The notes beneath the pieces are model-generated. The model searched no databases. It was not told where the DNA came from and was given only the letters and a program-made list of their open reading frames with translations. Positions 1-64,000 of a stretch of DNA of 64,000 bases are shown one piece after another. The stretch is from Actinomycetota bacterium (GTDB lineage: Bacteria > Actinomycetota > Thermoleophilia > Miltoncostaeales > Miltoncostaeaceae). The stretch covers positions 1 to 64,000 of the forward strand of contig CAUJCX010000018.1 in assembly GCA_963169235.1 (NCBI GenBank). Reading direction: 5' to 3'. The position numbers and the translations under genes are program-made. Positions within the stretch are counted from its first letter, which is position 1, and each line of letters starts with the position of its first letter.

Positions 1-3000
1 GTCGTCCTCCGCGCCAGTTGCGCTCGAACGCGCCCACGAGCACCCCCGCCCCCTGTTTCACGCGCTCGTGCGGCGTGACCGTGTTCCAGCTCTTCCACGC
101 CACCCCGCGGGTCGGTACCAGGGTGTCGCCCGTCGCGATGCCGACGCCGATGTCGCCCCCGGTGCGGCTGGTGAACGTGCCGTCGGGATAGGGGATCAGC
201 ACCTGGTGGCTGGACGGGTCGGCCATCGCCAGGAGGCGCCACGGGATGCGCACCTCGATGGTGGAGCCCTTCGCGTCGATGAGGTTGCGGGTGTCGCCCC
301 CGGGAAGGGCCGGGTCGCCCGGGCCCCACGGCAGGCGTGAGACGTTGACGGTCTCGGTGGGGCTGTACGTGCCCAGCACCGGCACCGTGTAGGGCTTGTT
401 GAGCATGAGGCGCGGTTCCAGCCACACGCCCGATCCCTGCCGGAGCGCCGTGGGGTTGCCGGGCAGCATTCCCAGCGCCTGCGGCCCGTACTGGTTGGGG
501 ATGGGGTCGATCCACGCGGCGCGCACCAGGCGGGCCCGGCGTCCCGGGCCGATCTGGAGGGCGACGTCGGCGCCGGGCATCACGCCCGGGTGGCCCGGCA
601 GGCCGCCGTTGTCGCCCGGCGTCACGTCGAAGCCGACGGTGAGGGTGCCGGTGCGCCACGCCTGCGGACGGGCCGTCTGGATGCGCAGCGTCACGTGCTC
701 CTCGTCGGTGAGCGCGTCCACCGCGGTGACGGGTCCCGACGTGGCCTGCTGGATGCGCCGGCCCCCGGACGACGCCCACGCGTCGGGCTCGCCGTCGAGC
801 CGCGTGGCGGGCATCGCGGACGCGTCCTGCGCCATGAGGCCGAAGTGCTCCTCGTTGGTGTACGTGTCGCGCCACATCGCCCGGCGGTCGGCCGGGATGT
901 CGTAGTCCATGGTGTTCCACGTGAACTTGAACCACTCGTCGGTCCACGAGAACACCAGGCCGCCCGCGTACCGCTGCTCGCGGATCACGTCCAGCATGTC
1001 GGCGTTCTTGCGCATCGCGTCGGCCTCGGAGTGGTCGCCCTGATCGCGTCCCAGAGGTCCGCGGTGCGCCACGCCGAGGCCGCTGGGGACGCCGAACTCG
1101 GTCACCATCACGGCCTGGTCGGTGTGGTGGGCCCGCAGCGCATGGAGGTAGCCGGCGTACGGGTCCACCTTGCCGCCGGGGCGGCGGTACGCGGCGTACT
1201 CGCGCGACCAGCGCAGGAAGTCGGGGTAGTACGGGTACGCGTGGTACGACGCGAAGAAGCCGGCCGGCCACGCGCGGGTGGACGTGACGTGCATCGGGTC
1301 GACGCTCACCATGTCCTCGCGGTCGAGCGGCTCCTCGGGGTGACTCAAGGGGTCGACCGTCAGCCAGTTGGTGAACGTGACGGGACGCGCCCAGCCGCGG
1401 GCGGCCTCCAGACCAGCCAGGTGGTCGAGCATCTCGGCGATCCACGACTCGGTGGGCGTCGGGGTGCCGCGCGTCGTGATGTAGCGCCCCTGGTACGGGG
1501 CGCGGCCGGCGTTCGTGCGGTCCGACTCCTCGGTCGCGATGGGGTCCCACTCGACGCCGGGAGACCACGCCAGCAGCCACGGCGACACGTCGGCGCGGTA
1601 CGTCCCGCCCGCGTGGCCCCGCTTCTTCGGGATGGTGATGTCGCCGTGCACCACGCCCACCACGTCGGCGATCTCCCGCTTGAAGCCGTCCACCACGGGG
1701 GCCCGGTACAGGTCGTGGTGCTCCAGGAAGTCGTCCTCAGGGATCCAGACTCCCTGGATGAGGTACAGCGGGCGGCGCGGGTGCGCCAGGTTGTACTCGC
1801 GCAGCGCCCGGTAGAAGCCGGGCGACAGGATGGTGTAGATGCGCACCGTGCGCACGCCCATGGTGCCCATGCGCGCGAACCAGCGGGCGGCGGTCTCGTG
1901 GCTGATCGCGACCTCGCCGGGGGCGTGCCCGGGGGTCGTGGAGCCCACGTTCACGCCCGGCCAGAAGCGGGTCTCGAAGCCCCGCGCCGTCGCCACCTGA
2001 ACCGCGCTGCGGGTGGCGCGCGCGGGCAGGCGCAGGCCGTTGACGCGGATGGTGGTCGCGCGATCGGTGGTGGCCGTCACGGGCCAGGGATCCGACGTCA
2101 CGGGCGCCTGGCGGTCGAGCGCGGCCATCTTCGCGACGGCGCGGCTCTCGCGCAGCGTCTGCCACCCCATGGCCCCGCCCCACACCACGGCGAACGCGAG
2201 CCCCGCCCCCACCGCCGCCCGCACCACGCGCACCGCCACCGAGTGCTCCCGCGCGATGGCGTTGAAGTCGACGCGCGTCATCTCGCCCCACCCATGGCCC
2301 CTCACCAGCGTGATGAACGCCCGCGCCCGCACGAACGACGACCACTGGCGGTAGCCGAAGTTCTCGACGAACGCGGCGGTCACCATGCGGCCGACGCACG
2401 TCCACGACGCGTAGCGCCGGTACGCGCGGTCCTCGATCAGGAGGGCCCCGAAGCTGAGGATGAGGCCGTACGTGAGGGCCAGCACCAGCATCGCGAGGGC
2501 GATGCGCTGGTCGACCAGGCCCAGCACGAGGGCGAGGATGGTGGCGGAGTAGCCGAGCACCTCGGCGATGGGGCCGAGCCCCTCGAACACCACGTGGTAC
2601 GGCATCGCCAGCATGCCCGTCGCGCCGTACTTGCGGCGGAACAGCATGCCGCGGTGCTTCCACAACAGCTCGATCAGCCCGCGGTGCCAGCGGTCGCGCT
2701 GCCGGGCCAGGAAGCGGGCGCTGTCGGGGGCCTGCGTCCAGCACACGGGGTCGGCCAGGAACTGGATCTTGTAGGGGATCTCGTGGTCGCAGCAGTAGCG
2801 GTGCAGGCGCACCACCAGCTCGGCGTCCTCCCCGACGGTGTTGGTGTCGTACCCGCCGGCGGCGATCACGATCTCGCGCCGGAACACGCCGAACGCCCCG
2901 CTGATGACCAGCAGCGCGTTCATGCGCGCCCACCCGGCCCGGCCGGCCAGGAACGCGCGCAGGTACTCCACGATCTGGATGTTCTCGAGCAGCTTGCGCG

Positions 3001-3658
3001 GCGTGCGCACCTGGATGACGCGGCCGTTCTCGACGCTGCTGCCGTTGGCGATGCGCACGACGCCGCCGCAGGCCACGGTCTCGGGCTCGTCCTGGAACGG
3101 CCGCACCAGCCGCAGCATGGCGTCGTCGTCGATGATGGTGTCGCTGTCGATGGTGCAGAACAGCGGATAGCGGGCGTAGTTGAGCGCCACGTTGATGGCG
3201 TCGGCCTTACCGCCGTTGACCTTGTCGATCACCACCAGGCGGTCGTCGTCGGGGCACAGGTAGACGCCGACGACGTCGTTGGTGGGCAGGTTCGCCCGCG
3301 GCACGCGTGACACCTCGGTGAGGGCGAACGCCTCACGCAGCACCCGCAGCGTGTCGTCCTTGGATCCGTCGTTGACGACCAGCACCTCGTGCAGCGGGTA
3401 GTGGGCGCGCAGAAGCGCCCGCACCGACTCCACGATCACCGGCTCCTCGTTGTACGCGGGCACCAGGATGCTCATGGGCGTCGTCAGCTGCGACGTGCGC
3501 ATGTCGTCGAGGTCGGCGAACCGGCGGCGCCGCACGTAGAGGTTGCCCTCGCGCCAGCCCAGCACCAACAGCCACGTGTACGCGATGTTCAGCCCGATGA
3601 AGTAGACGAGCATGGCGACGTTCACCCAGAACATCACCTGTGTGACGTGTTCCCTCAT
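1..3658 (-). CDS. GT2 glycosyltransferase fused to a glycoside hydrolase-like domain, partial
   Basis: The reading frame is open from the ATG at 3658 to the left edge, giving 1219 residues with the C terminus missing. Residues 8-34 form a membrane segment. A family 2 glycosyltransferase domain follows: SILVPAYNEE near 63-72, VNDGS near 95-99, DSD at 171-173, ED near 277, and QRDRW at 320-324, the D,D,D,QxxRW set of processive cellulose synthase-type enzymes. Membrane helices lie near 350-430. From about residue 510 the chain resembles a TIM-barrel glycoside hydrolase: WSPGVEWDP near 700, VTEFG near 852 (a clan GH-A-like nucleophile Glu) and WTDEW near 905; a beta-rich carbohydrate-binding-like part follows. 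It overlaps the upstream HEAT gene by ATGA. Likely role: synthesis or trimming of an extracellular polysaccharide (inference). The GT2 part is certain, the hydrolase assignment moderate. Confidence 0.85.
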   Translation of the reverse strand, partial: MREHVTQVMFWVNVAMLVYFIGLNIAYTWLLVLGWREGNLYVRRRRFADLDDMRTSQLTTPMSILVPAYNEEPVIVESVRALLRAHYPLHEVLVVNDGSKDDTLRVLREAFALTEVSRVPRANLPTNDVVGVYLCPDDDRLVVIDKVNGGKADAINVALNYARYPLFCTIDSDTIIDDDAMLRLVRPFQDEPETVACGGVVRIANGSSVENGRVIQVRTPRKLLENIQIVEYLRAFLAGRAGWARMNALLVISGAFGVFRREIVIAAGGYDTNTVGEDAELVVRLHRYCCDHEIPYKIQFLADPVCWTQAPDSARFLARQRDRWHRGLIELLWKHRGMLFRRKYGATGMLAMPYHVVFEGLGPIAEVLGYSATILALVLGLVDQRIALAMLVLALTYGLILSFGALLIEDRAYRRYASWTCVGRMVTAAFVENFGYRQWSSFVRARAFITLVRGHGWGEMTRVDFNAIAREHSVAVRVVRAAVGAGLAFAVVWGGAMGWQTLRESRAVAKMAALDRQAPVTSDPWPVTATTDRATTIRVNGLRLPARATRSAVQVATARGFETRFWPGVNVGSTTPGHAPGEVAISHETAARWFARMGTMGVRTVRIYTILSPGFYRALREYNLAHPRRPLYLIQGVWIPEDDFLEHHDLYRAPVVDGFKREIADVVGVVHGDITIPKKRGHAGGTYRADVSPWLLAWSPGVEWDPIATEESDRTNAGRAPYQGRYITTRGTPTPTESWIAEMLDHLAGLEAARGWARPVTFTNWLTVDPLSHPEEPLDREDMVSVDPMHVTSTRAWPAGFFASYHAYPYYPDFLRWSREYAAYRRPGGKVDPYAGYLHALRAHHTDQAVMVTEFGVPSGLGVAHRGPLGRDQGDHSEADAMRKNADMLDVIREQRYAGGLVFSWTDEWFKFTWNTMDYDIPADRRAMWRDTYTNEEHFGLMAQDASAMPATRLDGEPDAWASSGGRRIQQATSGPVTAVDALTDEEHVTLRIQTARPQAWRTGTLTVGFDVTPGDNGGLPGHPGVMPGADVALQIGPGRRARLVRAAWIDPIPNQYGPQALGMLPGNPTALRQGSGVWLEPRLMLNKPYTVPVLGTYSPTETVNVSRLPWGPGDPALPGGDTRNLIDAKGSTIEVRIPWRLLAMADPSSHQVLIPYPDGTFTSRTGGDIGVGIATGDTLVPTRGVAWKSWNTVTPHERVKQGAGVLVGAFERNWRGGR

Positions 3659-4695
3659 GCCACCTGTATGTGTCGCGCGGCGTCCATCAGCGCGAGCGCC
3701 TCGGCGGCGCGGTCGCGGGCGAAACGGTCGCCCGAGTCGAGCGCGCGCCGCAGGCCCGCGACGCCCGTCGGGCCCAACTGCGACAGGGCGGAGGCCGCGT
3801 TGGCACGCACCCACCAGTCGGTGTCGCGTAGCGACACCTCGAGCACCGGGGCGGCGCGCCGGTCGCCCAGCTCGCCCAGGCTGCGGGCCGCCATGGCGCG
3901 CACGGTGTGCGACGGGTCGCCCATCGCGAACAGCAACAGCGGCACGGCCTGCGCGCACCCCAGGCGTCCCAGCGCGCGGCACGCCCGCAGGCGTTCGTCG
4001 TCGTCGCCGTCGCGCACGAACCGGGCCACCACGAACATCGCGGACTGCTCTCCCGACAGGCCGAGCGCCGCGATGAGGTCGCCGCGCGAGTCGACGCTCT
4101 CGGGCCGGGTGAGGGCCTCGATCATCGCCGGCACCGCGAACGGGTAGGACAGCTGCTCCACCAGCCGGTCGCCCGGCAGGCTGGCGCGCATGAGCCCGTC
4201 CACCAGGTGACGGGCCGACGTGTCGTCACCGCGGCGCGACAGGGCGCGGGCCGCGACCCGGCGGGCCTGGCGGTCGGGGTCCTCGTGCAGCACGCGGGCC
4301 ACGTGCGTGAGGTCGTCGTCACGGCCGATGAGGACCACCAGCTCGGCCCCCAGCGCCCGGTGCTCGGCGTGACGGTGCGTGGTGTCGGCGATGGCCACGT
4401 CCACCAGCGCCCTGGGCGCGTGTGGGCGCAGCACGGCGGCCGGTGTCCTGCGCGCCACGTCCACCAGGTCGATGCGGGTCTCGCGGTGCCCCACGGCGAC
4501 GCGGGCGGCGTCGCGGAGCACCGCCTCGTCGCCCGTGATGAACGCCCGCGACAGGATCTCCCGGCGACGTGCCTGACGGGCCTCCCGGCGATCACGCCGG
4601 ATGCGCGCGATCACCAGGGCGACGCTGAGAAGGCACAGCAGCGCGATCGAGACCACGGTAAGCGGTATCGCCACGCCCAGCATGTACCTGTCCAC
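3655..4695 (-). CDS. membrane-anchored HEAT-repeat protein
   Basis: 346 residues from a GTG at 4695; GGAGG sits 5 nt upstream, whereas the next ATG (4683) is too far from it. The open frame continues upstream to 4992 but that part is low-complexity and crosses the divergent promoter region. Residues about 6-30 form one membrane helix followed by a basic stretch, then the rest is tandem alpha-helical HEAT/PBS-lyase-like repeats, recognisable by VRAMAARSLGELGD and VRANAASALSQLG. Such repeats make protein-protein contacts. Its stop codon overlaps the start of the glycosyltransferase by 4 nt, so the two are translationally coupled and probably act in the same membrane complex. No enzyme motif seen. 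Confidence 0.8.
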   Translation of the reverse strand: MDRYMLGVAIPLTVVSIALLCLLSVALVIARIRRDRREARQARRREILSRAFITGDEAVLRDAARVAVGHRETRIDLVDVARRTPAAVLRPHAPRALVDVAIADTTHRHAEHRALGAELVVLIGRDDDLTHVARVLHEDPDRQARRVAARALSRRGDDTSARHLVDGLMRASLPGDRLVEQLSYPFAVPAMIEALTRPESVDSRGDLIAALGLSGEQSAMFVVARFVRDGDDDERLRACRALGRLGCAQAVPLLLFAMGDPSHTVRAMAARSLGELGDRRAAPVLEVSLRDTDWWVRANAASALSQLGPTGVAGLRRALDSGDRFARDRAAEALALMDAARHIQVA

Positions 4696-4852
4696 CGTCA
4701 CCTCCCCGCGCGCGTCATTCGGAGCCACATCGGCGCCGGGGCCGCCCGATTGAGGCCCGCGCCACCCGTCCGGGACGGTGGGCCCGCAGTGCGGGACGAA
4801 CGTGCCGCGGCGAGTTGAAACTTTTCTGTGTGGTCGCTTGTCGCAGGAGGTG

Positions 4853-5416
4853 ATGAACTCACGACACACAGGATCTGGTGGATGGGCGGACCCGGGCGAC
4901 GCAGACGGCGTCGGGTCGGCGCGGGCCGGCACGCGGGACGCCGCCGCCGGCACGGATCCGCGGGTGCCCGATCCCGCCGAGCTCGGCCCCATCGCCCTGC
5001 GGGTGGCGCGCTACGCGGGCGAGCACGAGCTGGACGTGCTGGAGCTGGGCTTCATGCTGCAGTCGGTGCCCGAGGCGGCCCATCTGCGCGACTGGATCCG
5101 GCGCCGCCTGGCGCCGTTGCTGGGGGCGTTCGCCGCTTGGCCGCGTTCTGCGGCCGCCCCGGTGGCGTCCAGCGCCGCCCCGTCGCCGTGCCCGGCCGCG
5201 GCCGCGCTGGTGGGCATCGCCGCCGTGCTGGGCGCTGTTGAGCGGCACCACAGCGCCGACGCGCGCACGGTGTGGGCGGATGCGGGGCCGCACGAACGCG
5301 CCCGCATCGCGGAGGGCGCCCGCCTGGCGCTGGCCGCCGACGGACCAGGTCTCGAGCGCGCCTGGCGCCGGGCGGTGGCGGTGTGGCACGCCTCGCCGGA
5401 CGCCCCCCGCCCCTAG
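4853..5416 (+). CDS. hypothetical protein
   Basis: About 187 residues. A perfect AGGAGG at 4845-4850 lies only 2 nt before the ATG at 4853, closer than normal, so the exact start is uncertain. The N-terminal 45 residues are Gly/Ala/Asp-rich and probably disordered; the middle (ELGPIALRVARYAGEHELDVLELGF) is helical and acidic; an Ala-rich stretch follows near 110-150. No family recognised, no signal peptide. It is divergent from the HEAT gene and convergent with the small gene after it. The upstream TTGAAA at 4815 has no convincing -10 partner. Confidence 0.5.
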   Translation: MNSRHTGSGGWADPGDADGVGSARAGTRDAAAGTDPRVPDPAELGPIALRVARYAGEHELDVLELGFMLQSVPEAAHLRDWIRRRLAPLLGAFAAWPRSAAAPVASSAAPSPCPAAAALVGIAAVLGAVERHHSADARTVWADAGPHERARIAEGARLALAADGPGLERAWRRAVAVWHASPDAPRP

Positions 5417-5417
5417 G

Positions 5418-5612
5418 TCAGACGGCCACCATCAGGTCGAACCCGTCGCCGGGCAGGTCGAGCAGGGTGGCCAGCTCGGCCCGCAGACGCTGACCGCCGT
5501 CGCCGGCCGCGACATCCAGACAGCGGACGCCCCCGGACGGCACCGGCACGCACACCGCCCAGCCCTCGTCGTCGCGCGGCCGCGCCCGGGCCGTGATGAA
5601 CGCGCGTTCCAT
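5418..5612 (-). CDS. hypothetical small protein (64 aa)
   Basis: The ATG at 5612 was chosen because GGGAGG sits 8 nt upstream; an in-frame ATG (5630) and GTG (5639) lie further up without a ribosome site. A TAGGGT -10-like hexamer at 5638-5643 would give a leader of about 20 nt carrying that site. The product is soluble, with a pattern (TARARP...EGWAVCVPVP...VRCLDVAAGDG) compatible with a small beta-rich fold. No family recognised. It ends two bases after the convergent neighbour's stop codon. Confidence 0.5.
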   Translation of the reverse strand: MERAFITARARPRDDEGWAVCVPVPSGGVRCLDVAAGDGGQRLRAELATLLDLPGDGFDLMVAV

Positions 5613-5698
5613 GGGATCGTCCTCCCGCATCGATTGCACCCTACGGACCGGTATGACCGCCGAAGAGTTCGCGGGTCCGGTGCGACGCGGGCCACGGC

Positions 5699-5731
5699 GC
5701 GCCCCATCCCCATGGCTGCGGGGTGGGGCGC
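5699..5731 (-). terminator. strong GC hairpin downstream of the FakA/DegV gene
   Basis: GCGCCCCA-T-CCCC pairs with GGGGTGGGGCGC across an 8-nt loop, about 12 paired bases with one bulged T. It lies 30-60 nt past the stop of the minus-strand gene at 5762. There is no U-tract, so termination would be of the U-less type common in GC-rich actinobacteria (inference). Confidence 0.5.
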
Positions 5732-5761
5732 GGGCGCGTCACATGCGTGTCACCGCGCGGC

Positions 5762-8236
5762 TCAGCGCGCGAGGAAGCAGATGCCCAGGGCTCCCGGCCC
5801 GACGTGCGCCCCGATGACCGCCCCGATCTCGGCGGTGCGCACCGACACGATGCCGGGACGTGAGGTGACGACGGCCTGCTCGAGCCGCGCGGCCTCCGTC
5901 GGCCACGCCGCGTGCAGCACGACCACGTCGATCTGGGGGAACCCGGCCGATCGCCGCAGCATCACGTCGAGCAGCGCCGGGATGACCGCGCGCCGCCCGC
6001 GCACCCGGCGCACAGCGTCCACCTCGCCGTTCACCAGCTCGAGGATCGGGCGCACCCGCAGAATCCCCCCGATCAGCGCGCGCCCCCGGCCGATGCGCCC
6101 GTTGCGCTGCAGGTACTCCAGGGTGTCGGCGCTGAACACGATGCCGCCGCGGGCGGAGACCGCGCGCACGTATTCCTCCACCTCGTTCACCGTGGTGCCG
6201 CGGTCGAGCATGCGCTGCACCCCGTCCACGGCCAGCGCCAGCTGACCGGTGGCCGCGAGCGTGTCGAACACGTGCACGCGGGGCCCGAACGTGGCCGCAC
6301 CCGCCTCCGCGCTGTCGACGGTGGACGAGAGCTTGCCCGAGATGTGCAGGCTCACCACGTCGCGGTAGTGCTCCAGAAGGTCGCGGTACGCGTCCTCGAA
6401 CGCTCCCGGCGACGGCGCCGACGTGCGGGCGATGTCGGGAGAGCGCCGCAGACGGTCGTAGAACGCCGTGCCGTCCAGGTCGACCGCGTCGAGGTACTCG
6501 TCGTCGCCGAACCGCACGGTCAGGGGCACCATGCGCCACGACGGCCGCAGCACGTGGTCGGCGGTGATGTCGGCGGTCGAGTCGAACACGATGCCGGTGG
6601 TGGCACCGTCGAGGCGGCGCCCCTTGGGGTGGGCGGCCAAGAGCAACGGGTAGTGCGCCTGACCCCCCGCGTGCTGGTCGATCTCGAGCGACGGGTACGC
6701 CGCGGAGATGGCGCCGACGGCCGCGTCGACGGAGTCGCGCGGGGTGCTGTCGTCGCCGCGCAGTACCAGCAGGGCCTGCCGCTCGGGCGTGATCATGGTG
6801 GCCGCCACGCGGGCCGCCACCTCGCTGAGGCGCGGGGACGTCGCCACCAGGCGGTTGTCCACCAGCCCCATCCACGTGCCGGCGACGACCGCGACGCCCT
6901 CCACCTTGGCGTCGCGCGACGCCCGCGTGATCTCGGCGGTGGCGGTGGCCGCGATGGCGGCGCGCATGGCCGCCGCGTTGTCCTCGGCCGAGTGCTGCGC
7001 GCTGTAGGCGTCGAGCGCCACCAGCCCCGCGGTCATCGCCCGGGTCTCCACCACCACCACCGGGCGCTGCGCCAGCGCCGCCGCGCTGCGCGCCGCCAGC
7101 AGCACGTTGGGGTTGTTGGGCAGCACCACCACCTCGTCCGCCGCGCACGCGTCGATGGCGTCGAGGATCTCCTCGGTGCTGGGGTTGACGGTCTGGCCGC
7201 CCGGCACGATGCCGCGCGCGCCGCGCTGACGGGCCAGCGCCTCGTTGCCGTCCCCCTGCACCACCGTGACCACGTCGCAGCGGCGGTGGCGCCCCGGCTC
7301 CGGCGTCCCCTCCGACAGGCGCCGGCGGCGGTCGACCACCTGGGCCTGCATGTCGGAGACCTCGATGCCCGACAGGCCGCCGTGGCGGGCGCCGATGGAC
7401 AGCGCCGCCCCGGGATCGTCGGTGTGTACGTGCACGCGCACGGCGCCGGGATCGCCCACCACCAGCAACGAGTCGCCCAGCGGTGCGAACAGGGCGTGCA
7501 GCACGTCCACGTCCATCCCGGCGCCGGGATCGAGCAGCAGGAACCCGGTGCAGTACCGGTACCGCGATTCCTCGTTGTGGTCGTGCACCACGGGCGACGA
7601 CGACTCCGCCGTGTGCGCGGTGGACGGTTCGCGTCCCCGCATGCCGGCCACGGAGCCGCGCACCAGCTCCACGATGCCCGCGCCGCCCGCGTCCACCACC
7701 CCGGCGTCGGCGAGCGCCTGGAGCATCGTGGGGGTGCGCGCCAGGGCATCCTCGCCGCGGCCGAGGATGCGGTCGAGCACGGCGTCGATCGGCTCGCCGC
7801 GGGCCGCCTCCGCCTCCTCCGCGATCTCGCGGATGACCGTCAGCATGGTGCCCTCGACGGGCGTCTTCACCGACGCGTAGCCGGCGTCGCTGGCGGCCCG
7901 CAGGGCACGGGCCAGGGCGGCCGCGTCCACGTCCTTCTCGGCCCCCAGCGACGTCACGAAGCCCCGCAGGATCTGCGAGAGGATCACGCCCGAGTTGCCG
8001 CGCGCCCCTACCAGGGCCGCCCGGCTGATGCGCTGGGCCAGCGCCTCGGTGTCGCTCGATTCGGGTGCCGACTGCAGGTCGCTGATGACCCGCTGCACCG
8101 TCTGGAGCATGTTGGTGCCCGTGTCACCGTCGGGCACGGGGTACACGTTGAGGTCGTCGATGCGCCGGCGCGAGCGCTCGAGGGCCGCGACGGCCGCACG
8201 GGCGACCTGGCCAACCCTGGCGTGGATCGGTCTCAT
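5762..8236 (-). CDS. fatty acid kinase: FakA (DAK2/DhaL) fused to a DegV/FakB domain
   Basis: 824 residues from the ATG at 8236 (MRPIHARVG); the frame is open to 8428 but the extension is low-complexity. Residues 1-200 are a DhaL/DAK2 nucleotide-binding domain with VPDGDTGTNM at 34-43 and GARGNSGVILSQ, as in FakA (YloV). The middle matches the FakA linker and C-terminal region (NPSTEEILDAI, VVVLPNNPNVLLAA). From about residue 545 a DegV/FakB fatty-acid-binding domain begins (IVFDSTADI, TSAPSPGAFEDAYRDLL, HISGKLSSTVDSA). In Firmicutes FakA phosphorylates acyl chains held by a separate FakB; here both are one chain. Expected role: activating exogenous fatty acids for lipid synthesis. It is divergent from a TetR gene that may control it. 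Confidence 0.88.
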   Translation of the reverse strand: MRPIHARVGQVARAAVAALERSRRRIDDLNVYPVPDGDTGTNMLQTVQRVISDLQSAPESSDTEALAQRISRAALVGARGNSGVILSQILRGFVTSLGAEKDVDAAALARALRAASDAGYASVKTPVEGTMLTVIREIAEEAEAARGEPIDAVLDRILGRGEDALARTPTMLQALADAGVVDAGGAGIVELVRGSVAGMRGREPSTAHTAESSSPVVHDHNEESRYRYCTGFLLLDPGAGMDVDVLHALFAPLGDSLLVVGDPGAVRVHVHTDDPGAALSIGARHGGLSGIEVSDMQAQVVDRRRRLSEGTPEPGRHRRCDVVTVVQGDGNEALARQRGARGIVPGGQTVNPSTEEILDAIDACAADEVVVLPNNPNVLLAARSAAALAQRPVVVVETRAMTAGLVALDAYSAQHSAEDNAAAMRAAIAATATAEITRASRDAKVEGVAVVAGTWMGLVDNRLVATSPRLSEVAARVAATMITPERQALLVLRGDDSTPRDSVDAAVGAISAAYPSLEIDQHAGGQAHYPLLLAAHPKGRRLDGATTGIVFDSTADITADHVLRPSWRMVPLTVRFGDDEYLDAVDLDGTAFYDRLRRSPDIARTSAPSPGAFEDAYRDLLEHYRDVVSLHISGKLSSTVDSAEAGAATFGPRVHVFDTLAATGQLALAVDGVQRMLDRGTTVNEVEEYVRAVSARGGIVFSADTLEYLQRNGRIGRGRALIGGILRVRPILELVNGEVDAVRRVRGRRAVIPALLDVMLRRSAGFPQIDVVVLHAAWPTEAARLEQAVVTSRPGIVSVRTAEIGAVIGAHVGPGALGICFLAR

Positions 8237-8304
8237 GTGCTCGCTGTCGGGAGGATGCGGGGACGCGACAGTACCAACGCGCCGACGTCGCCGTGGGACG
8301 CGCA

Positions 8305-8330
8305 CGCAGCGGAATGATCGGTCCGCTGCG
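8305..8330. repeat. inverted repeat, possible TetR operator
   Basis: Perfect 9-bp arms CGCAGCGGA and TCCGCTGCG separated by 8 bp, in the divergent spacer between the FakA/DegV gene and the TetR gene. Its dyad size (26 bp) suits a TetR dimer. Function is inference. Confidence 0.55.
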
Positions 8331-8342
8331 GTGGACGGATGC

Positions 8343-8370
8343 GTCGGTGCGTTTACCGGGAGGCACCGAC
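8343..8370. promoter_or_regulatory. second inverted repeat over the TetR -35 region
   Basis: Perfect 8-bp arms GTCGGTGC and GCACCGAC with a 12-bp spacer. The spacer contains TTTACC (8352-8357), which is 18 bp from the -10 hexamer of the TetR gene, so a bound repressor would block that promoter (inference). Confidence 0.5.
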
Positions 8371-8375
8371 CGGGG

Positions 8376-8381
8376 TACGAT
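8376..8381 (+). promoter_or_regulatory. -10 element, leaderless start of TetR gene
   Basis: TACGAT ends 7 nt before the ATG at 8389, so transcription should begin at or next to the start codon. Possible -35 TTTACC at 8352. Confidence 0.55.
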
Positions 8382-8388
8382 GGGGGGC

Positions 8389-9009
8389 ATGCCAGCCGCC
8401 ACGCGCCCCCAGCCGACGTCGCCCGCACGCGACCGCATCCTCGACACCGCGTGCGCGCTGTTCTACGCCCAGGGGCTGCGCGCAGTGGGCGTCGATCTCC
8501 TGATCGCCCGCTCGGGGGTGGCGAAGGCCACGTTCTACAAGCACTTCCCCAGCAAAGACGACCTCATCGTGGCGTACCTGGGGCGCATGGCCGACGACCG
8601 CCAGGCGGCCCTGGTGGCCGCGGTCGACGCCGCCGGTTCGACCCCCGCACAGCGGCTCACCGCGGCGCTCGACGCCCTGCCCGCGATGCAGGCCGCGAAG
8701 GGCTACCGGGGATGCGCGTTCATCAACGCCGCGGCCGAGGCCGCTGCGGGCGGCTCCATCCAGGCCCGCGTCGCCGAGCAGCGCGACTGGACCCTGGCGT
8801 GGCTGACCGACCTGGCGATGCAGGCCGGGGCGTCCAAGCCCGCCGAGCTGGCCGCGAGCCTGTCGGTGCTGATGGACGGGGCGCTCGCCGCGGGATCGGT
8901 CGACCCGCGTGACGCGACCCCGGTGGAGGCCTCGGTCGACGCGGGCCACCGCCTGGTCAAGCGGTCGCTGAAGGCCCCCTCAAAGCCGGCGGGCAAGCAC
9001 AAGAAGTAG
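8389..9009 (+). CDS. TetR/AcrR-family transcriptional regulator
   Basis: 206 residues. The N-terminal helix-turn-helix is clear (RILDTACALFYAQGLRAVGVDLLIARSGVAKATFYKHF, written here as the usual TetR pattern, residues about 16-53). The C-terminal ligand domain contains GYRGCAFINAAAEA, typical of a TetR subgroup that often controls nearby reductases or transporters. The start is set by TACGAT-N7-ATG; no Shine-Dalgarno is present. Two inverted repeats upstream suggest autoregulation and control of the divergent FakA/DegV fusion. The C terminus is lysine-rich. It converges on the HerA-like gene with a 14-bp gap. Confidence 0.9.
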   Translation: MPAATRPQPTSPARDRILDTACALFYAQGLRAVGVDLLIARSGVAKATFYKHFPSKDDLIVAYLGRMADDRQAALVAAVDAAGSTPAQRLTAALDALPAMQAAKGYRGCAFINAAAEAAAGGSIQARVAEQRDWTLAWLTDLAMQAGASKPAELAASLSVLMDGALAAGSVDPRDATPVEASVDAGHRLVKRSLKAPSKPAGKHKK

Positions 9010-9023
9010 CGCCCTCCGCCGGG

Positions 9024-11441
9024 TCACGCGGCCGGCAGCCAGGCCAGCACCAGCTGGGTCACCCGCACGTCGGTCTTCTCCAGGGCGACGGGCGACACGG
9101 TGACGTCCTTCGCCGCCGCGTCCCAGCGGTTCTGGATCTCCAGCACCTCGGACGACAGCTCGTCCTCGAGTCGCTGGATGCCCTCGTCGAGGCGCGACAC
9201 CTTGTCGCCGGCCGCCTCGATGCGACGCCCGTCGGCCCCGCCGCCGCGTGCCCCGCCGATGCCGCGGATGACGGCGCCGGCCATGCTGCGCGTGTTGCGG
9301 CGCCCTCCCAGGAGCCCTCCCAGGATGGAGCCCGCCGCGTGCAGCAGGTCGCTGTTGCGCCGGCTCTTGGCCTGGGCCTCCAGCACGTCCTGGCGGTCGG
9401 CGGCCGTGGCCCGCTGATCTTCGAGCCGGCGGATCTTGTCGTCGTACTTGGCGCGCAGTTTGGCGGTTTCGGCGTCGGCGCGCTCGTCGGCGGCCGCCTC
9501 ACACCGCGCGGCGAACGCGGCCTCGTCCTCCCCCGGGCGGCTGTAGATCTTGAGCGTCTTGTTGGCCTGGATATCGAGGCTGCGTCCCCTCACCAGCGCG
9601 TCGACCAGGTCCTTCTCGACCCGCGTCCAGGTGGTCTTCGCGGCCAGGTCAGCGTCGGGCAGGTGGTAGCGCACGCCGTCGGGCGGGGCGGGCGACAGGT
9701 CGCGGTCGTCGTAGTCGACGGCGATGGCCTTCGTCGCGTCGATGACCGACGTCAGCGGGTGGACGACGGCCTCGTACTCCTCGTCGTGCACCAGGTCGGC
9801 GGCGGTGTCGTCGTAGCGCAGCGAGACGCGGGCGAGGATGGCGGCGGAGCGCGCGGTGCCGCGCGGGTCGGCGCCGGCGGCCTCCAGCCACGGCGCGCCC
9901 GGGTCGGCGTAGAAGACCCCCACTCCGGAGGCCACTGCCGGGGCGACGGGCGTGGTGCCGTCGTCGACCGGCGGCGCGGCCGGTGCGGGCGCGTCCGCAG
10001 GCGTGGGGGCGGCCGACGCACCGTCGGCGACGGGCGCAGGCGCGGGCGCGGCAGCGGCCGTGGACGTGGACGTCCCCATCAGCTGCGCGATCTGCTCCCG
10101 GGTCAGCGGGCCGCGCAGGTAGCTCATGGCCCAGCGCGTGGTCATCAGCTCGGGAGCGTCCTTGCCCGCCCGGCGCAGCACGAACTGCCGCTTGGCGAGC
10201 CCGCCGATCTGGTCGCCCAGCGCGGCCAGGTCGGTGCCTCCGGCGGCGGCGCTCATGCCTTCAAGCAGGCGGCTCTTGTCACGCTCGGTCTGCAGCCGCC
10301 CGATCATCCAGGTGCCCGCGTTGGAGATGGCCTTGTAGTCGATGTCGACGGGGTTCTGGGTCGACAGCACGAGCCCGACGCCGAACGCACGCGCCTGCTT
10401 CATGAGGGTCATGATGGGCGCCTTGGTGGGCGGCGCGGCGGTGGGCGGCACGTAGCCCGCGACCTCGTCCATGTACACCAGGGCGCGCAGGTCGGTGGTG
10501 CCCGACTGGCCCCGCATCCACGTCACCACCTTGCCCAGCACCAGCGCCGTGACGAACTGGCGCTCCTCGTCCGACAGGTGGGACGTGGTCACGATGGCGC
10601 AGCGCGGCGTGCCCGACGGCGTGAACAACATGTCCTGGATCGACAGGGGCGTGCCCTGGGCCCACGCGGCGAACGACGGGCTGGCGATGAGGCCGTTGAG
10701 GCGCATCGCCAGCGCGGTGCGGTCGGCGGGCGGGAAGAACGCGTCGAGCTCCAGCACGCCCAGCTTGCGCATGGGCGGCGTCTGCACCTGGCCCACCAGG
10801 GTCGCCAGGTCGAGGTTCTTGCCGGCCGACCACGCGGTCTCGATGAGGTTCGACAGCAGGATGTGCTCGCGACTGGCGAGCGGGTCGGCGTCGATGCCCA
10901 CCAGGCCCAGCAGGCCCGACACGTAGCCCGCCACCTCGTCGCGGATGGCCTCAGGGTCGGTGCCCGCCGCGGGGGCGTTGAGCGCACCCACGATGTTCAC
11001 GGCGCGCCCGGCGGTGGAGCCGGGCGTGTAGATGGTGAAGTCCACCTTCTCGCGCAGGGCGGCGATGCGCTCGGGGCCGATGCCCCAGTCGGCCAGGCCC
11101 GCCCGCCACGCGTCGGCCTGGGCGGCCGCGTACTGGTCGACCGTCTGCCCCGCCTTCTGCGCGTCGCCCGGGTTCACCCAGGGGGCGAAGTCGGCGGCCG
11201 CCAGGTTCGGGAACGTGAGGCACAGGTTGGTGAGGTCGCCCTTGGGGTCGATGAGCAGCGCCGGGACCCCGGCGGACAGGCACTCCTCGATGAGCACCAC
11301 GCCCAGGCCGGTCTTACCGGACCCGGTCATGCCCACGATCACGCCGTGGGTGGTGAGGTCTCCGGACGCGACGACGCACGGCGTGTCGGTGCGCTTGCTG
11401 GTGGCGGGGTCGACCTGCGCCCCGAGCGTGAGATCAGCCAT
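9024..11441 (-). CDS. HerA-like (DUF87/DUF853-type) ATPase with C-terminal coiled coil
   Basis: 805 residues. An N-terminal FtsK/HerA-superfamily ATPase occupies about 1-480: Walker A GMTGSGKTG at 37-45, LLIDPKGDL, Walker B LVYMDEVAGY near 320, and STQNPVDIDYKA after it. A Pro/Ala-rich linker (about 480-530) leads to a separate domain, then a charged coiled coil (KYDDKIRRLEDQ, LDEGIQRLEDELSSE) flanking a Gly-rich helical segment (LLGGRRNTRSMAGA). The family moves or positions macromolecules using ATP; the specific substrate is unknown. Expression appears leaderless (TAGGCT-N6-ATG). The small unknown gene downstream in its own orientation (upstream physically) is not coupled to it. Confidence 0.8.
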   Translation of the reverse strand: MADLTLGAQVDPATSKRTDTPCVVASGDLTTHGVIVGMTGSGKTGLGVVLIEECLSAGVPALLIDPKGDLTNLCLTFPNLAAADFAPWVNPGDAQKAGQTVDQYAAAQADAWRAGLADWGIGPERIAALREKVDFTIYTPGSTAGRAVNIVGALNAPAAGTDPEAIRDEVAGYVSGLLGLVGIDADPLASREHILLSNLIETAWSAGKNLDLATLVGQVQTPPMRKLGVLELDAFFPPADRTALAMRLNGLIASPSFAAWAQGTPLSIQDMLFTPSGTPRCAIVTTSHLSDEERQFVTALVLGKVVTWMRGQSGTTDLRALVYMDEVAGYVPPTAAPPTKAPIMTLMKQARAFGVGLVLSTQNPVDIDYKAISNAGTWMIGRLQTERDKSRLLEGMSAAAGGTDLAALGDQIGGLAKRQFVLRRAGKDAPELMTTRWAMSYLRGPLTREQIAQLMGTSTSTAAAAPAPAPVADGASAAPTPADAPAPAAPPVDDGTTPVAPAVASGVGVFYADPGAPWLEAAGADPRGTARSAAILARVSLRYDDTAADLVHDEEYEAVVHPLTSVIDATKAIAVDYDDRDLSPAPPDGVRYHLPDADLAAKTTWTRVEKDLVDALVRGRSLDIQANKTLKIYSRPGEDEAAFAARCEAAADERADAETAKLRAKYDDKIRRLEDQRATAADRQDVLEAQAKSRRNSDLLHAAGSILGGLLGGRRNTRSMAGAVIRGIGGARGGGADGRRIEAAGDKVSRLDEGIQRLEDELSSEVLEIQNRWDAAAKDVTVSPVALEKTDVRVTQLVLAWLPAA

Positions 11442-11447
11442 GGCCCA

Positions 11448-11453
11448 AGCCTA
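11448..11453 (-). promoter_or_regulatory. -10 element, leaderless start of HerA-like gene
   Basis: TAGGCT on the minus strand, 6 nt before the ATG at 11441. Confidence 0.55.
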
Positions 11454-11495
11454 GTGCCCGGACCGGGCGCGGGGGCGTCCCCGGCGGCGTGCTGG

Positions 11496-11843
11496 CTACG
11501 GCAGCCGCACGTCCGGGAACCAGTCGTCGCAGTGCGCCCGCAGGGCGTCCACCACCCACGCCCGCTCCGCGGCGTCGGCCGCCTTGAACCGCTCGGCCAG
11601 CGCCCGCTGCTTGGCGATCGGCGCGCCGTGCACGTGCCACTCACGCACCAGCGCCCCGAACAGGAACCCGATGGCGTTCTGGCGCACGTCGTCCACCGTC
11701 GCGGCGGCGTTGGCGTTGGCCGGGTTGCTGATCTCGCGGTACCGGGTGCGGCTCTTGGCGGTGAGCACGCACGACAGCACCAGCCGCTGGTCGCCGTCGG
11801 GCGACGTGATGGTCTCGGTGGGCGTGGGGGGCTTCTTCGCCAA
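11496..11843 (-). CDS. hypothetical protein (115 aa)
   Basis: It starts with TTG at 11843, preceded by GAGAGG at 5 nt. The N-terminal part (TETITSPDGDQRLVLSCVLTAKSRTRYREIS) looks like two beta strands; the remainder is helical, with ALVREWHVHGAPIAKQRALAE rich in charge. No known domain recognised. It sits between the HerA-like ATPase (same strand, 54 bp) and a divergent secreted protein gene. Confidence 0.6.
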   Translation of the reverse strand: MAKKPPTPTETITSPDGDQRLVLSCVLTAKSRTRYREISNPANANAAATVDDVRQNAIGFLFGALVREWHVHGAPIAKQRALAERFKAADAAERAWVVDALRAHCDDWFPDVRLP

Positions 11844-11947
11844 GGGTGCCTCTCGGGGATGGCGGGTGATGGGTCAGGCCGAAGGTAATCACGCGGCGCG
11901 CGCGGCGTTGTACGGTCGCATGGTCCCCTGCCCGCGAGGAGCACACC

Positions 11948-12544
11948 ATGCGCCACCTCCTTCTCGGCGTCGCCGCCGTGACCGCGCTGGCCGCGACTGC
12001 GTCGGCCGCCGACCGCACCGCGTTCACCGCCCAGCTCGACGGCGACGCAGCGCGCGAGCGCGTGGTGCTGCGCACATCGACGTGCGACGGCGGCCGGGCC
12101 TGCCGCCAGGTGGTGGTGCGCGACGGGCGCCGCACCGGCGTCCTCACGCCGCGGCTCGTGCCCGGCTACACGTACGGGGCGACCGCGGGCGCGCGGGCGG
12201 TGGACCTGCGCGGCGACGGCACGCGGCAACTGCTCGTCACCATCAACACCGTCGGCGGCACGGGATCGTCGCCGCGGGTGATCGCGTTGATCGCCTGGAC
12301 GGGCACGAAGGCGCGCACGCTGGTGCGCGTGGCCCCGTCGACGCGGGCACGGGGCTACTCCTTGACGCTGCCCGTGTCGTCCGACGTCGTGGCCACCCCG
12401 GGCGGCCGGGTGCTGCGTACCCGCGAGCTGCTCTACCGCCCCGGCGACATCACGGCGTCCCCGTCGGCCACCCGGGTCCGCGACTGGCGCTGGGACGGCC
12501 GCCGCATGGTCATGGTGCACACGCGGGTCACCGAGAACGGCTGA
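11948..12544 (+). CDS. secreted hypothetical protein
   Basis: 198 residues. Residues 1-20 form a Sec signal peptide ending AATASAADR, cleavage probable after ASA. Mature protein has two Cys (CDGGRAC) likely in a disulfide and a beta-rich body (VDLRGDGTRQLLVTINTVGG) resembling FG-GAP/VCBS-like repeats of secreted proteins. GAGGAG lies 6 nt before the ATG. A TACGGT hexamer near 11910 could be its -10. Function unknown. Confidence 0.65.
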   Translation: MRHLLLGVAAVTALAATASAADRTAFTAQLDGDAARERVVLRTSTCDGGRACRQVVVRDGRRTGVLTPRLVPGYTYGATAGARAVDLRGDGTRQLLVTINTVGGTGSSPRVIALIAWTGTKARTLVRVAPSTRARGYSLTLPVSSDVVATPGGRVLRTRELLYRPGDITASPSATRVRDWRWDGRRMVMVHTRVTENG

Positions 12545-12574
12545 GCCGCCCCACCGGTGACGGGCCGCGGCTCA
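12542..12574. terminator. bidirectional hairpin containing both stop codons
   Basis: TGAGCCGC and GCGGCTCA form an 8-bp stem. The left TGA is the stop of the plus-strand secreted protein and the right TCA is the stop of the minus-strand ClC gene, so one hairpin ends both transcripts. No U-tract. Confidence 0.5.
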
Positions 12575-13759
12575 CGCGGATCGCCGGCTCCAGGCCATCG
12601 CGCACACACCGACGGTGGCGCCGACGATCAGTGGACCCCAGGCGGTCTGACCGATGAGCAGGGCGCAGATGAGGACGGCGGCGACCGGCTTCCGCAGCCC
12701 CACGGTGGTCGCCGCGGCGAGGCCGGCCACCTCGGCGGTCGCGAGGTCCAGTCCCGGGACGAGGAAGGTGGCGACGGCACCCGCCGCCGCTCCCGCGAAC
12801 AGCAGCGGGAAGAACTCGCCGCCTCGCCAGCCGCTGGTGACGGTGATGGATGCCGCAAGCACCTTGACCAGTGCCGCCCCGCACAGGACAAGCCACGCGG
12901 AGTCATCGACGTGGCCGGCGAGCTCCCCCACCTGGTCATGGCCGGAGAACAGGGCGACGGGGAACACGGTGGCCAGGACGGCGAGAGCCGCTGACCCGAT
13001 CAGCACCTGCACGCGGCGCGAGCCGGTGCGCGCCAAGAGTCGCGACGACAGCGTGCGCAGGGAGGCGTACGCCACGCCGATTGCTGCGCCGGCGACCGCG
13101 GGGACGAGCGCGGCGGCCAGTTGCCCGGTGCTGTGCGAGTACGCGGGGAGGCCGACGTCCGTGTGGTCGGGGCCGACGGCACGATGGACGACCAGGAAGA
13201 CGAGGAACCCCGAACCGGCGGCGACGAGGGCGAGCAGTTTGCTGGGCGCCAGGGTGTCGTCGTCGTAGGCGGCACCGCCCGGCGGCGACCCGTAGAGGCC
13301 CGCCAAGGCGGCCGCGGAACCGCTCTGGCCGATGAGCCGTGCTTCGCTCTCGGAGTGCGCGATGCGGATGCCGACCAGCGCGGAGAGCTCGGCGACCACG
13401 GCGAGCAGCCCGGCCTCGGGCCCGATGGTGCCGCCGAAGCCGTACGCCACAACGGCGCTGAGGGCCAGGGCAGCCGTGCGTCGCCGGCGCAGGTGTCTCG
13501 GATCCGCCGCAGACTCCATCTGAGCGTCGAGATCCTCATCGTCGGTAAAGGGGATCAGGACCGCGATCAGGACTCCGCCCGCCACGACCACCATCGGGAT
13601 GTACCAGCGTTCGTAGCCCGACGGCCAGATGACCTCCTGGGACAGCGTCATCGCCCTGAAGACCACCGCCGCGACGCCACCGGCGACGGCACCCCAACCG
13701 AGGGCGATGAGCGGCGACCGCCACCTGGCCGCTCGCGGGAGCTCGCTATCGGCGGTCAT
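12572..13759 (-). CDS. ClC-family chloride channel/antiporter
   Basis: 395 residues with about ten hydrophobic segments. GTIGPEAGLL carries the ClC gating-glutamate motif in the GPEA form, and GWRGGEFFPLLFAGA is the second conserved loop (GxFxP-like). The canonical N-terminal GSGIP motif is not visible, so this is a divergent member. The start (ATG 13759) overlaps the end of the K+ channel gene by 14 bp, so the two form an operon and may give balanced cation/anion conductance (inference). Codon choice here looks less extreme in G/C than in neighbours, possibly a transferred pair. Confidence 0.85.
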   Translation of the reverse strand: MTADSELPRAARWRSPLIALGWGAVAGGVAAVVFRAMTLSQEVIWPSGYERWYIPMVVVAGGVLIAVLIPFTDDEDLDAQMESAADPRHLRRRRTAALALSAVVAYGFGGTIGPEAGLLAVVAELSALVGIRIAHSESEARLIGQSGSAAALAGLYGSPPGGAAYDDDTLAPSKLLALVAAGSGFLVFLVVHRAVGPDHTDVGLPAYSHSTGQLAAALVPAVAGAAIGVAYASLRTLSSRLLARTGSRRVQVLIGSAALAVLATVFPVALFSGHDQVGELAGHVDDSAWLVLCGAALVKVLAASITVTSGWRGGEFFPLLFAGAAAGAVATFLVPGLDLATAEVAGLAAATTVGLRKPVAAVLICALLIGQTAWGPLIVGATVGVCAMAWSRRSA

Positions 13760-14231
13760 GGGTGCCGCCCTCGCCGAGACGCAGGCGGCGCGCGATGGTC
13801 GAGATCAGGGCCGTGAGGAAGATCACCTGGAACAGGATCGCGACCATCACCAGGATGCGGGCGACCTGCCCCGTGGGATGGATGTCGCCGTACCCGATGG
13901 TCGCCATGGTGACGATGGTGAAGTAGAGCGCGTCGGTGCGCGTCTCAAGTCCGGTGAACTGCCCGGGCGTGGCGGCCGTGGCGTACGCCGCCAGGGACAG
14001 CGTGACGATGGTGCCCAGCAGCACGATGAAGAGCCGGGCGATGGGATCGCTGTCGCGCCGCACGTACCGCGTCACGATGGCGCCGAGCATCGTCAGGGCG
14101 ACCGCGGTCAGCACGAGGCGCCAACCCAGCTCGCGATCGGCGCGCACGGGGACGACGTAGTAGGCCGTGACCACGGCAACCCCTGCGAGCACCTCCCTCA
14201 CACCGGCGATCGCCGGTCGCCGGCGCGTCAT
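13746..14231 (-). CDS. potassium channel-type ion channel
   Basis: 161 residues from ATG 14231. Two N-terminal membrane helices (about 13-31 and 40-58) are followed by a third helix, a pore helix with the K+ selectivity filter TIGYGD, and a final helix (ILVMVAILFQVIFLTALIS). This is the Ion_trans_2/KcsA-like pore without a recognisable voltage sensor or RCK domain. First gene of the operon with the ClC gene. The frame extends upstream to 14420 but without channel-like sequence. Confidence 0.85.
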   Translation of the reverse strand: MTRRRPAIAGVREVLAGVAVVTAYYVVPVRADRELGWRLVLTAVALTMLGAIVTRYVRRDSDPIARLFIVLLGTIVTLSLAAYATAATPGQFTGLETRTDALYFTIVTMATIGYGDIHPTGQVARILVMVAILFQVIFLTALISTIARRLRLGEGGTHDRR

Positions 14232-14358
14232 CCGGCGCCGGGCGGCCCGATCGGCGCAGCCGCCATGCCGGAGGACGGCTCGCCGCCGCCCTCGTGTGCC
14301 GAGCGGCCCCGCGTCGCAGAGAAGGACGCATCGCGCTTCCGCCGCGTCGACTCGCTCG

Positions 14359-15180
14359 TCACGCTGGTTTCCGCGCGATCGCGTACAGCTTGGTGAACGT
14401 GTACTCGAAGCCGTCCGCACCGGCGGCCGCGTGCATCTCGGCGGCGGTGCGGGCGTGGAGGTCGGCGATCTCGTCGTCGTTGAACTGCGCCTGGAACAGG
14501 TGCCGGGTCACCACGCGCATGCGCTCCAGGTACTCGGCGGGCGGGACGCGCCGGATGCGGCGCTCCATCCAGATGTCGAGCGGCTCCAGGCCGGCGCCGC
14601 GCACGTACTCCTCCATCTCGGGGATGTCGCGCTGCACGGCGTCGAACACCGCGTCCCACACCGCCACCCCGGGGTGGTCGACCCGGGCCAGCACCTCCCG
14701 GAACTCGTGCTCGGCGTGGCGGCCCGAGCACAGCACCCCCAGCACGCCCCCGGGCCGCAGTGCGTCGCCCATCGCCCGGGTGGCACCCGCCTTGTCGGGG
14801 AACCAGTGGAACGCCATCGTCGACACCACGGCGTCATAGGTGCCGGGTGCGATCCCCATGTGCAGCACGTCCGCCTGCTTCAGCTCAACCTCTACCTGAG
14901 CGTCAGACTGATGGAGTTTGGCCGCGAACTCGTCCAGCATGCCGCGGGACGTGTCGACGCCGGTGACGTGGTCGGGATGAAACCGCGCCATCATCGCCAG
15001 CGACGCCAGGCCGGTGCCGCACCCCACGTCCAGCACCCGGCGATGGTCACCGTCGGGAAGGCTCATCACCAGCCGCTGGCCGCCCGCGATGTTGAAACGC
15101 ACCCCGCGGTCGTAGTCCTTGGCGGTGCTGCTGAACCCCTCCCCCACGTCCGCGACGGCGCGGAGCTCGTGCTCGTTCAC
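14359..15180 (-). CDS. class I SAM-dependent methyltransferase
   Basis: 273 residues. The GTG start at 15180 overlaps the NDH-2 stop in a GTGA junction. Motif I is VLDVGCGTGLASL; the downstream TGVDTSRGML and YDAVVSTMAFHWF complete a Rossmann methyltransferase of the UbiE/BioC type, with the HWF typical of BioC- or trans-aconitate-like members. Substrate is unknown; being coupled to NDH-2, a role in quinone biosynthesis is possible but unproven. Confidence 0.85.
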   Translation of the reverse strand: MNEHELRAVADVGEGFSSTAKDYDRGVRFNIAGGQRLVMSLPDGDHRRVLDVGCGTGLASLAMMARFHPDHVTGVDTSRGMLDEFAAKLHQSDAQVEVELKQADVLHMGIAPGTYDAVVSTMAFHWFPDKAGATRAMGDALRPGGVLGVLCSGRHAEHEFREVLARVDHPGVAVWDAVFDAVQRDIPEMEEYVRGAGLEPLDIWMERRIRRVPPAEYLERMRVVTRHLFQAQFNDDEIADLHARTAAEMHAAAGADGFEYTFTKLYAIARKPA

Positions 15181-16610
15181 GTGCCTGGTTCCTCCGGCGT
15201 CTCGTCGGGCCATGGAGCCGCGGGCGGAGGGGGGAAGTCGCCGCCCAGTTCCTCCAGCGCCAGGCGACCCGCGATCTGCTGCCGCGTGATGGTGCGCTCG
15301 GCGCGGCCGCGCCCGAGGAAGCTGACGTTCCACCGCACCAGCGTGGTGATCTGGCGCTTGAACCCGATGATGTAGAACAGGTGCACCACCAGCCACGCCA
15401 CCCACGCGGGGAAGCCCGACAAGCGCAGACGGCCGCGCGAGGCCACTGCCGAGAAGCGCGAGATGGTGGCCATGGAGCCCTTGTCGTGGTACACGAACGG
15501 CGGCCGCTGGGCCGACTCGACGCCGTTCGGGGAGTGCATGTCGTCGACGATCTGGCGCGCCGCGTACCGTCCGCCCTGGATGGCCACCTGGGCGACGCCG
15601 GGCAGGTTGTTGAGCGCCATCATGTCGCCCACGACGAACACCTCGGGGTGTCCGGGAAGCGTCAGGTCGGGCTCCACCAGCACGCGTCCCGCGCGGTCGA
15701 GCTCGGCGCCGGACTGCTGGGCCAGCGTGCCGCCCAACGGGTTTCCCGCCACGCCGGCCGCCCAGATCTTGCACGCGCACGCGATGCGGCGGCGGTCGCC
15801 GTTGGCGGCCTCCACCTCCACGCCGTGCTCGTCGACCTCCACCACCTTCTTGCTCACCAGCACCTCGACGCCCATCGCCTCGAGCTGCTCGCGGGCCACG
15901 CCGGAGAGGCTGTGACCGAAGCTCGGCAGCACGCGGTCGGCCGCGTCCACCAGCACCACGCGCGCGTCGCGGGAGTTGACCCGGCGGAAGTCCTTGCGCA
16001 GCGTGCGCCGCGACAGCTCGGCGATCTGGCCCGCCATCTCCACCCCGGTGGGGCCCGCCCCGACCACCACGAACGTGAGCTGCCGCTCCCTCTCGGCGGG
16101 GTCGGTCACCACCTCGGCCATCTCGAACGCCCCGAAGATGCGTCCGCGCAGCTCGAGCGCGTCGTCGATGCTCTTCATGCCGGGCGCGAACGTGGCGAAC
16201 CGGTCGTTGCCGAAGTAGCTCTGCCCTGCCCCCGCCGCCACCACCACGTAGTCGTACTCGGTCACCGTGGTGACGCCGCGCAGCACCGACGTGACCGCGC
16301 GCGCGTCCAGGTCGATCGCGGTGACCTCGCCCAGCAGCACGGTGGCGTTGGCCTGGCGCGACAGTACCTCGCGCGTGGTGGGCGCCACCTCCCCCTGCGA
16401 CAGGATGCCCGTGGCCACCTGGTACAGAAGGGGCTGGAACAGGTGGTGCGTGGTGCGCGCGATCAGCGTGACGTCGACGTCGGCGGCGGCAAGCGCCTTG
16501 GCGGCGAACAGCCCGCCGAAGCCCGAGCCGACGATCGCGACGTGCGGGCGGCCGCGCGTCGCGGGGATGCGGGGATACCGCGGCTCCGGCGTGTACGAGG
16601 CGTCCGGCAC
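15177..16610 (-). CDS. ndh: type II NADH:quinone oxidoreductase (NDH-2)
   Basis: 477 residues from a GTG at 16610, chosen because TATCGT lies 7 nt upstream and the long upstream extension (frame open to 17270) overlaps another gene. FAD-binding VAIVGSGFGGLFAA near residue 20 and NAD-binding FVVVGAGPTGVEMAGQ near 180 are the two Rossmann motifs; FVVGDMM and QVAIQGGRYAA close the FAD site. A hydrophobic C-terminal segment (VAWLVVHLFYIIGF) anchors it to the membrane. It passes electrons from NADH to quinone without pumping protons. Confidence 0.93.
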   Translation of the reverse strand: MPDASYTPEPRYPRIPATRGRPHVAIVGSGFGGLFAAKALAAADVDVTLIARTTHHLFQPLLYQVATGILSQGEVAPTTREVLSRQANATVLLGEVTAIDLDARAVTSVLRGVTTVTEYDYVVVAAGAGQSYFGNDRFATFAPGMKSIDDALELRGRIFGAFEMAEVVTDPAERERQLTFVVVGAGPTGVEMAGQIAELSRRTLRKDFRRVNSRDARVVLVDAADRVLPSFGHSLSGVAREQLEAMGVEVLVSKKVVEVDEHGVEVEAANGDRRRIACACKIWAAGVAGNPLGGTLAQQSGAELDRAGRVLVEPDLTLPGHPEVFVVGDMMALNNLPGVAQVAIQGGRYAARQIVDDMHSPNGVESAQRPPFVYHDKGSMATISRFSAVASRGRLRLSGFPAWVAWLVVHLFYIIGFKRQITTLVRWNVSFLGRGRAERTITRQQIAGRLALEELGGDFPPPPAAPWPDETPEEPGT

Positions 16611-16617
16611 GCCGTCA

Positions 16618-16623
16618 ACGATA
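16618..16623 (-). promoter_or_regulatory. -10 element, leaderless start of ndh
   Basis: TATCGT on the minus strand, 7 nt before the GTG at 16610. Confidence 0.5.
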
Positions 16624-16630
16624 AACCACG

Positions 16631-16652
16631 GGGCCGGCCAGGCGACCGGCCC
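16631..16652 (-). terminator. GC hairpin between secreted protein gene and ndh
   Basis: GGGCCGG and CCGGCCC arms (7 bp) with an 8-nt loop, 18 nt past the stop of the minus-strand gene ending at 16670 and just upstream of the ndh -10. No U-tract; terminator role inferred. Confidence 0.45.
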
Positions 16653-16669
16653 GTAGCAGGTTCGCCGGC

Positions 16670-17353
16670 CTAGCGGGGGCTGAACGAGGCGAGGTTGCGG
16701 TACGTCATGGTGCCCTTGGCGCCGTTCGAGACGCCGACGGCACCGCGCGCCTGATGGCACGTGCCGGGAGTCGGCCCGACGTACGGCGTCACGTTGACGT
16801 ACGCGCCGGACCCGCCGAGCTGCGTCATGACGGAGCGCCCGTTGTGGAACGGGGACGTACCGACCTTCGCAAGCTGGTCGAAGCGGTAGGGCCCGCCCCG
16901 GACCGTGCGCACGATGCGGTAGCCCATGGACTTGTGGGCGAACGGATCGAGCAGCATCTCGTTGGTGTCCAGCGCGGTCACGCGCCCGCCCTCGATGGCC
17001 TTGGGCACGGTGACCGTGCCCTGCATCAGCCGCAGCGACGGGTTGCCGTTCTCGAAGCAGCCGAAGCCGAACAGCGTGCTGCCGCCCACCTTGTACGTGC
17101 CGCCGTGGTACCGCACCGTCGACGGGGACAGGGCGTAGTAGTAGTGGTCGTTGGGGAGCGACTTCACCGCCTTGTCGCTGAGCATCAGCTGCCCGGTGGC
17201 AGGGTCGGGAACGTGGAGGGACAGGTCGGCGACGTGGCCGCTGACCACGGTTCCGGTCCACTTGGGGCACTGGCCCGCGACGGCGCTTGCCGAGAACGCG
17301 GTCAAGGCCACGGCGGCGAGGGCCGCCGTGCGTGCGATGTGTGCAGAATGCAT
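16670..17353 (-). CDS. secreted hypothetical protein
   Basis: 227 residues from ATG 17353, with CGAGGA about 5 nt upstream. The signal peptide ends at AVAGQC (cleavage probably after AVAG or SASAVA). The mature protein is beta-rich with several Cys (CPKW, GCFENGN, TCHQARG). No enzymatic motif; repeated VNVTPYVG and LHVPDP blocks suggest a beta-sandwich. Unknown function, probably extracellular or cell-wall located. Confidence 0.6.
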   Translation of the reverse strand: MHSAHIARTAALAAVALTAFSASAVAGQCPKWTGTVVSGHVADLSLHVPDPATGQLMLSDKAVKSLPNDHYYYALSPSTVRYHGGTYKVGGSTLFGFGCFENGNPSLRLMQGTVTVPKAIEGGRVTALDTNEMLLDPFAHKSMGYRIVRTVRGGPYRFDQLAKVGTSPFHNGRSVMTQLGGSGAYVNVTPYVGPTPGTCHQARGAVGVSNGAKGTMTYRNLASFSPR

Positions 17354-17489
17354 GCGTTCCTCGTGAAAACGGGGTGGGTTTTGCCTCCGGTATCGACGCG
17401 GACCCGCCGGACCTGAACGCCCGGCGGCGACGTGCACAGCCTCTCGCCAGATGACGCGTCGGCGACCGTCGCCGGGAGGCGCGGGTGCC

Positions 17490-17984
17490 TCAGGGCGCGG
17501 GAGCGCCGCTGTTCGCAGAGATGGCCGCGACGGCGGCCTGGGGGTCGTCGGCGCTGACGGTGACGCGGCGGCCGTTGGTGAGCGTCAGCTCGAGCGCAGG
17601 ACCTCCCCGCAACGTGAGGCGCAGTCCGCCCCATGGCGTCCACCAGATGCCCCACATCCACATCGCGCTGGGGATGGTGACCACCCGGGCGGAGGCGATG
17701 CGCTCAAGCGGATAGCGGAAGCGCGGCCACCCGAACACCCCGAAGCTCACCAGCACGCCGCGCGGCCCCACCAGCGTGCGCATGCTCGATGCGGTCGCGA
17801 GGTTGAACGCGATCACGGCCAGCATCAGCAGCACGGGCACCAAGAACCGGGCCGACGCCCACGCCCCGATGGCCGGCACGGCCATCACGGCCAGCGGCAC
17901 CATCAGCGCGGCACCCACCGCCTGGGCGGGCCAGTTGGTGGCCCGGTCGCTGTGCACGTGAGTGCCCGCATCGGCGGCGGTCAT
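17490..17984 (-). CDS. membrane protein with PH-like domain
   Basis: 164 residues, ATG 17984 overlapping the GntR stop (ATGA). Two N-terminal membrane helices (about 20-40 and 45-65) are followed by a beta-rich part (LVGPRGVLVSFGVFGWPRFRYPLERIASARVV) typical of bacterial PH-like/DUF1648-neighbour proteins. As the sole partner of an autoregulated GntR it is the likely target of that regulator. Function unknown. Confidence 0.65.
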   Translation of the reverse strand: MTAADAGTHVHSDRATNWPAQAVGAALMVPLAVMAVPAIGAWASARFLVPVLLMLAVIAFNLATASSMRTLVGPRGVLVSFGVFGWPRFRYPLERIASARVVTIPSAMWMWGIWWTPWGGLRLTLRGGPALELTLTNGRRVTVSADDPQAAVAAISANSGAPAP

Positions 17985-18328
17985 GTCATCTCCCGGATCA
18001 GTTGGATGAGCCCCTCCCGCCCGACGCCGTGGGCGCGCCCGGCGTCCACCAGCATCGCGGCCGCGTCCACCACGGCCTGCTCGCGCTCGGGTGCCCGCAC
18101 CACCCGCACCCCGCGTCCGCGGCGGAACTCGAGCACGCCCTCGGTGCGCAGGCCGCGGTACGCCGCCAGCACGGTGTTGCGGTCGACGTCCAGCGCCTCG
18201 GCCAGTTCGGCGGCGGGCGGCAGCGGATCTCCCACCCTGAGATCGCCCGCCGTGACGCCACGCCGTACGCAGTCGGCGATCTGGTCGCGCAGCGGCAGGC
18301 GCGAGTGAAGGTCGACGTTCCATCTCAT
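17981..18328 (-). CDS. GntR-family regulator, YtrA-like
   Basis: 115 residues, shorter than most GntR proteins, as usual for the YtrA subfamily that lacks a large effector domain. The winged helix-turn-helix is clear: LPLRDQIADCVRRGVTAGDLRVGDPLPPAAELAEALDVDRNTVLAAYRGL in pattern, residues about 10-60. A perfect palindrome directly before its ATG covers its own -10, so it should repress itself and the coupled PH-like membrane protein. The same palindrome is 57 bp upstream of argG. Confidence 0.88.
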   Translation of the reverse strand: MRWNVDLHSRLPLRDQIADCVRRGVTAGDLRVGDPLPPAAELAEALDVDRNTVLAAYRGLRTEGVLEFRRGRGVRVVRAPEREQAVVDAAAMLVDAGRAHGVGREGLIQLIREMT

Positions 18329-19824
<1,496 letters not shown>

Positions 19825-19936
19825 CCCGGCGCGGGGCGCCGCTCGCCGGCCGGGGCTCCGCCGCGCGACTCCCCGCATCCTCACGGGTGCGGACGCGCGC
19901 GGTGCGCAGCCTGTAGCGGTGCGCGCAGCGCCGGGG

Positions 19937-19942
19937 TACGGT
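19937..19942 (+). promoter_or_regulatory. -10 element of the proline-rich membrane protein gene
   Basis: TACGGT, 9 nt before the ATG at 19952; near-leaderless. Confidence 0.4.
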
Positions 19943-19951
19943 CGTGTAGCG

Positions 19952-20287
19952 ATGTCGAACGACTCTCCGCCTCCGCCCCCTCCGCCCCCTCCGCCCCCTC
20001 CTCCGCAGGGAATCGCCCCTCACCCACCGCCCGGGGCGGGCACGCCCGCGCCCAACAGGTCGAACCGCGCCGTGTGGCTGGCCGTTCTGGTGGGTGCCGT
20101 CATCGGGTTGTGGGCCCTGGTCTTCGTCGCGGCGCTCTTCACCATCGGCCAGTCCGACGGCGTCATCGACGCCGTGGGGATCGTGATGGGCGCTCTTGGG
20201 GCGGTCGCGGGGGGCCGGCTGGGCTTTCTTCTCGCTCGGGGGCTCCCGATGTCGAGGTTCGTGCCCGGCCTCGGCCGGGGCGACTGA
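19952..20287 (+). CDS. small membrane protein with poly-proline N terminus
   Basis: 111 residues. Residues 6-18 are a run of prolines, followed by a Pro/Gly linker, then two membrane helices (about 38-60 and 67-88) and a short basic tail. The cytoplasmic-side poly-proline tail on a small membrane protein is common in actinobacteria and often binds partner proteins. No family assigned. Confidence 0.6.
   Translation: MSNDSPPPPPPPPPPPPPQGIAPHPPPGAGTPAPNRSNRAVWLAVLVGAVIGLWALVFVAALFTIGQSDGVIDAVGIVMGALGAVAGGRLGFLLARGLPMSRFVPGLGRGD
19965..20006 (+). repeat. CTCCGCCCC tandem repeat coding for prolines
   Basis: A purine-poor low-complexity tract of CTCCGC/CTCCGCCCC units within the start of the small membrane protein; a likely slippage site that could change proline number in steps of three. 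Confidence 0.6.
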
Positions 20288-20322
20288 CGGGCCCGCACCG
20301 CTCGCGCCCCGGACCCGCCGAC

Positions 20323-20814
20323 CTACCCCGTGCCGTCGCCCGTGGACCCTGCGGCGGCGCGGTAGCGGCGCGAGGCCGCGATCGCCGCGTTGATCGTCGC
20401 CAGTGCCTCGCCGAGCGCCGCGGCGCCCACGTCGGGGCCCACCGCGTCGGCCCACGCGTGCTGGGCAGCCGTGAGATCGTCCAGGGTGCGCCGCCCGCGC
20501 GGAGTGGGTTCCACCAGACGCGCCCGCCGGTGGCGGGGGTTGTCGACGTAGCGCGCCCATCCCCGCTCCACCAGCACGTCGGCCACGCGCTGCACGCTCT
20601 GACGGGCCAGCCCCAGACCGACGCGGCGGGCGATCTGCGACACCGTCAGCGGCCCGTCGCGGGTGGTCGCCAGCACCTGCCACGACGCCGGCGTCAGCCC
20701 CGCCGGCGCGGCCATGTCGTGGGCCGCCGCCAGGAACTCGGCGTTCAGTGCGAACACCGGTAGCACCAGGGCGGTCAGCGCGTCCCCCGCAGGGGTCCGC
20801 GCGGCAGCGCTCAC
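20323..20814 (-). CDS. MarR-family transcriptional regulator
   Basis: 163 residues, GTG start at 20814 overlapping the DJ-1 gene stop (GTGA). Winged helix core: LTPASWQVLATTRDGPLTVSQIARRVGLGLARQSVQRVADVLVERGW in pattern (residues about 35-85), followed by the beta wing VDNPRHRRARLVEPT. Encoded as the second gene, it probably represses its own operon through the two palindromes before the first gene and responds to an unknown small molecule. Confidence 0.9.
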   Translation of the reverse strand: MSAAARTPAGDALTALVLPVFALNAEFLAAAHDMAAPAGLTPASWQVLATTRDGPLTVSQIARRVGLGLARQSVQRVADVLVERGWARYVDNPRHRRARLVEPTPRGRRTLDDLTAAQHAWADAVGPDVGAAALGEALATINAAIAASRRYRAAAGSTGDGTG

Positions 20815-21419
20815 GCGCCCCCGCCCTGAAGGGCCTCGAAGTAGCGCCGCTCGCCCGTGGTGAACAGCCCGTACCACGCGTCGATGACCGGCTCGGGGAA
20901 CAGCCCGACGGCGCGGAACACCGCGGCGGCGAAGTCCACCGGCGCGGCGGCCGGAGCCGTGATCACCCCGCCGTCGCTGACGGACTTCTCCTCCACGTAG
21001 CGATCTCCGCCCCCGTAGCCGGAGGCCGCCAGGAACTCCGGCGCGTTGCTGGTGTGCGCGCGGTCGTCCAGGAAGCCCGCGCGCGCCAGCCCCAGCGTGG
21101 CGCCGCAGATCGCCGCCACCGGCACCCCGGCGGCGAGCATGGACGACGCGACGCCGAGGACCGCGCCGTGACCGTCGGCCCACGTCTCGGCCCCGGGCAG
21201 CACCAGCACGGCCGTGACGGCGGGGTCGGCGTCCTCGACGCGTCCATCCGCCGCCACGCGCAGGCCGCCGAGCGTGGTCACGGCCTCCCCGTCCGCGGTG
21301 AGCGTCCGCACGCGAAAGCGCCCGGGCTGTTGCGCCTCCGCGGTACCCACTCCGCCGAGCACGTGGCCGTACTCCCAATCGGCCATCGAATCTGTGCCGT
21401 ACAGGACGACGTCACGCAC
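20811..21419 (-). CDS. DJ-1/PfpI-family protein
   Basis: 202 residues from a GTG at 21419; AGGAGG lies 5 nt upstream. Class I glutamine amidotransferase-like fold: VLVLPGAETW, then the nucleophile elbow AAICGATLGLA with the reactive Cys, and SDGGVITAPAAAPVDFAAAVF near the end. Members include chaperone-like, deglycase-like and isonitrile hydratase-like proteins; the exact activity is unclear. Co-transcribed with MarR, so it is probably a stress- or compound-induced protein. Confidence 0.88.
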   Translation of the reverse strand: MRDVVLYGTDSMADWEYGHVLGGVGTAEAQQPGRFRVRTLTADGEAVTTLGGLRVAADGRVEDADPAVTAVLVLPGAETWADGHGAVLGVASSMLAAGVPVAAICGATLGLARAGFLDDRAHTSNAPEFLAASGYGGGDRYVEEKSVSDGGVITAPAAAPVDFAAAVFRAVGLFPEPVIDAWYGLFTTGERRYFEALQGGGA

Positions 21420-21435
21420 GGTCGCCTCCTCTTTT

Positions 21436-21451
21436 TGACAGTGTGCTGTCA
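21436..21451. promoter_or_regulatory. MarR operator 1
   Basis: TGACAG-TGTG-CTGTCA, a perfect 6-4-6 palindrome located just downstream of the -10, over the transcription start. Confidence 0.75.
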
Positions 21452-21452
21452 A

Positions 21453-21482
21453 ACTCTACGTCCTATGACAGCTCACTGTCAA
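21453..21482 (-). promoter_or_regulatory. promoter of the DJ-1/MarR operon
   Basis: On the minus strand TTGACA (21477-21482) and TAGAGT (21453-21458) are 18 bp apart, one of the few full -35/-10 promoters in the window. Confidence 0.7.
21466..21481. promoter_or_regulatory. MarR operator 2
   Basis: TGACAG-CTCA-CTGTCA, a second 6-4-6 palindrome exactly 30 bp (about three helical turns) from operator 1 and overlapping the -35. Confidence 0.75.
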
Positions 21483-21544
21483 TCGATGCGGTGGCGATCC
21501 CCCCGCGCCCTCGGACGTTGCGCGGAGGCCGCGATTCGGCGAAC

Positions 21545-21645
21545 GCTCCGCGGTGCGCTACCCTCCCCGACGGAGAGCCGGGAAGCCTGGTCGGCACGCC
21601 GCGGGGAGCATCGCTTCCGCGGGCGTTCGCCCAACCGCTTTTCCC
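21545..21645 (+). ncRNA. structured leader of nhaA, candidate nhaA-I (Li+) riboswitch
   Basis: The 176-nt gap before nhaA holds dense structure: GGTGCGCTACCCTCC and GAGAGCCGGGAAGCCTGGT segments, then a hairpin at 21599-21622 whose CCGCGG arms continue as GAGC/GCTT around an ATC loop, then GGGCG-TT-CGCCC at 21621-21632 that would compete for the same GG. Known biology: the nhaA-I and nhaA-II RNA motifs precede nhaA antiporter genes and bind Li+. The call rests on context and remembered consensus, not on a covariance search. Confidence 0.5.
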
Positions 21646-21658
21646 CGAAAGAGGCTCG

Positions 21659-22837
21659 ATGGCCGAGGCCGTTCGCCGACACCTTCCGTGGTTCCGCCCC
21701 GGGTTTCTCCTCGCCCTGTTCCGGCTCGATGCCGTGGGCGGCCTGCTGGCCCTGACGGCCGCGGCGGTCGCCGTGGTGTGGGCCAACTCACCCGGGGCGG
21801 GCGCGTACGACGACCTGCGCGCCCTGCAACTGGGCCCCCTCGACCTACAGCACTGGGCCGCCGACGGAGCCCTGGCCGTGTTCTTCTTCGTCGCGGGCCT
21901 CGAGCTGAAGCACGAGCTGGTCGACGGCGCGCTGCGGCGGCCATCGCACGCCGCCATGCCGGTGTCGGCCGCCGCGTTCGGCGTGCTGGTGCCCGTCGTG
22001 ACATGCCTGGCCGTGACGCGCGCCCTGGGCGGCGACACGTCCGGGTGGGCCGTCCCCGCCGCGACCGACATCGCGTTCGCGCTGGCCGTGCTGGCCATCG
22101 CGGGCCGCCACCTGCCGGGGGCGCTGCGCACGTTCATGCTGGCGCTGGCCGTGGTGGACGACGTGCTGGTGATCGCGCTCATCGCCGTGTTCTTCTCATC
22201 GTCGCTGCACCTGGGGTCGCTGGCCATCTGCGTCGGTTTGCTGGCCCTGTACGCCCTGGCCCAGCGCATGCGCGTCGACACCCCGCTGGTGGTGGTGCCG
22301 CTGGCCGTCGGGGCCTGGTGGTTCATGCACGAGGGCGGCATCCACGCCACGGTCGCGGGCGTGCTGGTGGGACTGCTCACCCGCGCGCGCACCGACGCCG
22401 GCGAGCACTACTCCCCCGCGGCGCGATGGGAGCACCGGCTGTCGCCCTGGTCGGCAGGGCTGGCCGTGCCATTCTTCGCCCTGATGTCCGCGGGCGTAGT
22501 GGTGACCGGCGGAGCCGGCCTGGCCCGCGACCCCGTCCTGCTGGGGATCGTCGCGGGGCTGGTGTTCGCGAAGCCGGTCGGGGTGCTTGCGGGCACCTGG
22601 ATGGCGGCGCGGGCGACCCGATCACCGCTGCCGCCCGGGCTCACGTGGCCCGACCTGTCGGGCGCCGCCATGCTGGCCGGCATCGGCTTCACGGTGTCGC
22701 TCCTGGTCTCCGAGCTGTCGTTCGACGGAACGGCCGAGCACACCGCGAAGGCGGCCGTGCTGGCGGGATCGACGGTGGCCGCGGTGGCAGGTGCGTGCGT
22801 GGTGTGGGCGCGCGGTCGCCGGCACGCGTCCCGGTAA
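21659..22837 (+). CDS. nhaA: Na+/H+ antiporter NhaA
   Basis: 392 residues, ATG 21659 with AAAGAGG upstream. About eleven to twelve membrane helices. Signature NhaA segments: DGALAVFFFVAGLELKHEL, PAATDIAFALAVLAI and ALAVVDDVLVIALIA, which includes the paired aspartates (DD) that bind Na+ or Li+. It exports Na+/Li+ in exchange for protons at high pH or salt. The gene is preceded by a structured leader, likely a riboswitch, rather than by a regulator gene. Confidence 0.95.
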   Translation: MAEAVRRHLPWFRPGFLLALFRLDAVGGLLALTAAAVAVVWANSPGAGAYDDLRALQLGPLDLQHWAADGALAVFFFVAGLELKHELVDGALRRPSHAAMPVSAAAFGVLVPVVTCLAVTRALGGDTSGWAVPAATDIAFALAVLAIAGRHLPGALRTFMLALAVVDDVLVIALIAVFFSSSLHLGSLAICVGLLALYALAQRMRVDTPLVVVPLAVGAWWFMHEGGIHATVAGVLVGLLTRARTDAGEHYSPAARWEHRLSPWSAGLAVPFFALMSAGVVVTGGAGLARDPVLLGIVAGLVFAKPVGVLAGTWMAARATRSPLPPGLTWPDLSGAAMLAGIGFTVSLLVSELSFDGTAEHTAKAAVLAGSTVAAVAGACVVWARGRRHASR

Positions 22838-22893
22838 CGTCCCACCATGCGCGGCGGTTTGCCGCGTGACACGCCCATCGACCCTTGGCTCCC

Positions 22894-23985
22894 ATGTCAC
22901 ACGCCACACCGCCCACACGTTCCACACGTTCACACCGCCGCCTCCTGCGCGGCGGGGCGATCGCGGCATGCGCCGCACTGGCGCTGGGGGCCGCCGCGTG
23001 CGGAGGCGGCGGGGCTTCCGAGCAGCCCGCCGACGGGGACCTGCCGTTCTCGGCCCGCAACGCCCTGGCCTCGCTGCCCGACACGGGCGCGCCGCAGCGG
23101 TTCGTGGTGGCGGCCGACCTCGACCGCGCCGACGCCCTCACCGGCGCACAGCGCCCGGCCGCCGACGCGAGCCGCAGCGCGTACGCCGACTGGCTCGGCA
23201 CGTTCGACGACGAGACGGTGGCCGTGCCCACCACGTCGCTGATGATGCGCAGCCCCGACGTGCGCTCCACGCTGGGCTTCGACATGCGGGAGGCGCGCTG
23301 GTTCGTGGTGTCCGAGACGCCGCCGAAGACGTTCATGGTGGTGCACGGGCGCCCCGGCATCCGCCTGAAGGAGGGCCTACCCCAGCGCGACGGCCTCGCG
23401 GCGTCGGCCGACACGCCGGTAGGCACCATGACGCCCCCCGCGACGGCTGACGACATGGCGCGGCTGCCGGGGCCGTACACGGTGGGCCTGCGCCAGACGG
23501 GCAACCGCATCGCGCTCACGCAGGACGCCGAGCTGGGCCGCGCATGGGGGTCCGGGCGCACGCAGGCCGACGACGACGCGATGGAGTCCGTCGCCACCGC
23601 CCTGGACGGCGCCAAGGACGGCTACGGCCTGGTGATCGCGACGCCCGTGACGCAACCCACGTCGCCGCGCCCCTCCCCCGACCCCGCGGCGGGGATGCCG
23701 AGCTTCGACGCGGTCGGCGTGATGATCGGCTCCCGCGACGGCACGTCCCACGAGCGGGTGGCGTACCACGTGGCCGACCCGTCCGCGGCCGCCCCCGTCA
23801 TCGAGCGCGCCTGGCGCGACGGCATCTCGGCCGTCTCGGCCGAGCCCCTGTCGAAGGTCGTCACGGTGCAGTCGGTGACCACGGGCGACGGCACGGTGAT
23901 CGTCGACCTCACGTCCCAGCGCCCCGGGATCACCGTGCAGATGCTGCAGCGGGCCGACACTCCGATGGTGCCCGGGGCGGGGTGA
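22894..23985 (+). CDS. putative secreted lipoprotein
   Basis: 363 residues from ATG 22894 (an in-frame TTG lies 9 nt upstream). A basic N terminus (RSHRRLLR) and hydrophobic helix end at LGAAACGGGG, a lipobox-like site, so the mature protein is probably anchored to the outer face of the membrane. The body resembles duplicated alpha/beta modules (VVAADLDRADAL, YGLVIATPV) without an enzymatic motif I recognise. No clear ribosome site. Function unknown. Confidence 0.6.
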   Translation: MSHATPPTRSTRSHRRLLRGGAIAACAALALGAAACGGGGASEQPADGDLPFSARNALASLPDTGAPQRFVVAADLDRADALTGAQRPAADASRSAYADWLGTFDDETVAVPTTSLMMRSPDVRSTLGFDMREARWFVVSETPPKTFMVVHGRPGIRLKEGLPQRDGLAASADTPVGTMTPPATADDMARLPGPYTVGLRQTGNRIALTQDAELGRAWGSGRTQADDDAMESVATALDGAKDGYGLVIATPVTQPTSPRPSPDPAAGMPSFDAVGVMIGSRDGTSHERVAYHVADPSAAAPVIERAWRDGISAVSAEPLSKVVTVQSVTTGDGTVIVDLTSQRPGITVQMLQRADTPMVPGAG

Positions 23986-24108
23986 CGTCCGACCCCGAAG
24001 CCCGGCGCGGGGGGCCGCGTCGCTGACACCCGCTACACTGGTCGTCGACCTCCGGTCAATGCGGTCGCACAGTTCCCCGCGGTAATGGAATGGGACGAAC
24101 GCGACGCG

Positions 24109-24128
24109 GTGGGCAGCGCAAAGCCCAC
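24109..24128 (+). other. hairpin in the long leader of the DEAD-box gene
   Basis: GTGGGC and GCCCAC form a 6-bp stem with an 8-nt loop about 45 nt before the start codon. With a possible TACACT -10 at 24034 the leader would exceed 120 nt, as often found for cold-inducible RNA helicase mRNAs. Confidence 0.4.
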
Positions 24129-24172
24129 GCCCGGCGTTCTTTCCCGTATCCGCTCCGTCGCTTGGAGAACAT

Positions 24173-25837
24173 GTGACCATGCCGTCCACCGGCGCCCCCG
24201 CCGGCGCGTTCGCTGCGCTGGGCCTGCCCGCCCCGCTCGTCGCCGCCGTCGCCGATCAGGGCTTCACCACGCCCACCGACATCCAGGCCGCGTCCATCCC
24301 GGCGCTGCTCGACGGACGCGACGTCACCGGCGTGGCCCGCACCGGCACCGGCAAGACCGCGGCGTTCGGGCTGCCGCTTCTGGCCTCGCTCGACCCCAAC
24401 CTGGCCGCCGTGCAGGCGCTGGTGCTCACCCCCACGCGCGAGCTGGCGATGCAGGTGGCTGCGGGCATCGAAGCCCTGGCGACGCACATGCCCCGGGTCA
24501 GCGTGCTGCCCGTGTACGGCGGCGCGCCGTTCTGGCAGCAGCAGCGGGCGCTGGCCGCCGGCGCCCAGGTGGTGGTGGGCACCCCCGGCCGCCTGATGGA
24601 TCACCTCAAGCGCGAGACCCTGCGCCTCGACGACCTGCGCTTCGTGGTCCTGGACGAGGCCGACGAGATGCTGCGCATGGGCTTCGTCGACGACGTCGAC
24701 ACCATCCTGTCCGGGGCCCCGGTCAACAGGCAGACCGCTCTGTTCTCGGCCACGATGCCCGCCCCCATCCGCCGGGTGGCCCAGCGCCACATGCGTGACC
24801 CGCTGGACGTGACCGTGGCGGGTGACACCACGACGGCCGCGGGCGTCACGCACGCGTTCGCCGTGGTGCCGTTCCGCGAGCGGGCCGAGGCGCTGGCGCG
24901 CACGCTGCTGGCGGCCGGGGCCGACGGCGCCATCGTATTCGTGCGCACCAAGGCCGCGTGCGACGACGTGGCCGCGACGCTGGCCCGGCACGGCATCCGC
25001 GCCGCGGTGCTGAATGGCGACGTCGCCCAGACCGACCGCGAGCGCATCGTGCGTCGCCTGCGCGAGGGCGGCGTCGACGTGCTGGTGGCCACCGACGTGG
25101 CGGCCCGCGGCCTCGACGTCGACCGCATCGAGCTGGTGGTCAACTTCGACGCCCCGCAGGACACCGAGACGTACGTGCACCGGGTGGGCCGCACCGGGCG
25201 CGCCGAGCGCACGGGCCGCGCCATCACGTTCTTGTCGCCGCGCGAGCGGTACCTGGTGCGGCAGATCGAGAAGGCCACCGGCGCACACCTGGTGGAGAAC
25301 CCGCCGCCGTCTCCCGGCGACGTGTTCACGCACCGCGCGCGACACGCCCTCACCGGCGTCGCCCCCCGCATGGCGCTGCCACGCGTGCACGACTACCGCG
25401 CGGCGGTCGCCGCGTACGCCGCCGAGCACGGCATCGACGTGACCGACGTGGCCGCGGCGCTGCTGGCCTCCGCCGCCGGCGACGACGGCACGTGGGCGCC
25501 GCCGCCGCCGCAGGCGCCGCGCGCGTCGCGCCCGGTGCGCGAGCGCGTGCCCGCCTCGCCGCGCCGCTCGGAGCCCCGCCGCCCCCGCCGCGGTGCGTCG
25601 GGCACGCCGTACCGCATCGCCGTCGGCCACCGCCACGGCGCGCGCCCGGCCAACATCGTGGCCGCCCTGACGGCCGCGGGCCGCGTGGACGGATCGGCCA
25701 TCGGCCGCATCGACATCCGCGACACGCACTCCCTGGTGGAGATCATGGGCGATCTCGACGCCCCCACCCGGCGCCGCATGGCCCTGGCCCGCATCGTCGG
25801 CCGCCCCACCCGCCTGGAGCGCGACCAGGGGCACTGA
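24173..25837 (+). CDS. DEAD-box RNA helicase
   Basis: 554 residues. GTG 24173 is chosen because GGAG is 5 nt upstream. All SF2 DEAD motifs are visible: Q motif near 35, ARTGTGKT (I), PTRELAMQ (Ia), TPGRLMDH (Ib), DEAD (II), SAT (III), VFVRTKA (IV), ATDVAARGLDVDR (V), HRVGRTGRA (VI). A basic Pro/Arg-rich linker leads to a C-terminal DbpA-type RNA-binding domain (IAVGHRHGARPANIVAALTAAG). It unwinds RNA in ribosome assembly or mRNA decay; closest in layout to DeaD/CsdA. Confidence 0.93.
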   Translation: MTMPSTGAPAGAFAALGLPAPLVAAVADQGFTTPTDIQAASIPALLDGRDVTGVARTGTGKTAAFGLPLLASLDPNLAAVQALVLTPTRELAMQVAAGIEALATHMPRVSVLPVYGGAPFWQQQRALAAGAQVVVGTPGRLMDHLKRETLRLDDLRFVVLDEADEMLRMGFVDDVDTILSGAPVNRQTALFSATMPAPIRRVAQRHMRDPLDVTVAGDTTTAAGVTHAFAVVPFRERAEALARTLLAAGADGAIVFVRTKAACDDVAATLARHGIRAAVLNGDVAQTDRERIVRRLREGGVDVLVATDVAARGLDVDRIELVVNFDAPQDTETYVHRVGRTGRAERTGRAITFLSPRERYLVRQIEKATGAHLVENPPPSPGDVFTHRARHALTGVAPRMALPRVHDYRAAVAAYAAEHGIDVTDVAAALLASAAGDDGTWAPPPPQAPRASRPVRERVPASPRRSEPRRPRRGASGTPYRIAVGHRHGARPANIVAALTAAGRVDGSAIGRIDIRDTHSLVEIMGDLDAPTRRRMALARIVGRPTRLERDQGH

Positions 25838-25896
25838 CCCGGCGCGCGCGTGACGTGCCTCCGGGCGGCGTGGCGCATGCCGACTTCGGAGAGCCT

Positions 25897-25902
25897 TAGG
25901 AT
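25897..25902 (+). promoter_or_regulatory. -10 element, leaderless start of higB
   Basis: TAGGAT, 8 nt before the ATG at 25911. Confidence 0.55.
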
Positions 25903-25910
25903 CGTGCGCG

Positions 25911-26441
25911 ATGCCGACGTTCCGGACGTTTCAGGCGGTGTACTACCGGGCCGGCGACGGGTCGCAGCCGGTGGACGATTTTGTCGACGGGCTGCCGGTA
26001 CCGCACCAGGTCGCCCTCGACAACCACATTGACCGGCTCAACGCCCTGCACCCCGGTCGACCGCACCTGCCGTTTCCACACAGTTCCCAGATCCGCGGCG
26101 AACTGCGCGAGCTCCGCTGCCACTACGGCCGCAGTCTCTACCGGATCCTGTACCGGCGCTCGGGCACGCTCATCATCCTGCTCCACGCGCTCAGCAAGAA
26201 CGCGAGCCGCGTCCCGGAGGGCGACATCGCAATCGCCGAGCAGCGCTGGGAGGATTTCAAGGCCCGCATGGACGGCTCACCCCGAAAACCGCCGCGCGCA
26301 GCGGTGACGATGCCCCATGACGTCCATCGCGTCGTATTACCAAGTCTGATAAGGTGGGCGCCGAGACGCTCTCGATCCATCCCACCCGCGAAAGGTCGCG
26401 ATGTCCGAGGACACGAGTCCACTTGGAGACCTGGCGCATGA
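25911..26441 (+). CDS. higB: HigB/Gp49-like (RelE superfamily) toxin
   Basis: 176 residues. The first 115 match phage Gp49/HigB-type toxins (DUF891): VDDFVDGLP, IRGELRELRCHYGRSLYRILYRRSG and LLHALSKNASRVPEGDIAIAEQRW. These act as ribosome-dependent or free mRNA endonucleases. Residues 120-176 are an Arg/Pro-rich tail that runs 41 nt into the antitoxin gene in another frame; normal HigB stops near 115, so the tail suggests loss of the original stop. Toxin-first order is typical of higBA. Base composition is less GC-rich than the neighbours, consistent with transfer. Confidence 0.85.
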   Translation: MPTFRTFQAVYYRAGDGSQPVDDFVDGLPVPHQVALDNHIDRLNALHPGRPHLPFPHSSQIRGELRELRCHYGRSLYRILYRRSGTLIILLHALSKNASRVPEGDIAIAEQRWEDFKARMDGSPRKPPRAAVTMPHDVHRVVLPSLIRWAPRRSRSIPPAKGRDVRGHESTWRPGA

Positions 26442-26718
26442 GGGACGCCGCCGACGCGCACAGGCCAGCCGCGAGTACCGTGACGAACTCGGTAGGATCG
26501 CGCCGTTCGAGAAGATCGCCCGCGCCCTCGTCCTCCGCCGCGGCGAGCTCGGCCTGACGCAGGAAGACCTGGCGACCAAGGTCGGCACCAGCGTGCCGGC
26601 GATCAGCCGGCTCGAGAGTGGCACCCACGCACCGAACCTGCAGACATTGCAACGCGTCGCGAGTGCTTTGGCGATGGAGGTGACGGTCCAGCCGCTGGCG
26701 GCGGAAGGACCCCGCTGA
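26401..26718 (+). CDS. higA: HigA-like antitoxin, XRE-family HTH
   Basis: 105 residues; ATG 26401 with AAAGG about 5 nt upstream. The helix-turn-helix is in the C-terminal half: LRRGELGLTQEDLATKVGTSVPAISRLESGTHAPNLQTLQRVASAL in pattern, residues about 45-90. The N-terminal helix (EYRDELGRIAPFEKIARAL) would neutralise the toxin. It overlaps the end of higB by 41 nt. The complex should repress its own promoter. Confidence 0.9.
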   Translation: MSEDTSPLGDLAHEGRRRRAQASREYRDELGRIAPFEKIARALVLRRGELGLTQEDLATKVGTSVPAISRLESGTHAPNLQTLQRVASALAMEVTVQPLAAEGPR

Positions 26719-26755
26719 CGTCGGCACCGCACGTTCGTCCCGCGCCGCGCGACCG

Positions 26756-26761
26756 TAGGCT
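26756..26761 (+). promoter_or_regulatory. -10 element, leaderless start of the PLP dehydratase gene
   Basis: TAGGCT, 6 nt before the ATG at 26768. Confidence 0.55.
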
Positions 26762-26767
26762 GACGGC

Positions 26768-27757
26768 ATGACGCCTCCCGCCCCCTTCACCGCCGCCGAG
26801 CTTGAGGCCGCCCGCGCGCTGGTGGCACGCGACGTGCCCGTGACCCCCGCGTACCGCTGGCCACTTCTGTGCGAGGCGCTCGGCGCCGACGTGTGGGTGA
26901 AGCACGAGAACCACACCCCGGCCGGGGCGTTCAAGGTGCGCGGCGGCATCACGTACATGCACGCCCTGGTGCAACGCGAGCCGGGCGTGACCCGCGTCGT
27001 CAGCGCCACGCGCGGCAACCACGGCCAGTCCATCGCGCGTGCGGCCGTCGCGTGCGGGCTGGCGGCCACCATCGTGGTGCCCCACGGCAACAGCCCGGCC
27101 AAGAACGCCGCCATGCGCGCGTGGGGAGCCGATCTGGTGGTGCACGGGCGTGACTTCCAGGAGGCCGCCGAACACGCCGCCGACCTCGCCGCCACGCACG
27201 GATGGCACGCCGTACCCGCGTTCCATCCCGACCTGCTGCTGGGCGTCGCGACGTACGCGGCCGAGCTGCACGATCAGGTTCCCGATCTGGACGTGGTGTA
27301 CGTGCCCATCGGCATGGGCTCGGGGGCGTGCGCCAACATCGCGGTGCGCGACCTGCGGGGCCTGGCCACCCGCGTGGTGGGCGTGGTGGCGGCGGGGGCA
27401 CCTGCGTACGCGCTCTCGTTCGCGGCCGGCCACGTGGTCACCACCGAGCGGGCCGACACGTTCGTCGACGGCGTGGCCTGCCGCACGCCGCCGGCCGAGG
27501 GCGTCGCGGCGGTGGTGGCGGGCGCCGAGCGCGTCCTGCAGATCGGCGAGGACGACGCCCGCCGGGCGATGCGGCTGATGTGGGACGCCACCCACCAGAT
27601 GCCCGAGCCCGCCGGGGCCCTGGCCCTGGCCGGGGCCTGGGCCGACCGCGACGCGCTGGCGGGCCGCAACGTGGCCGTGGTGATGACGGGCGGCAACACC
27701 GACGCCGACGTGGTGCGCGACGCCCTCGCCCCCACCGGGGACGACGCCGCCACCTGA
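26768..27757 (+). CDS. threonine/serine dehydratase-like PLP enzyme
   Basis: 329 residues, fold type II PLP family. KHENHTPAGAFKVRGG (near 44-60) contains the Schiff-base lysine, ATRGNHGQS is the substrate loop, IGMGSGACAN the phosphate-binding glycine loop, and TGGNTD lies at the C terminus. It lacks the ACT regulatory domain of biosynthetic IlvA and so resembles catabolic threonine dehydratases or hydroxyaspartate/serine racemase relatives. Likely reaction: threonine or serine to the 2-oxo acid plus ammonia. Confidence 0.87.
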   Translation: MTPPAPFTAAELEAARALVARDVPVTPAYRWPLLCEALGADVWVKHENHTPAGAFKVRGGITYMHALVQREPGVTRVVSATRGNHGQSIARAAVACGLAATIVVPHGNSPAKNAAMRAWGADLVVHGRDFQEAAEHAADLAATHGWHAVPAFHPDLLLGVATYAAELHDQVPDLDVVYVPIGMGSGACANIAVRDLRGLATRVVGVVAAGAPAYALSFAAGHVVTTERADTFVDGVACRTPPAEGVAAVVAGAERVLQIGEDDARRAMRLMWDATHQMPEPAGALALAGAWADRDALAGRNVAVVMTGGNTDADVVRDALAPTGDDAAT

Positions 27758-27816
27758 GCACCGGCTTGCCGCGAGCGCGGCCGCGTGGCAGTGTCGGCGT
27801 CCTGCCTCGTCCGCTC

Positions 27817-28146
27817 GTGAAGGAGACCGACATCGCCTGGCTCGTGCTCGTGGCATCCGGGGTGCTGGAGGCGGTGTGGGCCACCGCGCTGGGTCGCAGC
27901 GAGGGGTTCTCGCGCCCGCTGCCGACGGTGGTGTTCGGCGTGGCGCTCGTGGTGAGCATGGCGGGGCTGGCGTGGGCCATGCGCACGCTGCCCATCGGCA
28001 CGTCGTATGCCGTATGGACCGGCATCGGCGCCAGCCTCACCGTCGCGTACGGCATGTCGGCGGGCACCGAGCCCGTGTCGCTGGCCAAGGTGACGCTCAT
28101 CGTGGTGCTGGTGGGATGCATCGTCGGACTGAAGCTGGTGGAGTGA
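27817..28146 (+). CDS. SMR-family exporter, SugE-like
   Basis: Small multidrug resistance protein with four membrane helices. From Ile at 27832 it has 104 residues and follows SugE closely: IAWLVLVASGVLEAVWATAL, GFSRPLPTVV, PIGTSYAVWTGIG. The membrane Glu (LEAVWA) is the drug/proton site. SugE-type members export guanidinium and quaternary ammonium ions. The conventional start is the GTG at 27817, which has no ribosome site, whereas a perfect AAGGAG (27820-27825) is 6 nt before an ATC at 27832 that aligns with the family's initiator Met. It overlaps the GNAT gene by GTGA. Confidence 0.88.
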   Translation: MKETDIAWLVLVASGVLEAVWATALGRSEGFSRPLPTVVFGVALVVSMAGLAWAMRTLPIGTSYAVWTGIGASLTVAYGMSAGTEPVSLAKVTLIVVLVGCIVGLKLVE

Positions 28147-28682
28147 GCGCCGACGACATCGTCACCGCGCGCCTGCGCCTGCGCCCGTGGCGCGCCGACG
28201 ACCGCGCGCCGTTCGCCGCGCTGAACGCCGATCCCGAGGTGATGCGGCACTTCCCCGCGACGCTCGACCGGTCGTTCAGCGACGCGCTCGCCGCCCGCCT
28301 GGCCGCGCACGTCGACCAGCACGGCTGGGGCATGTGGGCCCTGGAGGGTCCCGACGGCCGCTTCCTCGGGTTCTGCGGCGTCGCACCGGTCACGTTCACC
28401 GCGCCGTTCACACCCGCGCTGGAGCTGGCGTTCCGGCTGGCCCGCGACGCGTGGGGCCACGGCTACGCCACGGAGGCGGCCCGCGCGGCCCTCGACGCCA
28501 CGTTCGCGCGCGTCGGCGTGGACCAGGTGGTGGCGTTCACCACGCCCGGCAACGCCCGCTCGCGCGCGGTGCTGGAGCGCCTGGGCATGAGCCACGACCC
28601 GGACGACGACTTCGATCACCCCCGCCTTGCCGCGCGGCACCCGTTGCGCCGCCACGTGCTGTACCGCGCGCACCGCCCGTAG
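28143..28682 (+). CDS. GNAT-family N-acetyltransferase
   Basis: 179 residues, GTG 28143 in a GTGA overlap with the SMR gene. RimJ/RimL-type layout: TARLRLRPWRADD at the N terminus, LELAFRLARDAWGHGYATEA with the acetyl-CoA-binding RxxGxG-like loop, and TTPGNARSRAVLERLGM at the C terminus. Transfers acetyl from acetyl-CoA to an amine, often a protein N terminus or a drug; substrate unknown. Co-transcription with an SMR exporter hints at a resistance role (inference). Confidence 0.9.
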   Translation: MSADDIVTARLRLRPWRADDRAPFAALNADPEVMRHFPATLDRSFSDALAARLAAHVDQHGWGMWALEGPDGRFLGFCGVAPVTFTAPFTPALELAFRLARDAWGHGYATEAARAALDATFARVGVDQVVAFTTPGNARSRAVLERLGMSHDPDDDFDHPRLAARHPLRRHVLYRAHRP

Positions 28683-28730
28683 CGCGGCGACAGCCGAGGG
28701 ACCACGACGGCCCGGCCGGCCCGCCCGGGG

Positions 28731-29049
28731 TCAGGGCCCGGAGGGAGTGCAGACCGACATGCCCATGCCCTCGGCCACGGCCGCCATACGGCGATCGTAC
28801 GTCACCAGCCAGCGAAGATCGTCCTGACACAGCATGGCGGTGGCAACGTGGATGGCGTCGAGACTTCGAAGGCCTGGCACGGCGAGCGCCGACGCCGCCT
28901 CGAGCACCGGATCGTCGACCGCGACCACGTTCACGGCGTCCACCACCGCGCGGGCGCGCGCGTGTTCGTCGTGCGTCCCCCCTGCTGCCCCCCTCCGCCC
29001 TCACCAGCCTCACCAGCGCCGACGAATCGAGGGAGATGAGCCCTGTCAC
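28731..29049 (-). pseudogene. degenerate VapC-like PIN-domain toxin
   Basis: The GTG at 29049 overlaps the antitoxin stop (GTGA) and begins a normal PIN start, VTGLISLDSSALVRLVRAEGG, with the first catalytic Asp. The frame then leaves the PIN sequence; the C-terminal half continues in another frame (DEHARARAVVDAVNVVAVDDPVL, LRSLDAIHVATAM, LVTYDRRMAA) to the stop at 28731. Around 30-40 residues holding the second acidic position are missing between the halves. A deletion plus frameshift has inactivated it; a sequencing error could explain the shift but not the missing length. Confidence 0.7.
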
Positions 29050-29318
29050 CGCTCGTCGCGACGGAGTTCTTCCAGCGCCTGCGAAAGGCCGCGGGCGCCG
29101 CGACGGGCGGGAGGAGGTGCCAACTCGAGGAGGGACCCCCGGGCACTCGTGACCCGCCCGCTCGCGACCGCGGCGGCGTAGCCCCCAGGGGCAGGGGGCG
29201 GGACCATCAGCGCAACGGGACGCCCGCGGTCGGTCACCTGCAGGGTCTCCCCCGCCTGCACGCGGCGCAGGTAGCGGCTGGCATGCTGCCTGAGTTCCCT
29301 GATCCCGATGGACTGCAT
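29046..29318 (-). CDS. Phd/YefM-type antitoxin
   Basis: 90 residues from the ATG at 29318 (an in-frame ATG at 29327 is possible). The N-terminal MQSIGIRELRQHASRYLRRVQAGETLQVTDRGRPVALMVP pattern is the Phd/YefM dimerisation and DNA-binding fold; the C-terminal tail (LLELAPPPARRGARGLSQALEEL) would wrap the toxin. Its partner PIN toxin is broken, leaving this antitoxin without an active target here; it may still act on related toxins or as a repressor. Confidence 0.85.
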   Translation of the reverse strand: MQSIGIRELRQHASRYLRRVQAGETLQVTDRGRPVALMVPPPAPGGYAAAVASGRVTSARGSLLELAPPPARRGARGLSQALEELRRDER

Positions 29319-29384
29319 GTTGCACATGTAGCACCGACGATGGCGTGAGGCGAGGTCGACACGCGCCGTCCGCGGCGCTCCGCG

Positions 29385-30206
29385 TCAGTCGCGGATGGAC
29401 CGCTGGAACGCGACGACGGCCAGCGGTGCGCACACCACCACGATGGCGATGGCCCACACCAGCGTGTACGTCACCGGATGCGTCACCGGCCACGCCGGGT
29501 CCGGGCCGAAGTCGCCCCCGGAGTTGCCGAAGAGCTTGCGCAGCGCCTCCGAGAAGGCCGTCACCGGGTTCCACTCGGCGATGGTGCGCAGCACGCCGGG
29601 CAGCGTCCCCACCGGCACGAACGTGCTGGCCACGAACGTGATGGGGAACAGCGTGGCGAAGCCGACGCCCTGCACCGCCTCGGGGGTCGGCATCACGCTG
29701 CCCAGCAGGATCCCCACCCAGATGACCGCGAACAGGAACGCCAGCATCAGCGCGTAGCCGGCCACGGCCTCCGCGATCGACGTGTGGATGCGCCAGCCCA
29801 CGATGAGCCCGCAGACGGACATCAGGATGATGGGGATGAACCCGCGCGCCAAATGGGCCAGCGCGTGCCCGCTGAGCACCGCCGAGCGCGCCATCGGCAT
29901 GCTGCGGAAGCGGTCGATGGCGCCGTTCTTGCGGTCGGACGCCAGGCTCATGGCCACGCCGAAGCACCCGAACACGATGGTCTGGGCGAAGATGCCGCCC
30001 ATGAGGAACTCGCGGTAGTTGCCGCCGGCCACCGAGATCGCGCCGCCGAACACGTACGCGAACAGCAGCGTGAACATGATGGGCTGCAGCGTGGCGTCGG
30101 CCAGCGCCTCCGGCTGGCGGCGCATGTGGACGAAGCCGCGTTGCGCGATCACCCACATGTCGCTGAGCGCGTTGCCCCGCCGGGCGGGCGTTGCCGTGGT
30201 GGTCAT
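29385..30206 (-). CDS. ABC-2 type exporter permease, DrrB-like
   Basis: 273 residues, ATG 30206 overlapping the ATPase stop (ATGA). Six membrane helices with the ABC-2 signature region near the C-terminal half (TFVPVGTLPGVLRTIAEWNPVTAFSEALR). The N terminus ALSDMWVIAQRGFVHMRRQPEALADATLQPIMF is typical of daunorubicin-resistance DrrB proteins. With the upstream ATPase it exports an unknown hydrophobic compound or lipid. Confidence 0.92.
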   Translation of the reverse strand: MTTTATPARRGNALSDMWVIAQRGFVHMRRQPEALADATLQPIMFTLLFAYVFGGAISVAGGNYREFLMGGIFAQTIVFGCFGVAMSLASDRKNGAIDRFRSMPMARSAVLSGHALAHLARGFIPIILMSVCGLIVGWRIHTSIAEAVAGYALMLAFLFAVIWVGILLGSVMPTPEAVQGVGFATLFPITFVASTFVPVGTLPGVLRTIAEWNPVTAFSEALRKLFGNSGGDFGPDPAWPVTHPVTYTLVWAIAIVVVCAPLAVVAFQRSIRD

Positions 30207-31162
30207 GCGTCCTTCTCCTCGTCCTCGATGTGCGTGCCCGTCAGCGTGAGGAACACGTCGTCGAGCGTCGGCTGCTGCAACGCGAGCTCGTCCACCGCGA
30301 TGCCGTCGGCGCGCAGGCGCTCGGCCAGCGCCGCGACCGCGCGGGCGCCGTCGGCGGTGGGCGCGTTCACCGTGCGCCCGTCGTCGTCGTAGGTCACCTC
30401 GGTGCCGGTGACGGCCGCGACGGCGCGGGCGGCGTCCTCGCGCCGGGCGGGGTCCTCCACCGTCACGTGCAGCTGCGCCCCGCCCACCTGGCGCTTCAGC
30501 GACGTGGCGTCGCCGCGCGCGATCACCCGGCCGTGGTCGATCACCACGATGTCGTCGGCCAGGCGGTCGGCCTCGTCGAGATACTGGGTGGTGAGCAGGA
30601 TCGTCGCGCCCTCGGCCACCAGCGTGTCGAGCACGTCCCACAGCTCGTTGCGGGCGCGGGGATCGAGGCCGGTGGTGGGCTCGTCGAGGAACAGCACCTC
30701 GGGCCGCGACACCAGCGTCGCCGCCAGGTCGAGCCGCCGGCGCATGCCGCCGGAGTAGGTCTTGACCATGCGTCCGGCGGCGTCGGTCAGCGAGAACTGC
30801 TCCAGCAGCTCGTCGGCGCGGGTGTTGGCCCGCGCGCGTCCCAGGTGGTTGAGGCGCCCCACCATCACCAGGTTCTCGCGTCCGGTCAGCAGGCCGTCGA
30901 CGGTGGCGTCCTGGGCGGCGAGGCCGATGATGCCCCGCACGCCGGCGGGGTCGGCGGCGACGTCGATGCCGCCCACGGATGCCCGCCCCTCGTCGGCCAC
31001 CGTGAGCGTGGTGAGCACCCGTACCGCCGTGGTCTTGCCCGCGCCGTTCGGCCCCAGCACGCCGCACACGCTGCCGCGGGCGACGTCGAAGTCGATGCCC
31101 GCCAGCGCGACCTTGTCGCCGTAGCGCTTCACCACCCCGGCCACCTCGATGGCGTGATCCAT
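30203..31162 (-). CDS. ABC exporter ATP-binding protein, DrrA-like
   Basis: 319 residues; ATG 31162 with GGGAGG 4 nt upstream. Walker A GPNGAGKTT, Q-loop AAQDATVD, signature YSGGMRRRL, Walker B LFLDEPTTGLDP, and the H-loop position occupied by Q in TTQYLDEADR, as in DrrA proteins. The C-terminal extension (EDPARREDAARAVAAVTG...QPTLDDVFLTLTG) is the DrrA-specific tail. Divergent from a TetR gene that probably represses the pair. Confidence 0.93.
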   Translation of the reverse strand: MDHAIEVAGVVKRYGDKVALAGIDFDVARGSVCGVLGPNGAGKTTAVRVLTTLTVADEGRASVGGIDVAADPAGVRGIIGLAAQDATVDGLLTGRENLVMVGRLNHLGRARANTRADELLEQFSLTDAAGRMVKTYSGGMRRRLDLAATLVSRPEVLFLDEPTTGLDPRARNELWDVLDTLVAEGATILLTTQYLDEADRLADDIVVIDHGRVIARGDATSLKRQVGGAQLHVTVEDPARREDAARAVAAVTGTEVTYDDDGRTVNAPTADGARAVAALAERLRADGIAVDELALQQPTLDDVFLTLTGTHIEDEEKDA

Positions 31163-31213
31163 CCGGCCTCCCATCGCTCGTGTCGGCGGCGATCGTGCCA
31201 CGTCCGCCGCCTG

Positions 31214-31250
31214 ATTACAACCGTGGTAATATTTCTCTCGAGGTAACAAC
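31214..31250. promoter_or_regulatory. AT-rich divergent promoter/operator between DrrAB and TetR
   Basis: An AT-rich island in a very GC-rich region. ATTAC-N7-GTAAT (31214-31230) is an inverted repeat; GGTAA recurs 17 bp later (31242-31246) and the element TTACAAC / TAACAAC repeats 29-30 bp apart. Contains TAATAT near 31227 as a possible -10. Likely TetR operator, inferred. Confidence 0.55.
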
Positions 31251-31264
31251 GTCGGCGAGGAGCG

Positions 31265-31942
31265 ATGACCGTCACCGATCGCAGGGCCCGCAGAAAGGCC
31301 GACACCCGTCGGGCCATCGGTGCGGCGGCCCTGCCGCTGTTCCTCGAGCGTGGCTTCGACGCGGTCACGCTGGCCGATATCGCCGCCCGCGCCGACGTCG
31401 CCGTGAAGACCATCCACAACCACTTCGGCAGCAAAGAGGACATCTTCTTCGACGACGAGCCGCGCATGCTCGACAGCATCGGCCGGGCGATGGACGCACC
31501 GCGTGATGCGGGGAGGCTGGCGCTCGACCCGCTGGTGCGCCTCGTCAGCGACAACCGCATCCCGGTGGAGGGAAGCGGCTGGGCGTACCTCGACGACCCG
31601 TCCACGCGCGCCGTCACCGAGCAGTTCCTCACCGCCGTGGAGCAGTCGAAGACCCTGACGGCCCGGTGGTTCGTGATGATCGACCGCATGCGTGCGCGCA
31701 TCGAGGCGGCGCTCGCCGACGCGGGGGTCGGCGGCGACGACGACCGCCGCCTCCTGGCCGCGATGCTGACGGCGGTCATCGCCGAGTCGGGGCGCGGCGT
31801 GCGTCACGAGCTCATGGCCGGGGCCCCGGCCGAGCACGTGCGGGCCCGGGTCGCGGGCACCGTGCGCGCGGGCATGGCGCGCGTGGCGGCGGCCTTCCCC
31901 GACCTGGTGTGCCTGGGCGCCCCCACTCTGGCGCGGTCGTAG
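31265..31942 (+). CDS. TetR-family regulator of the adjacent ABC exporter
   Basis: 225 residues, ATG 31265 preceded by GAGGAG at 4 nt. Helix-turn-helix near residues 12-58 with LFLERGFDAVTLADIAARADVAVKTIHNHFGSK as the recognition pattern. The C-terminal domain (DRMRARIEAALADAGVGGDDDRRLLAAML) matches the MftR-like/TetR_C_17 style of actinobacterial regulators. Being divergent from drrA-drrB homologues, it should repress them and be released by the exported compound. Confidence 0.92.
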   Translation: MTVTDRRARRKADTRRAIGAAALPLFLERGFDAVTLADIAARADVAVKTIHNHFGSKEDIFFDDEPRMLDSIGRAMDAPRDAGRLALDPLVRLVSDNRIPVEGSGWAYLDDPSTRAVTEQFLTAVEQSKTLTARWFVMIDRMRARIEAALADAGVGGDDDRRLLAAMLTAVIAESGRGVRHELMAGAPAEHVRARVAGTVRAGMARVAAAFPDLVCLGAPTLARS

Positions 31943-31953
31943 GACCCGCGCCG

Positions 31954-33981
31954 CTACTGCGTCGGCGCCTCGGCCTCCCCGTTGCCTGACCGCCGGGCCG
32001 CGCCGGCCTCTTTCGCGGCCTTGCGCTCGGCGTTGCGCACCGAGCGCTTGCCCACCTCGCGGTCGGACGTGAGCGCCACCACGACGCAGTCCTCGGGATC
32101 GTCGGACTCCTCGGTGAACACGCTGAGTCGTCCCGCCCGGTGCGTGAACATCACGACCGCCTGCGGATAGGCGCGGCGGAAGTCGTCGAACGTGAACGCG
32201 TCGGAGATGGTGGTGCGCCGTACCACCATGCCCTGGTCGGACAGCTCGGTGAGCTCGTCGTGCGTCACCGCGGGCGCGAACGGGTAGCGGCCCACGATGT
32301 GGGGCGCGGGCGCGGTGCGCTCGTTCGACTCTCCGCCCGGGTCGTCGTCGCGGCGCAGCTGCCACGCGTTGCTGCTACCCAGGATGCGGACGAACTCACG
32401 CGCGGCCAGCGAGTTGGTGGAGTCGACGTCGGTGGCCGCGATGAACGTGCCGATGCCGCCCAGCTCGAGCCCCTCCACCGCGAACTCGCTGACGATGTTG
32501 ATGCGCACCGCCGTGAGGCCCTTCATGCGGGCGCGGGCGACGTCCTGCGGGCGGTCGCTGGCGATCATCGTGGGCACGTCCAGGGCGTCCAGTTGCTCGC
32601 ACGCATGCACCACCCACGGGCCTCCGCCGGCGAACATCACCCCCTGCGGCGACGAGCTCGCCAGGCCCAGCCGCTCGGCCAGGCGACCGACGCCCAGGCC
32701 GTACACCGCGACGGTGCAGACGATGAGGATGAACACGATGGGCACCAGCCGCTGCGCCTGATCGCCCAGCGACGCCAGTGCCGCCGCCTGTTGCTGCAGC
32801 TCGGCCGCGCGCGCCGGCACCGTCGCCCGGTCGGCCATGTCGGCGAGCGCGTCGGCGGCGTGCCGGAACTCCAGCGCGAAGATGCTGGTCACCGATGCGG
32901 CCACGATGCCGCGGGGGGCCATGAACGCCAACAGCGTGCGTTCGCGGGGCGCGGCGCTGGTGCCGTGGAGCCCCAGGAAGACGCTCACCGGCCGCACCAC
33001 CAGCATCGCCAGCGCCACCAGCCCGAGCGCCTGCGGCGCGACGTCGCGCACCTCGTCCACCCCGACGCGCCCGGCCAGCACGATGAACAGCATGCCCACC
33101 AGCAGCACCTGCAGGTGTTCCTTGAACTCCCTCACGTGGCGCAGCTCGAGGCCGGGGAGGTTGGCCAGCACGATGCCGAGCACCGTGACGGTGAGCAGGC
33201 CCGACTCGGGCGCGATCTCGTTGGAGCCCACCAGGCAGCCCAGCGCCACGCCAAGGAACAGGACGCCCTGGAGGTAGTCGGGCACCCAGTGGCGGCGCAC
33301 CACCACGCTCAGCCCCAGCGCCACGGGAACCGACAGCACGAGGGCCGTGGCGAGGGTGCGCACGAGGCTCACGGCGATGACCGCCAGCGTGTCGCCCTCG
33401 GCGACGGCGATGATCGCCTGCGCCACCAGCACGGCGAGGATGGCGCCGATGGGGTCGACGACGATGCCTTCCCAGCGCAGCAGCGACGACACGCGCCGCG
33501 TGGGGCGCATCTGCCGCAGGATGGGGTTGATGACCGTGGGCCCCGTCACCACCAGGATCGCCCCCACCAGCGCGGCCAGGCGGCCGTCGATGCCCACCAG
33601 GTACGCGGCCCCGGTCAAGAGCGCCCACGCGATCAGCGGCACCACGGTGCACAAGCGCACCACCGGCCCGCCGATGCCCCTCAGGTCGCGCAGCCGCAGG
33701 CCGAGGCTGCCCTCGAAGAGGATCACCCCGACGGCCAGGGTGACTGCGGCGAACACCATGTCGCGCCCCAGCACGTCGTCCGCCCGCTGCCACCCGCCCA
33801 GCGCGAAACCCGCCAGCAACAGCACGAGCAGCGACGGGATGCGCAGGGCCCACGCGAGCCACTGGCATCCCACCGCCAGCACGATCACGAGGCCCAGGTA
33901 GGTGGGTAGGCCCACCTCGCCGCCGCCCGCCGCGACGGCGGCCGCCAGGTGCGGCCCGAGTTGGTCGACGCCCATCAGCAC
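31954..33981 (-). CDS. NhaP-type Na+(K+)/H+ antiporter with C-terminal regulatory domain
   Basis: 675 residues from a GTG at 33981. Residues 25-430 contain about twelve membrane helices of the CPA1 family; the transport core is visible as VTGPTVINPILRQ and RWEGIVVDPIGAILAVLVAQ with the ion-binding Asp. FMAPRGIVAASVTSIFALE is also typical. The C-terminal 230 residues hold a TrkA-N-like nucleotide-binding fold (VMFAGGGPWVVHACEQLDAL, FIAATDVDSTNSLAAR) and a charged tail. It moves Na+ or K+ outward in exchange for protons. Leaderless start TAACCT-N6-GTG. Confidence 0.9.
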   Translation of the reverse strand: MLMGVDQLGPHLAAAVAAGGGEVGLPTYLGLVIVLAVGCQWLAWALRIPSLLVLLLAGFALGGWQRADDVLGRDMVFAAVTLAVGVILFEGSLGLRLRDLRGIGGPVVRLCTVVPLIAWALLTGAAYLVGIDGRLAALVGAILVVTGPTVINPILRQMRPTRRVSSLLRWEGIVVDPIGAILAVLVAQAIIAVAEGDTLAVIAVSLVRTLATALVLSVPVALGLSVVVRRHWVPDYLQGVLFLGVALGCLVGSNEIAPESGLLTVTVLGIVLANLPGLELRHVREFKEHLQVLLVGMLFIVLAGRVGVDEVRDVAPQALGLVALAMLVVRPVSVFLGLHGTSAAPRERTLLAFMAPRGIVAASVTSIFALEFRHAADALADMADRATVPARAAELQQQAAALASLGDQAQRLVPIVFILIVCTVAVYGLGVGRLAERLGLASSSPQGVMFAGGGPWVVHACEQLDALDVPTMIASDRPQDVARARMKGLTAVRINIVSEFAVEGLELGGIGTFIAATDVDSTNSLAAREFVRILGSSNAWQLRRDDDPGGESNERTAPAPHIVGRYPFAPAVTHDELTELSDQGMVVRRTTISDAFTFDDFRRAYPQAVVMFTHRAGRLSVFTEESDDPEDCVVVALTSDREVGKRSVRNAERKAAKEAGAARRSGNGEAEAPTQ

Positions 33982-33987
33982 CGCGGC

Positions 33988-33993
33988 AGGTTA
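33988..33993 (-). promoter_or_regulatory. -10 element, leaderless start of the NhaP gene
   Basis: TAACCT on the minus strand, 6 nt before the GTG at 33981. Confidence 0.55.
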
Positions 33994-34017
33994 GCCGTCC
34001 CGCCGGGGGAGTCGCGT

Positions 34018-34034
34018 GCGCCGGTTCGCGGCGC
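34018..34034 (-). terminator. GC hairpin after the nucleoside permease gene
   Basis: GCGCCG-GTTCG-CGGCGC, 19 nt past the stop at 34053 and before the NhaP promoter. No U-tract. Confidence 0.4.
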
Positions 34035-34052
34035 CCCGTGGCGGTGCGGCGG

Positions 34053-36551
34053 CTATTGCTTGGAGTACGGGATGCCGTCCGCCGCCGGCGGGCGGGGACG
34101 CGGCAGCACGCCGGCCACGGCCACCAGGGTCAGCACGTACGGCAGGGCCTCGAACAGCACGGCGGCCGAGTCACTGTACGCGGGCAGGCGCTGCGCGAGC
34201 GCGGCGGAGAAGCCGAACAGGAGGCAGGCGGCCAGCGTGCCCTTGGGCTTCCAGTTGCCGAAGATCATGGCGGCCAGGGCGATGAAGCCGCGGCCCGCGG
34301 TCATGTTCTCGTTGAACGAGCCGAGGAAGCCGATCGACAGGAACGCCCCGCCCAGCGCGGCCAGCGCCCCCGAGATGAGCACGCCCTGATAGCGCATCTT
34401 GTACACCGAGATGCCCAGCGTGTCGGCCGCGCGCGGGTGCTCGCCCACGGCGCGCAGGCGCAGGCCGAACGGCGTGCGGAAGATCACCCACCACGACGCG
34501 ACGACGGCGGCGAGGGCCACCCACACCAGGAGGTTCAGGGTGCCGATGGCGTCGCCCAGGAACGGCACGCCGTCCAGGAACGCCAGGTGCACGTCCGGCA
34601 CGGTGGGGATGCCCTCGGGCGTGCCCTCGGGCCCGTACACGTCCACGAAGAAGAAGCCGGTCAGGCCCAGCGCGAAGAAGTTGATGGCCATGCCGCTGAC
34701 GATCTGGTCGCTGCGGAAATGGATCGACCAGATGCCGTGGACGAGGGCCAGGAGCATGCCCGCGACGATGGCGGTGACCACGCCGACCACCCACGATCCC
34801 GACTTCTCGGCCCCCAGCAGGCCGAAGAACGCGCCCACCAGCATCATGCCCTCGAGGCCCACGTTCACCACGCCGGGGCGCTCGCTGAACACCCCGCCGA
34901 GGGCCGCGAAGATCATGGGCGTCGCCTGCCGCAGCATGGCCGCGAACAGCGCGCTCCAGATGACGACGGTCTCGAGCTTGCCCACGCTCGACTGCGTCGC
35001 CGCCACGCCGAGGGTGGCGCACAACACGGCCAGGACGCCCGCCACGTAGCCCAGGCGCAGCATGCCCGCGCGCACCGGCACGACGGCCAGCGCGATGGCG
35101 ACGAGGCCGATGACCACCGGCAGGATGGGGCTGCGCAGCGTCAGCGGCGGGATGGCGACGAACGCCGCCAGCAGCGCCACGATCACCGCGGCCACGCCCA
35201 CCGCCTTGGGGCCCCGCGGCACGGCGTCGCGCGCCCAGTCGGCGACCCGCGACGACAGCGACGCCCGGGCCGGCGCGAACTTCTCGGCCGCGCCCGACGA
35301 CACCGCCACCTCCACCTTCGGCGTGCGGCGCGGCAACAGCCCCCAGCGCGACACGCGCGGCAGGCGGATGCCGCGGTTGCGCCAGATCATCAGAAGCAGC
35401 ACGTCGATGCCCACGAACAAGAGCACGAGCCCCTGGATGATCAGCGTCAGGTTGCCCGCCAGCTGCGGCGCGATGATCGTCGAGTCGATGCTGCGCGATG
35501 ACGTGCCGTACAGCAGGGCGCCGAACAGCAGCGATGCGAAGCCGACGCCCACCGCGCTGTTGCGGCCCAGGAGGGCCACCGCGATGCCGACGAAGCCGAT
35601 GGTGGACGTGCGGATGTCGAGCGTGCCGATGCGGTACTGCCAGCCCAGCATGTCCATCGCGCCGCCGAGGCCGGCGAACGCGCCCGAGATGGCCATCGCC
35701 AGGAAGTAGCTGCGGGCGACGTTGATGCCGCCGTAACGCGCGGCCTCGGGGTTGCGGCCCACGGCGCGCACGCGGAACCCCAGCGTGGTGCGGGCCAGGA
35801 TGAGCCAGTACGCCACCAGCGCGGCGATCGCGATGAAGAAGCCCATGTGCAGGCCCTGCAGCTCGGCGTCACCCCAGAACACCGGGATCTTGGCGCCATC
35901 CACCACGTCGTTGGAGATCGGCACCGACGCGTCGCGCGCGTTCTGCAGCGGTCCGCCGAGGCCGAACAGGTAGACGCCGATCCAGATGGCGACCCAGTTC
36001 AGCATGATGGTGGTGATGACCTCGTGGGCCCCCACCGTGGCCTTGAGGATGCCCGCGATGCCCGCCCACACCGCCCCGGCCAGCGTGGCCGCGAGGATGG
36101 CGATCACCACGTGCAGGCCGCTCGACATGTCGGCCAGCGAGCTGCCGACCCACACCGAGGCGATGGCACCCACGATCCATTGGCCCTGGCCGCCGATGTT
36201 GAACAGGCCGCAGCGGAACGCGAACGCCACGGCCAGACCGGTGAGGGCCAGCGTGGTGGACACCAGCAGCGTCTGCTGCAGGTTGTAGACCGCGATCTCG
36301 CGCGTGGTCGAGTCGATGAACGGGTTGAACCAGTTGAGGCCCGTACCGTCGTAGATGCCCTTGTAGACCTTCAGCGGGTTGCTGCCGACGGCCAGCACCA
36401 CCAGCCCCGCGACCAGGAACGCCAGGAGCGTCGTGATGACCGACGTCGCGACCCCTCCGAGGGCGCCCACGCGGCGCAGCATGCGCGGCCCGGGCACGCC
36501 CGAGCTGTCGGGCGCCGGCACCTGCTCGGGCGGCGTGGTCTGGGTGCTCAC
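34053..36551 (-). CDS. nucleoside ABC transporter, both permeases fused
   Basis: 832 residues, GTG 36551 overlapping the ATPase stop (GTGA). The first half (about 30-400) is a BPD_transp_2/YufP-NupP-like permease (LFNIGGQGQWIVGAIA, ATVGAHEVITTIMLNWVAI). After a linker with a basic stretch, the second half (about 510-820) is a YufQ/NupQ-like permease (GVVNVGLEGMMLVGAFFGL, SDQIVSGMAINFFALG). In most genomes these are two proteins that heterodimerise in the membrane; here one chain supplies both. Substrate: nucleosides, from the BMP lipoprotein and the catabolic genes nearby. Confidence 0.92.
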   Translation of the reverse strand: MSTQTTPPEQVPAPDSSGVPGPRMLRRVGALGGVATSVITTLLAFLVAGLVVLAVGSNPLKVYKGIYDGTGLNWFNPFIDSTTREIAVYNLQQTLLVSTTLALTGLAVAFAFRCGLFNIGGQGQWIVGAIASVWVGSSLADMSSGLHVVIAILAATLAGAVWAGIAGILKATVGAHEVITTIMLNWVAIWIGVYLFGLGGPLQNARDASVPISNDVVDGAKIPVFWGDAELQGLHMGFFIAIAALVAYWLILARTTLGFRVRAVGRNPEAARYGGINVARSYFLAMAISGAFAGLGGAMDMLGWQYRIGTLDIRTSTIGFVGIAVALLGRNSAVGVGFASLLFGALLYGTSSRSIDSTIIAPQLAGNLTLIIQGLVLLFVGIDVLLLMIWRNRGIRLPRVSRWGLLPRRTPKVEVAVSSGAAEKFAPARASLSSRVADWARDAVPRGPKAVGVAAVIVALLAAFVAIPPLTLRSPILPVVIGLVAIALAVVPVRAGMLRLGYVAGVLAVLCATLGVAATQSSVGKLETVVIWSALFAAMLRQATPMIFAALGGVFSERPGVVNVGLEGMMLVGAFFGLLGAEKSGSWVVGVVTAIVAGMLLALVHGIWSIHFRSDQIVSGMAINFFALGLTGFFFVDVYGPEGTPEGIPTVPDVHLAFLDGVPFLGDAIGTLNLLVWVALAAVVASWWVIFRTPFGLRLRAVGEHPRAADTLGISVYKMRYQGVLISGALAALGGAFLSIGFLGSFNENMTAGRGFIALAAMIFGNWKPKGTLAACLLFGFSAALAQRLPAYSDSAAVLFEALPYVLTLVAVAGVLPRPRPPAADGIPYSKQ

Positions 36552-38155
36552 GCGGGCTCCGTCGTCGCGTCGGGGGACGTCGTGGCGACGCGGGCGGTGC
36601 CGTCCGTGCCACCCAGCATCGCCATGCCCAGCTCGCCGCGGTCGGCTCCGGACGGGAACTCGCCCACGATGCGGCCCTCGAACAGCACCAGGATGCGATC
36701 GGCCAGCGACAGCACCTCGTCGAGCTCGAGCGACACCAGCAGGATGCCGCGGCCCTCGTCGCGTTCGGCCACCAGGCGCTTGTGGACGTACTCGATGGCA
36801 CCCACGTCGAGGCCGCGGGTGGGCTGCGACGCCACCAGCACCTCAGGGTCGCGGTTGACCTCGCGGGCGATGATGACCTTCTGCTGGTTGCCGCCCGACA
36901 GCGACGACGCGGGCGTGCGCACATCGCCGCCGCGCACGTCGAACTCCTGCAGCAGCGGCGCCGCCACGCGCTCCATGGCGCGGGGCGAGAGCCACCCGTG
37001 GCGGCCGATGGGCGCGCGGTCGAAGTCGTGGATGGCGACGTTCTCGGCCAGCGTGAACGCCAGCACCAGGCCGCGCTGGTGACGGTCGGTGGGGATGTGC
37101 CCGACGCCCGCGTTGAGGGCGAAGCGAGGCGTCGTACCGGCGATCTCCACGCCCTTCAGCGTGATGCTGCCGGCGTGGGGCTTGCGCAGGGACGTGATGG
37201 CGTCGATCAGCTCGGCCTGGCCGTTGCCGTCGACCCCGGCGACGGCGACGATCTCACCCGCGTGGACCGTGAACGACACGCCGTTGACCGCGGGGATGTC
37301 GCGGTCGTCGCGCACCTCCAGGTCGGTCACCACCAGCAGCGGGTCGCCGGGGGTGGCGGGAGGCCGCTCCACCGACAGGTTGACGTCGCGGCCCACCATC
37401 AGTGCGGCCAGGCTGTCCTGCGTGGCGCCGTCGGTCGAGATGGTCTCGACGCTCTGGCCGCGGCGCAGCACCGTGACCCGGTCGGCCACGTCGAGGATCT
37501 CGTTGAGCTTGTGGGTGATGAACACCACGGACGTGCCCTGCGCCGTCAGGCCCCGGATGATCTCGATGAGCTCGTCGATCTCCTGCGGGGTCAGCACGGC
37601 GGTGGGCTCGTCGAGGATGAGGATCTCGGCGCCCCGGTAGAGCGCCTTCAGGATCTCGACCCGCTGCTGCTGACCCACCGTGATGTCCTCGATCACCGCG
37701 TCGGGATCGACCTTCAGGCCGTACCGCTCGGAGATGGCCTTCACCTTGGCCACGGCCTCGCGCTGGTCGAGAGCCAGCCCGCTGCGGGGCTCGATGCCGA
37801 GCACGATGTTCTCGGCCACCGTCATCACCGGGATCAGCATGAAGTGCTGGTGCACCATGCCGATGCCGCGGGCGATCGCGTCGCCCGGACCGGTGACCTC
37901 CACCTTCTCGCCGTTGATGAGGATGTCGCCCTCGTCGGCGGCCAGCAGGCCGAACAGCACGTTCATCAGCGTCGACTTGCCGGCGCCGTTCTCGCCGAGC
38001 AGGGCATGCACCTCGCCCTTGCGCAGCTCGAAGTTGACGTGGTCGGACGCGACCAGCGACCCGAACCGCTTGACGATGCCACGCAGCTCGAGCACCGGGG
38101 GCTCCGGCGCGGTGTGCGCCGGAGCCGTGTCCGGTGGTTGCGTGGGCGATGTCAC
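36548..38155 (-). CDS. nucleoside ABC transporter, double ATP-binding protein
   Basis: 535 residues with two ABC domains, as in YufO/NupO/RnsB. First domain: Walker A GENGAGKST, signature TVGQQQRVEI, Walker B LILDEPTAVLTP. Second domain: degenerate Walker A GVDGNGQAE, signature LSGGNQQKV, and ASQPTRGLDVGA. GTG 38155; the lipoprotein gene ends 25 bp upstream. Energises import through the fused permease. Confidence 0.94.
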   Translation of the reverse strand: MTSPTQPPDTAPAHTAPEPPVLELRGIVKRFGSLVASDHVNFELRKGEVHALLGENGAGKSTLMNVLFGLLAADEGDILINGEKVEVTGPGDAIARGIGMVHQHFMLIPVMTVAENIVLGIEPRSGLALDQREAVAKVKAISERYGLKVDPDAVIEDITVGQQQRVEILKALYRGAEILILDEPTAVLTPQEIDELIEIIRGLTAQGTSVVFITHKLNEILDVADRVTVLRRGQSVETISTDGATQDSLAALMVGRDVNLSVERPPATPGDPLLVVTDLEVRDDRDIPAVNGVSFTVHAGEIVAVAGVDGNGQAELIDAITSLRKPHAGSITLKGVEIAGTTPRFALNAGVGHIPTDRHQRGLVLAFTLAENVAIHDFDRAPIGRHGWLSPRAMERVAAPLLQEFDVRGGDVRTPASSLSGGNQQKVIIAREVNRDPEVLVASQPTRGLDVGAIEYVHKRLVAERDEGRGILLVSLELDEVLSLADRILVLFEGRIVGEFPSGADRGELGMAMLGGTDGTARVATTSPDATTEPA

Positions 38156-38180
38156 GGAGTAACCGGTCGCCCGACGCGTG

Positions 38181-39236
38181 CTACTTGACCGTGACGGGGA
38201 TGTCCTTGATCTCCCCGTCGATGATCTTCTTCTGCAGGCCTTCGACCTCGGTCACGAGCTCGGCCGGGACCTTGTCGGAGACCTTACCCAGGGCGACGCC
38301 GCCGTTCTTCAGGTCGTACGTCTTGTCGCCACCGGTGAACGTGCCCTCCGCGGCGTCCTTGGCCGTGTCGAACACCGACACGTCCACGCGCTTGACGGCG
38401 CTGGTGAGGATGTGCGGGCCCAGGTCGGACTGGTCGCGGTCGACGCCGACGCCCCAGACGCCCTTCTCCTTGGCGGCGCTCAGCGCGCCGAGGCCGCAGC
38501 CACCGGCCACCTGGAACACCACCTGCGAGCCCTGCTGGATCTGGTTGAGCGCCAGCTCCTTGCACTTGTCCTGGGCCACGAACTCCTGCGAGTAGCCGAT
38601 GAGCACCTTGGTCTTGGGGTTGGCCGCCTCGGCGCCCGCCTTGTAGCCCGCGATGAAGATCTCGACCGACGGGATCTTCATGCCGCCCACGGCGCTGATG
38701 ACCGGGGCGTCCTTGTTCTTCTCTTCCGCCATCTTCGCGGCCATGTAGCCGATGAGGTAGCTGTTCTCGTTGGTCGCGAAGACCAGGCCGCGCACGTTCT
38801 TGGGCTTGTGCTTGAGGGCCGCCTGCGGGAAGTCGACGATCGCGAAGTTCGCGTTGGGGAACTTGGTGGCGACCGTGTCGATGCCGTCGGCCATCAGGAA
38901 GCCGACGCCGATGGAGACCGTGGTCTTCTTGCGGGCCAGCGTGGTCAGGTTGGGGATGTAGTCACCCGCCGCCGCCGACTCGATGGGCGAGCCCTTGACG
39001 CCCAGTTCCTTCTGCGCCCGCTCGAGGCCCTCGAGGGCCGACTGGTTGAACGAGCGGTCGTTGAACTTGCCGACGTCGCTGACCAGGCCCACCGTCGCGT
39101 CGGACGTCGGGGCTGCCGCCGTGTCGGTGCCGCCCCCCGCCTTGTCGTCGTCTCCGCCACACGCCGCGGCACCCAGCAGCAGGGCGGCGGACGCCGCCGA
39201 CAATGCCAAGGTGACGCCGAATCGCCGTGCCCTCAT
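38181..39236 (-). CDS. BMP-family nucleoside-binding lipoprotein
   Basis: 351 residues; AAGGAG lies 5 nt before ATG 39236. Signal peptide with lipobox LLLGAAACGGDDD, so it is anchored outside the membrane. Basic membrane protein (BMP/PnrA) fold: VGLVSDVGKFNDRSFNQSALEGLERA at the start, FPNANFAIVD, VRGLVFATNENSYLIGYMAAKMA, and GCGLGALSAAKEKGVWGVGVDRDQ. Captures nucleosides for the downstream ATPase and permease genes; first gene of that operon. Confidence 0.94.
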   Translation of the reverse strand: MRARRFGVTLALSAASAALLLGAAACGGDDDKAGGGTDTAAAPTSDATVGLVSDVGKFNDRSFNQSALEGLERAQKELGVKGSPIESAAAGDYIPNLTTLARKKTTVSIGVGFLMADGIDTVATKFPNANFAIVDFPQAALKHKPKNVRGLVFATNENSYLIGYMAAKMAEEKNKDAPVISAVGGMKIPSVEIFIAGYKAGAEAANPKTKVLIGYSQEFVAQDKCKELALNQIQQGSQVVFQVAGGCGLGALSAAKEKGVWGVGVDRDQSDLGPHILTSAVKRVDVSVFDTAKDAAEGTFTGGDKTYDLKNGGVALGKVSDKVPAELVTEVEGLQKKIIDGEIKDIPVTVK

Positions 39237-39313
39237 GTGTGCTCCTTGTGTCCGTTCCCGCGGCCCCGTGTCCCGACGGGACGCACCCCGCGCCGCACGT
39301 TGTGTGCCCCATG

Positions 39314-39342
39314 CTTATACATGCGCGCCCGGTCGGCGGTAA
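39314..39342 (-). promoter_or_regulatory. promoter of the nucleoside transporter operon
   Basis: Minus strand TTACCG (39337-39342) and TATAAG (39314-39319) are 17 bp apart, giving a leader of about 70 nt with a Shine-Dalgarno site. Confidence 0.55.
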
Positions 39343-39346
39343 CCCC

Positions 39347-39376
39347 AAAAAACACCCGAACGGCACCGGAGGCCGT
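39347..39376 (-). terminator. intrinsic terminator after deoA
   Basis: On the minus strand an ACGGC/GCCGT stem with a 7-nt loop is followed 7 nt later by TTTTTT. It begins 9 nt past the deoA stop. One of the rare U-tract terminators here. Confidence 0.5.
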
Positions 39377-39384
39377 GCGGCGGC

Positions 39385-40668
39385 TCACGCCGTGACACGG
39401 CCCAGCACCCGTGAGCCGGGGGCGTCGGCGTGGTCGGCAAGGGCGACGGCACCCGCGAACTCGTGCACAGCGGCGGCCAGGTGGGCCTCGTCGTCGGCGT
39501 AGATCTCGGCCAGCGCTCCTCCGGCCGCGACGGCGTCGCCCACGCCCACGCGCAGCACCACCCCGGCGCCCGGGCTGACGGGTTCGTCGCGGCGCGAGCG
39601 ACCGGCGCCGGCGCGCCACGCGGCCATGCCCACCGGCATCGCGCGGATGGCCGACACCACCCCCGCGGTGTCGGCGGTGACCACATGGCTGAGGGCGGCC
39701 GATGGCAGCGGCGCGGCGGGATCGCCCCCCTGCGCGCGGATCATGGCGTTCCACACATCCATCGCCCGCCCGTCGTCGAGCGCGGCGGCGGGGTCCGCGT
39801 CCACCCCCGCCAGCTCCAGCATCTCGGCGGCCAGCGCCACCGTGAGCTCACGCACGTCGGCGGGGCCGCCTCCCGCGAGCACCTCCACCGACTCGGCCAC
39901 CTCCACCCCGTTGCCCGCCGCATACCCCAGCGGGGCGTCCATGGCCGTCAGCACGGCGACGGCCCGCACGCCGTGGTCGGCGCCCAGCCGCACCATCGCC
40001 CGGGCCAGTTCCTCGGCGCGGTCGCGGTCGCGCATGAACGCACCCGCGCCCACCTTGACGTCGAGCACCAGCCCGTCGGTGCCCTCCGCGATCTTCTTGC
40101 TCATGATGGAGCTGGCGATCAGCGGGATGGACTCCACCGTGGCGGTCACGTCGCGCAGCGCGTACAGCAGCTTGTCGGCGGGCGCCAGGTCGGGCCCGGC
40201 GGCGCAGATGACCGCGCCCACGTCCCGCAGCTGGTCGATGAAGCCCTGACCCGACAGGTCGGTGCGCAAGCCGGGGATGGCCTCGAGCTTGTCGAGCGTG
40301 CCGCCGGTGTGGCCGAGGCCGCGTCCCGACAGCTGCGGCACCGCGACGCCGAACGCGGCCACCAGCGGGCACAGGGGCAGCGAGATCTTGTCGCCCACAC
40401 CGCCCGTGGAGTGCTTGTCGACCGTGGGACGGCCCACGGCCGAGAGGTCGAGGCGCGTGCCCGACGCGATCATCGCGTCGGTCCACGTGGCCAGCTCGCG
40501 GGGGGTCATGCCCCGGAAGAACACGGCCATGGTGAGCGCCGACGCCTGCTCGTGGGCCACGTCGCCGCGCGTGTACGCGGCGATGAACCACCGGATCTGC
40601 GCGTCGGTCAGCTCGCCTCCGTCGCGCTTGGTGCGGATGACGTCGACGGCCGAGATGGGCTCGCTCAT
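39385..40668 (-). CDS. deoA: thymidine phosphorylase
   Basis: 427 residues. Pyrimidine nucleoside phosphorylase family: KHSTGGVGDKISLPL is the phosphate-binding loop, SGRGLGHTGGTLDKLEAIPG, SIMSKKIAEG and LDVKVGAGAFM are all conserved. Cleaves thymidine (and deoxyuridine) with phosphate to base and deoxyribose-1-phosphate, feeding the phosphopentomutase and DeoC encoded 8 kb away. TATGCT-N6-ATG suggests its own leaderless promoter in the 31-bp gap after the cytidine deaminase gene. Confidence 0.95.
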   Translation of the reverse strand: MSEPISAVDVIRTKRDGGELTDAQIRWFIAAYTRGDVAHEQASALTMAVFFRGMTPRELATWTDAMIASGTRLDLSAVGRPTVDKHSTGGVGDKISLPLCPLVAAFGVAVPQLSGRGLGHTGGTLDKLEAIPGLRTDLSGQGFIDQLRDVGAVICAAGPDLAPADKLLYALRDVTATVESIPLIASSIMSKKIAEGTDGLVLDVKVGAGAFMRDRDRAEELARAMVRLGADHGVRAVAVLTAMDAPLGYAAGNGVEVAESVEVLAGGGPADVRELTVALAAEMLELAGVDADPAAALDDGRAMDVWNAMIRAQGGDPAAPLPSAALSHVVTADTAGVVSAIRAMPVGMAAWRAGAGRSRRDEPVSPGAGVVLRVGVGDAVAAGGALAEIYADDEAHLAAAVHEFAGAVALADHADAPGSRVLGRVTA

Positions 40669-40674
40669 GGCGGG

Positions 40675-40680
40675 AGCATA
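40675..40680 (-). promoter_or_regulatory. -10 element, leaderless start of deoA
   Basis: TATGCT on the minus strand, 6 nt before ATG 40668. Confidence 0.5.
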
Positions 40681-40699
40681 CGGCCCTCCCGCCCGCGGG

Positions 40700-41116
40700 T
40701 CATCCCCCGTCGCGCCCGCCCGCGCGACGGGTGACGTCGTCGGGGCCGAACGCCCCGGGCAGGAGCTCGCCCAGCGTGATGGGATCGCCGGGCTGGTCGA
40801 GCACCAGCTCCGCCCCGCCGTGCTCGTACAGCACCTGGCGGCAGCGCCCGCACGGGGCGACGGGCTCGCCGTCTCCCGCCACGATGCTGATGGCCACGAG
40901 CCGTCCGCCGCCGCCGCCCACGAGGTCGCTCACCAGCCCGCACTCCGCGCACAGGGTGAGGCCGTAGCTGGCGTTCTCGACGTTGCAGCCGCGCACCAGG
41001 CGGCCGTCGTCGACCAGCGCGCACGCCCCCACGAACACGCCGGAGTAGGGCGCGTAGGCGCGGCGGGTCATGGCGCGCGCCTCGTCCCGCAGCGCCTGCC
41101 AGTCGACGCCGCTCAC
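40700..41116 (-). CDS. cdd: cytidine deaminase
   Basis: 138 residues, GTG 41116 overlapping the HAD stop (GTGA). Small tetrameric type. Zinc ligands and catalytic Glu are visible: CNVENASYG, LCAECG (C-x-E) and PCGRCRQ. Converts cytidine and deoxycytidine to uridine and deoxyuridine, which thymidine phosphorylase can then cleave. Confidence 0.95.
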   Translation of the reverse strand: MSGVDWQALRDEARAMTRRAYAPYSGVFVGACALVDDGRLVRGCNVENASYGLTLCAECGLVSDLVGGGGGRLVAISIVAGDGEPVAPCGRCRQVLYEHGGAELVLDQPGDPITLGELLPGAFGPDDVTRRAGGRDGG

Positions 41117-41811
41117 GCCGACAGCCCCGCGACGGCGCCGGGGACGTCGGCGATGCCGTCCACCTCCACCCAGCGCGGTCCCCCCTCGGCCTCGGCGTGC
41201 TCCATGGCCCACGTGACGTGGTACGGCACGTGCACGCCGAAGCCACCCAGCTCCACCACGGGCAGCACGTCCGACTTCAACGAGTTGCCCACCATGCAGA
41301 AGCGGTCGGCCGAGCCGCCCACGCGCAGCAGCACGCGCGCGTACGTGGCCGGGTCCTTCTCGCTGACGATCTCGACGTGCTCGAACAGGTCGGCGAGGCC
41401 CGAGGCCGCCACCTTCGACTCCTGGTGGAACAGATCGCCCTTGGTCACCAGCACCAGCCGGTAGCGCTCGGCCAGCGTCGCGACCACGTCGGCGACGCCG
41501 TCGATGAGCTCCACGGGGTGGTCGAGGATCTCCTTGCCGAAGCCGATGATCTGCTCGATGCGGCGGCCGTCGACGCGGTGGTCGGTGAGCGTCAGCGCCG
41601 TCTCGATCATCGACAGCGTGAAGCCCTTGGCCCCGTAGCCGAAGTACCGCAGGTTGCGGCGCTCGGTCTCGAGCAGCGTGCGGGACGTCACCTCCTCGTC
41701 GTCCACCCACGGCGCCATCAGCTCGCGGAAGCGCTGCTCGGACACCTGGAACTGGCCCTCGTTGTGCCACAGGGTGTCGTCCGCGTCCAGGCCCACGATC
41801 TCGATCGGCAT
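41113..41811 (-). CDS. HAD-superfamily hydrolase
   Basis: 232 residues. Motif I is GLDADDTLW with the nucleophile Asp, motif II VLVTKGD, motif III lysine in VSEKDPATY, and motif IV GNSLKSDV. The set is that of small-molecule phosphatases. Position before cdd and deoA suggests a nucleotide or sugar phosphate substrate (inference). Leaderless start TACACT-N7-ATG, divergent from adenosine deaminase. Confidence 0.88.
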   Translation of the reverse strand: MPIEIVGLDADDTLWHNEGQFQVSEQRFRELMAPWVDDEEVTSRTLLETERRNLRYFGYGAKGFTLSMIETALTLTDHRVDGRRIEQIIGFGKEILDHPVELIDGVADVVATLAERYRLVLVTKGDLFHQESKVAASGLADLFEHVEIVSEKDPATYARVLLRVGGSADRFCMVGNSLKSDVLPVVELGGFGVHVPYHVTWAMEHAEAEGGPRWVEVDGIADVPGAVAGLSA

Positions 41812-41818
41812 GCGCGGG

Positions 41819-41824
41819 AGTGTA
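41819..41824 (-). promoter_or_regulatory. -10 element, leaderless start of the HAD-cdd operon
   Basis: TACACT on the minus strand, 7 nt before ATG 41811. Confidence 0.6.
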
Positions 41825-41862
41825 AAGCCGCGCGCGGCGTAGGCGCACGGGCGGCGATGGTT

Positions 41863-41868
41863 TACCGT
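41863..41868 (+). promoter_or_regulatory. -10 element, leaderless start of add
   Basis: TACCGT, 7 nt before ATG 41876. With the divergent TACACT it fills a 64-bp spacer. Confidence 0.55.
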
Positions 41869-41875
41869 TCACCGC

Positions 41876-42949
41876 ATGACACTCGATATCGACACCATCC
41901 GCCGCGCCCCCAAGGTCATGCTGCATGACCACCTGGACGGGGGGCTGCGGCCGGCCACCATCGTGGAGCTGGCCGACGAGGTGGGCTACGACGGCCTGCC
42001 GACCCGTGACCCCGAGGAGCTGCGCGAGGCGATCAGCCGCGGGGCCAACCGCAACGACCTGGTGCTGTACCTGGAGACGTTCGCCCATACCGTCGCCGTC
42101 ATGCAGACCCGCGACGCGCTCGAGCGCGTGGCGCGCGAGTGCGCCGAGGACCTCGCCGCCGACGGCATCGTGTACGCCGAGGTGCGCTTCGCCCCCGAGC
42201 TCCACCGCGAGCGAGGGCTGTCGCTGGACGACGTGATGGAGGCCGTGCTCGCCGGCTTCGAGGCCGGGTCGCGGGGCACCGGGCTCACCATCCGCCTGTT
42301 GTGCTCGGCCATGCGCCAGCAGGCCCTCAGCCGCGAGATCGCCGAGCTGGCGATCCGCTACCGCGACGCCGGCTGCGTGGGCTTCGACATCGCCGGCCCC
42401 GAGGCGGGCAACCCACCGTCGATGCACCTGGACGCGTTCGCCGCCGTGATGCGCGCCAACTTCCACATCACCATCCACGCCGGCGAGGCGTTCGGCCTGC
42501 CGTCCATCGCCGAGGCCCTGCACGTGTGCGGCGCCGAGCGCCTGGGACACGGCGTGCGCATCATCGACGACATCACCATCGACGACAACGGCGACGCGAC
42601 GCTGGGGCTCCTGGCGGCGTTCGTGCGCGACCGGCGCGTGCCGCTGGAGCTGTGCCCGTCGTCCAACGTGCACGTGGGCGCCGTGCCGTCGCTCGATCAG
42701 CACCCCGTGGGGCTCCTCGCCGACCTGCGCTTCCGCGTCACGGTGAACACCGACAACCGGCTGATGAGCGCCACGACGCTGAGCGACGAGTTCATGCACA
42801 TGCACGAGGTGTTCGGATGGGACCTGGCCCGTGTGCGCTGGGCCACCGTCAACGCCATGAAGTCGGCGTTCCTGTCGTTCGACGAGCGGTTGAAGATCAT
42901 CAACCGGGTGATCAAGCCGGGCTTCGGCGCGCTGGGGGCCGACGGCTAG
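41876..42949 (+). CDS. add: adenosine deaminase
   Basis: 357 residues. Metal and catalytic motifs: [12 protein letters not shown] near residues 15-26, TIHAGEA (His and Glu), RLGHGVRI and [11 protein letters not shown] with the metal-binding Asp. The second Asp of the usual TDD is Asn, a form I recall from other actinobacterial adenosine deaminases. Converts adenosine and deoxyadenosine to inosine and deoxyinosine for purine nucleoside phosphorylase. Stands alone on the plus strand amid minus-strand nucleoside genes. Confidence 0.94.
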
Positions 42950-42959
42950 GACGCCTGCG

Positions 42960-43850
42960 TCAGGCCTCCTCGCCGGGGCGGGCCCCCAAGAGCGTCACGG
43001 CCTCGGCGGCGGCCTGGGTCGCCATCTGCAGCGCGCGCTCGGGGCGCTCGCGACCCCAGCCGGCCAGGAAGCCCGCGGCGAACGCGTCGCCCGCGCCGGC
43101 CGTGTTCAGCACCGGGCCGGGCGGCGGCGCCGGCGCGCAGCGGGCCTCCCCGTCGGGGCCCGCGTACCACGCACCCTCCGACCCGAGCTTCAGCACCACC
43201 GCGGGGGCGCGGCGGTGGAGGGCGTCCATCGCGCCGGCGGCGTCCGTCGCCCCCGTCAGCGCGTCGGCCTCATCCAGCGTCGCGATCACGAGATCGGCGC
43301 CGCGCACGACGGCCCAGAAGACGTCGGCCCCCATCTGCCGCAGCGGCGCCGTCGACGCCGGGTCCACCGACACGGTCACTCCCGCGATGCGGGCCGCCGC
43401 GATGGCGCGTGACGCCACCTCGCGGTTGGACGGGGCGTGCACCACGTAGCCCGACACGTGCAGGTGCCGGGCGTCGGCCGGCACGTCGACGTCGGGGTGA
43501 TGGGCGTTGGCGCCCTGGTCGCCGATGAACGTGCGCTCGCCGTCCGGTGCCACCAGCACCACCAGGGTGCCCGTCGGGACGTGGGGTACGTAGCGGGCCG
43601 TCACGTGGATGCCCGCCGCCTCCAGCGCCGCAACCACGGAGTGGCCCGCCGCGTCGTCGCCGACCGCCACCGACAGCGTCACCGGCACGCCCAGGTGCGC
43701 CAGCCAGTGGGCGACGTTCGACCCCGCGCCCCCGTGGCGCGTCGCGATCTGGGCCTCCGTGTCACTGCCCCACACGATGGGCCCGGCGTGACGGGCGAGG
43801 ATGTCGATCATGGCGTCGCCGATGACGACGACGCGACCCGCACCGGTCAC
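42960..43850 (-). CDS. psuK: PfkB-family kinase, probable pseudouridine kinase
   Basis: 296 residues; GTG 43850 with AAAGGAG 5 nt upstream. PfkB signatures: RHGGAGSNVAHWLAHLG near the N terminus and NTAGAGDAFAAGFLAG with the catalytic Asp at the C terminus. The gene directly follows psuG, and psuK-psuG is a known pair: the kinase makes pseudouridine 5-phosphate and the glycosidase splits it. The substrate is inferred from that context; a ribokinase is the alternative. Confidence 0.8.
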   Translation of the reverse strand: MTGAGRVVVIGDAMIDILARHAGPIVWGSDTEAQIATRHGGAGSNVAHWLAHLGVPVTLSVAVGDDAAGHSVVAALEAAGIHVTARYVPHVPTGTLVVLVAPDGERTFIGDQGANAHHPDVDVPADARHLHVSGYVVHAPSNREVASRAIAAARIAGVTVSVDPASTAPLRQMGADVFWAVVRGADLVIATLDEADALTGATDAAGAMDALHRRAPAVVLKLGSEGAWYAGPDGEARCAPAPPPGPVLNTAGAGDAFAAGFLAGWGRERPERALQMATQAAAEAVTLLGARPGEEA

Positions 43851-43884
43851 TCCCTCTCCTTTCGGCAGCACCCCCCGACACCTT

Positions 43885-43904
43885 GATCCCTCATCCGAGT
43901 GATC
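43885..43904. repeat. imperfect palindrome between psuG and psuK
   Basis: GATC-N-CTC-N4-GAG-N-GATC in the 60-bp gap before psuK. Could be a small mRNA hairpin or protein site; no stronger evidence. Confidence 0.3.
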
Positions 43905-43910
43905 TTTCGC

Positions 43911-44819
43911 CTATCCGAGGCCGTGGGCATGAGCGGCCGCGATGCGCCCGGCCAGCGCGCAGTTGGCGTACAGCAGCGCGACGTTGGACGCCTCGCTCAC
44001 CCCGCCGGAATTCTGGTGGAAGTGCGCCAGCACGAACGGCGTGACGTCCTTGCCGTGCACGCCCTGGGCGTCGGCGGCCGCGAGGGCGCCGGCCAGCAGG
44101 CGGTCGTGCAGCGCGTGGTCCATCTCGTCGGCCTCCGCGATGGGCTGCGCCACCACGATGGCCTGCGTCATGCCCAGCGCGGTGCGCGCCACCGACATGC
44201 GCGCCACCTCGTCGGCGTCGGCCACAGTGGCCGGCGACGCGTGCCCCGAATCGCGCAGGTAGAAGCCGGGGAAGCGGTCGCCACCCAGCGTCACCACGGG
44301 CACCGACAGGCTCTCGAGGCGCTCCAGCGTGGCCCCGACGTCGAGGATCGACTTGACGCCCGCGCACACCACCACCAGCGGCGTGCGGCCCAGCACGCCC
44401 AGGTCGGCCGACTCGTCGAACGTCTCGGCGGCCCCGCGGTGCACGCCGCCCAGGCCCCCGGTGGCGAAGAACCCGATACCCGCCCCGGCCGCGATGTGGG
44501 CGGTGGAGGCCACCGTGGTGGCCGCGGACGTGCCCTGCGCGATCACCCGCGGCAGGTCGCGGCAGCTGGCCTTCGCGAAGCCGTCGTCGTTGGCCAGGCG
44601 ATCGAGCGCGCGATCGTCGAGGCCGACGTTGATGACGCCGTCGATCACCGCGATGGTGGCCGGCACGGCGCCCGCGTCGCGCACGGCCTGCTCGGCCCTC
44701 ACGGCCACGTCGCGGTTGGTCGGGCGCGGCAGCCCGTGGGCGATCACCGTCGATTCGAGCGCGACGACGGGCTCTCCGTGGCCCAACGCGTCGCGTACCT
44801 CCTCATGCAGCCTGAGCAT
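43911..44819 (-). CDS. psuG: pseudouridine-5-phosphate glycosidase
   Basis: 302 residues; GGAGG 3 nt before ATG 44819. Family signatures: VVALESTVIAHGLPRPTN, VINVGLDD, QGTSAATTVAST and FATGGLGGVHRGA. Splits pseudouridine 5-phosphate into uracil and ribose 5-phosphate, allowing growth on pseudouridine from RNA turnover. Same strand as the nucleoside operon, 52 bp after the half-size aldehyde dehydrogenase gene. Confidence 0.94.
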   Translation of the reverse strand: MLRLHEEVRDALGHGEPVVALESTVIAHGLPRPTNRDVAVRAEQAVRDAGAVPATIAVIDGVINVGLDDRALDRLANDDGFAKASCRDLPRVIAQGTSAATTVASTAHIAAGAGIGFFATGGLGGVHRGAAETFDESADLGVLGRTPLVVVCAGVKSILDVGATLERLESLSVPVVTLGGDRFPGFYLRDSGHASPATVADADEVARMSVARTALGMTQAIVVAQPIAEADEMDHALHDRLLAGALAAADAQGVHGKDVTPFVLAHFHQNSGGVSEASNVALLYANCALAGRIAAAHAHGLG

Positions 44820-44871
44820 CGGCCTCCATCATGGTGTTGCGCCGCCGCGTGTGCGCCCGGCGATCGTCGCC

Positions 44872-45714
44872 TCAGATCCGCGCAGGATGCCAGACGGTGC
44901 GCACGTCGCAGAACGCCTGGATGGTGGCGAGGTCCTCCCGCCCCTCGGTGCACGCCGAGCGGGTGAGGTTCTCGGCGGTGCGGGCCACCAGCTCGCCACG
45001 TGCCTCGGGCGCCACGCCGCTGAGGTCGACCATGTCGACGTCGGCGTGGTCCACCAGCCAGCCCATCAGGGCGGCGTGGTCGCCGGTGAGCAGGTTGACG
45101 ACGCCCCCCGGGATGTCGGACGTGGCCAGCACCTCGCCCAGCGTGCTGGTGACCAGGGCCGACGGGCCGCCCGCGATGGCCACCGCGGTGTTGCCCGCCG
45201 CCAGGGCCGGGCCGATGAGGCCCACGAGGCCCGCGACGCCGCCGTCGTCCGGGCAGGCCAGCCCGCACACGCCCAGCGGGATCACCTGCGACACGTTGAG
45301 GAACGGGCCCGCCACGGGGTTGACGCCCCCCACCAGCTGCTCGTGCTTGTCGGCGAAGCCCGCCCAGTACACGGCGGTGTCCACCGCGGCGTCCACGTCG
45401 GCGCGGGCCGCGCGGGGCGTCATGCCGCCCACGCCGAGCTCGTCCTCGAACTGGGCGCGGCGGCCCTCGAGCACCTCGGCGACGCGGTAGACGATCTGGG
45501 CGCGGTTGTACGGGGTGCGGGCCGCCCACGCGCCGTGCGCCCCGCGCGCGGCCCGCACGGCGTCACGCAGGTCCTTGCGCGACGCCCAGGCCACGTGCGC
45601 CACCAGCCGCCCCTTGCGATCGCTGACCGGGTGGGTGCGGCCCGACTCGGAGCGCGGGAACGCGCCGCCGATGAACAGCTTGTACGTCTTGGCGACCGGC
45701 GTGCGCGTGGTCAC
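44872..45714 (-). CDS. half-length aldehyde dehydrogenase-like protein, no catalytic Cys domain
   Basis: 280 residues against about 480 for the family. GTG 45714 overlaps the full-length dehydrogenase stop (GTGA). It contains the NAD-binding half (GGAFPRSESGRTHPV, NVSQVIPLGVCGLACP, GPALAAGNTAVAIAGG, IPGGVVNLLTG) and stops where the catalytic domain with the nucleophilic Cys and the ELGGK Glu segment should be. The end is a distinct tail (ATIQAFCDVRTVWHP). It may be a structural or regulatory partner of the adjacent enzyme rather than an independent dehydrogenase. Confidence 0.8.
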   Translation of the reverse strand: MTTRTPVAKTYKLFIGGAFPRSESGRTHPVSDRKGRLVAHVAWASRKDLRDAVRAARGAHGAWAARTPYNRAQIVYRVAEVLEGRRAQFEDELGVGGMTPRAARADVDAAVDTAVYWAGFADKHEQLVGGVNPVAGPFLNVSQVIPLGVCGLACPDDGGVAGLVGLIGPALAAGNTAVAIAGGPSALVTSTLGEVLATSDIPGGVVNLLTGDHAALMGWLVDHADVDMVDLSGVAPEARGELVARTAENLTRSACTEGREDLATIQAFCDVRTVWHPARI

Positions 45715-47204
45715 GGCCGCACCGGCGTCAGCTCGAGGTACGCCTCCAGGCCTTGGCGTCCGCCCTCGCGCCCGAAGCCCGACTCGCGGATGCCGCCGAA
45801 CGGGCTGGACGGGTCGAACTGGTTGAACGTGTTGGCCCACACCACGCCCGCGCGCAGGTTGTTGGCCAGCCACAGGATGCGCGAGCCCTTCTCGGTCCAG
45901 ATGCCGGCCGACAGGCCGTAGCGGGTGGAGTTGGCCCGGGCGACGGCCTCCGCCTCGGTGCGGAACGTCTGCACCGTCAGCACGGGGCCGAACACCTCCT
46001 CGCGCGCGATGCGCTCCGAGCCGCCGATGTCGGTCACCATCGTCGGCGGGTAGTAGAAGCCCTGCGACGGGATCTCGCGCTGTGGCTGGTGCACGGCGCA
46101 GCCCTCGGCCACGGCGCCCTCGACGTACTCGCGGATGCGCACCAGCTGGGCGTGCGAGTTGATGGCGCCCACGTCGGTGTTCTTGTCGAGCGGGTCGCCC
46201 ACGCGCAAGAGCTCCATGCGGCGGCGCAGCCGGCCCAGCAGGTCGTCGGCCACGCTCTCCTGCACCAACAGGCGCGACCCGGCGCAGCACACGTGCCCCT
46301 GGTTGAAGAAGATGCCGTCGACGATGCCCTCCACGGCCTGGTCGAGGGCGGCGTCGTCGAACACGATGTGCGCGCCCTTGCCGCCCAGCTCGAGCGTCAG
46401 GCGCACGTCGCGTCCGGCCAGCGCGCGCAGGATGCCCTTGCCCACGCCGGTGGAGCCCGTGAACGCGATCTTGTCGACGCCGCGGTGGTCGACCAGCGCC
46501 GACCCCGTCGCCCCCGCGCCCGTCACCACGTTGACGACGCCGGGCGGGAAGCCGGCTTCGTCGACCAGCTCGGCCAGCAGCAGCGCGGTCAGCGGCGTGG
46601 TCTCGGCCGGCTTCAGCACCACGGTGTTGCCGCACGCGAGCGCCGGGGCGAGCTTCCACGCGGCCATCATCAGCGGGAAGTTCCAGGGGATGATCTGCCC
46701 CACCACGCCCAGCGGACGCGCCCGCATGCCGGGCATCGCGTACTGCAGCTTGTCGGCCCAGCCCGCGTGGTAGAAGAAGTGGGCGGCGGCCAACGGCACG
46801 TCGACGTCGCGCGACTCGCGGATGGGCTTGCCGCCGTCGAGGGTCTCGAGCACGGCGAACTCGCGGGCGCGGTCCTGCAAAAGGCGCGCCAGGCGGAACA
46901 CCAGCTTCGAGCGCTCGCGGGGCGCCGCGTCGCGCCAGCGGCGCTCGAACGCACCGCGGGCGGCGTCCACCGCGGCGTCCACGTCGGCCGGGCCCGCCTC
47001 GGCCACCTCGCTGAGCGCCGCGCCGGTGGACGGGTCGATGGTGGTGATGGTGGCGCCCGACTCGGCCGGGCGCTCGCGGCCGCCGATCATGAGGCCGTAC
47101 GACGGCCGGATGGCGACGATGTCGCGCCCCTCCAGCGATGGGACGTAGTCGGCGAACGTCTCGCCCAGGCGGGCGGCCACGTCGCGGGCGGGGGTGGTCG
47201 TCAT
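45711..47204 (-). CDS. aldehyde dehydrogenase
   Basis: 497 residues from ATG 47204, two bases after the deoC stop. Complete family: VVGQIIPWNFPLMMAAWK, catalytic Glu in LELGGKGAH, catalytic Cys in NQGHVCCAGSRL, and EEVFGPVLTV. Next to DeoC its natural substrate is probably acetaldehyde, oxidised to acetate (or a related aldehyde), clearing the product of deoxyribose breakdown. Confidence 0.92.
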   Translation of the reverse strand: MTTTPARDVAARLGETFADYVPSLEGRDIVAIRPSYGLMIGGRERPAESGATITTIDPSTGAALSEVAEAGPADVDAAVDAARGAFERRWRDAAPRERSKLVFRLARLLQDRAREFAVLETLDGGKPIRESRDVDVPLAAAHFFYHAGWADKLQYAMPGMRARPLGVVGQIIPWNFPLMMAAWKLAPALACGNTVVLKPAETTPLTALLLAELVDEAGFPPGVVNVVTGAGATGSALVDHRGVDKIAFTGSTGVGKGILRALAGRDVRLTLELGGKGAHIVFDDAALDQAVEGIVDGIFFNQGHVCCAGSRLLVQESVADDLLGRLRRRMELLRVGDPLDKNTDVGAINSHAQLVRIREYVEGAVAEGCAVHQPQREIPSQGFYYPPTMVTDIGGSERIAREEVFGPVLTVQTFRTEAEAVARANSTRYGLSAGIWTEKGSRILWLANNLRAGVVWANTFNQFDPSSPFGGIRESGFGREGGRQGLEAYLELTPVRP

Positions 47205-47206
47205 GG

Positions 47207-48148
47207 TCAGTCCACCGGGAGGTCGTCGGGCCGGGCGTAGCGACCGGTGGCGCGGAACCGCATCTGCAGCACCACGTCGTTGAGCAGGGTGGAGGCGCCG
47301 AAGCGGAACATGCCGGGCGTGAGCCACCCAGTGCCGAGCGTCTCGGCCACGATCGCCAGGTAGCCGAGCGCTTGCTTGGACGTGCGGATGCCGCCCGCCA
47401 GCTTCAAGCCCACCGCGCGGCCCGTCTGGGCCTCGTAGTCACGGATGGCCTCGGCCATGCACAGCGCGACGGGTGGCGTGGCCGACACGGGCAGCTTGCC
47501 GGTGGACGTCTTGATGACGTCGCTGCCCGCCGCCATCGCGATCATCGACGCCAGCCGCACCTGGTCGTACGAGCCCAGCTCGCCGGTCTCGAGGATGGTC
47601 TTGAGGTGCGCGTCGCCGCACGCCTCCTTCGCGGCCGCGACCTCGTCGAACACCACGTCGAGGTGCCCCGACAGCAGGGCGCCGCGGTTGATCACGATGT
47701 CGATCTCGTGGGCGCCGTCGGCCACCGCGCCGCGGATCTCGTCCAGGCGCGCGGCCAGGTCGCTCTGCCCGGACGGGAACGCCCCCGCCACCGACGCGAC
47801 GTGCACGCCGGAGTCGCCCAGGTACTCCACCGCGTACGGCACCATGGACGGGTACACGCACACCGCCGCCACGGGGGGCACGCCGGGGTCGTCGGGATCG
47901 GGGTGCAGCGCGCGCATACACAGCGCCCGCACCTTGCCGGGCGTGTCGGCGCCCTCCAGCGTGGTGAGGTCGATGCAGCGCACGGTGAGCTCGAGCCCGG
48001 CGGACTTCGACTCGCGCTTGATGGAGCGGCCGGCCAGGCGCGCGGCGCGGCTGGCCAGCGCGACGGCGTCGACGCCGCCCACCGCCAGCGGCGCGCGCAG
48101 GGCGTCGCCGTGAAGGCGGTCGCCGTCGCGGACGAGGGCCGTCGTCAC
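47207..48148 (-). CDS. deoC: deoxyribose-phosphate aldolase
   Basis: 313 residues, GTG 48148 overlapping the mutase stop (GTGA). Class I aldolase: the Schiff-base Lys is in DVIKTSTGKLPVSATP, the other active-site Lys in GLKLAGGIRT, and EIDIVINRGALL is conserved. Longer than the 220-260 residue bacterial form by an N-terminal extension. Splits deoxyribose 5-phosphate into glyceraldehyde 3-phosphate and acetaldehyde. Confidence 0.95.
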   Translation of the reverse strand: MTTALVRDGDRLHGDALRAPLAVGGVDAVALASRAARLAGRSIKRESKSAGLELTVRCIDLTTLEGADTPGKVRALCMRALHPDPDDPGVPPVAAVCVYPSMVPYAVEYLGDSGVHVASVAGAFPSGQSDLAARLDEIRGAVADGAHEIDIVINRGALLSGHLDVVFDEVAAAKEACGDAHLKTILETGELGSYDQVRLASMIAMAAGSDVIKTSTGKLPVSATPPVALCMAEAIRDYEAQTGRAVGLKLAGGIRTSKQALGYLAIVAETLGTGWLTPGMFRFGASTLLNDVVLQMRFRATGRYARPDDLPVD

Positions 48149-49815
48149 GCCCCACCCGTCAGCAGGGCGGTGACGGCGTCGTGCACCGTCGCAAGGCGCA
48201 CCCGGCCCCGCTCGCGCGCGGCCTGCAGGTCGTCGCGGCCGGCGACCGGCTCACGCACCTGGCAGTAGCACTTGAGCTTGGGCTCGGTGCCGCTGGGACG
48301 CACGATCACGCGCACGTCGCCCTCGAGCTCCATGCGCAGCACGTCGGGCGCCAGTGCCTCGCTGCGCAGCACCTTCACGCCGCCGATATCGCCGGGCGGG
48401 TCGGCCGCCATGGCCTCCACCAGCGCCGCGCGCCGTGCGGCCGAGCCGGGCGAGTCGTCGCGCAACGAGAAGTTGTCGGTGAGGTACGCGCCGTGGGCGA
48501 CGTGGATGTCGTCCAGCATGTCCAGCAGCGTGCGGCCCTCGGCCAGCAGCGCGGACGCCAGCGAGGCGACCGCGAGGCCGCCGGACAGACCGTCCTTGTC
48601 GCGCACGTTGGGGCCGATGGCGTAGCCGATGGACTCCTCGTACGCCAGCACCTGCTTCCACTCGCGGTGACGCAGCGCGGGCCGCGACAGCCACTTGAAG
48701 CCGGTGAGCGTCTCCTCGTGGTGCACTCCGTGCGCGTGGGCGATGGCGGCCAGCAGCGACGAGGAGACCACGCTGGTGACGGTGAGCCGGTTGTCGCCCT
48801 CGGTGACCTCGTCGAGCAGCCATTCGCCGAGCAGCGCCCCCACCTCGTCGCCGGTCAGCTGGCGGGGCCCGTCGGGCGTGGCGACCACCACGGCCACGCG
48901 GTCGGCGTCCGGGTCGAGCGCCAGGCCGAGGGGGGCGTCCTGGCGGGCCATGCGCCGCGCCAGCTTGTCGGTGGCGCCAGGCTCCTCGGGGTTGGGGAAC
49001 TGCACGGTGGGGAAGTCGGGGTCGGGGTCGATCTGCGAGCCCACGGGGTACACCTGGTCGAACCGCGCGTCGGCCAGCAGCTGCATCATCAGCGCCCCGC
49101 CGACGCCGTGCATGGCCGTGAGCGCGATGCGGATGGGGGCCACGGGCGGCGGGATGCGGTGGCGCGTCACCGACAGGTAGTCCGAGATGACCGCGGCGGG
49201 CACGTGCTCGACGTGGGCCGGGGAGATGCCCTGAGGGATGATGATGCCGTCGGCCACCACCGCGTCGATCTGGGCCGCCACGTCGGCGTCGACCGGCGGC
49301 ACGATCTGCGCGCCGTCGCCCATGAACAGCTTGAGGCCGTTGTCGGCGGCGGGGTTGTGGCTGGCGGTCACCACGATGCCGGCGGCGCAGCCCAGATAAC
49401 GGATGGCGAACACGCCCACCGGCGTCGGCAGCGGAGCGGGCGTGCGGATGACCCGGATGCCGTGCGCCGACAGCACCTCGGCGCAGTCGCGGGCGAACGC
49501 GTCGGAGCGGTGCCGCGCGTCGTGCACCACCACCACGCCTGCGTCACGGGCGCCCTCCACCGAGGCCCGCAGGTAGCGGGCGATGCCGGCGGCCGACTGC
49601 CGCACCACCAGCCGGTTCATGCGGGTGGGACCCGCGGCCATGGGGCCGCGCAGGCCGGCGGTGCCGAACTCGATGCGGCCATCGAAGCGCTCGGTGAGCG
49701 TGGCGACGTCGCCGGCGTCGACGAGGGCCGTGATCTCGGCGCGCGTCTCGGGGTCGGGATCGGCGGCCAGCCAGGCCTCGACGGCGGCGGCCAGCGGGGG
49801 CGGCAGGGCGGTCAT
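48145..49815 (-). CDS. phospho-sugar mutase, probable phosphopentomutase
   Basis: 556 residues, ATG 49815 directly after the purine nucleoside phosphorylase stop codon. Alpha-D-phosphohexomutase family: GTAGLRGPM, phosphoserine loop VVTASHNPAADNG, metal loop ALDPDADRVAVVV, sugar loop HEETLTGFKWLS and phosphate loop VRPSGTEPKLKCY. Because the operon has no DeoB, it most likely converts ribose-1- and deoxyribose-1-phosphate to the 5-phosphates, as known for some family members; phosphoglucomutase/phosphomannomutase activity is the alternative. Confidence 0.9.
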   Translation of the reverse strand: MTALPPPLAAAVEAWLAADPDPETRAEITALVDAGDVATLTERFDGRIEFGTAGLRGPMAAGPTRMNRLVVRQSAAGIARYLRASVEGARDAGVVVVHDARHRSDAFARDCAEVLSAHGIRVIRTPAPLPTPVGVFAIRYLGCAAGIVVTASHNPAADNGLKLFMGDGAQIVPPVDADVAAQIDAVVADGIIIPQGISPAHVEHVPAAVISDYLSVTRHRIPPPVAPIRIALTAMHGVGGALMMQLLADARFDQVYPVGSQIDPDPDFPTVQFPNPEEPGATDKLARRMARQDAPLGLALDPDADRVAVVVATPDGPRQLTGDEVGALLGEWLLDEVTEGDNRLTVTSVVSSSLLAAIAHAHGVHHEETLTGFKWLSRPALRHREWKQVLAYEESIGYAIGPNVRDKDGLSGGLAVASLASALLAEGRTLLDMLDDIHVAHGAYLTDNFSLRDDSPGSAARRAALVEAMAADPPGDIGGVKVLRSEALAPDVLRMELEGDVRVIVRPSGTEPKLKCYCQVREPVAGRDDLQAARERGRVRLATVHDAVTALLTGGA

Positions 49816-50631
49816 CTACAGCGCCTCCACGACGGATGCCATCAGGGTCGCGAGCGCCGGGATGGAGGCGGCGCCGGTGGCCAGCACGTCCTCATGGTCG
49901 AGGCGGTCGTCCGACATGCCGGCGGCGAGGTTGGTCACCAGCGACACGCCGAACACCTCGGCGCCCAGGTGGCGGGCCGCGATGGCCTCGAGCACCGTGG
50001 ACATCCCCACCAGGTCGGCGCCCATGCCGCGCAGCATGTGGATCTCGGCCGCCGTCTCGTACGGCCCGCCGAACAGGCCCGCGTAGACGCCCTCGGGAAG
50101 CCCCGGGGTCGCCTTCTGCGCGGCGGCGCGCAGGCGGGCGCTGTAGAGGCCGGTGAGGTCGACGAAGCGGGCGGGCAGGTCGGGCGGCGGCCCGGCCCCC
50201 GTCATGGGGTTGACGCCCGTCAGGTTGAGCTGGTCGCTGATGAGCACCGGCTGGCCCGGCCCGTGCGCCGCGTTGAGCGACCCGGCGGCGTTGCTGAGCA
50301 GGGCGGCGCGGCATCCCGACATCACCGCGGCGCGCACGCCGTGGACGACGGTGGTGACCTCGTGCCCCTCGTACAGGTGCGAGCGCCCGGCCAGCACCAG
50401 CACGCGGTGGCGACCACAGGCGACCGAGTGGGCCATGCCCGAGTGGCCTTCGACCGCGGGCGGCGGGAAGCCCGGCAGGTCGGGCATGGGCACGCTGCCC
50501 TCCACCGTGCCCAGCGCGTCGGCGACCTTGGCCCAGCCCGAGCCGAGGACAAGCACGGCGTCGTGGTCGCCCAGGCGCCGGGTGATGTGTGCGGCCGCGT
50601 CCCGCGCGGCGGCGTAAGCGGGATCTGCCAT
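49816..50631 (-). CDS. purine nucleoside phosphorylase
   Basis: 271 residues, trimeric NP-I type (PunA/DeoD-2 style). VLVLGSGWAKVADAL, VACGRHRVLVLAGRSHLYEGH, LLSNAAGSLNAAHGPG, FVDLTGLYSARLR and VGMSTVLEAIAARHLGAEVFGVSLVTNLAAG are conserved. Phosphorolyses inosine, guanosine and deoxy forms to base and sugar-1-phosphate. First gene of the operon running to the aldehyde dehydrogenases. Confidence 0.95.
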   Translation of the reverse strand: MADPAYAAARDAAAHITRRLGDHDAVLVLGSGWAKVADALGTVEGSVPMPDLPGFPPPAVEGHSGMAHSVACGRHRVLVLAGRSHLYEGHEVTTVVHGVRAAVMSGCRAALLSNAAGSLNAAHGPGQPVLISDQLNLTGVNPMTGAGPPPDLPARFVDLTGLYSARLRAAAQKATPGLPEGVYAGLFGGPYETAAEIHMLRGMGADLVGMSTVLEAIAARHLGAEVFGVSLVTNLAAGMSDDRLDHEDVLATGAASIPALATLMASVVEAL

Positions 50632-50639
50632 TACCCCTC

Positions 50640-50645
50640 ACTATC
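50640..50645 (-). promoter_or_regulatory. -10-like element of the nucleoside catabolic operon
   Basis: GATAGT on the minus strand, 8 nt before ATG 50631. A GGGG within the 8 nt could also act as a weak ribosome site. Confidence 0.4.
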
Positions 50646-50675
50646 GCACGCCGGGGGCGATCCGGCAGGGGTGGA

Positions 50676-50681
50676 TAGGCT
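50676..50681 (+). promoter_or_regulatory. -10 element, leaderless start of the HipA-like gene
   Basis: TAGGCT, 7 nt before GTG 50689. Confidence 0.55.
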
Positions 50682-50688
50682 GCGGGGC

Positions 50689-51480
50689 GTGACGACCTCC
50701 CCGCCCGCCACGCTGCGCACGGTGCGCGCCACCCGCTACGTCACGCCGCTGCGCGAGGGCGGGTCGCTGCCGGCGCTGGTGGAGGCCGACGACGACGGCC
50801 TGTACGTGGTGAAGTTCCGCGGCGCCGGGCAGGGCCCCAAGGCGCTGGTAGCCGAGATCGTGGCGGGCGAGATCGCGCGCGCCGCGGGCCTGCCCGTGCC
50901 CGAGCTGGTGTTCGTCGACCTCGACCCGCGCATCGCGGGGGCCGAGCCCGATCCCGAGATCCAGGACCTCCTGCGCCAGAGCGCGGGGCTGAACGCGGGG
51001 CTCGACTTCCTGCCCGGGGCGCTGGCGTTCGACACCGCCGGCGTGGCCGACGGCGACCCGGCGTTCGCCGCGCGGGTGGTGTGGCTGGACGCTGCGCTCA
51101 CCAACATCGACCGCACGGCGCGCAACCCCAACCTGCTGCGCTGGCACGGGCGCACGTGGTTGATCGACCACGGCGCGGCGCTCTTCCAGCACCACACCCC
51201 CGCCCCGCTCGCCCCGCGCGCCGACCGGGCGTTCGCCGGGTCGCGCGACCACGTGCTTCTGCCCTGCGCGGGCGACATGGCGACGGCGCAGCGCGAGATG
51301 CGCGCCGAACTCACCGGATGGGATCCTCGGCCGACGCTTCGCGCTCTCCCGGATGCGTGGTTGTGTGACGATGCATCACAGATGACGCCCGACGACCGCC
51401 GCGACGACTACGCGGACTTCCTCCGCACCCGCCTGTTCACGCGGGACGTCGCCGCCGACGTGGAGGAACAGCGCCCATGA
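50689..51480 (+). CDS. HipA-like kinase-domain protein
   Basis: 263 residues. Resembles the HipA/phosphatidylinositol-3-kinase-like fold in the short form lacking the HipA N-domain: GLYVVKFRGAGQGPKALVAEIVAGEIARAAGLPVPE (ATP-site Lys), then TNIDRTARNPNLL and WLIDHGAALF as catalytic and metal loops. The next gene (DUF3037) overlaps by ATGA, a recurring pairing for this subfamily. No HipB-type regulator is adjacent, so a classical toxin role is uncertain. Confidence 0.8.
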   Translation: MTTSPPATLRTVRATRYVTPLREGGSLPALVEADDDGLYVVKFRGAGQGPKALVAEIVAGEIARAAGLPVPELVFVDLDPRIAGAEPDPEIQDLLRQSAGLNAGLDFLPGALAFDTAGVADGDPAFAARVVWLDAALTNIDRTARNPNLLRWHGRTWLIDHGAALFQHHTPAPLAPRADRAFAGSRDHVLLPCAGDMATAQREMRAELTGWDPRPTLRALPDAWLCDDASQMTPDDRRDDYADFLRTRLFTRDVAADVEEQRP

Positions 51481-51863
51481 GATCGTCCGAGCACCCGTTC
51501 CAGTACGCGGTGTTGCGCGTGGTGCCGGACGCCGAGCGGCGCGAGTGCATCAACGTGGGCGTCATCATGCTGGCCCGCACCCTCGACTTCCTGGGCATGA
51601 AGGCCCAGCTCGACCGCAACCGGCTGCGGGCCCTGAGCGCCACCGTGGACGCCGCCGAAGTGGAGAAGCAGCTGGTGAACCTGCGGCGCATCGCCGACGG
51701 GGCAGAGGGAGCCGGGCTGATGGCGCGGCTGCCGCTGCACGAGCGCTTCCACTGGCTGACGGCGCCGTCCAGCACGGTGCTGCAGCCGTCCGAGCTGCAC
51801 ACCGGCCTGTGCTCCGACCCCGGCGTGACGCTGCAGTCGCTGTTCTCCCGCCTGGTGCAATGA
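51477..51863 (+). CDS. DUF3037 protein
   Basis: 128 residues; ATG 51477 overlaps the kinase stop. FQYAVLRVVPDAERRECINVGVIMLA at the N terminus is the DUF3037 hallmark, with RFHWLTAPSSTVLQPSELHTGL near the end. Function unknown; constant partner of the short HipA-like kinase, so perhaps its regulator or substrate. Confidence 0.85.
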   Translation: MRSSEHPFQYAVLRVVPDAERRECINVGVIMLARTLDFLGMKAQLDRNRLRALSATVDAAEVEKQLVNLRRIADGAEGAGLMARLPLHERFHWLTAPSSTVLQPSELHTGLCSDPGVTLQSLFSRLVQ

Positions 51864-51864
51864 C

Positions 51865-52158
51865 GTGAAGTCGGCGGTGGCCCTGGTGGCGGGCTTCGGC
51901 CTGCTGGCGTTCGGGCTGTTCCTGGTGGTGATCGCGCAGGCCGTCGGCATGCCGTCCGGGGAGGACGACGCGGCGGTGTTCACCCGCGGGCTGGTGACGG
52001 TGGCGGTGGTGCTGGGGGGCGTGTGCACCGTCGCCGGCGCGGTGGCGGGCGTGCTGGGCCTGGTGGGGATGCGGCGGGCGGAGCGCCGGCGACGCGCGGA
52101 GGCCGCCGAGGTCGCGCGCCCCGCGGGGTCCGGTGCTGGTCCGCGGGACGGCGGATAA
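51865..52158 (+). CDS. small membrane protein
   Basis: 97 residues from GTG 51865, one base after the DUF3037 stop. Two membrane helices (about 3-27 and 42-68) separated by an acidic loop, and a very basic C-terminal region (RRAERRRRAEAAEVARP). No family recognised. Probably co-transcribed with the preceding pair. Confidence 0.5.
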   Translation: MKSAVALVAGFGLLAFGLFLVVIAQAVGMPSGEDDAAVFTRGLVTVAVVLGGVCTVAGAVAGVLGLVGMRRAERRRRAEAAEVARPAGSGAGPRDGG

Positions 52159-52199
52159 GCCGCTGCCGTGAGGCGGACACGGACGTCCAGCCACGCAGC

Positions 52200-52389
52200 G
52201 CACGGCTACCCGCGGTCGGGAGTGGACCGGAAGGGTTGTGGATCGTGACGGCCGCCCTGGAGAGCTGCTCGAGCGCCTGCGGACCACCCGGCCCCCGGCG
52301 GCCAGCACTGCGTGGGCGGTGGCCTGCTTGATGCTGTCGGCGCCGTCGTAGGCGTACACGACGACGCTGGTATCCAGGAACGTGGTCAG
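52200..52389 (-). pseudogene. degenerate VapC-like PIN-domain toxin
   Basis: Directly after the antitoxin a PIN start is readable, TTFLDTSVVVYAYDGADSIKQATAHAVLAAGGRVV, with the first catalytic Asp. The frame then turns to Arg/Ser-rich nonsense while a second frame reads QALEQLSRAAVTIHNP, and no C-terminal half is found. The first codon would be CTG in a CTGA overlap with the antitoxin stop, where intact neighbours use GTGA or ATGA, so even the start appears mutated. Extent of the remnant is approximate. Confidence 0.65.
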
Positions 52390-52619
52390 CGTTCGTCGAC
52401 GTCGGCTCGCTGCCAGGTGCGCCCGTCGGCACCGCTGGAGGCCGTGCTGGATCGAGCGAGGTCCACGAGCCGGGCGCCCGCGTCGCCCGACGCATCGAGG
52501 CCGACGAGCCGTTCCAGGTAGGCGCGGGCGATGGCGTCGAGCGAGGTGCCGGTTTCCCGCGCATGGATGCGCACGCGGCGCAGCGTCTCGGCATCGAGGG
52601 TGATCGTCACGTTCACCAT
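52386..52619 (-). CDS. ribbon-helix-helix antitoxin, VapB-like
   Basis: 77 residues from ATG 52619 (an in-frame GTG at 52634 lies in the operator). VNVTITLDAETLRRVRIHARETGTSLDAIARAYLERLVG is a ribbon-helix-helix DNA-binding motif; the C-terminal tail (DLARSSTASSGADGRTWQRADV) is the toxin-binding part. A perfect palindrome precedes it. The toxin gene next to it is ruined, so this is an orphan antitoxin or repressor. Confidence 0.8.
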   Translation of the reverse strand: MVNVTITLDAETLRRVRIHARETGTSLDAIARAYLERLVGLDASGDAGARLVDLARSSTASSGADGRTWQRADVDER

Positions 52620-52630
52620 GCGCAAGGACT

Positions 52631-52645
52631 GCACGAGAATCGTGC
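52631..52645. promoter_or_regulatory. palindromic operator before the VapB-like gene
   Basis: GCACGA-GAA-TCGTGC, a perfect 6-3-6 inverted repeat 12 bp before the ATG. GATTCT on the minus strand inside it could be the -10. Typical RHH autoregulatory site. Confidence 0.6.
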
Positions 52646-52698
52646 TGCGGCGCAGGGGGCGTGGGGATGCCCGGCCGGCACCCCCACACCCCCGCGAC

Positions 52699-54831
52699 TC
52701 AGCCGAACGCCGTGAACCCGAGGGGGCTCAGGTTGTCGAGGCGGCTGGCCCCGACCCCCCCGTCGCTGAGGGTGAACACCCGGTCGCCGATCACCATCGA
52801 GCGGCGCAGCGTGGGCACCATGTCGTCGGCGTCCTTCGGGTGGCTGATGGTGCGGATGCGCGTGATGCCGTCCTTCGAGATCTTCACGCCCACCGCCTCG
52901 CTCTGCGGCCGGCCGCCGGCGTACGAGTTCACCGGCACCATCGCCAGGCCCGTCGGCGCCCAGTAGAGGAACGCGTGGTGGTCGTTCTCGGCCTCCGACC
53001 AGCCGTCGGGCAGCGTGAGGTTCTGCACGCGGCGCGGGGCGTCGGGGTTGGACACGTCGAACAGCGAGATCTGGGTGCCCAGCGGACGCCCCTCGTCGGT
53101 GGCGTTCTGCCCCACTCCCAGAAGAAGGCCGTGGCCCACGGGGTGCAGGTACGCCGAGTAGCCGGGGATCTTCAGCTCGCCGCGCGCCACGGGGTGGGCG
53201 GGGTCGCGAAGGTCGATGACGTACAGCGGGTCCATCTGGCGGAACGTGACGACGTAGCCGAGCGTGCCGACGAACCGCACGCCGTAGATGCGCTCGCTGA
53301 CGCCGAGGCCCGTCACCTTGCCGCGCTCCACCAGGCGGCGGCCGTCCTGGGCCAGCGTGGTGACCTGGCTCTCGGACCGCTTCGCCTGCTCACCGTCCAT
53401 CCACTGGGGCTCGTTGGTGGACGCCACCCGCAGCACGCCGTCGTACTCGCTCAGCGAGAACTGGTTGAGCACGTAGCCCGGGACGCTGCCGGACGCCGAG
53501 TAGCCGGTGGCGCTGGGCATGCTGATGTCGAACCGGTGGATCTGCGTGCGGGCGCCCGACGGCACGTCGGACGTCGTCGCCGACGAGGAGTCGATCCACC
53601 GGGGGGTGGTGACGAACAGGCTGGTACCCGACCCGTAGATGATCTCGCCGTCGGTCATCACGGCGTCGCGGTCGACGGGCGTGAGGCCGGTGGACGGGTC
53701 GATAGTGAGCACCACCAGCGTGTCGAGGCCGCCGAACTGCGTGGCGCGGGCGACGTCGCGGCAGCCGACGGCGGTGCGCGTGACGGCCTTCTTGCCGGGC
53801 TTGGTCACCTGCATGGACGGCAGCCACGTGCGGGCGGGCTGGGCCTTGAGGATCGCGCGGTTACGGACGGATGCCTGCATCCACGTGGGGGCTTCCTTCG
53901 ACCCGATGCCGTACATCGGCACGGGGTCGGGGGTGGACTGGATCACCAGCCGCACCGCGCCGTTGGCCGGGCGGCGGGCGCCCAGGAGCCTGCCGTCCAC
54001 CTTCAGCGTCTCCACCAGGCGGGGGTGCGCGGGGTCGGCGATGTCCACCAGACGCACCACGGTCTCGGGCGTGGACGGCATGTAGCGATCGACGGCCAAC
54101 CGCGGCGCGGCGGTCGTGGGAGGCGACGGCGCAACCGCGATGCCGGGCGACGGCGCCACGTCGACGGCGGGCGCCGGGGACGTCGCGGACGAGCGCACCG
54201 TGGGGTACGCGTACGCGTCGCCGGCGGTCAGCACCAGCAGGCGATCGCCCACCTTCAGAAGCTGGGCGTCGGACCCGATGCCGGGCAGCTTCAGCGCGCC
54301 CACCGGGGTGGGCGTGTCGCCGGCGGCGAGGATGCGTAGCGCGTCGCCGGAGGTGGTGTAGATGTGCTGAGCGTCGCTCACGACGATGTCCGGTTCGTCG
54401 ACGCCCGCCTCCTGCACGTTGGTGCCGGAGTAGTCGACGCCCTGGGTGCCGGACGCATCGGCGGCGGGGGCGGCGGGCGCGGGCGTGACGGTGGGAACCG
54501 CGGTGGGGGGAGCGGACGCGGTGTCGGGGGCGGCACCGGTGGGCTGCGGGGCGATACCGGTGGGCTGCGGGGCGACCTCGCGGAACATGGGCCGCTGGCC
54601 GCCGACCCAGCGCACCGAGTACGGGCCGTAGCCCGACGCGCTCATCATCGACATGGCGTGCCGCGACGCGTACGTGCGCAGCGCCGTGCAGCTGCCGAAG
54701 CGGGTCAGGCGGTCGGTGGTCTTCTTCTGGGGCCGGTCGAGGCTGCCCGCCCCGGCCAGGAGGCCTGCGGACGCCACGGCGCCCACCGTCGCCATCACCG
54801 CCACCCCGCCCAGCACCCGTGACACCCGCAT
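52699..54831 (-). CDS. secreted protein with C-terminal beta-propeller domain
   Basis: 710 residues; GGGAGG 6 nt before ATG 54831. A signal or anchor helix spans residues 8-28. A Pro/Ala/Thr-rich disordered region (about 90-135) precedes YSGTNVQEAGVDEPDIVVSD, the hallmark start of the Beta_propel family. Repeated blades follow (LLKVGDRLLVLTAGD, YGVRFVGTLGYVVTFRQMDPLYVIDLRDP, ISLFDVSNPDAPRRV). Similar actinobacterial proteins are cell-surface or secreted and of unknown role. Single-gene unit. Confidence 0.88.
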   Translation of the reverse strand: MRVSRVLGGVAVMATVGAVASAGLLAGAGSLDRPQKKTTDRLTRFGSCTALRTYASRHAMSMMSASGYGPYSVRWVGGQRPMFREVAPQPTGIAPQPTGAAPDTASAPPTAVPTVTPAPAAPAADASGTQGVDYSGTNVQEAGVDEPDIVVSDAQHIYTTSGDALRILAAGDTPTPVGALKLPGIGSDAQLLKVGDRLLVLTAGDAYAYPTVRSSATSPAPAVDVAPSPGIAVAPSPPTTAAPRLAVDRYMPSTPETVVRLVDIADPAHPRLVETLKVDGRLLGARRPANGAVRLVIQSTPDPVPMYGIGSKEAPTWMQASVRNRAILKAQPARTWLPSMQVTKPGKKAVTRTAVGCRDVARATQFGGLDTLVVLTIDPSTGLTPVDRDAVMTDGEIIYGSGTSLFVTTPRWIDSSSATTSDVPSGARTQIHRFDISMPSATGYSASGSVPGYVLNQFSLSEYDGVLRVASTNEPQWMDGEQAKRSESQVTTLAQDGRRLVERGKVTGLGVSERIYGVRFVGTLGYVVTFRQMDPLYVIDLRDPAHPVARGELKIPGYSAYLHPVGHGLLLGVGQNATDEGRPLGTQISLFDVSNPDAPRRVQNLTLPDGWSEAENDHHAFLYWAPTGLAMVPVNSYAGGRPQSEAVGVKISKDGITRIRTISHPKDADDMVPTLRRSMVIGDRVFTLSDGGVGASRLDNLSPLGFTAFG

Positions 54832-54975
54832 GGCCCGCCTCCCTCGTCGGTTACACCCACGCTACGTCGCCGGGTGCCGCGCCGTCACACCCCCGTTGGT
54901 CGAGTACGGAATGTACGTGTGCGGTGCGATGCCTGTACGGATGAGCCGATCCATTCCCGTGAGCGTGGCGCGCCC
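54832..54975. other. intergenic, no gene seen
   Basis: Upstream region of the beta-propeller gene. Two GTACGG-like words and a TACG-rich patch near 54905-54950 but no clear promoter, RNA or ORF. Confidence 0.4.
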
Positions 54976-55130
54976 GCCTGAAGGACGTCCTCGACCGGGT
55001 GGCCGCGGTCATCGCCGGTCCCGACCCTCGAGTCGCTGCTGGCCCGTCTCACGCTGGTGCCGATCTCGGTCGCCGTCGCCGCGCACGCGGTGACGTTGGG
55101 CGCGGGTACGCGCTGAGCACCCGGGACGCG
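54976..55130 (+). pseudogene. C-terminal remnant of a PIN-domain toxin
   Basis: Three reading frames together give a PIN C-terminal half: LKDVLDRVAAVIAGPDP, then ESLLARLTLVPISVAVAAHAVTLGAG, then YALSTRDALHVPA, where RDALH resembles the conserved DALHLA of VapC proteins. Two frameshifts and loss of the N-terminal half make it a dead gene. No antitoxin remains. It lies 54 bp before the SF2 helicase. Confidence 0.55.
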
Positions 55131-55169
55131 CTGCACGTCCCCGCTCGGCGGCGCCGCCGGGGGGCGCGC

Positions 55170-55175
55170 TATGGT
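55170..55175 (+). promoter_or_regulatory. -10 element, leaderless start of the SF2 helicase gene
   Basis: TATGGT, 8 nt before GTG 55184. Confidence 0.5.
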
Positions 55176-55183
55176 CGTGCGTC

Positions 55184-56806
55184 GTGGCCCGCACCGTCCG
55201 ACTCCGCCGCTGGCAGAAGGCCGCGCTCGACGCGTTCCTCGCCCGCAGCTCCGATGACTTCCTGGCCGTCGCCACCCCCGGGGCGGGCAAGACGCGCTTC
55301 GCGCTGGCAGCCGCCCGCCAGATGCTGGCGTCCACCCCTGGGCGCCTGGTGATCGTGGCCCCCACCCAGCACCTCAAGAGCCAGTGGGCCGACGCCGCCG
55401 AGGAGCTCGACCTGGTGCTCGACACGTCGTGGCAGGCGGCCGACGGGGGCCTGCCGCCCGACGTGCACGGCCTGGTCACCACGTACCAGCAGGTGGCCGG
55501 CAGCGCCGACGCTCTGGCCCCCATCGCGGCCGGCGGGTTCGTGGTGCTCGACGAGATCCACCACGCCGGCGACGACCGCGCCTGGGGCGACGCCGTGCGC
55601 ACCGCGTTCGCCGGGGCCGCCGCGCGGCTGTCGCTCAGCGGCACGCCGTTTCGCAGCGACACCCGCGCCATCCCGTTCGTGGCGTACGACGACGACGGCC
55701 TCGCCACGGCCGACGTGGAGTACGGCTACGACGACGCCCTCCACACCGGCGGCGTGGTGCGGCCCGTGCACTTCCCCCGCATCGACGGCGAGATGGAGTG
55801 GATCGCCGCCGACGGCACCGCCGCGTCCGCCTCGTTCGCCGACGCCCTCGACGCGGTGGCCTCGTCGCAGCGGCTGCGCACCGCCCTGTCGGTGGACGGC
55901 GAGTGGATGCCGCACGTGCTGCGCCTGGCCCACACGCGCCTCATGGGCATCCGCGAGCAGCACCCCGACGCCGCCGGCCTGGTGATCGCCACCGACCAGG
56001 CGCATGCCAAGGGCATCGCGCGCATCCTCACCGGCATGGGCGCCCCGCCCGTGGTGGCCGTGTCGGAGGACGCCGACGCCTCACGCAACATCGCGGCGTT
56101 CGCGGCGGGCACGTCGCCGTGGATCGTGGCGGTGCGCATGGTGTCGGAGGGCGTCGACATCCCCCGCCTGCGGGTGGGCGTGTTCGCCACCACCACCACC
56201 ACCGAGCTGTTCTTCCGCCAGGCGGTGGGCCGCATCGTGCGCTGGATCCGCGGCCTGGGGCCGCAGCCCGCGTACATGTTCATCCCCGACGACCCACGCC
56301 TGCGGGCACACGCGTGGGGCATCGCCGAGCAGCGCCGCCACTCGCTGAAGCGGCGCGAGGACGAGGGCCTGCCCGACGACCCCGATCCGGCGGCGTTCGA
56401 CGAGCCGCCCCGCGAGGCGGGAGACGAGCCCCAGATGTCGCTGTTCGCGGCGCTGTCGGCCACCCCCATGGGCGGGCCCGAGCCGGAGCCCGCGCCCGGC
56501 TCCCCCACCGCCGTCGCCGAGGCCGACGACGCCGAGTGGGACCTGGAGCTGGTGGACGCCCCGCCTCTGGAGGCGCCGCCCGACGAGCGTGGGCTCAGCC
56601 GGCGCGAGTACCGCCGTATCCTGCGCGACGCCAACTCGTCGGCCGTGCGCCTCATCTCCCGCGCCACGGGCCTGTCGCACGCCGCGGTCAACGGCGAGCT
56701 CAACCGGCGGGTGGGCATCACGAAGGTGCAGGAGGCCACGCTGGGCCAGCTGGACGAGCGCCGCCGCCAGGCCGAGCGGTGGCTGGCACGTCCGTCCGGG
56801 GGCTGA
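55184..56806 (+). CDS. SF2 DEAD/DEAH-box helicase (UvrB/ResIII type)
   Basis: 540 residues. Walker A ATPGAGKTRFAL near residue 30, APTQHLKSQW (Ia), Walker B VVLDEIHHAGDD (DEIH form), SLSGTPFRSD (III), GLVIATDQAHA (IV), MVSEGVDIPRLRVGVFAT (V) and FFRQAVGRIVR (VI). The C-terminal 130 residues are a low-complexity acidic linker plus a helical domain (AVRLISRATGLSHAAVNGELNRRVG) that looks DNA-binding. The architecture resembles phage or defence-associated DNA helicases; role unknown. Confidence 0.9.
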   Translation: MARTVRLRRWQKAALDAFLARSSDDFLAVATPGAGKTRFALAAARQMLASTPGRLVIVAPTQHLKSQWADAAEELDLVLDTSWQAADGGLPPDVHGLVTTYQQVAGSADALAPIAAGGFVVLDEIHHAGDDRAWGDAVRTAFAGAAARLSLSGTPFRSDTRAIPFVAYDDDGLATADVEYGYDDALHTGGVVRPVHFPRIDGEMEWIAADGTAASASFADALDAVASSQRLRTALSVDGEWMPHVLRLAHTRLMGIREQHPDAAGLVIATDQAHAKGIARILTGMGAPPVVAVSEDADASRNIAAFAAGTSPWIVAVRMVSEGVDIPRLRVGVFATTTTTELFFRQAVGRIVRWIRGLGPQPAYMFIPDDPRLRAHAWGIAEQRRHSLKRREDEGLPDDPDPAAFDEPPREAGDEPQMSLFAALSATPMGGPEPEPAPGSPTAVAEADDAEWDLELVDAPPLEAPPDERGLSRREYRRILRDANSSAVRLISRATGLSHAAVNGELNRRVGITKVQEATLGQLDERRRQAERWLARPSGG

Positions 56807-56828
56807 TCCCGGCGACCGCGCGCGTGCG

Positions 56829-57323
56829 CTAGCCGATCATGCGCAGCAGCCAGTCGAGCTCGCCGGAGCGGTACGCCTCGATGACGTCCTGCACCGGCAG
56901 CCGCTCGACGGTGCGGCGCAGCACGAAGCCCTCCACCCCGTTGATGGCGCCCGCCTTCTGACCGTCCTGGACGGCCCGCATGAGGCCCTTGCGCAAGAGC
57001 TCATCGAGCTGCTCGCGGGTGAGCCCCTGCCGCACGCGGAAACGCTCGAGGTCCCCGTCGGAGGCAAGGGCCAGCGTCAGCTCCTCGCGGGAGACGCCCA
57101 GCGCGCATGCCGCGCCGTCGAGCGACGACAGCGCCACCTGCTCGGCCACCTTCACCGTGCCCTCGGGATCACGCCACTGGCGCGTCTGGCACGGGTCGGC
57201 GCTGGCGAGCGGCGCGTAGTGGCCCCCGCCCAGGGCGATGTACGCGCCCACCAGCACGAGCGACGCGACGGCGCACGCCAGCACCAGCGCGCGCCCCTGC
57301 GACAGCAGTGCGCGGGCGTTCAC
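56829..57323 (-). CDS. membrane-anchored hypothetical protein
   Basis: 164 residues, GTG 57323 overlapping the MFS stop (GTGA). One N-terminal membrane helix (about 11-33), then an extracytoplasmic helical domain: CQTRQWRDPEG, VALSSLDGAACALGVSREELTLALAS, RQGLTREQLDELLRKGL. Two Cys could form a disulfide. The helical repeats resemble SHOCT-like or DUF-type helical hairpins. Probably works with the MFS exporter. Confidence 0.65.
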   Translation of the reverse strand: MNARALLSQGRALVLACAVASLVLVGAYIALGGGHYAPLASADPCQTRQWRDPEGTVKVAEQVALSSLDGAACALGVSREELTLALASDGDLERFRVRQGLTREQLDELLRKGLMRAVQDGQKAGAINGVEGFVLRRTVERLPVQDVIEAYRSGELDWLLRMIG

Positions 57324-58678
57324 GTCGCGGCCCTCCGGCGGCGGGCCATCGCGATGGGCGCCAGGGCCAGAAGCGCGAACCCCGCCGCGGTCAGGAACGA
57401 GCGCAGCGCGGCGGTGGTCGCGGCCCGCTCCAGCTGCTCCTCCAGGCGGGCGTGCAGCGCCGCGAACGCCGGGCGGTCCTCCTCGCGCGGCGTCACCTTG
57501 GCGAACAGCGGGTCGAGGTCGGGTACGCGCTCGTGCGACGTGTTGATGATCTCCACGCCCGCCCGGGCCAGCGTCACCTTGGTCATGGGGTCGATGCCCG
57601 CGTCGAGCACCAGCGACGTGACGGCCTCCGAGGCCCGCACCTGCTGACGGTCGAGGTCGGCCACGAACACCGGCGTCAGCACCAGGATGCCCAGCACCAC
57701 GCCGGCGTGGCGGGCCGCCACGGTCCAGCCCGCGTGCACCGTGGGGTGGGGCACGTCGAACAGCGCGACCTCGGTGAGCGACTCGACGGCCATGCCCAGT
57801 CCCGCCCCCACCAGCACCTGCGGTACCAGCGTCCAGGCGACGGCGGCGCCCGGCATGACGCCCAGCGCGGCCAGGCCCCCGGCCAGGGCCACCGCCCCCG
57901 CCGCCGCGCGCACCAGCGGCCCCCCGCGGTGGGCGGTCAGCCGCCCGGCCACGATCGCCGCCACCGGCATCACGGTGACCGTCGCGGCCGCGCCCAGCGG
58001 CGTCATGCCCCACCCGTTGATGAGCAGGAGCACCACCAGGAAGAGCGCCGCGGTGAGCGCCGCCGACGTCATCACCAGCGCCGCGTTGGCCCACAGGCGC
58101 GGCGTGCCCGCGGGGTGAAGGCGCGGCGGGGTGCGCACGCCGACGAGGGCGGCCAGCACCAGCACCACCGGTACCTGCGCCACGAAGATGGCCTGCCAGC
58201 TGAGCAGCTCGGTCAGCGCGCCGCCGATGGCCGGCCCGACGGCCATGCCGATGACACCGGCCGCGGCCCAGCGGCGTGACGCGACCGCCTCCGAGGCCGC
58301 CGTCGCCGTCATCACCTCCAGCGCCGCGCACGCCACGCCCGCCCCTCCCAGCGCCTGCACGCCGCGCGCCACCAGCAGCGTGGTGAGATCGCCCGCCAGG
58401 GCGCACCACAGCGATGCCCCGGCGAACACCACCAGCCCCACCGCGAACACGGCCGTCGCGTGCCGGCGGGCCAGATAGGCGGCCGGCACGGCCGCGGCGG
58501 CCAGCACCAGGTTGAACGCGGTCAGCACCCACGCCACCCGCGCCACCGTGGTGTCGAACTGGCCCAGGATGTCGGGCAGCGCCAGGATCACCACCGACGA
58601 GTCGGCCAGGACGGTGGCGACGGCCACGGCGAACGCGATGTCGCGCAGCGGGACGGAAGCGGGCGAAGCGGCGGCCAT
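57320..58678 (-). CDS. MFS transporter, EmrB/QacA-like drug exporter
   Basis: 452 residues from ATG 58678. N-terminal motif LADSSVVILALPDILGQFDTTVARVAWVLTAFNL is typical of the DHA2 (14-helix) family; motif A-like LARRHATAVFAVGLVVFAG and motif C-like VIGMAVGPAIGGALTEL are present. A long soluble loop with DPMTKVTLARAGVEIIN lies before the last helix. Exports an unknown compound by proton antiport. CACAAT 8 nt before the ATG suggests a leaderless start. Confidence 0.88.
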   Translation of the reverse strand: MAAASPASVPLRDIAFAVAVATVLADSSVVILALPDILGQFDTTVARVAWVLTAFNLVLAAAAVPAAYLARRHATAVFAVGLVVFAGASLWCALAGDLTTLLVARGVQALGGAGVACAALEVMTATAASEAVASRRWAAAGVIGMAVGPAIGGALTELLSWQAIFVAQVPVVLVLAALVGVRTPPRLHPAGTPRLWANAALVMTSAALTAALFLVVLLLINGWGMTPLGAAATVTVMPVAAIVAGRLTAHRGGPLVRAAAGAVALAGGLAALGVMPGAAVAWTLVPQVLVGAGLGMAVESLTEVALFDVPHPTVHAGWTVAARHAGVVLGILVLTPVFVADLDRQQVRASEAVTSLVLDAGIDPMTKVTLARAGVEIINTSHERVPDLDPLFAKVTPREEDRPAFAALHARLEEQLERAATTAALRSFLTAAGFALLALAPIAMARRRRAAT

Positions 58679-58686
58679 GTGGGCGG

Positions 58687-58692
58687 ATTGTG
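58687..58692 (-). promoter_or_regulatory. -10-like element of the MFS gene
   Basis: CACAAT on the minus strand, 8 nt before ATG 58678; first base departs from TANNNT. Confidence 0.35.
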
Positions 58693-58773
58693 GCGGACGC
58701 GCACGACGTCCGACGCCCCCCCGCCGATGCCTTGACCGTCCGCTTACCGGCCGATGGCGTCCACCCCGGCGGC

Positions 58774-58779
58774 TACCGT
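58774..58779 (+). promoter_or_regulatory. -10 element, leaderless start of the nuclease-like gene
   Basis: TACCGT, 8 nt before GTG 58788. Confidence 0.5.
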
Positions 58780-58787
58780 GGCCCCCC

Positions 58788-59828
58788 GTGGACATCTCGC
58801 CCGTCAGCACCACCGGCCGTGGCCGACGCCTCGAGGCGCTGGTGGCCGACGTGTTCGCCGCCCGCGGCTACCGGGTGACCCGCAACGCGCACGTGGTGGG
58901 GGCCTCCGGCGCCCGCTACGAGGTGGACGTGCTGGCCGAGCGCGACGGCGACCTGGTGCCGCAACGCGTGGCGGTGGAGTGCAAGAACCTGGCCGCGCCC
59001 ATCGACACGCAGGTGGTGGGCCGCCTGCGGATGCTGCTGGACGACACCCGTATCGGCACCGGCGTGATCGTGGCGCCCGGCGGTGACACGCCCGCCGTGC
59101 GGGCCGCGGCGCACGACGCGGGCATCGCGGTGTGGCGGCGCGACGAGCTTCACCGCCTGGTGGGCGACGCGGCGCTCGCGGGCCTCGCCCCCCGGCCCGC
59201 GCCGACGGCCGACGCCGTCCCCCGCGCGCGCCCGGTCGACGCGTGCCACCGGGCGCTGCGCATGCAGGCGGGTGGCGCCCTGGGGTTGGCGCGCGGCCAC
59301 CGCGGCGCCTGGTCGGCGTGGCTGGCCCTGCACGAGCTGACCGTCGGCGAGACCACCGCGCGCGGGCGGCGGGGGCGACACCAGGCGCAGACCGTCCACC
59401 CCGTGTTCGAGGCCGTCACCGGCACCCTGGTGGGCATCCACGACGCCCCCCTGGCGACCGAGCCCGTGGCGGTGGACGCCCCCGTGCTGCCGGTGTGCGT
59501 CGCGGCCTCGGTGCCCGCCGCCGCCGTGGCCGATGCCGTGGCACGCCGCGACCGCGCCGTGCAGCCCGCCACGCGCGACCGGCACCGCGACGCGCTGGCG
59601 GCCCTGGGAGTCGATCCCGACGCCGTCGACGCGGTGGTGGAGGCGACGCGCACCGTGCTGGTGCCGGTGACGGTGGCGCTGGTGACGCGCCGGGGCGCGT
59701 CCCACGCCGTGGTGCTGGACGACGTCTCGGGACGGCTCGACCCGGCCCTCGGCGATGCGCTGACGGCCCGGCTGGGCGACGTCGCCGCGTGCCTCGGGGA
59801 CGACCCGCGGCGCACCGCTCAAGGCTGA
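58788..59828 (+). CDS. Mrr-like restriction endonuclease-fold protein
   Basis: 346 residues. The N-terminal domain (about 8-125) is a PD-(D/E)xK nuclease of the Mrr/HJR kind: GRRLEALVADVFAARGYRV, RYEVDVLAERDGDLVPQ with the metal-binding Asp, and VAVECKN with the E-x-K pair, then GTGVIVAPGG. The C-terminal 200 residues are unfamiliar and Ala/Val-rich. No methylase is nearby, so it is not a normal restriction-modification pair; it may cleave modified or foreign DNA or process junctions. Confidence 0.8.
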   Translation: MDISPVSTTGRGRRLEALVADVFAARGYRVTRNAHVVGASGARYEVDVLAERDGDLVPQRVAVECKNLAAPIDTQVVGRLRMLLDDTRIGTGVIVAPGGDTPAVRAAAHDAGIAVWRRDELHRLVGDAALAGLAPRPAPTADAVPRARPVDACHRALRMQAGGALGLARGHRGAWSAWLALHELTVGETTARGRRGRHQAQTVHPVFEAVTGTLVGIHDAPLATEPVAVDAPVLPVCVAASVPAAAVADAVARRDRAVQPATRDRHRDALAALGVDPDAVDAVVEATRTVLVPVTVALVTRRGASHAVVLDDVSGRLDPALGDALTARLGDVAACLGDDPRRTAQG

Positions 59829-59930
59829 TCCCCGGCGGCCGATGACCCCGGTGAGGGCAGCACACCGGCAACACATGCGACCGGCGGGTGTAGGGCTCGC
59901 CGGGCCGGTTTGCGTCCGAGGGCGCGCGGC

Positions 59931-61145
59931 CTAACCGAGGGGCAGCACGCGCACCGTGTCGCCGTCGGCCAGCGCCTCGCGCCCGGCATCCACCAGCGCC
60001 AGCCCGTCCGCCCCCACCAGTGACCGCAGCGAATGACTGCGCTGGTTGCCCCACGTGGGCGATGCCACCGGCAGCGGATCGCCGGGAGCGAGCGCGACGC
60101 GCAGGGCCGACACCACCCCCGCCGCCTTCGCCTGGGCCGGGCCCCGGTACGTCGCGGGCACCAGCACGTCGGGCGCGCGATCGCCCGCCAGCGCGCGGAT
60201 GGCAGGGCGGGCGAACAGCGCGAACGTGACGAACGCCGACACCGGGTTGCCGGGGAGTCCCAGCACCACCACGTCGCGGCCGTCCACCACCCCCCGGCCG
60301 CACCACGTGGGGTGCCCGGGGCGCAGCGCCACCCGCCAGAACACCTCCGCCACGCCGGCCAGGGCCAGCGCGCGCTTCACGTGGTCGTGCCGGCCCACCG
60401 AGACGCCGCCCGCCACCACCACCAGGTCGGCCACCCCGAGCGCCTCGTCCAGCGCGGTGGCGGTCGCGTCCAGCGTGTCGGGGACGCCCGATGCCTGCAG
60501 CACCACGTCGCCGCCGGCGTGCCACACCTGGGCGGCCAGCATGGGCCGGTTGGAGTCGTGCACGTCGCCGGGTCCCAGGGGCATGCCCGCGGGCACCGTC
60601 TCGTCGCCGGTGGCCACCACGGCCACGCGGGGACGCGGGTGCGCGGCCACCCGCGTGAGGCCGACGGCCTGCAGAGCCGCCACCTCCCCCGGCCCGAGGC
60701 GCCGGCCCGCGGGCACCATCACGTCGCCGCGGGCCACGTCGTCGCCGGCGGGACGCACGTCGCGCCCCGGGGCCACGGCGCCCACCGTCACGGCGTCGCC
60801 GTGGTCGTCGGCATCCTCCAGGCGCACCACCGCGTCGGCCCCCGCCGGCATCGCCGCGCCCGTCGACACGCGCATCGCCGTGCCCGCGGTCACCTCCCCC
60901 TCGGCCGGCGCGCCCGCGCGGGACTCGCCCACCAGGCGCAGCCGCACCCCGCCTCCATCGGTGTCGCCCGCACGCACGGCGAAGCCGTCCATCGCCGAGT
61001 TGGCGAACGGGGGCAACGCCACGGGGCTGGTGACCTCCGCGGCCGCCACCAGGCCGAGCGCGGACGTCACCTCGACAGCCTCGGCGGCGCGCGGCGCGCA
61101 CAGCGAGGCCACCGCGTCCCGCGCCTGGTCGGGCGTCAGCGTCAT
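59931..61145 (-). CDS. moeA: molybdopterin molybdotransferase MoeA
   Basis: 404 residues, ATG 61145 overlapping the MogA/MoaB stop (ATGA). Conserved ALPPFANSAMDGFAVRAGDT, STGAAMPAGADAVVRLED, VVATGDE, DSNRPMLAA, VVVAGGVSVGRHDHVK and GLPGNPVSAFVTF. Inserts molybdate into adenylated molybdopterin. Last gene of the minus-strand half of the Moco locus. Confidence 0.95.
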   Translation of the reverse strand: MTLTPDQARDAVASLCAPRAAEAVEVTSALGLVAAAEVTSPVALPPFANSAMDGFAVRAGDTDGGGVRLRLVGESRAGAPAEGEVTAGTAMRVSTGAAMPAGADAVVRLEDADDHGDAVTVGAVAPGRDVRPAGDDVARGDVMVPAGRRLGPGEVAALQAVGLTRVAAHPRPRVAVVATGDETVPAGMPLGPGDVHDSNRPMLAAQVWHAGGDVVLQASGVPDTLDATATALDEALGVADLVVVAGGVSVGRHDHVKRALALAGVAEVFWRVALRPGHPTWCGRGVVDGRDVVVLGLPGNPVSAFVTFALFARPAIRALAGDRAPDVLVPATYRGPAQAKAAGVVSALRVALAPGDPLPVASPTWGNQRSHSLRSLVGADGLALVDAGREALADGDTVRVLPLG

Positions 61146-61624
61146 CCGTGCGACAGGCCGGGCTCCAGCACCAGCGCCATCGCGTGCTCGAGCACGTCCA
61201 CGAGCGGCGCGCCCGCCTCGGCGATGGCCTTCGGGTTGCCGGGGAAGTTGATGATCAGCACGTCGCCGCGCAGGCCCGCGACGCCGCGCGACATCATCCA
61301 GTACTTGGTGTGGGGCTTCGATGCCAGGCGCATGGCCTCGGCGATGCCGGGCGCCTCGCGGTGGATGACGTCGCGGGTGGCCTCGGGCGTGACGTCGCTG
61401 GGCGCCATGCCCGTGCCGCCCGAGGTCAGGATGAGGTCGCACGTGCCGCCGTCGGCCAGCGCCACCAGGCGCGCCGCGATGGCCGCCCGATCGTCGCTCA
61501 CCAGCTCGCTGCTGACCAGGCGGGCGCCGAGCGCGTGCGCGTACTCGGCCAGCGCGGGCGTCGAGCGGTCGTCCCCCCGCCCGGCCGTGCGGCTGGTGGA
61601 CACGGTGATGGTCGCCACCCTCAC
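61142..61624 (-). CDS. molybdopterin adenylyltransferase MogA/MoaB
   Basis: 160 residues, GTG 61624 overlapping the moaC stop (GTGA). MoCF-domain motifs: TGGTGM-type loop as LTSGGTGMAPSDVTPEATRDV, ELVSDD, and NFPGNPKAIAEA. Adenylates molybdopterin before MoeA acts. Confidence 0.93.
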   Translation of the reverse strand: MRVATITVSTSRTAGRGDDRSTPALAEYAHALGARLVSSELVSDDRAAIAARLVALADGGTCDLILTSGGTGMAPSDVTPEATRDVIHREAPGIAEAMRLASKPHTKYWMMSRGVAGLRGDVLIINFPGNPKAIAEAGAPLVDVLEHAMALVLEPGLSHG

Positions 61625-62121
61625 GGGTCGTCCCTGCGCCACGGCTGCTTGCCGCCGGTCTTCTCGACCAGCTCGACGCGCTCGATCACCACGCCCCGCT
61701 CGACGCCCTTCACCATGTCGTACACGGTCAGCGCGGCCACCGAGCACGCGGTCATCGCCTCCATCTCCACGCCGGTGCGCCCGGTGGTGCGCACCTCGGC
61801 CTCCACCGCGACGACGCCTGAGTCGACGTCCACGGCGATGTCGACGTCGACGTAGCTCAGCGACAGCGGATGCGCCAGCGGGATGAGGTCCCACGTGCGC
61901 TTGGCGGCCATGACGCCCGCGATGCGCGCGGGGCCCACCACGTCGCCCTTGGGCCCGTCGGCCTCGGCGACGGCGCGCGCCGTCGCGGGCAGCATCACCA
62001 GCCGCGCCCGGGCGCGGGCCACCCGGGTGGTCTCGGCCTTGGCGCCCACATCCACCATGGTGGCGCGCCCTGCATCATCGACATGTGTCAGGGGCCCGCG
62101 CGGGCGTTCATCGACGGTCAT
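61621..62121 (-). CDS. moaC: cyclic pyranopterin monophosphate synthase MoaC
   Basis: 166 residues. MVDVGAKAETTRVA, KRTWDLIPLAHPLSLS and GVEMEAMTACSVAALTVYDMVK with the catalytic Lys/Asp region are conserved; the tail ends EKTGGK. With MoaA it makes cyclic pyranopterin monophosphate from GTP. Leaderless start TAGGTT-N6-ATG. Confidence 0.95.
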   Translation of the reverse strand: MTVDERPRGPLTHVDDAGRATMVDVGAKAETTRVARARARLVMLPATARAVAEADGPKGDVVGPARIAGVMAAKRTWDLIPLAHPLSLSYVDVDIAVDVDSGVVAVEAEVRTTGRTGVEMEAMTACSVAALTVYDMVKGVERGVVIERVELVEKTGGKQPWRRDDP

Positions 62122-62126
62122 TGGAC

Positions 62127-62133
62127 TAACCTA
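62127..62133. promoter_or_regulatory. overlapping divergent -10 elements of the two Moco operons
   Basis: TAGGTT on the minus strand (62128-62133) serves moaC, 6 nt before its ATG. On the plus strand TAACCT (62127-62132) occupies nearly the same bases and suits the moaD operon with a roughly 40-nt leader holding a CGCCG/CGGCG hairpin (62141-62156). Confidence 0.5.
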
Positions 62134-62176
62134 ACGGGAACGCCGCACACACGGCGGACTGCGGGAGGTGAAGGCG

Positions 62177-62425
62177 ATGCATGTCACTGTGAAGCTGTTC
62201 GCCGCGCTGCGCGAGCGCGCCGGCACCGGCCACCTCGACCTGGACGTGCCCGAGGGCGCCGACGCGGCCGCCGTGATGGCCGCCGCGGGTGAGGCCACGG
62301 GCACCACCGACGTGCTGGCGCGCCTGCCGGTGGCGCTGGCCGTCAACCGCGCGTACGCCGACCCGTCCGCCGTCGTGCGCGACGGGGACGAGGTGGCGCT
62401 CATCCCCCCCGTGTCCGGCGGATGA
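62177..62425 (+). CDS. moaD: molybdopterin synthase small subunit MoaD
   Basis: 82 residues; ATG 62177 has GGGAGG 8 nt upstream (an in-frame GTG lies at 62168). Beta-grasp fold with VKLFAALRERAGTGHLDLDVP and a C-terminal Gly-Gly (PPVSGG) that carries the sulfur as thiocarboxylate. Confidence 0.93.
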   Translation: MHVTVKLFAALRERAGTGHLDLDVPEGADAAAVMAAAGEATGTTDVLARLPVALAVNRAYADPSAVVRDGDEVALIPPVSGG

Positions 62426-62856
62426 CCCAGCCCCGCATCCACGCGCGCATCACCCCGGAGCCCCTGTCGGCCGACGTGTTGTGCGGGCTGGTGGCCGATG
62501 ACGGCGCCGGCGCCACCGTGACGTTCCACGGCACCACCCGCACCGTGGACCGCCTGGAGTACGAGGCGTACGTCGAGATGGCCGAGCCGCTTCTGCGCGA
62601 CATCCTCGCCGACGTCGCCGCCCGCCACGACGTGCTGGCCCTCGCGGCCGAGCACCGCATCGGCACCGTCCCGCGGCGCGAGGCCAGCGTCGTCATCGCC
62701 GCCAGCGCCGCGCACCGCGGACCGGCGTTCGCCGCCGCCCGCGAGGCCATCGACCGCATCAAGGCCCAGGTCCCCATCTGGAAGCGCGAGGTCGACGTGA
62801 CGCCCGCCGGGGTCGACGCCCGCTGGGTGGACGGCACGCCCGTGGAGCCCGCGTGA
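62422..62856 (+). CDS. moaE: molybdopterin synthase large subunit MoaE
   Basis: 144 residues, ATG 62422 overlapping the moaD stop. Family residues: GATVTFHGTTR, LEYEAYVEMAEP, HRIGTVPRREASVVIAASAAHR and the catalytic lysines in IKAQVPIWKRE. Adds the dithiolene sulfurs donated by MoaD. Confidence 0.94.
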   Translation: MTQPRIHARITPEPLSADVLCGLVADDGAGATVTFHGTTRTVDRLEYEAYVEMAEPLLRDILADVAARHDVLALAAEHRIGTVPRREASVVIAASAAHRGPAFAAAREAIDRIKAQVPIWKREVDVTPAGVDARWVDGTPVEPA

Positions 62857-63848
62857 CGCACGAACCCCTCGTCGACGGGCACGGGCGCCTCATCACCGAC
62901 CTGCGGGTGTCGGTGACCGACCTGTGCAACCTGCGCTGCCACTACTGCATGGTGCCCGACACCGTCGAGTGGCTCCCCCGGGACGAGATCCTGCGCCACG
63001 AGGAGATCGTGGAGCTGGTGCAGGTGTTCGTCGGCCTGGGCGTCCGCGAGATCCGCCTCACCGGGGGCGAGCCCCTGGTGCGCAAGGGATTCGTCGGACT
63101 CGCCGGGCGTATCGCCGGCATCCCCGGCATCGACGACCTGTCGGTGACCACCAACGGGGTGCTGCTCGAGCGCGACGGGCCCGCGCTGATCGCGGCCGGC
63201 ATCCGCCGCGTCAACGTCAGCCTCGACGCCCTCAGCCCGGAGCGCTTCGCGCAGGTGACCGGGCGCGACCGCCTGGCCCAGGTGCTGCGCGGGCTGGAGG
63301 TGTTGCGCGACACGCCGGGACGCGGGCGCATCAAGGTGAACGCCGTGGGCCTGCGCGGCGTCACCGAGCCGGAGCTCCCCGCGTTCGTGGCCCTGGCCCG
63401 CGCGCAGCCGTATCAGGTGCGCTTCATCGAGAACATGCCGCTGGGGGCCAACCGCTCGTGGACGCGGGACGACGTGCTGACCGGCGAGGAGATCCGCGGG
63501 CTCATCCACGCCATCGCACCGCTGCAGCCCGTCGAGCGCGAGGCCCACGCCACGGCCCGCGTGTACCGCTTCGCCGACGGGCGCGGCGAGGTGGGGTTCA
63601 TCAACCCGGTGTCCGAGCCGTTCTGCGACGACTGCAACCGCATCCGCCTCACCGCCGACGGGCGCCTGCGCACGTGCCTGTTCAGCCTGCACGAGACCGA
63701 CCTGCGCGGGCCGCTGCGGGCCGGGGCCGGACGCGACGAGCTGGCCGCCATCATCCGCGACGCCGTGTGGCGCAAGGAGCTGAAGCACCGCGTGGGCGAC
63801 CCCGGGTTCCGGCAGCCCGCCCGCACCATGTCGAGGATCGGTGGATGA
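62853..63848 (+). CDS. moaA: GTP 3',8-cyclase MoaA
   Basis: 331 residues, GTG 62853 overlapping the moaE stop. Radical SAM motif CNLRCHYC at residues 27-34, RLTGGEPL, a C-terminal second cluster motif FCDDCNRIRLTADGRLRTCLF, and the required C-terminal Gly-Gly. First step of Moco synthesis from GTP. Confidence 0.95.
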   Translation: MTHEPLVDGHGRLITDLRVSVTDLCNLRCHYCMVPDTVEWLPRDEILRHEEIVELVQVFVGLGVREIRLTGGEPLVRKGFVGLAGRIAGIPGIDDLSVTTNGVLLERDGPALIAAGIRRVNVSLDALSPERFAQVTGRDRLAQVLRGLEVLRDTPGRGRIKVNAVGLRGVTEPELPAFVALARAQPYQVRFIENMPLGANRSWTRDDVLTGEEIRGLIHAIAPLQPVEREAHATARVYRFADGRGEVGFINPVSEPFCDDCNRIRLTADGRLRTCLFSLHETDLRGPLRAGAGRDELAAIIRDAVWRKELKHRVGDPGFRQPARTMSRIGG

Positions 63849-64000
63849 CCCCGCCGCGGTGCTGACGGGCGCGGCCCGCTACGGCGTCGTGCTGGCGGGC
63901 GGCGACGGCCGCCGCATGGGTGGCGCCAAGGGCGACTCCCGGCTGCACGGCGTGCGCCTCACCGACCACGTCGCGGCCGCGATGCACGCCGCGGGCCTCG
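63841..64000 (+). CDS. mobA: molybdenum cofactor guanylyltransferase MobA, partial
   Basis: 53 residues visible before the right edge. GTG 63841 overlaps the moaA end by 8 nt; GTG 63859 is an alternative start. VVLAGGDGRRMGGAKGDSRL is the NTP-transferase LAGGxGxRMGGxK motif of MobA, which adds GMP to the cofactor. Confidence 0.85.
   Translation, partial: MDDPAAVLTGAARYGVVLAGGDGRRMGGAKGDSRLHGVRLTDHVAAAMHAAGL

What the first reader, a model, noticed from the sequence alone, without database searches (positions are those of the whole stretch)
1..4695. Glycosyltransferase plus glycoside hydrolase in one membrane protein, coupled to a HEAT-repeat protein
A processive-type GT2 with QRDRW is followed by a GH-A-like region with candidate WSPGVEWDP and VTEFG motifs in the same chain. 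Making and cutting a glycan by one protein, with a translationally coupled membrane HEAT scaffold, suggests an unusual exopolysaccharide machine; the protein exceeds 1219 residues.
Basis: partly seen in the sequence, partly recalled or inferred. Interest (0 to 1): 0.6.

Follow-up and report, generated by a model that had tools for sequence, protein, structure and literature searches.

The report
Sugar-polymer synthase fused to hydrolase
One membrane protein both builds a sugar chain and carries an enzyme domain of an unnamed family on the outside that probably trims it; the same parts sit together in many bacteria, so this is a widespread, apparently undescribed polysaccharide machine.

Summary
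On the minus strand a HEAT-repeat membrane protein (4695..3655) overlaps by ATGA a 1219-residue open frame (3658..2): a processive-type GT2 synthase, a transmembrane helix, then a catalytic domain. The frame is cut by the contig end, not only by the window. The second half matches no Pfam, NCBIfam or PDB sequence, but an 88-sequence AlphaFold model (pLDDT 96) has a GH-A-type TIM barrel, closest to GH157 laminarinase (Z 33.4). Homologues occur in at least nine phyla, mostly as separate anchored proteins. In 296 sampled genomes of the phylum, all 19 with the hydrolase also have this GT2 subfamily (47 of 296). HEAT directly precedes GT2 in 21 of 21 HEAT-bearing loci; a receiver domain is nearby in 18 of them (5 of 59 others). 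GT2-hydrolase fusion arose at least three times; elsewhere the hydrolase is fused to TPR, a BcsC-type barrel or a deacetylase. Best reading: a HEAT-coupled, synthase-dependent exopolysaccharide system with a dedicated hydrolase or transglycosylase. GT2-GH fusion itself has a precedent (pseudomonad GH17-GT2). Substrate unknown.

The parts
3655..4695 (-). HEAT-repeat protein, 346 aa, N-terminal transmembrane helix followed by a strongly basic stretch, then HEAT repeats predicted to face the cytosol
   Evidence: Pfam HEAT_2 5.6e-29; hydropathy peak 2.85 in residues 1-35
3655..3658 (-). ATGA overlap of the HEAT stop and the GT2 start
   Evidence: near-zero spacing also in 20 of 21 HEAT-GT loci
2..3658 (-). 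GT2 - transmembrane - GH-A-like fusion protein, at least 1219 aa, cut by the contig end
2669..3484 (-). GT2 domain, residues about 59-330
   Evidence: Pfam Glycos_transf_2 5.9e-24, Glyco_tranf_2_3 5.5e-22
3137..3148 (-). DSDT, sugar-nucleotide/metal-binding motif (residues 171-174)
   Evidence: role recalled from processive GT2 enzymes
2687..2701 (-). QRDRW, acceptor/processivity motif (residues 320-324)
   Evidence: role recalled
2177..2242 (-). transmembrane helix between GT2 and hydrolase (residues 473-494)
   Evidence: hydropathy; a hydrophobic stretch lies at the same place in the other fusions L082, L085, L141 and in L148 (by eye)
824..1978 (-). GH-A-like TIM barrel of an unassigned family (residues about 561-945)
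   Evidence: AlphaFold2 pLDDT 96; Foldseek and VIA-align
1550..1552 (-). Glu703 in WSPGVEWDP, candidate acid/base after strand 4
   Evidence: 86 of 89 rows; position secondary structure
1097..1099 (-). Glu854 in VTEFG, candidate nucleophile on strand 7
   Evidence: 87 of 89 rows; position secondary structure
2..796 (-). C-terminal mainly beta domain (residues about 955-1219), resembles a carbohydrate-binding sandwich
   Evidence: strands; CBM9/DOMON resemblance recalled, not tested

Best explanation
A synthase-dependent exopolysaccharide machine. The GT2 half polymerises a sugar from a nucleotide donor in the cytosol and extrudes the chain through its membrane helices. The HEAT protein is anchored by one N-terminal helix and sits beside the GT2 on the cytosolic side as scaffold or regulator; in most relatives its gene stands near two-component receiver genes. 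The GH-A-like half is tethered on the outer face, where it meets the emerging chain and cuts, trims or re-joins it (length control or release). Here GT2 and hydrolase are one chain; in most relatives they are separate, with the hydrolase a lipoprotein or membrane-anchored protein. Shown: gene order, fusion, predicted fold, conserved acids, phyletic dependence of the hydrolase on this GT2 subfamily. Inferred: topology of the fused form, catalysis, role of HEAT. Unknown: the polymer (a beta-glucan or an N-acetylhexosamine polymer are the two leading guesses).
For: GT2 with DSD, GED and QRDRW. Hydrolase model pLDDT 96, pTM 0.95; best structural match LaGH157, Foldseek E 5.4e-12, Z 33.4, rmsd 2.3 over 317 residues, 14% identity. 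Acids kept in 86 and 87 of 89 rows. All 19 of 296 genomes with the hydrolase are among the 47 with the GT2 subfamily; hypergeometric 1.7e-17, not corrected for kinship. GT2 within about 8 kb in 29 of 80 hydrolase loci, many with short flanks. HEAT directly upstream of GT2 on the same strand in 21 of 21 HEAT-bearing loci. Receiver domain in 18 of these 21 against 5 of 59 other loci. Independent RefSeq annotation: Deinococcus radiophilus TPR protein - HEAT - glycosyltransferase under the match; Mesorhizobium response regulator - YaiO barrel - HEAT - GT2. Hydrolase fused with GT2 in three separate places on the tree, and fused with a BcsC-type barrel (L124) or a polysaccharide deacetylase (L095, L107). 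Separate hydrolases: lipobox in 26 and a hydrophobic anchor or signal in 41 of 88.
Against: No activity, product or expression data. 51 of 80 hydrolase loci have no GT2 within the flank held, so neighbourhood is not universal. The window has no receiver-domain protein at tblastn 1e-3, and the one same-genus genome lacks both hydrolase and GT2 subfamily. Transmembrane topology rests on hydropathy. Lipobox calls are a regular expression.
Confidence: 0.72

Rival explanations
1. The second half is a transglycosylase or cyclase, not a hydrolase: it cuts and re-joins the nascent chain to make cyclic or branched oligosaccharides, as proposed for the pseudomonad GH17-GT2 proteins.
For: Closest published architecture is a GT2 with an external GH17 domain proposed to cleave and cyclise beta-1,3-glucan (PMC10237404, abstract and passages); the closest fold here is a beta-1,3-glucanase family.
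Against: No sequence kinship to GH17 (no Pfam GH17 match); diderm relatives add TPR/BcsC-type or YaiO barrels, which fit secretion of a long chain rather than periplasmic rings.
Confidence: 0.2
2. The polymer is a poly-N-acetylhexosamine and the system is a PNAG-like pathway in which the GH-A domain takes the place of the PgaB hydrolase (a rival on the substrate, compatible with the architecture above).
For: Best NCBIfam match of the GT2 is PgaC/IcaA (128.5 bits); hydrolase fused to Polysacc_deac_1 in L095 and L107, and a weak Polysacc_deac_1 match, under cut-off, in the gene after it in L125.
Against: PgaC/IcaA score is far below its cut-off of 422.3; fold nearest to a laminarinase family; a GH16-like gene stands in the cassette of L118; no deacetylase domain in the window protein.
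Confidence: 0.3
3. The frame is an accidental run-through of two independent genes in GC-rich DNA, or an assembly artefact.
For: Most relatives carry the two halves as separate genes.
Against: No stop and no N across the join; uniform codon-position GC; same fusion order with a hydrophobic stretch at the join in L082, L085 and L141 without N; the halves co-occur in all 19 hydrolase genomes of the sample.
Confidence: 0.03

Closest known systems
Pseudomonad BcsA-like orphan GH17-GT2 proteins (NdvB-like; PMC10237404)
   Same: one membrane protein with a cytosolic GT2 and an external TIM-barrel glycoside hydrolase domain
   Different: GH17 is N-terminal there and of a different family; no HEAT-repeat partner in the passages read; here the barrel is C-terminal and of an unassigned family
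PNAG system (PgaA-D)
   Same: GT2 synthase plus, in diderm relatives, external hydrolase/deacetylase and a TPR barrel porin
   Different: GT2 far below the PgaC/IcaA cut-off; hydrolase fold is GH-A-type nearest GH157; HEAT protein as partner
GH157 endo-beta-1,3-glucanases (LaGH157, PDB 9g5g, 9g4n)
   Same: closest solved fold of the barrel (Z 33.4)
   Different: 14% identity, no sequence-profile match; linked here to a synthase, not to a glucan utilisation locus
YaiO-type and BcsC-type outer-membrane export proteins
   Same: neighbours or fusion partners in diderm relatives
   Different: none found beside the window genes; Actinomycetota are mostly monoderm (recalled)

Membership tests
Processive GT2 synthases | GT2 domain with D, DxD, (T/G)ED and QxxRW, and membrane helices | tested here: met
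   Pfam GT2 models, motifs, hydropathy; motif roles recalled; processivity itself not testable
PgaC/IcaA (TIGR03937) | NCBIfam equivalog cut-off 422.3 bits | tested here: not met
   128.5 bits
Clan GH-A | TIM barrel with acids after strand 4 and on strand 7 | tested here: met
   model and secondary structure, top structural matches, E703 and E854 conserved; clan assignment of the matches recalled; acids not superposed
Clan GH-A | retaining glycosidase activity | not testable with these tools
   no assay
GH157 | detectable sequence similarity to family members | tested here: not met
   88-row profile gives no GH157 chain at E up to 10; only members in the PDB could be tested
GH157 | fold | tested here: met
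   Z 33.4, 317 residues, rmsd 2.3
GH17-GT2 cyclic glucan synthase family | GH17 domain (PF00332) | tested here: not met
   no such match
HEAT-coupled GT2 module defined here | HEAT gene directly upstream of GT2, near-zero spacing | tested here: met
   window ATGA overlap; 21 of 21 HEAT-bearing loci same strand and adjacent, 20 of 21 near zero

The most novel reading that the evidence does not exclude
An undescribed class of synthase-dependent exopolysaccharide system, spread over at least nine phyla, in which a membrane HEAT solenoid coupled to phosphorelay signalling gates a GT2 synthase, and a new glycoside hydrolase family of clan GH-A processes the nascent chain; the fusions to synthase, porin and deacetylase show that the hydrolase works on the chain as it is exported.
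Probability: 0.45. Interest if true: 0.75.

Novelty: new variant of a known kind. Interest (0 to 1): 0.58.

Why it matters
It names a concrete, testable module (receiver - HEAT - GT2 - GH-A) in groups whose matrix polysaccharides are largely unknown, and points to a large enzyme family without a Pfam or NCBIfam model, with predicted catalytic residues. The fused form gives a single gene in which synthesis and processing of one polymer can be studied together.

Tried and rejected
The first structure job, on a 4-row alignment, was useless (pLDDT 42); the 88-row job replaced it. PDB sequence searches with the second half found nothing. A link to sporangium matrix polysaccharides of Actinoplanes was considered, because several Micromonosporaceae carry the hydrolase: the imp cluster is described as Wzx/Wzy-type and GimA/GimB as GH5 (PMC13390465 and PMC12691653, passages only), so I dropped it. 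A Cellulomonas/curdlan link was sought (search listing only) and not established. A direct diguanylate-cyclase link was weak: a strict GGDEF pattern in 5 of 80 loci, though proteins near HEAT-GT in L069, L060 and L079 carry GGDEF domains by Pfam. L139 was at first counted as a fusion (one search gives four changes with it), then dropped because its frame holds 74 X from N bases. Rows dropped: L147 (X) from the 88-row alignment; L035-L037 and L147-L148 from the tree as duplicates. The conservation counts are on 89 rows, window and L147 included. The C-terminal domain was not folded or searched alone, so its family is untested.

Paper searches for a prior description: (the held open-access library only); no paper describing a HEAT-GT2 or HEAT-GT2-GH polysaccharide system was seen in the listings. 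PMC10237404 was seen as abstract, outline and passages; PMC10229575, PMC13390465 and PMC12691653 as passages; all others as listings only.

Full report
WHAT IS THERE. The window starts at base 1 of contig C18 of a 2.94 Mb, 65-contig genome. On the minus strand a HEAT-repeat protein (4695..3655) ends in a four-base overlap, ATGA, with a frame that runs to the contig edge: 1219 residues, no stop, no N.

FIRST HALF. Pfam and NCBIfam give GT2 only; the best NCBIfam match is the PNAG synthase PgaC/IcaA at 128.5 bits, far below the cut-off of 422.3. The motifs are those of processive GT2 enzymes. Hydropathy shows helices at 5-35, about 360-410 and 473-494.

SECOND HALF. No Pfam, NCBIfam or PDB sequence match of weight. 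Four homologues gave a poor model. A scan of GTDB genomes gave 175 relatives among 224 candidates, 80 kept, from Actinomycetota, Bacillota, Bacteroidota, Acidobacteriota, Myxococcota, Gemmatimonadota, Ignavibacteriota, Delongbacteria and Cloacimonadota; a Deinococcus record was added later. With 88 rows the model reached pLDDT 96 and pTM 0.95. Its nearest solved structures are the GH157 enzyme LaGH157 (Foldseek 5.4e-12; Z 33.4, 2.3 A, 317 residues, 14% identity) and then GH2 glucuronidases near Z 27. A GH157 member acts on beta-1,3-glucan (PMC10229575, passages). Glu703 follows the fourth barrel strand and Glu854 lies on the seventh; they are kept in 86 and 87 of 89 rows, and D907, E908, W909 in 89, 88 and 89. 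The remaining 260 or so residues are mainly strands, likely a binding domain (untested).

DOES THE HYDROLASE BELONG TO THE SYNTHASE? In a sample of 296 genomes of the phylum the hydrolase (E up to 1e-8) is in 19 and the GT2 subfamily (E up to 1e-50) in 47. All 19 are among the 47 (hypergeometric 1.7e-17, kinship not corrected). The reverse does not hold: 28 have the GT2 without the hydrolase. In the 80 loci, GT2 lies within the flank held in 29 and HEAT in 17 by BLAST, HEAT in 21 by profile; of 44 loci with at least 6 kb on both sides, 17 have GT2 and 10 HEAT by BLAST. Thus the genes are often apart, but in the sample the hydrolase is never without the synthase.

FUSIONS. The tree needs four changes between fused and apart; one of the five fused rows, L139, holds N bases and is dropped. 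That leaves three places: the window, the two Cellulomonas, and L141. A further genome (L148) shows GT2 and the start of the hydrolase in one frame. At each join there is a hydrophobic stretch (by eye). Separate hydrolases carry a lipobox-like site in 26, a hydrophobic anchor or signal in 41 (this count includes the fused rows), neither by my rules in 18, and a cut start in 3 of 88. All these would place the enzyme on the outer face of the membrane. Other fusions: with Polysacc_deac_1 in L095 and L107, with TPR-like repeats in several Gemmatimonadota and Acidobacteriota rows (by eye) and, in L124, the second part of the hydrolase plus TPR plus BCSC_C barrel in one frame.

THE HEAT PARTNER. In all 21 loci with a HEAT profile hit, the HEAT gene is directly upstream of GT2 on the same strand; the estimated gap is between -36 and +11 bases in 20 and +74 in one (positions extrapolated from the profile). 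17 of 21 show a strong N-terminal helix, followed in 16 of these by a net charge of +3 or more, which places the repeats in the cytosol (in the other four no helix was found by this scan). HEAT-GT2 pairs also occur where no hydrolase was found, as in G048 and G050. A receiver domain lies in 18 of 21 HEAT-bearing loci and in 5 of 59 others (Fisher 1e-10, kinship not corrected, any strand and place in the locus); Pfam confirms receiver domains in the seven relatives scanned: L069, L060, L066, L079, L082, L112, L126. RefSeq annotation agrees: Deinococcus radiophilus plasmid TPR protein - HEAT - glycosyltransferase with overlapping ends, and Mesorhizobium ciceri response regulators - YaiO barrel - HEAT - GT2 - Hpt. 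The window itself has no receiver protein by tblastn at 1e-3: its module is a reduced, fused form.

HOW IT MAY WORK. The synthase makes and extrudes a chain; the HEAT protein, perhaps set by a phosphorelay in most relatives, scaffolds or gates it from the cytosol; the external barrel trims, releases or re-joins the chain; diderm relatives add a TPR/barrel exporter. The polymer is open: a beta-glucan is suggested by the fold and by a GH16-like neighbour in L118, a hexosamine polymer by the deacetylase fusions and by PgaC/IcaA as the nearest named GT2.

KNOWN OR NEW. GT2 plus GH in one chain is known: pseudomonad GH17-GT2 proteins were proposed to make cyclic beta-glucans (PMC10237404). The order, the GH family, the HEAT partner and the phyla differ here. 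Ten paper searches showed no description of a HEAT-GT2 system in the library held; papers outside it were not searched. I therefore rate it a new variant of a known kind (synthase-dependent exopolysaccharide systems), with a likely new GH-A family inside it.

Noticed in passing
5762-8428 (-): DAK2, FakA-like middle and C-terminal, and DegV domains in one 888-residue frame: fatty acid kinase subunits A and B appear fused.
   Followed up: no
whole genome G000: 53 GGDEF matches in a 2.94 Mb genome, a high number for its size; none was tied to this locus.
   Followed up: partly
L095 7785-11141, L107 7698-11183: GH-A-like domain fused to a polysaccharide deacetylase domain, a possible parallel to PgaB.
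   Followed up: partly
L124 4509-9437: Hydrolase split over two adjacent frames, the second continuing into TPR repeats and a BCSC_C barrel.
   Followed up: partly
L076, L077, L080: Two tandem copies of the hydrolase gene side by side.
   Followed up: no
L118 1679-10385: Bacteroidota cassette: YaiO barrel, a gene with no Pfam match in the HEAT position, GT2, hemerythrin repeats, GH16-like, GH-A.
   Followed up: partly

Follow-up and report, generated by a model that had tools for sequence, protein, structure and literature searches.

A plausible AUC initiation codon in a Gdx/SugE-type transporter gene of an actinobacterium

Near-cognate AUN start codons behind strong Shine-Dalgarno (SD) sequences are found in infC, the gene for IF3, whose AUU, AUC, and AUA starts are documented as IF3 autoregulated. 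In Streptomyces, the start codon is ATC in infC and GTC in sigR (PMC5472188), while in S. aureus AUU and AUA starts lie behind extended SD sequences (PMC13009471). The activity of such codons has differed between hosts: AUC is among four codons whose activity relative to AUG was 0.1 to 0.3% in a single E. coli construct and 5 to 20% with one leader in C. butyricum (PMC9680021). Among closely related genomes, a survey recorded a switch to AUU for 1 of 61,358 ancestral AUG starts and listed none for AUC (PMC5622118), a count that is lowered by annotation practice, which conceals such cases. No AUC starts turned up in a search of the mycobacterial proteogenomics literature. Here we describe a gene of the Gdx/SugE type of small multidrug resistance (SMR) transporter that has ATC at its start, where the Gdx/SugE exporters have ATG or GTG.

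The transporter gene and its reading frame

The gene lies within the window, by which we mean the whole stretch of 64,000 nucleotides analyzed. The features at its locus are as follows.

26768..27757, + strand: upstream pyridoxal-phosphate enzyme gene, with its stop 74 nt before the ATC
27766..27768, + strand: in-frame TTG with no visible SD
27817..27819, + strand: alternative in-frame GTG without an SD, adding five nonconserved residues (VKETD)
27820..27825, + strand: SD sequence AAGGAG, 6 nt from the ATC, pairing with the 3' tail of 16S rRNA from the same genome
27832..27834, + strand: ATC at the homologous initiator position, where relatives have ATG or GTG
27832..28146, + strand: gene for the SMR transporter of SugE/Gdx type; read from ATC, the frame has 104 residues and a stop
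27844..27846, + strand: alternative in-frame GTG, at an SD spacing of 18 nt, with loss of the start of helix 1 including its invariant Trp
28143..28682, + strand: downstream GNAT acetyltransferase gene, whose GTG overlaps the SugE stop (GTGA)
28144-28146, + strand: SugE stop codon TGA

The protein is a member of the SMR family by its match to PF00893 (Multi_Drug_Res; E=1e-18, 68 bits against a curated cut-off of 23.7, residues 7-98). The best-scoring NCBIfam model was SugE (NF008512), at 89.5 bits against a cut-off of 126, and we therefore assign the protein only as a Gdx-type SMR and not as a SugE equivalog. Its nearest solved structure is Gdx-Clo (6wk5; E=7e-21), with query residue 6 (I6, the ATC codon) aligned to Met1. 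The Gdx residues named in the literature are the central Glu E13, W16, S42, Y59, and W62, and the Trp16 position is occupied by Gly or Ala in Qac (PMC9574504, PMC7695847). All five are present here, as E18, W21, S47, Y64, and W67. When highly conserved columns were defined as those at least 90% conserved among 81 relatives, 35 of 36 were intact in the window protein, and the frame contains neither a stop nor a frameshift. With these residues and columns in place, the gene reads, as far as sequence can tell, as an intact Gdx/SugE-type SMR of the guanidinium-exporter type; its length, key residues, and overall alignment match those of Gdx-Clo and E. coli SugE. The overlap of the GNAT gene with the SugE stop also fits translation of the SugE frame.

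The first-pass annotation of this DNA had proposed initiation at the ATC. The positions that it gave for AAGGAG and ATC and the 6-nt spacing between them are correct, and the frame yields the same 104 residues from ATC (109 from GTG 27817). Its statement that the two GTGs are the only canonical in-frame starts did not hold, since TTG 27766 and further candidates inside the upstream gene share the frame.

Start codons in relatives and ribosome binding at the locus

We compared the codon in the ATC column among 101 homologues (the codon tally has 102 rows because it includes the window's own ATC). ATG occupies this column in 81 and GTG in 6, and 16 further relatives of the same class have ATG (15) or GTG (1). 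Twelve of the 14 homologues with another codon have an ATG or GTG 1 to 6 codons upstream; the remaining two are the truncated copy L098, which is joined to another gene, and L024, a partial match that starts at residue 25, so that its codon is not placeable. Thus, the ATC stands at the initiator Met of SugE proteins, as originally claimed, aligning with Met1 of Gdx-Clo and with ATG or GTG in nearly all relatives. ATC itself was found at this column in none of the 101 homologues or the 16 further relatives; its conservation would support an AUC start and is not strictly required for one. Relatives that keep the GTG and the five extra residues, which would contradict an AUC start, were also sought, and GTG 27817 with VKETD proved to be conserved in no relative compared.

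Some of the homologues have unusual starts of their own. Eight Micrococcaceae SMR paralogues (L077, L079, L080, L081, L084, L089, L092, and L101) start 4 to 6 codons upstream of the usual position, mostly with a start that overlaps the preceding stop (GTGATG), and are likely the second genes of tandem SMR pairs. The Sinomonas mesophila SMR copy (L098, 1980-2310) has a truncated start behind another gene's stop and is seemingly frameshifted near its end; it is probably a pseudogene.

To compare the start candidates, we used their duplex energies with the 16S tail. The 16S 3' end of the same genome is GGATCACCTCCTTTCT, showing that the anti-SD is intact. The energy before ATC 27832 is -9.5 kcal/mol, a value reached by about 3.4% of random 18-mers from the window, and in the relatives SD cores mostly lie 4 to 11 nt before the ATG or GTG. 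The corresponding energies of -1.5 kcal/mol before GTG 27817 and -2.7 kcal/mol before GTG 27844 bear out the earlier description of the former as lacking a ribosome site; the latter lies in helix 1, 18 nt from AAGGAG as described, with no SD at a usable distance. Given that spacing and the invariant Trp that would be lost, a start at GTG 27844 was rejected. A correctly spaced SD thus precedes the homologous AUC, and no canonical in-frame start is served by one. Among the 1509 ATC triplets on both strands of the window, the one at 27832 is the sole ATC with AAGGAG at a start-like distance. Since the chance of such an arrangement is 0.0005 per ATC position, or about 0.8 expected per window, the weight of this observation rests on the ATC being at the homologous initiator position.

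Initiation at GTG 27817, lengthening the protein by five residues to 109, would use a canonical in-frame codon, and the upstream starts of the eight Micrococcaceae paralogues indicate that short extensions at this column are tolerated, which keeps a GTG start without an SD conceivable. SD-less starts also seem possible in this lineage, where infC appears to keep a TTG or GTG start with no adjacent SD. We nevertheless consider this start quite unlikely: beyond the weak pairing and the nonconserved VKETD, it would leave a well-placed AAGGAG purposeless inside coding sequence. Leaderless translation from GTG 27817 was rejected because the sequence has no -10-like hexamer at the needed spacing. 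A scan of the leader for sigma-70-like promoters found none, and a TTGCCG-N17-CAGTGT pair picked out by eye at 27766-27794 was set aside as weak (2/6 in the second hexamer). We also considered the organism's own infC as an internal control for AUC initiation and rejected it, as it appears to retain a TTG or GTG start. In the infC genes at L122 (G000:C22, minus strand), L133, L138, L143, and L147, the seeming TTG or GTG start without an adjacent SD directly precedes CCTCCTAGG or CCCCCTAGG, segments that resemble an anti-SD and for which an upstream GGAGG is a potential pairing partner. Autoregulation of infC in this family through such a segment is possible.

Origin of the ATC codon

The homologous start column, the SD, the absence of a conserved VKETD, and the lack of an SD before GTG 27817 together make 27832 the best-supported initiation site. 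We infer that the ribosome site probably serves 27832, whether the codon there is a true AUC or an ATG misread in the assembly. That the organism truly has AUC at this position is close to an even call, and the overall reading of an AUC start is plausible. The Streptomyces, S. aureus, and C. butyricum precedents make true AUC initiation possible. Against it stand the rarity of switches away from AUG in the survey cited above, the weak activity of AUC in E. coli, the lack of any relative sharing the ATC, and the single base that separates it from ATG in an assembly of 65 contigs.

The last of these points leads to the alternative that the codon at 27832 is ATG in the organism and the gene ordinary, the ATC being an assembly or consensus error. 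The codon differs from the family consensus by one G/C change behind an ideal SD, the assembly is fragmented, and searches found no independent copy of the species. Judging from the rarity of start codon switches (PMC5622118), consensus errors may be as frequent as true AUG-to-AUC changes or more so. A search for a near-identical allele with ATG showed that the gene is missing from the one other genome of the genus, and the same search in viral contigs and plasmids returned distant relatives only. The site itself carries no sign of error, and the remainder of the gene is clean. Taken together, we regard such an error as somewhat unlikely.

Our preferred explanation, an intact Gdx/SugE gene whose inherited start changed to ATC and is used as an AUC start, is held tentatively, at a little less than an even chance. 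The ancestral ATG (or GTG) at 27832 would have become ATC with the SD retained, so that AAGGAG would most likely still position ribosomes there. Initiator fMet-tRNA would then read AUC, a near-cognate codon, with reduced efficiency, yielding presumably low levels of a 104-residue protein with an N-terminal fMet. Such a start would resemble infC in having a near-cognate AUN codon behind a strong SD; however, unlike the autoregulated infC starts, the ATC is common to no relative, and thus a conserved or regulatory role is not indicated. It would likewise resemble Streptomyces sigR, another noncanonical start in an actinobacterium for which annotation picks a nearby upstream canonical codon (PMC5472188), although the sigR start is experimentally proven and regulatory while the present case is known from DNA sequence. 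If the base is right, this would be another bacterial gene with an AUC start, outside infC, and one whose start annotation pipelines would wrongly set at GTG 27817 or later; near-cognate initiation in actinobacteria could be studied in it as a simple test case. Because AUC starts are already documented in Streptomyces infC, it would add one more example of a phenomenon already known. Should the base be wrong, the ATC is a routine assembly error.

Ancestry, leader, and neighboring genes

In a phylogenetic tree, the window gene grouped at moderate support (87/82) with a Nocardioides jensenii copy that starts with ATG. The pair lay among sequences from Actinomycetes, and most relatives of the window gene's own class were placed elsewhere. 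This placement suggests, without proving, horizontal acquisition from an ATG-bearing ancestor. The leader also sets the gene apart from its relatives. A guanidine-III riboswitch lies just upstream in 12 of the 13 relatives scanned, including L005 from the same family, the exception being the truncated L098. In contrast, the window locus gave no Rfam match to this riboswitch even at E values up to 5, and none was found in the whole genome. Whatever the start codon, the leader has therefore been lost or replaced in this lineage. It is conceivable that the acquired exporter lost its riboswitch and that an IF3-sensitive AUC start keeps its level low, with the start codon replacing ligand control, but we consider this extremely improbable.

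The missing riboswitch bears as well on whether the start codon was truly lost, leaving a recently silenced copy with little or no translation. An apparently degraded PIN-toxin gene about 600 bp downstream and the truncated, startless copy in Sinomonas (L098) would be in keeping with decay. The undamaged protein and the preserved SD argue against it, and we judge silencing to be very unlikely. Two toxin-antitoxin-like pairs flank the locus.

25911-26718: Gp49-like (HigB/RelE-type) gene overlapped by the helix-turn-helix gene that follows it, the second such pair near the locus
28731-29060, - strand: degraded-looking PIN-domain (VapC-like) toxin gene, adjoining a Phd-type antitoxin gene at 29046-29327

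In the PIN gene, an N-terminal stretch and the C-terminal half (28731-28946) lie in different frames, and the part between them is seemingly missing.
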